This document shows positions 1 to 6,577 of a DNA stretch of 6,577 bases, piece after piece. The first letter of the stretch is position 1; the number at the start of each line of letters is the position of its first letter. Source of the stretch: Candidatus Tectimicrobiota bacterium (lineage in GTDB: Bacteria > JACPSX01); contig JACPSX010000009.1 in assembly GCA_016193065.1 (NCBI GenBank), positions 1 to 6,577 of the forward strand. The letters run 5' to 3'. The notes under the pieces were generated by a model, which was not told where the DNA came from, did no database searches, and saw nothing but the letters and a program-made list of their open reading frames with translations. Made by a program: the position numbers and the translations under genes.

Positions 1-1193
1 AACCATGGAGCCGAGTACTCCCTGTAGGGCCAGTCGACCACGTATCCTGGAAAAGGATAAAAAGCCGAAGCTGTCCACTCCCAGACATTTCCGATCATCT
101 GACGACAACCAAAAGCACTATCCCCAAGCGGAAATGCCCCGACGTCAACACAACCCAGAAAGCGAGAATCCAGGTTGGCATGTTCAGGAGAGGGGGGTTC
201 ATCTCCCCAAGCATACCTTCGCTTGTGCGCTGTGATTCTTTTGCCATCAGGGGTGGGCTCTGCACTAGCTGCCATTTCCCACTCTGCTTCGGTAGGAAGG
301 CGTCTACCTGCCCAGTTACAATAAGCCTCAGCTTCGTACCAATTCACGTGGATGACAGGCGCATGCTCTTCAAGCGGAACGAGTTTGTTAAAGTGTCTGC
401 GCAGCCAACCTTTCCCTGCACGTTCCCAATAAACAGGATGTTGAGCACCCATCTTCACACGCCATACCCAGCCTTGATGACTCCAAAGTTCACGCCGCAG
501 ATATCCTCGGTCTTCGACAAACTGGACAAACTCCGCATTGGTCACGGGGGCGCGGGCTATTTTGAAAGGAGGCACTTCCACGGGATGGGCCCATTTCTCA
601 TTGTCCCACACAAACGGCAAGTCCGGCGTAGCGCCAAGCTGAAAAGTCCCCCCGGGTATTTCGACGTCACCGGGCAGTGGCCCGCTGCGGATCTCAGCCA
701 AGGCGGATTTTCTCTCGGCGATGCTCAGCGGGGGTTCAGGGTACTCCAGAGTCTGCCGCATATAAGTAAAGGCCTCCCCGTGCATATCTTCATGAAGAAC
801 GGAAAGGAGAAATAAATAATTTTCCTGAGCCTCAGGCTCATGGGAACCGAGCCGATCAACAACCTGCTCAAACACCCGGCGCATATAAGCTAAAGTTCCT
901 TCTCTCGAAGGGAGAGGTAGGTCCCAGCGGTCATCATGATCCACCTTAAACGAATCGTAGAGGTGCTCGGCCCCTTCCAAGAGAAATCGGCCCGAACCAA
1001 GTACGCGAAGGAGAAACACATCATAGAAGAAAGCCACATGTCCCAATTCCCAGCGGAATGGGTTCACTATTTCCATTTTTGGGACAATCAATTGGTCGTC
1101 CTCCAGATCGGCGACCAATTCCAGTGTACGTTGACGAGCATCCTTGACCAACTGGAACAATTGCTCGGCCGGAAGCTTGAATTGTTTGCTCAT
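1..1193 (-). CDS. EgtB/SenA-type non-heme iron sulfoxide (or selenoneine) synthase, 3' end beyond the window
   Basis: Reading the minus strand from the ATG at 1193 gives 397 codons with no stop before the window edge. Residues 1-150 form a DinB-like domain with the iron ligands of EgtB: H52 (in ELGHVAFFYDVF), then H134 and H138 in HEDMHGE, the HxxxHxE signature. Residues about 172-397 form an FGE-sulfatase (formylglycine-generating-enzyme-like) domain: PVTNAEFVQFVE at 216-227, RRLPTEAEWE at 297-306 and GNVWEWTAS at 368-376. Family members run to roughly 430-450 residues, so about 30-50 are missing. Known relatives use Fe(II) and O2 to join a sulfur donor (EgtB, OvoA) or a selenosugar (SenA) to a histidine derivative such as hercynine. 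Which substrate is used here cannot be read from this part. GAGGAG lies 7 nt before the ATG and fixes the start. The gene is visibly more A/T-rich than the ATPase gene upstream. No egtD or senB partner is in the window. The DinB-plus-FGE architecture is secure; the exact subfamily is not. Confidence 0.87.
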   Translation of the reverse strand, partial: MSKQFKLPAEQLFQLVKDARQRTLELVADLEDDQLIVPKMEIVNPFRWELGHVAFFYDVFLLRVLGSGRFLLEGAEHLYDSFKVDHDDRWDLPLPSREGTLAYMRRVFEQVVDRLGSHEPEAQENYLFLLSVLHEDMHGEAFTYMRQTLEYPEPPLSIAERKSALAEIRSGPLPGDVEIPGGTFQLGATPDLPFVWDNEKWAHPVEVPPFKIARAPVTNAEFVQFVEDRGYLRRELWSHQGWVWRVKMGAQHPVYWERAGKGWLRRHFNKLVPLEEHAPVIHVNWYEAEAYCNWAGRRLPTEAEWEMAASAEPTPDGKRITAHKRRYAWGDEPPSPEHANLDSRFLGCVDVGAFPLGDSAFGCRQMIGNVWEWTASAFYPFPGYVVDWPYREYSAPW

Positions 1194-1224
1194 TGGACTT
1201 CTCCTCAGAGATTTCTATTAGAGG

Positions 1225-1338
1225 CTACGGAAGCTTTGACTTACAGTACTTCCAAGCCCTGACATACCCCTGGACCACCCGATTTTTGCTGCTTCCCGTT
1301 GGGACGTCCAGTACCATAATCTCAGGTATATGCTTCAC
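1225..1338 (-). CDS. possible small protein of 37 residues, unknown
   Basis: A GTG-started ORF of 37 codons lies in the gap between the DUF7482-like gene and the EgtB-like gene. GGAGGAG ends 8 nt before the GTG, which is the main reason to list it; the TAG stop at 1225 is 31 nt from the next start. The product begins VKHIPEIMVLDVP and ends in a basic tail (AWKYCKSKLP) with one cysteine and two tryptophan/tyrosine residues close together. No signal peptide, membrane segment or known motif is visible. It could equally be an untranslated spacer in which a good Shine-Dalgarno sequence precedes a chance ORF. It was found by eye, and no homologue is known to me. Confidence 0.28.
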   Translation of the reverse strand: MKHIPEIMVLDVPTGSSKNRVVQGYVRAWKYCKSKLP

Positions 1339-1372
1339 AACGCATTCTCCTCCAGATCGTCGAGATTTTTCC

Positions 1373-1921
1373 CTACCGCTGCCCGCCCGGCCAGGTCAGC
1401 ATCGGCATGTTGACGACGATACCGGGCCGCTCGATCGTCACTTCGCCTCTGGCCTCTGCTTCTTTGACCGCTGCGGCAGACTTGAGCACACGCGCGGATT
1501 TCTCTTCTTTCCAGACGATGAGGTTCAGTGCACGCAACGGGCTGTAACCCTGCATATTCGGGGGATAATCGAACACGTCCGGCTGGAACCCGAAAGGCCC
1601 CCCGCCTTTGACGCCGTTGGTGAAGACGTAGACATTCGCGAGCGTCACTTCGGGTATCCGGGCAAGCGAGGGGACAACAAGGACCGGAGATTTCATCATG
1701 TCGGTCAGCATTTTGGCAACTTTGGAGTCCGACGCCTCGGTGTGAAGGAAAAGTATTTCCTCTCCTTCCGAATAACCTCTGACCGGAGGCACTGTAGGTC
1801 CTGTCACTGTGCCCATCCCGGTCATCTGGCCCGCGGCGGGGGGAGTTTTCACGAAATAGCCCGCGGCATATCCGGTGAACAGAGCCGCGAGGAGTACAGC
1901 AAATTGCGCCCACTTCCGCAT
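1373..1921 (-). CDS. membrane-anchored extracytoplasmic protein, DUF7482-like, coupled to the metal ATPase
   Basis: The 182-residue product starts with a short charged end and a hydrophobic stretch (residues 4-24, WAQFAVLLAALFTGYAAGY). This is a signal anchor or signal peptide without a lipobox cysteine, so the rest is probably outside the cytoplasmic membrane. A Pro/Gly/Thr linker (about 26-50) leads into a folded part with ILFLHTEASD at 56-65, MMKSPVLVVPSLARIP at 75-90, ANVYVFTNGVKG at 95-106, GPFGFQPDVFDYPP at 108-121 and a C-terminal VVNMPMLTWPGG at 169-180. From memory these blocks match the DUF7482 family, whose function is unknown; I could not confirm this by search. There is no cysteine, but methionines are scattered (33, 36, 71, 75, 76, 123, 172, 174). 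Its ATG follows the ATPase stop by one nucleotide and its Shine-Dalgarno (GGAGGG) lies in the last ATPase codons, so translation is almost certainly coupled. A role alongside metal export is inferred from that coupling only. Confidence 0.85.
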   Translation of the reverse strand: MRKWAQFAVLLAALFTGYAAGYFVKTPPAAGQMTGMGTVTGPTVPPVRGYSEGEEILFLHTEASDSKVAKMLTDMMKSPVLVVPSLARIPEVTLANVYVFTNGVKGGGPFGFQPDVFDYPPNMQGYSPLRALNLIVWKEEKSARVLKSAAAVKEAEARGEVTIERPGIVVNMPMLTWPGGQR

Positions 1922-1922
1922 T

Positions 1923-4340
1923 TCAGTCCCCTCCTATGACATGGCCAAGGCGCGTGAGGGCCTCTTCGATGGCCGTCCACTGCGCTTGGCCGTTGCGCAT
2001 CGTCACCACCACTTGCTTCGTTTGAGGATCCCCCTCCACCGCTACCACGGCCGGCAGCCTTCCGAGGGTCTCCTGGATTTTGGTCACGCACCCCTGACAG
2101 TGAATGCTAGGGACCCTGAGCGTCACCCGCCGGACCGCCGCTGGAGGTTTTCCGTGCCGGGGCACCAGACGACCCCCGAAGGAGTTGAGCATGACCGCCG
2201 TCACGCTGGCGGCCATGGCCGCCATGGCCCAGGCCGGAGCGACCAGCCCGGTTGCGGCCAGGGGGACGCCCACGCCGTTGAAGCTGAACGCTATGGCCAG
2301 ATTCTGCACTGTCTTCCGGTAAGACCTCCGGGCGATGTGGTAGGCGTCCACCACGGCGGTGAGGCGCTCCCCTACCAGAACAATGTCCGCCGACTCCATG
2401 GCGATGTCCGTGCCCGAGGCCATGGCAAGCCCCACGTCGGCCTGCATCAGAGCCGGGGCGTCGTTGATCCCGTCCCCAACCATGGCCACCCGTTTCTCCT
2501 CACGCTGGAAAGCCCGCACCCTCTCAGCCTTCTCCTGGGGAAGGACCTGAGCCAGGACCTCGCGGATCCCGACCTGCCCTGCCACCGCGCGCGCGGTTCG
2601 CTCATTGTCTCCAGTGATCATGACCGGCTCCATCCCGGCGCGGCGCAGCCCGGCAACGGCTTCCGCCGCATCCTCCTTTACCGCGTCGGCCAGAACCATG
2701 AGCCCGGCAGCCCGATCATCCACCGCCACGGTAATCACGGTCCCCCCTCGGGCTTCGCGCTCCGCGGCCGGTTCGGAGAGCGCATCGGTCGTGACGCCCA
2801 ACTCGGCAAGGAACCGCAGGGTTCCCACCAACACCGGTCTCCCCCCCACCACAGCGCGAATCCCCTTTCCTGCGACCGCTTCAAAGTCCTCCACCCGGTC
2901 CAGCGCCAGGCCCCCACTCTTCGCCCTTCCGACGACCGCGCGCCCCAGCGGATGTTCGGAGACCTGCTCGGCGGAGGCGGCCAGGGCGAGAAGCTCGTCG
3001 CTCTTCCATTCGTTCAGCGGCAAGACCTCAACCACCTGAGGCTTGCCGTGGGTAATCGTGCCGGTCTTGTCCAGGACAACAACCCAGACGTCTTTGAAGG
3101 CCTGGAACGAAGCCGCGCTTCGCATCAGGATCCCTTGCCGGGCGGCCTCTCCCCCGCCGCGGATCATGGCGAGCGGCGTTGCCATGCCGAGGGCGCAGGG
3201 ATACCCCATCACGAGCACCGCCAGGGCCGCAAACCCGGCGCGGTCCCAATCGGGAAGGCCAAAGAGAATCCACCCGCCGAGCGTCCAGAAGAAAAAGGCG
3301 GCCGCTCCCACCGCAAGGACTCCGGGAACGAAGTACACGAGAATGCGGTCCAGGAGAAGAAGTATCCCGGGCTTGAGCGCTCGCGCCTCCTGGATGTGAC
3401 GGGCCACCTGCCGGAGAAAACTCTCCTCGCCCACTTTGCTCACACGGACGAGCAGGGTCCCGGAGTGGTTCACCGACCCGCCGATCACCTCCTGGCCCGG
3501 AAGCTTCTCCCGCGGTATGGACTCACCGGTGACCAGACTTTCGTCGACGGCTGAGATCCCCTCCTCCACGACCCCGTCCACCGGGATCTGCTCGCCGGGG
3601 CGGATGCGGACCCGATCGCCCCTCCGGACCTCCTCGATCGGCAGATCCACCTCGCTCCCATCCCTCACTACCCGGGCCGTCGGGGGCTGCAGCGACAGGA
3701 GCTTCTTCACCGCCTGGGAGGAGCGAGTCCTGACCAGGAGTGAAGCGTAGTTACCCAGTAGGTGATAGGCTGTGACGAAGACTGCCACCCCAAAGAAATC
3801 CGGGCTGGGGAACAGCGGATGGACGAGGCCGATCGCTCCTCCGAGAAGTCCGCCGAAAGCTGCGACCTCCATGAGGACGTGCTGGTTCAGGATACGGCGC
3901 CGGGCAGAAGCCCAGGCCATCTTCAGGAAATTTAGACCGAGACCGAACACCATCAGGAAAGCCAGGATCGTCAGGATCCAGAGGGTCCAGGGGTGGGGGC
4001 GGCCAGACCACATGAGGAACATCGCCATGAAAGCCACCCAGGCTGCGGCCCCCGCGATGATCAGGCGGTCGCGCTCCCGCCGGAGCTCTGCTTCCTCCTC
4101 CTCGAAGGTCCGGATCTTGTCGGGGTCCCGCACCGTATAGCCCAGGCTCTGAAGCGTCCCCGTGAGCGTGACACTTTTCACGCGCTTCGGGTCGTAGGTG
4201 ACCAGGGCCTCCTCGTGAGCCAGGCTCACATGGACGCCCGCCACACCCTCGATCCTTCCGAGCCCCTTCTCGATGGTCGCCGCGCAGAAAGAGCAGCCCA
4301 TCCCGCCGATCTTGACCTGAAGCTTCGCCGTGGACATCAT
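1923..4340 (-). CDS. P1B-type heavy-metal-translocating ATPase, CopA-like, with HMA domains at both ends and a YPC motif
   Basis: The 805-residue product (numbered from the ATG at 4340) is an ATP-driven metal exporter of the inner membrane. An N-terminal HMA domain (about 6-75) carries GMGCSFC with C16 and C19. A second HMA domain is at the C-terminus (about 738-801) with HCQGC, C748 and C751. Between them lie eight predicted helices, the actuator TGES (271-274), the phosphorylation site DKTGT (D424), the P1B HP dipeptide (H463-P464), TGDN (576-579) and GDGIND (622-627). The transport helix reads MGYPCALGMATP, so Y380-P-C382 replaces the CPC of Cu(I) ATPases. The YN of helix 7 is FN (687-688), and the MxxSS of helix 8 is MAASV from M709. 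The catalytic parts are intact, so the protein should pump, but its metal is uncertain: Cu(I) is likely, not shown. GAGG sits 5 nt before ATG 4340 and 8 nt before an adjacent ATG at 4337; either may be used. A TTG 27 nt further upstream has a poorer site. A MerR remnant precedes it and a coupled DUF7482-like gene follows. Confidence 0.93.
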   Translation of the reverse strand: MMSTAKLQVKIGGMGCSFCAATIEKGLGRIEGVAGVHVSLAHEEALVTYDPKRVKSVTLTGTLQSLGYTVRDPDKIRTFEEEEAELRRERDRLIIAGAAAWVAFMAMFLMWSGRPHPWTLWILTILAFLMVFGLGLNFLKMAWASARRRILNQHVLMEVAAFGGLLGGAIGLVHPLFPSPDFFGVAVFVTAYHLLGNYASLLVRTRSSQAVKKLLSLQPPTARVVRDGSEVDLPIEEVRRGDRVRIRPGEQIPVDGVVEEGISAVDESLVTGESIPREKLPGQEVIGGSVNHSGTLLVRVSKVGEESFLRQVARHIQEARALKPGILLLLDRILVYFVPGVLAVGAAAFFFWTLGGWILFGLPDWDRAGFAALAVLVMGYPCALGMATPLAMIRGGGEAARQGILMRSAASFQAFKDVWVVVLDKTGTITHGKPQVVEVLPLNEWKSDELLALAASAEQVSEHPLGRAVVGRAKSGGLALDRVEDFEAVAGKGIRAVVGGRPVLVGTLRFLAELGVTTDALSEPAAEREARGGTVITVAVDDRAAGLMVLADAVKEDAAEAVAGLRRAGMEPVMITGDNERTARAVAGQVGIREVLAQVLPQEKAERVRAFQREEKRVAMVGDGINDAPALMQADVGLAMASGTDIAMESADIVLVGERLTAVVDAYHIARRSYRKTVQNLAIAFSFNGVGVPLAATGLVAPAWAMAAMAASVTAVMLNSFGGRLVPRHGKPPAAVRRVTLRVPSIHCQGCVTKIQETLGRLPAVVAVEGDPQTKQVVVTMRNGQAQWTAIEEALTRLGHVIGGD

Positions 4341-4348
4341 GGTCCCCT

Positions 4349-4456
4349 CTAAGCTCCCCGACGGCAAACGCGGCTCGTGCCTCTCGAAGCTTCAATATGG
4401 GGACAAACCCCGGCCCGTCTCCCCAATTCGCTGATTTTGAGTCTTGCCTCCGGCAT
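4349..4456 (-). pseudogene. remnant of a MerR-family regulator (N-terminal helix-turn-helix only)
   Basis: An ATG at 4456 preceded by AGGAGG (4 nt spacing) opens a 35-codon frame that is too short for a standard gene call. It begins MPEARLKISELGRRAGVCPH, which matches the first helix-turn-helix of MerR regulators (typically LKIGELARRAGVSPHTIRYYE). After residue 20 the likeness stops: the expected TIRYYE is absent, and the frame runs through IEASRGTSRVCRRGA to a TAG only 8 nt before the ATPase start. A whole MerR protein has about 110-140 residues, so some 100 codons are missing. The break falls at a GGGG-TCCCC palindrome, suggesting a deletion or rearrangement there. CueR-type MerR genes commonly sit beside copA, so this is probably the lost regulator of the ATPase. 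A leader peptide that happens to resemble MerR is less likely but possible. It is too short to fold as a MerR DNA-binding domain. Confidence 0.55.
4398..4425. repeat. imperfect GGGGAC palindrome, REP-like
   Basis: TGGGGA at 4398-4403 and TCCCCA at 4420-4425 form a 6-bp dyad around a GC-rich centre. The left half also holds GGGGACAAACCCC (4399-4411). It overlaps the MerR remnant near the point where MerR similarity ends. The sequence resembles the GGGGACAG-type REP palindromes scattered in many proteobacterial genomes and often tied to RAYT (REP-associated tyrosine) transposases. No transposase is present here. Confidence 0.4.
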
Positions 4457-4477
4457 ATGACCTCCTGAATCCAAGAT

Positions 4478-4493
4478 TACTCATTCCAGTATA
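4478..4493 (-). promoter_or_regulatory. possible -10 box and shared element upstream of the MerR remnant and ATPase
   Basis: On the minus strand TATACT (4493-4488) is followed directly by GGAATGAGTA (4487-4478), 21 nt before the ATG of the MerR remnant. TATACT is a good -10 match, but no convincing -35 hexamer is found 16-19 nt upstream and no clear MerR dyad is seen. The 10-mer GGAATGAGTA recurs in the same orientation upstream of the reductase gene (5819-5810). The ATPase unit may instead be transcribed by read-through from the reductase gene, because no terminator is visible between them. Confidence 0.25.
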
Positions 4494-4530
4494 GAGATTC
4501 CGCCGCCTCACCGGGAGTCTCCGCAACCAC

Positions 4531-4544
4531 GGGGACAGATCCCC
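4531..4544. repeat. GGGGACAGATCCCC palindrome, REP-like
   Basis: A 14-bp palindrome with 5-bp arms (GGGGA/TCCCC) and a 4-nt centre lies just past the reductase stop codon. It shares GGGGACA...CCCC with the element at 4398-4425, about 130 bp away. A U-tract is absent, so it is not an intrinsic terminator. It fits the common GGGGACAG class of dispersed intergenic palindromes. Confidence 0.45.
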
Positions 4545-4547
4545 AGG

Positions 4548-5750
4548 CTAGGATGCCAGGCCCGCCAGGTAGTGCTCCGCCGCCAGGGCGGCCTTGCAGC
4601 CGTCGCCTGCGGCCGTAACCGCCTGCCGGAAGCGATGATCAAAGGCATCTCCCGCAACGAATACTCCCCGCACGGAGGTCTGGGGAAATTCCTTGCTCAC
4701 CATATAGCCTCGCTCATCCATCTCCAGTTGTCCCTTGAAGATGGATGTATTAGGCTCATGCCCGATCGCGACAAATACTCCCTGACAGAAGAGGTCCTTC
4801 TCCTCAAGGCTTTTTCTGTCCACGATTCTGATCCCTGTTACTCCCTTCTCATGAGAACCGTAGATCTCTTTCACCTCGGTATTCCAGAGAAAGCCGATCT
4901 TCTCGTTCTTGAACGCCCTTTCCTGCATGATCTGGCTCGCCCGGAATTTGTCTCGTCGGTGGATTACCGTCACCCTGGACGCAAACTTACTTACGGAAAG
5001 GGCCTCCTCCAGGGCAGAATCTCCGCCTCCCACAACCGCCACCTCTCTATCCTTGAAGAAGGGGCCGTCACAGGTGGCGCAGGTGGAAACCCCATATCCG
5101 CGGAGCTCCCGCTCTCCCTTAGCGCTCAGCTCGCGTGGCGAGGCCCCTGTGGCGATGATCAGAGCATCAGCGCGAAGATTGCAGCAGTCCGAAAGCTCAA
5201 TAAAAAAGGGCCGTCGGGAAAGGTCAACCGAGACGGCTTCTGCGGTGATAAATTGCGTGCCGAATTTTTCCGCCTGCGCCCTCGTTCTCTGCATCAGCTC
5301 CGGCCCTTGCACTCCGTCGGGAAATCCCGGATAGTTTTCTACGAGCGTCGTGGTAAAAAGCTGTCCCCCGGGGTCGCGACCTTCAACCACTATAGGCTTA
5401 AGGCCTGCCCGAGCAGCATAGATGGCCGCAGTGAGCCCTGCCGATCCTGAACCGACGATGACCAGCCGGGTCCGGATCTCCGTGGGCTTCGCCTTGAGCC
5501 CCAGAAGCGGGTCCAGCTTGCCGCTGTTGGCCAGGTCCCGCAGATCGTCGAAGCCGCCGATCAGCTCGCCGTCGATGAAGATCTCCGGCACGGTCTTTCT
5601 CCCCTTGGAGCGCGCGAGCATTTCCTGGAGCCTTTCGGGACTTTCCTCCACGTTGATTTCCGTGTACTCCTGCCCCTTTTCCCGGAGGAGTTCCTTGGCC
5701 TTCTGACAGTAGGGGCATTCCTTCTTGGTGTAGATTTCTATCCGCGGCAT
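4548..5750 (-). CDS. glutaredoxin-thioredoxin reductase fusion protein
   Basis: This 400-residue soluble enzyme joins a glutaredoxin to a low-molecular-weight thioredoxin reductase. Residues 1-85 are glutaredoxin: the CPYC active site (C12, C15), the cis-proline loop TVPEIFIDG (53-61) and GGFDDL (65-70). A short linker (about 84-93) leads to the FAD motif VGSGSAG (99-105), GGQ at 128-130, the redox pair CATC (C224, C227), the NADPH motif GGGDSA (241-246), HRRDKFRASQ (264-273) and the C-terminal FAD motif GDAFDHRFRQAVTAAGDG (367-384). All catalytic residues are present. The likely reaction is NADPH to FAD to CATC to the attached CPYC, giving a self-contained disulfide or glutathione-mixed-disulfide reductase. 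It might still reduce free thioredoxin. GGGGGAG lies 7 nt before the ATG. The protein is about the sum of a glutaredoxin and a roughly 310-residue TrxB, so nothing is truncated. It has its own leader region behind a strong terminator and sits upstream of the metal ATPase, which suits a role in metal or oxidative stress, though this link is inference. Confidence 0.94.
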   Translation of the reverse strand: MPRIEIYTKKECPYCQKAKELLREKGQEYTEINVEESPERLQEMLARSKGRKTVPEIFIDGELIGGFDDLRDLANSGKLDPLLGLKAKPTEIRTRLVIVGSGSAGLTAAIYAARAGLKPIVVEGRDPGGQLFTTTLVENYPGFPDGVQGPELMQRTRAQAEKFGTQFITAEAVSVDLSRRPFFIELSDCCNLRADALIIATGASPRELSAKGERELRGYGVSTCATCDGPFFKDREVAVVGGGDSALEEALSVSKFASRVTVIHRRDKFRASQIMQERAFKNEKIGFLWNTEVKEIYGSHEKGVTGIRIVDRKSLEEKDLFCQGVFVAIGHEPNTSIFKGQLEMDERGYMVSKEFPQTSVRGVFVAGDAFDHRFRQAVTAAGDGCKAALAAEHYLAGLAS

Positions 5751-5775
5751 GTTTCTTCTCCCCCTAAAATGCGAT

Positions 5776-5843
5776 TTTTTTCCCTGTTTCGAGAGCGATG
5801 ATCAGAGTGTACTCATTCCGGCGCCGTCGAGACAGGGAAAAAA
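5776..5843. repeat. 17-bp imperfect inverted repeat in the leader of the reductase gene
   Basis: The arm at 5776-5792 (TTTTTTCCCTGTTTCGA) and the arm at 5827-5843 (TCGAGACAGGGAAAAAA) are complementary at 16 of 17 positions, with a 34-nt centre. The centre holds a smaller palindrome, GAGTGTACTC (5805-5814), and the 10-mer shared with the ATPase upstream region. The pair begins 26 nt before the reductase ATG. It could be an operator pair, a long 5'-UTR hairpin, or both. It lacks the arrangement of an intrinsic terminator, because on either strand the U-tract comes before the stem, not after it. Confidence 0.6.
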
Positions 5844-5867
5844 GCTCGTTCCGCAACCGGCGGAGGC

Positions 5868-5893
5868 AAAAAAAAGGGGCCCCGCAGGGCCCC
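5868..5893 (-). terminator. intrinsic terminator after the small exported protein gene
   Basis: On the minus strand GGGGCCC, the loop TGCG and GGGCCCC form a perfect 7-bp GC stem followed at once by eight T residues (5875-5868). It lies 12 nt beyond the TAA of the exported-protein gene, so it ends the anti-sigma/exported-protein unit and separates it from the reductase gene. Confidence 0.93.
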
Positions 5894-5905
5894 CGGCGTC
5901 GGAGT

Positions 5906-6229
5906 TTACTTTACACTGTTGTTCACGTTTCCGGACGTCACCGCACCCACGGCCAGGGTCAGAAGGTTCCCCACCCCGAGGAAAAGAGGCACCGGAGAAG
6001 TGATCTCCCGGTCCAGCCTCGCCTGGGCGATGCTCCCGGGGGCCCGATCCGGGTCCGCCGGAGCAGCAGGCTCAGCCGTCGCGAAGGAGACCGCCGGGGA
6101 GTTGATCTCGCGGTCTAGTCTCTCCTGGGCGAGGCTGCCGGCGGTCGCACCGGCGGTGGAAACCCCCAGGATCAGGACCGCCACCGAAGCCAAACCCGTC
6201 AGAGCCTGCAGAACTGTGTTGATCTTCAT
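5906..6229 (-). CDS. small exported protein with a duplicated RLDREI motif, unknown
   Basis: The 107-residue product has a Sec-type signal: a basic start (MKIN), a hydrophobic core at about 7-23 and a likely cleavage site after AGA (26-28). The mature part of about 79 residues carries the same 15-residue motif twice: GSLAQERLDREINSP (31-45) and GSIAQARLDREITSP (65-79), joined by an Ala/Pro-rich linker (46-64). A weakly hydrophobic, Gly-rich tail (80-100, LFLGVGNLLTLAVGAV) might associate with the membrane, and the end is NVNNSVK. There are no cysteines and no recognised domain. GGAGGT lies 9 nt before the ATG. It follows an anti-sigma factor gene by 78 nt with no terminator between, and a strong terminator follows it, so the two are probably co-transcribed. 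Small exported proteins next to ECF (extracytoplasmic-function) sigma/anti-sigma genes are often targets or modulators of that system; for this one it is only a suggestion. I do not recognise the family. Confidence 0.8.
   Translation of the reverse strand: MKINTVLQALTGLASVAVLILGVSTAGATAGSLAQERLDREINSPAVSFATAEPAAPADPDRAPGSIAQARLDREITSPVPLFLGVGNLLTLAVGAVTSGNVNNSVK
6002..6141. repeat. 38-bp imperfect direct repeat inside the exported-protein gene
   Basis: The segments 6002-6039 and 6104-6141 align without gaps, with about seven mismatches over 38 bp, and start 102 bp (34 codons) apart in the same frame. They encode the two GS(L/I)AQ(E/A)RLDREI(N/T)SP motifs. Several differences are silent or conservative, which points to an internal duplication kept at the protein level. 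Confidence 0.75.
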
Positions 6230-6307
6230 TAGCTATCTACCTCCTCATTCGTTGAGTCGGCGCCTCGTTTGCCGCCGATCGTCCCAATCCTCTGACTTGG
6301 CCTTTCA

Positions 6308-6577
6308 TTACACTAAGATGAAAAACGTCCCTTGGAGATTCAAACTGTTTGAAACGGGCTCGGACAAGAGTCGGGCGTTCCGCAATTTCTCCTGGAAAAA
6401 TCGCTCCAGACGCAGACGGATCTCAGCGGACATACTGCAGCGGGAAACTTCCCGGCTGACGGCGATCGTTTGACGGTAGGTCTTCATCATGGCGAGACAA
6501 TTTGGGCAATTCTTGGAATGCGGGTCCAGACGTGCCCGGTCCTCCGCGGGCAGGTTTCCGTCCACGTAATCAATGAG
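6308..6577 (-). CDS. zf-HC2 anti-sigma factor, 5' end beyond the window
   Basis: The frame is open to the right edge, where the visible part begins LIDYVDGNLPAEDRARLDPH. That is the conserved start of zinc-binding anti-sigma (ZAS) domains, normally preceded by 10-25 residues including a short first helix. The zinc signature HSKNCPNC (HxxxCxxC) is complete at visible residues 20-27 and is followed by the helix MMKTYRQTIAVSREV. In this family the domain binds and inhibits an ECF sigma factor, and the Cys/His site can be redox-sensitive. The visible 89 residues contain no transmembrane segment, so this is the short soluble type; the last 20 residues (LLSEPVSNSLNLQGTFFILV) are an unusual tail. 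A start should lie a few codons outside the window, probably behind an overlapping or adjacent ECF sigma gene. The product is likely co-expressed with the exported protein downstream. Confidence 0.8.
   Translation of the reverse strand, partial: LIDYVDGNLPAEDRARLDPHSKNCPNCLAMMKTYRQTIAVSREVSRCSMSAEIRLRLERFFQEKLRNARLLSEPVSNSLNLQGTFFILV

Follow-up and report, generated by a model that had tools for sequence, protein, structure and literature searches.

A widespread clade of YPC-type P1B ATPases with an altered metal site and an association with mercury-resistance genes

The window (the whole stretch of DNA analysed here, 6,577 bases) is a complete contig (C258; own-genome match 100%) of a draft genome (2.9 Mb, 294 contigs). 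Its main gene, on the minus strand, encodes a P1B-type ATPase in which the CPC motif of the transport helix reads YPC. Table 1 gives the genes around it and the residues discussed below, numbered from the ATG at 4340.

Table 1. Genes of the window and residues of the ATPase metal site.
Feature	Positions	Strand	Remarks
Truncated SenA/EgtB-like enzyme	3–1193	minus	cut by contig end
DUF7482 protein, N-terminal membrane segment	1373–1921	minus	PF24298, 94 bits; next gene after the ATPase
YPC-type P1B ATPase, 805 aa	1926–4340	minus	stop codon 1923–1925; ATG at 4340
Second HMA domain, C-terminus (HCQGC)	1935–2135	minus	second Pfam HMA match
MAASV (M709–V713), helix 8	2202–2216	minus
M706-A-A-M709-A-A-S712-V713	2202–2225	minus	MxxSV, not MxxSS; extra Met706
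F687-N688, helix 7	2277–2282	minus	FN, not YN; F 98% in the clade, Y 100% in CPC pumps
MGYPCALGMATP, Y380 and C382 of the transport helix	3174–3209	minus	Y380 codon 3201–3203; C382 codon 3195–3197
His193, fourth transmembrane helix (CopA M2)	3762–3764	minus	in all clade members; absent from the CPC set
Q153-H154, in place of the Cu entry-site Met-Asp (Met158 in AfCopA)	3879–3884	minus	clade versus CPC comparison
C16-S-F-C19 (CSFC), N-terminal metal-binding domain	4284–4295	minus	invariant in the 48-sequence family alignment
MerR-family regulator remnant, 35 codons	4349–4456	minus	first and last few codons joined, middle missing
Glutaredoxin-thioredoxin reductase fusion	4548–5750	minus	TIGR01292, 387 bits (cut-off 343); TIGR02181, 108 bits (cut-off 90)
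Repeat protein	5906–6229	minus	no family match

The ATPase scores 566 bits against TIGR01525 (cut-off 346) and 460 bits against the Cu ATPase model TIGR01511 (cut-off 397), and contains the Pfam domains E1-E2_ATPase, Hydrolase, and HMA. An N-terminal metal-binding domain (GMGCSFC) is followed by the P1B core and by the second HMA domain; of the 79 members of the YPC family that were checked, 34 end in a Cys-x-x-Cys tail of this kind. The AlphaFold model (mean pLDDT 86) shows strands and helices in this C-terminal region (736–802). It matches the inward-facing E1 structure of AfCopA (7r0g) with a Z of 31 and 3.1 Å over 634 residues, so the residue equivalences to AfCopA used below are sound. 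All the catalytic motifs are intact: TGES (271–274), DKTGT (424–428), HP (463–464), TGDN (576–579), and GDGINDAP (622–629). The fold, an HMA domain, xPC, TGES, DKTGT, HP, and GDGxND, which together define P1B heavy-metal ATPases, are thus all present. Shuffled sequence yields promoter-like and terminator-like sites at least as often as the region upstream of the gene.

The DUF7482 protein downstream of the ATPase accompanies YPC pumps repeatedly: homologues occur in 25 YPC loci, in nearly all of them on the strand of the pump, and they share invariant residues (H60, S64, M75, Y98, W137, and others). The gene directly upstream of the ATPase region encodes the glutaredoxin-thioredoxin reductase fusion; at the equivalent place, locus L182 has a small thioredoxin-like frame. 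The frame between the fusion gene and the ATPase reads MPEARLKISELGRRAGVCPHIEASRG. Its two parts, MPEARLKISELGRRAGV and CPHIEAS, match both ends of the full MerR proteins encoded beside YPC pumps in L080, L087, and L182, the nearest relatives of the window locus. The remnant therefore consists of two joined MerR ends, and the regulator gene has lost its middle, whether in the organism itself or during assembly.

There is no mercuric reductase (MerA) on the window contig, which ends after its 6,577 bases. Another contig of the same genome (C46; L138, 1–4936) ends inside the C-terminus of a MerA (TKLSCCAV). By inspection, this is followed by two small membrane proteins resembling mer transporters and, further on, by a small repeat protein and a pair made up of an ECF-like sigma factor and a zf-HC2 protein. 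Small proteins built of PDRAPGSIAQARLDREINSP repeats are encoded both in the window and, on this mer contig, at 3144–3554 of L138 (minus strand); the 5′ side of the window carries a paralogue of the C46 repeat protein, together with a zf-HC2 protein. Although the contig end cuts it short, the enzyme at the other end of the window reaches 418 bits against SenA, the model of selenoneine synthase (cut-off 420), compared with 289 bits against EgtB. A selenium–mercury link is possible for this SenA-like enzyme.

The subgroups of P1B ATPases are defined by the residues of their metal sites, and the transported metal is known for most of them. In AfCopA, the entry and high-affinity residues are M158, C380, C382, Y682, N683, M711, and S715 (PMC9433437), and these correspond to residues 153, 380, 382, 687, 688, 709, and 713 of the window ATPase. 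The preliminary description had read YPC, FN, and MAASV alongside conserved catalytic motifs, and the alignments place these changes at 380–382, 687–688, and 709–713. They are not the only ones. YPC is invariant within the clade described below (48-sequence alignment), where position 713 is Val in 95% of the sequences (Ser in 100% of the CPC pumps) and position 706 is Met in 99% (Ala or Gly in CPC pumps). At the entry point, positions 153 and 154 are Gln (100%) and His (98%) in the clade versus Met (97%) and Asp (68%) in CPC pumps. His193, at a position where CPC pumps carry Ile, Val, or Leu, is found too in divergent relatives from Sulfolobales and Hymenobacter. Ser17 and Phe18, within the CSFC motif, are rare in CPC pumps, and two further positions are diagnostic of the clade relative to the CPC set: Ser200, in place of Glu, and R394.

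The window pump thus shares its architecture, fold, and catalytic motifs with the P1B-1 Cu(I) ATPases (AfCopA, E. coli CopA, LpCopA, ATP7B), and it keeps four of their site residues (C382, N688, M709, and S712). However, it has YPC for CPC, FN for YN, Val for the second Ser of MxxSS, and Gln with an adjacent His for the entry Met, so that CPC, YN with MxxSS, and the entry Met, by which P1B-1 Cu(I) pumps are recognised, are all missing. The clade adds to this the invariant His193, Met706, and the CSFC metal-binding domain. The P1B-2 pump ZntA shares with YPC pumps the efflux ATPase fold and regulators of the divalent MerR type. In contrast, it has CPC, a Lys in helix 7, and an Asp in helix 8, none of which occurs in the window pump: the corresponding columns hold Asn688 and Met709. 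The loss of one Cys, one Tyr, and one Ser from the copper site might indicate an ATPase that no longer transports metal, perhaps a regulatory one. This is highly improbable, because neither the catalytic motifs nor the new site residues vary between hosts of great diversity, which argues for strong selection on transport.

With a degenerate DNA pattern for YPCALG[LIM]ATP, for which we estimate about one chance match in the whole collection, we scanned about 85,000 species, each represented by a single genome. The scan returned at least 117 YPC loci in Bacteria and Archaea, all but a few of which encode recognisable P1B ATPases. Their hosts include haloarchaea, Chloroflexi, Methylomirabilota/Rokubacteria, Proteobacteria, Actinobacteria, Gemmatimonadetes, and Asgard archaea, among others. 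The motif is thus no slip of sequencing or assembly restricted to one contig. Among the matches listed, FN and MxxS[VI] accompany YPC, with rare exceptions, in the members that reach helices 7 and 8. The control pumps from the same genomes have CPC in 36 of 36 non-redundant full-length sequences, and YN with MxxSS in all 35 whose helices 7 and 8 could be read.

The 92 YPC/FN sequences form a single clade free of intruders in the tree of 608 columns from which the trait columns had been removed (SH 0.996), and this rules out scattered independent changes. With the trait columns kept, the same clade is recovered among the P1B-1 copper pumps, and the window ATPase adjoins its Rokubacterial members. 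The clade lies outside the proven Cu(I) pumps sampled. These results bear out the earlier suggestion that YPC, FN, and the lost second serine mark one coherent, recurring subfamily. Judged by its residues and its tree, the YPC/FN/MxxSV group is a large, previously unnamed P1B-1-like clade, i.e., a variant of P1B-1. The annotated members that we saw bear only the names of heavy-metal or cation-translocating ATPases. The same suggestion had called the subfamily uncharacterised, but the motif itself had already been noted in a verified copper-resistance ATPase of Sulfolobus solfataricus (PMC4541151).

The genomes encoding YPC pumps are rich in MerA, which we called above its curated cut-off. It was present in 34 of 49 genomes of a first set, whose 50 loci were picked after some MerA neighbours had been seen, and in 23 of the 50 genomes of a second set made of the remainder. 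Together, this amounts to about 57 of 98 distinct YPC genomes, versus 13 of 290 broad bacterial relatives. Among 292 haloarchaea, drawn evenly, MerA was found in 17 of 27 genomes with a YPC pump and in 18 of 265 without (Fisher p = 1e-11; here and below, counts and p-values ignore shared ancestry and are descriptive, not phylogenetically independent). The two genes are also close to each other: in 16 of the 17 haloarchaea with both, the listed coordinates put MerA within about 5 kb of the YPC ATPase. In the genomes of the first set with MerA, half of the YPC sites (18 of 36) were at most 10 kb from it, compared with 3 of 54 CPC sites (p = 1e-6).

Matched neighbourhoods (up to 8 kb on each side; 48 YPC and 41 CPC pumps) show the same difference. 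MerA was found in 17 of the YPC and 1 of the CPC neighbourhoods, MerR-family regulators in 26 and 5, small HMA proteins in 27 and 8, and DUF7482 in 10 and none. CsoR showed the opposite pattern, with 0/48 against 8/41. The recurring neighbours of YPC pumps are thus those of the mer operon (MerR, MerT, MerP, MerA, MerB), with regulators of the mercury type, and not the CsoR or CueR of P1B-1 copper pumps. Annotated plasmids show this gene by gene. In Haloarcula (pNG600), Halobacterium, and Salinigranum, merA adjoins the pump, and genes for a small HMA protein and a winged-helix regulator belong to the same cluster. The pumps of Cytobacillus, Afipia, Paraburkholderia, and Cupriavidus occur together with genes for a regulator, thioredoxin, CcdA, and HMA proteins, and with mer genes (merR/merT/merP, merA, or merB). 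In six Proteobacterial loci (L020, L046, L099, L111, L125, and L131), the gene immediately upstream of the pump gene codes for an unannotated protein that is about 500 residues long and whose start resembles a signal sequence; the copy of L020, which was the one scanned, matched no Pfam or NCBIfam family.

The association of the YPC clade with mercury resistance is strong and apparently unreported. Literature searches for the YPC/CPC motif in P-type ATPases, and for mer operons with CcdA and a P-type ATPase, returned no paper, and two papers on mercury resistance make no mention of an ATPase (PMC8261052, PMC3466566).

The regulators encoded next to the pumps leave some room for other metals. 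By inspection, most MerR-family neighbours of YPC pumps keep the first metal-ligand Cys, a residue common to MerR, ZntR, and CadR but missing from CueR, which senses Cu(I). Such regulators are about equally similar to ZntR, CadR, and MerR, and His193 and H154 add nitrogen ligands to the pump; both features would suit a broad pump for divalent soft metals (Zn, Cd, Pb, Hg) standing in for ZntA. We find this reading improbable: the helix 8 site is without the Asp that ZntA has at the position of Met709, the sequence is closest to copper pumps and not to ZntA, and the genome of the window already encodes a separate ZntA-like pump (L004).

Another alternative is a pump for Cu(I) or Ag(I) with altered affinity. 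In that case, the YPC site would still allow low-affinity transport of copper or silver, and the gathering of metal-resistance genes on mobile DNA would account for the association with mer. The window ATPase exceeds the cut-off of the Cu ATPase model, and copper genes lie beside some YPC loci (e.g., copK and a multicopper oxidase in Cupriavidus), which also counts against a mercury pump. Yet the CPC pumps of the same genomes are far less often linked to MerA; CsoR neighbours belong to CPC and not to YPC pumps; and YPC genomes usually hold separate CPC pumps. We therefore regard copper or silver as rather unlikely substrates of the core clade, even though the verified ATPase of S. solfataricus uses YPC.

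That pump deserves a closer look. The copTMA pumps of Sulfolobales read CPC, and two of these genomes (L254, L258) encode a second pump with YPCAIGF, H154, and H193. The CopB domain structure 2iye gives 255 bits to the Sulfolobales YPC pump versus 121 bits to the copTMA CPC pump; the related entry 2yj4, which we take to be from S. solfataricus, is titled CPx-ATPase CopB-B. The Sulfolobales YPC pump hence matches the CopB structure, and we rejected the CopA of copTMA as the YPC pump of S. solfataricus. S. solfataricus CopB is described as a low-affinity copper exporter and is reported to be linked to silver, so YPC alone does not exclude the transport of copper or silver. The Sulfolobales pumps resemble the clade in YPC, a CSFC or CAFC domain, H154, H193, M706, and M709. 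They differ from it in keeping YN, in Glu at 153 and Leu at 713 (MxxSL), and in their identity of only about 33%, and they branch outside the core clade, albeit with a weakly supported placement; these differences, too, count against a copper or silver role of the core clade.

We think it somewhat probable that the YPC/FN/MxxSV pumps are efflux P1B ATPases serving mercury resistance, which most likely carry Hg(II) out of the cytosol. The predicted substrate would be Hg(II) and perhaps other very soft thiophilic ions. The preliminary description had suggested that the pump may prefer another metal, or coordinate its metal differently, and named no metal; the neighbourhoods point in that direction and suggest mercury. 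Transport would presumably be outwards, since P1B pumps export. The CSFC domain would receive the metal from an HMA protein or from thiols of the cytosol. The metal would then move past an entry point where Q153 and H154 replace Met, and would bind at a one-cysteine site made of C382 with N688 and M709, before leaving past His193 and Met706. A site reduced to one Cys fits the chemistry of Hg(II), because a bis-thiolate complex would be nearly irreversible and would hardly release the ion; a single Cys may avoid this trap. Glutaredoxin/thioredoxin and CcdA partners would hold the thiols reduced. It is conceivable, although we remain slightly doubtful, that the clade is a dedicated Hg(II)-exporting P1B class of Archaea and Bacteria, in which the two-Cys site gave way to one Cys plus an invariant His, such that mercury could be bound and yet released.

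In classical mer systems, Hg(II) is imported and directed to MerA. An exporter next to MerT and MerP therefore looks partly futile, which speaks against Hg(II) export. Many YPC genomes (27 of the 50 in the second set) lack a detectable MerA, so the pump is not tied to mercury reduction, which likewise weighs against the mercury reading. The pump may act beside MerA reduction or in place of it.

The YPC clade combines a clear residue signature, a wide host range, and a genomic link to mercury resistance. If this link were causal, mercury resistance would have an ATP-driven efflux arm that is absent from the accounts cited above (PMC8261052, PMC3466566), and the one-Cys site would provide a testable rule for pumping an ion that binds thiols almost irreversibly. 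The CopB-type pump of S. solfataricus would serve well to test the extent to which function has shifted. In L254, an HxlR regulator and an HMA protein adjoin the pump of this type, as they do in some archaeal YPC loci.
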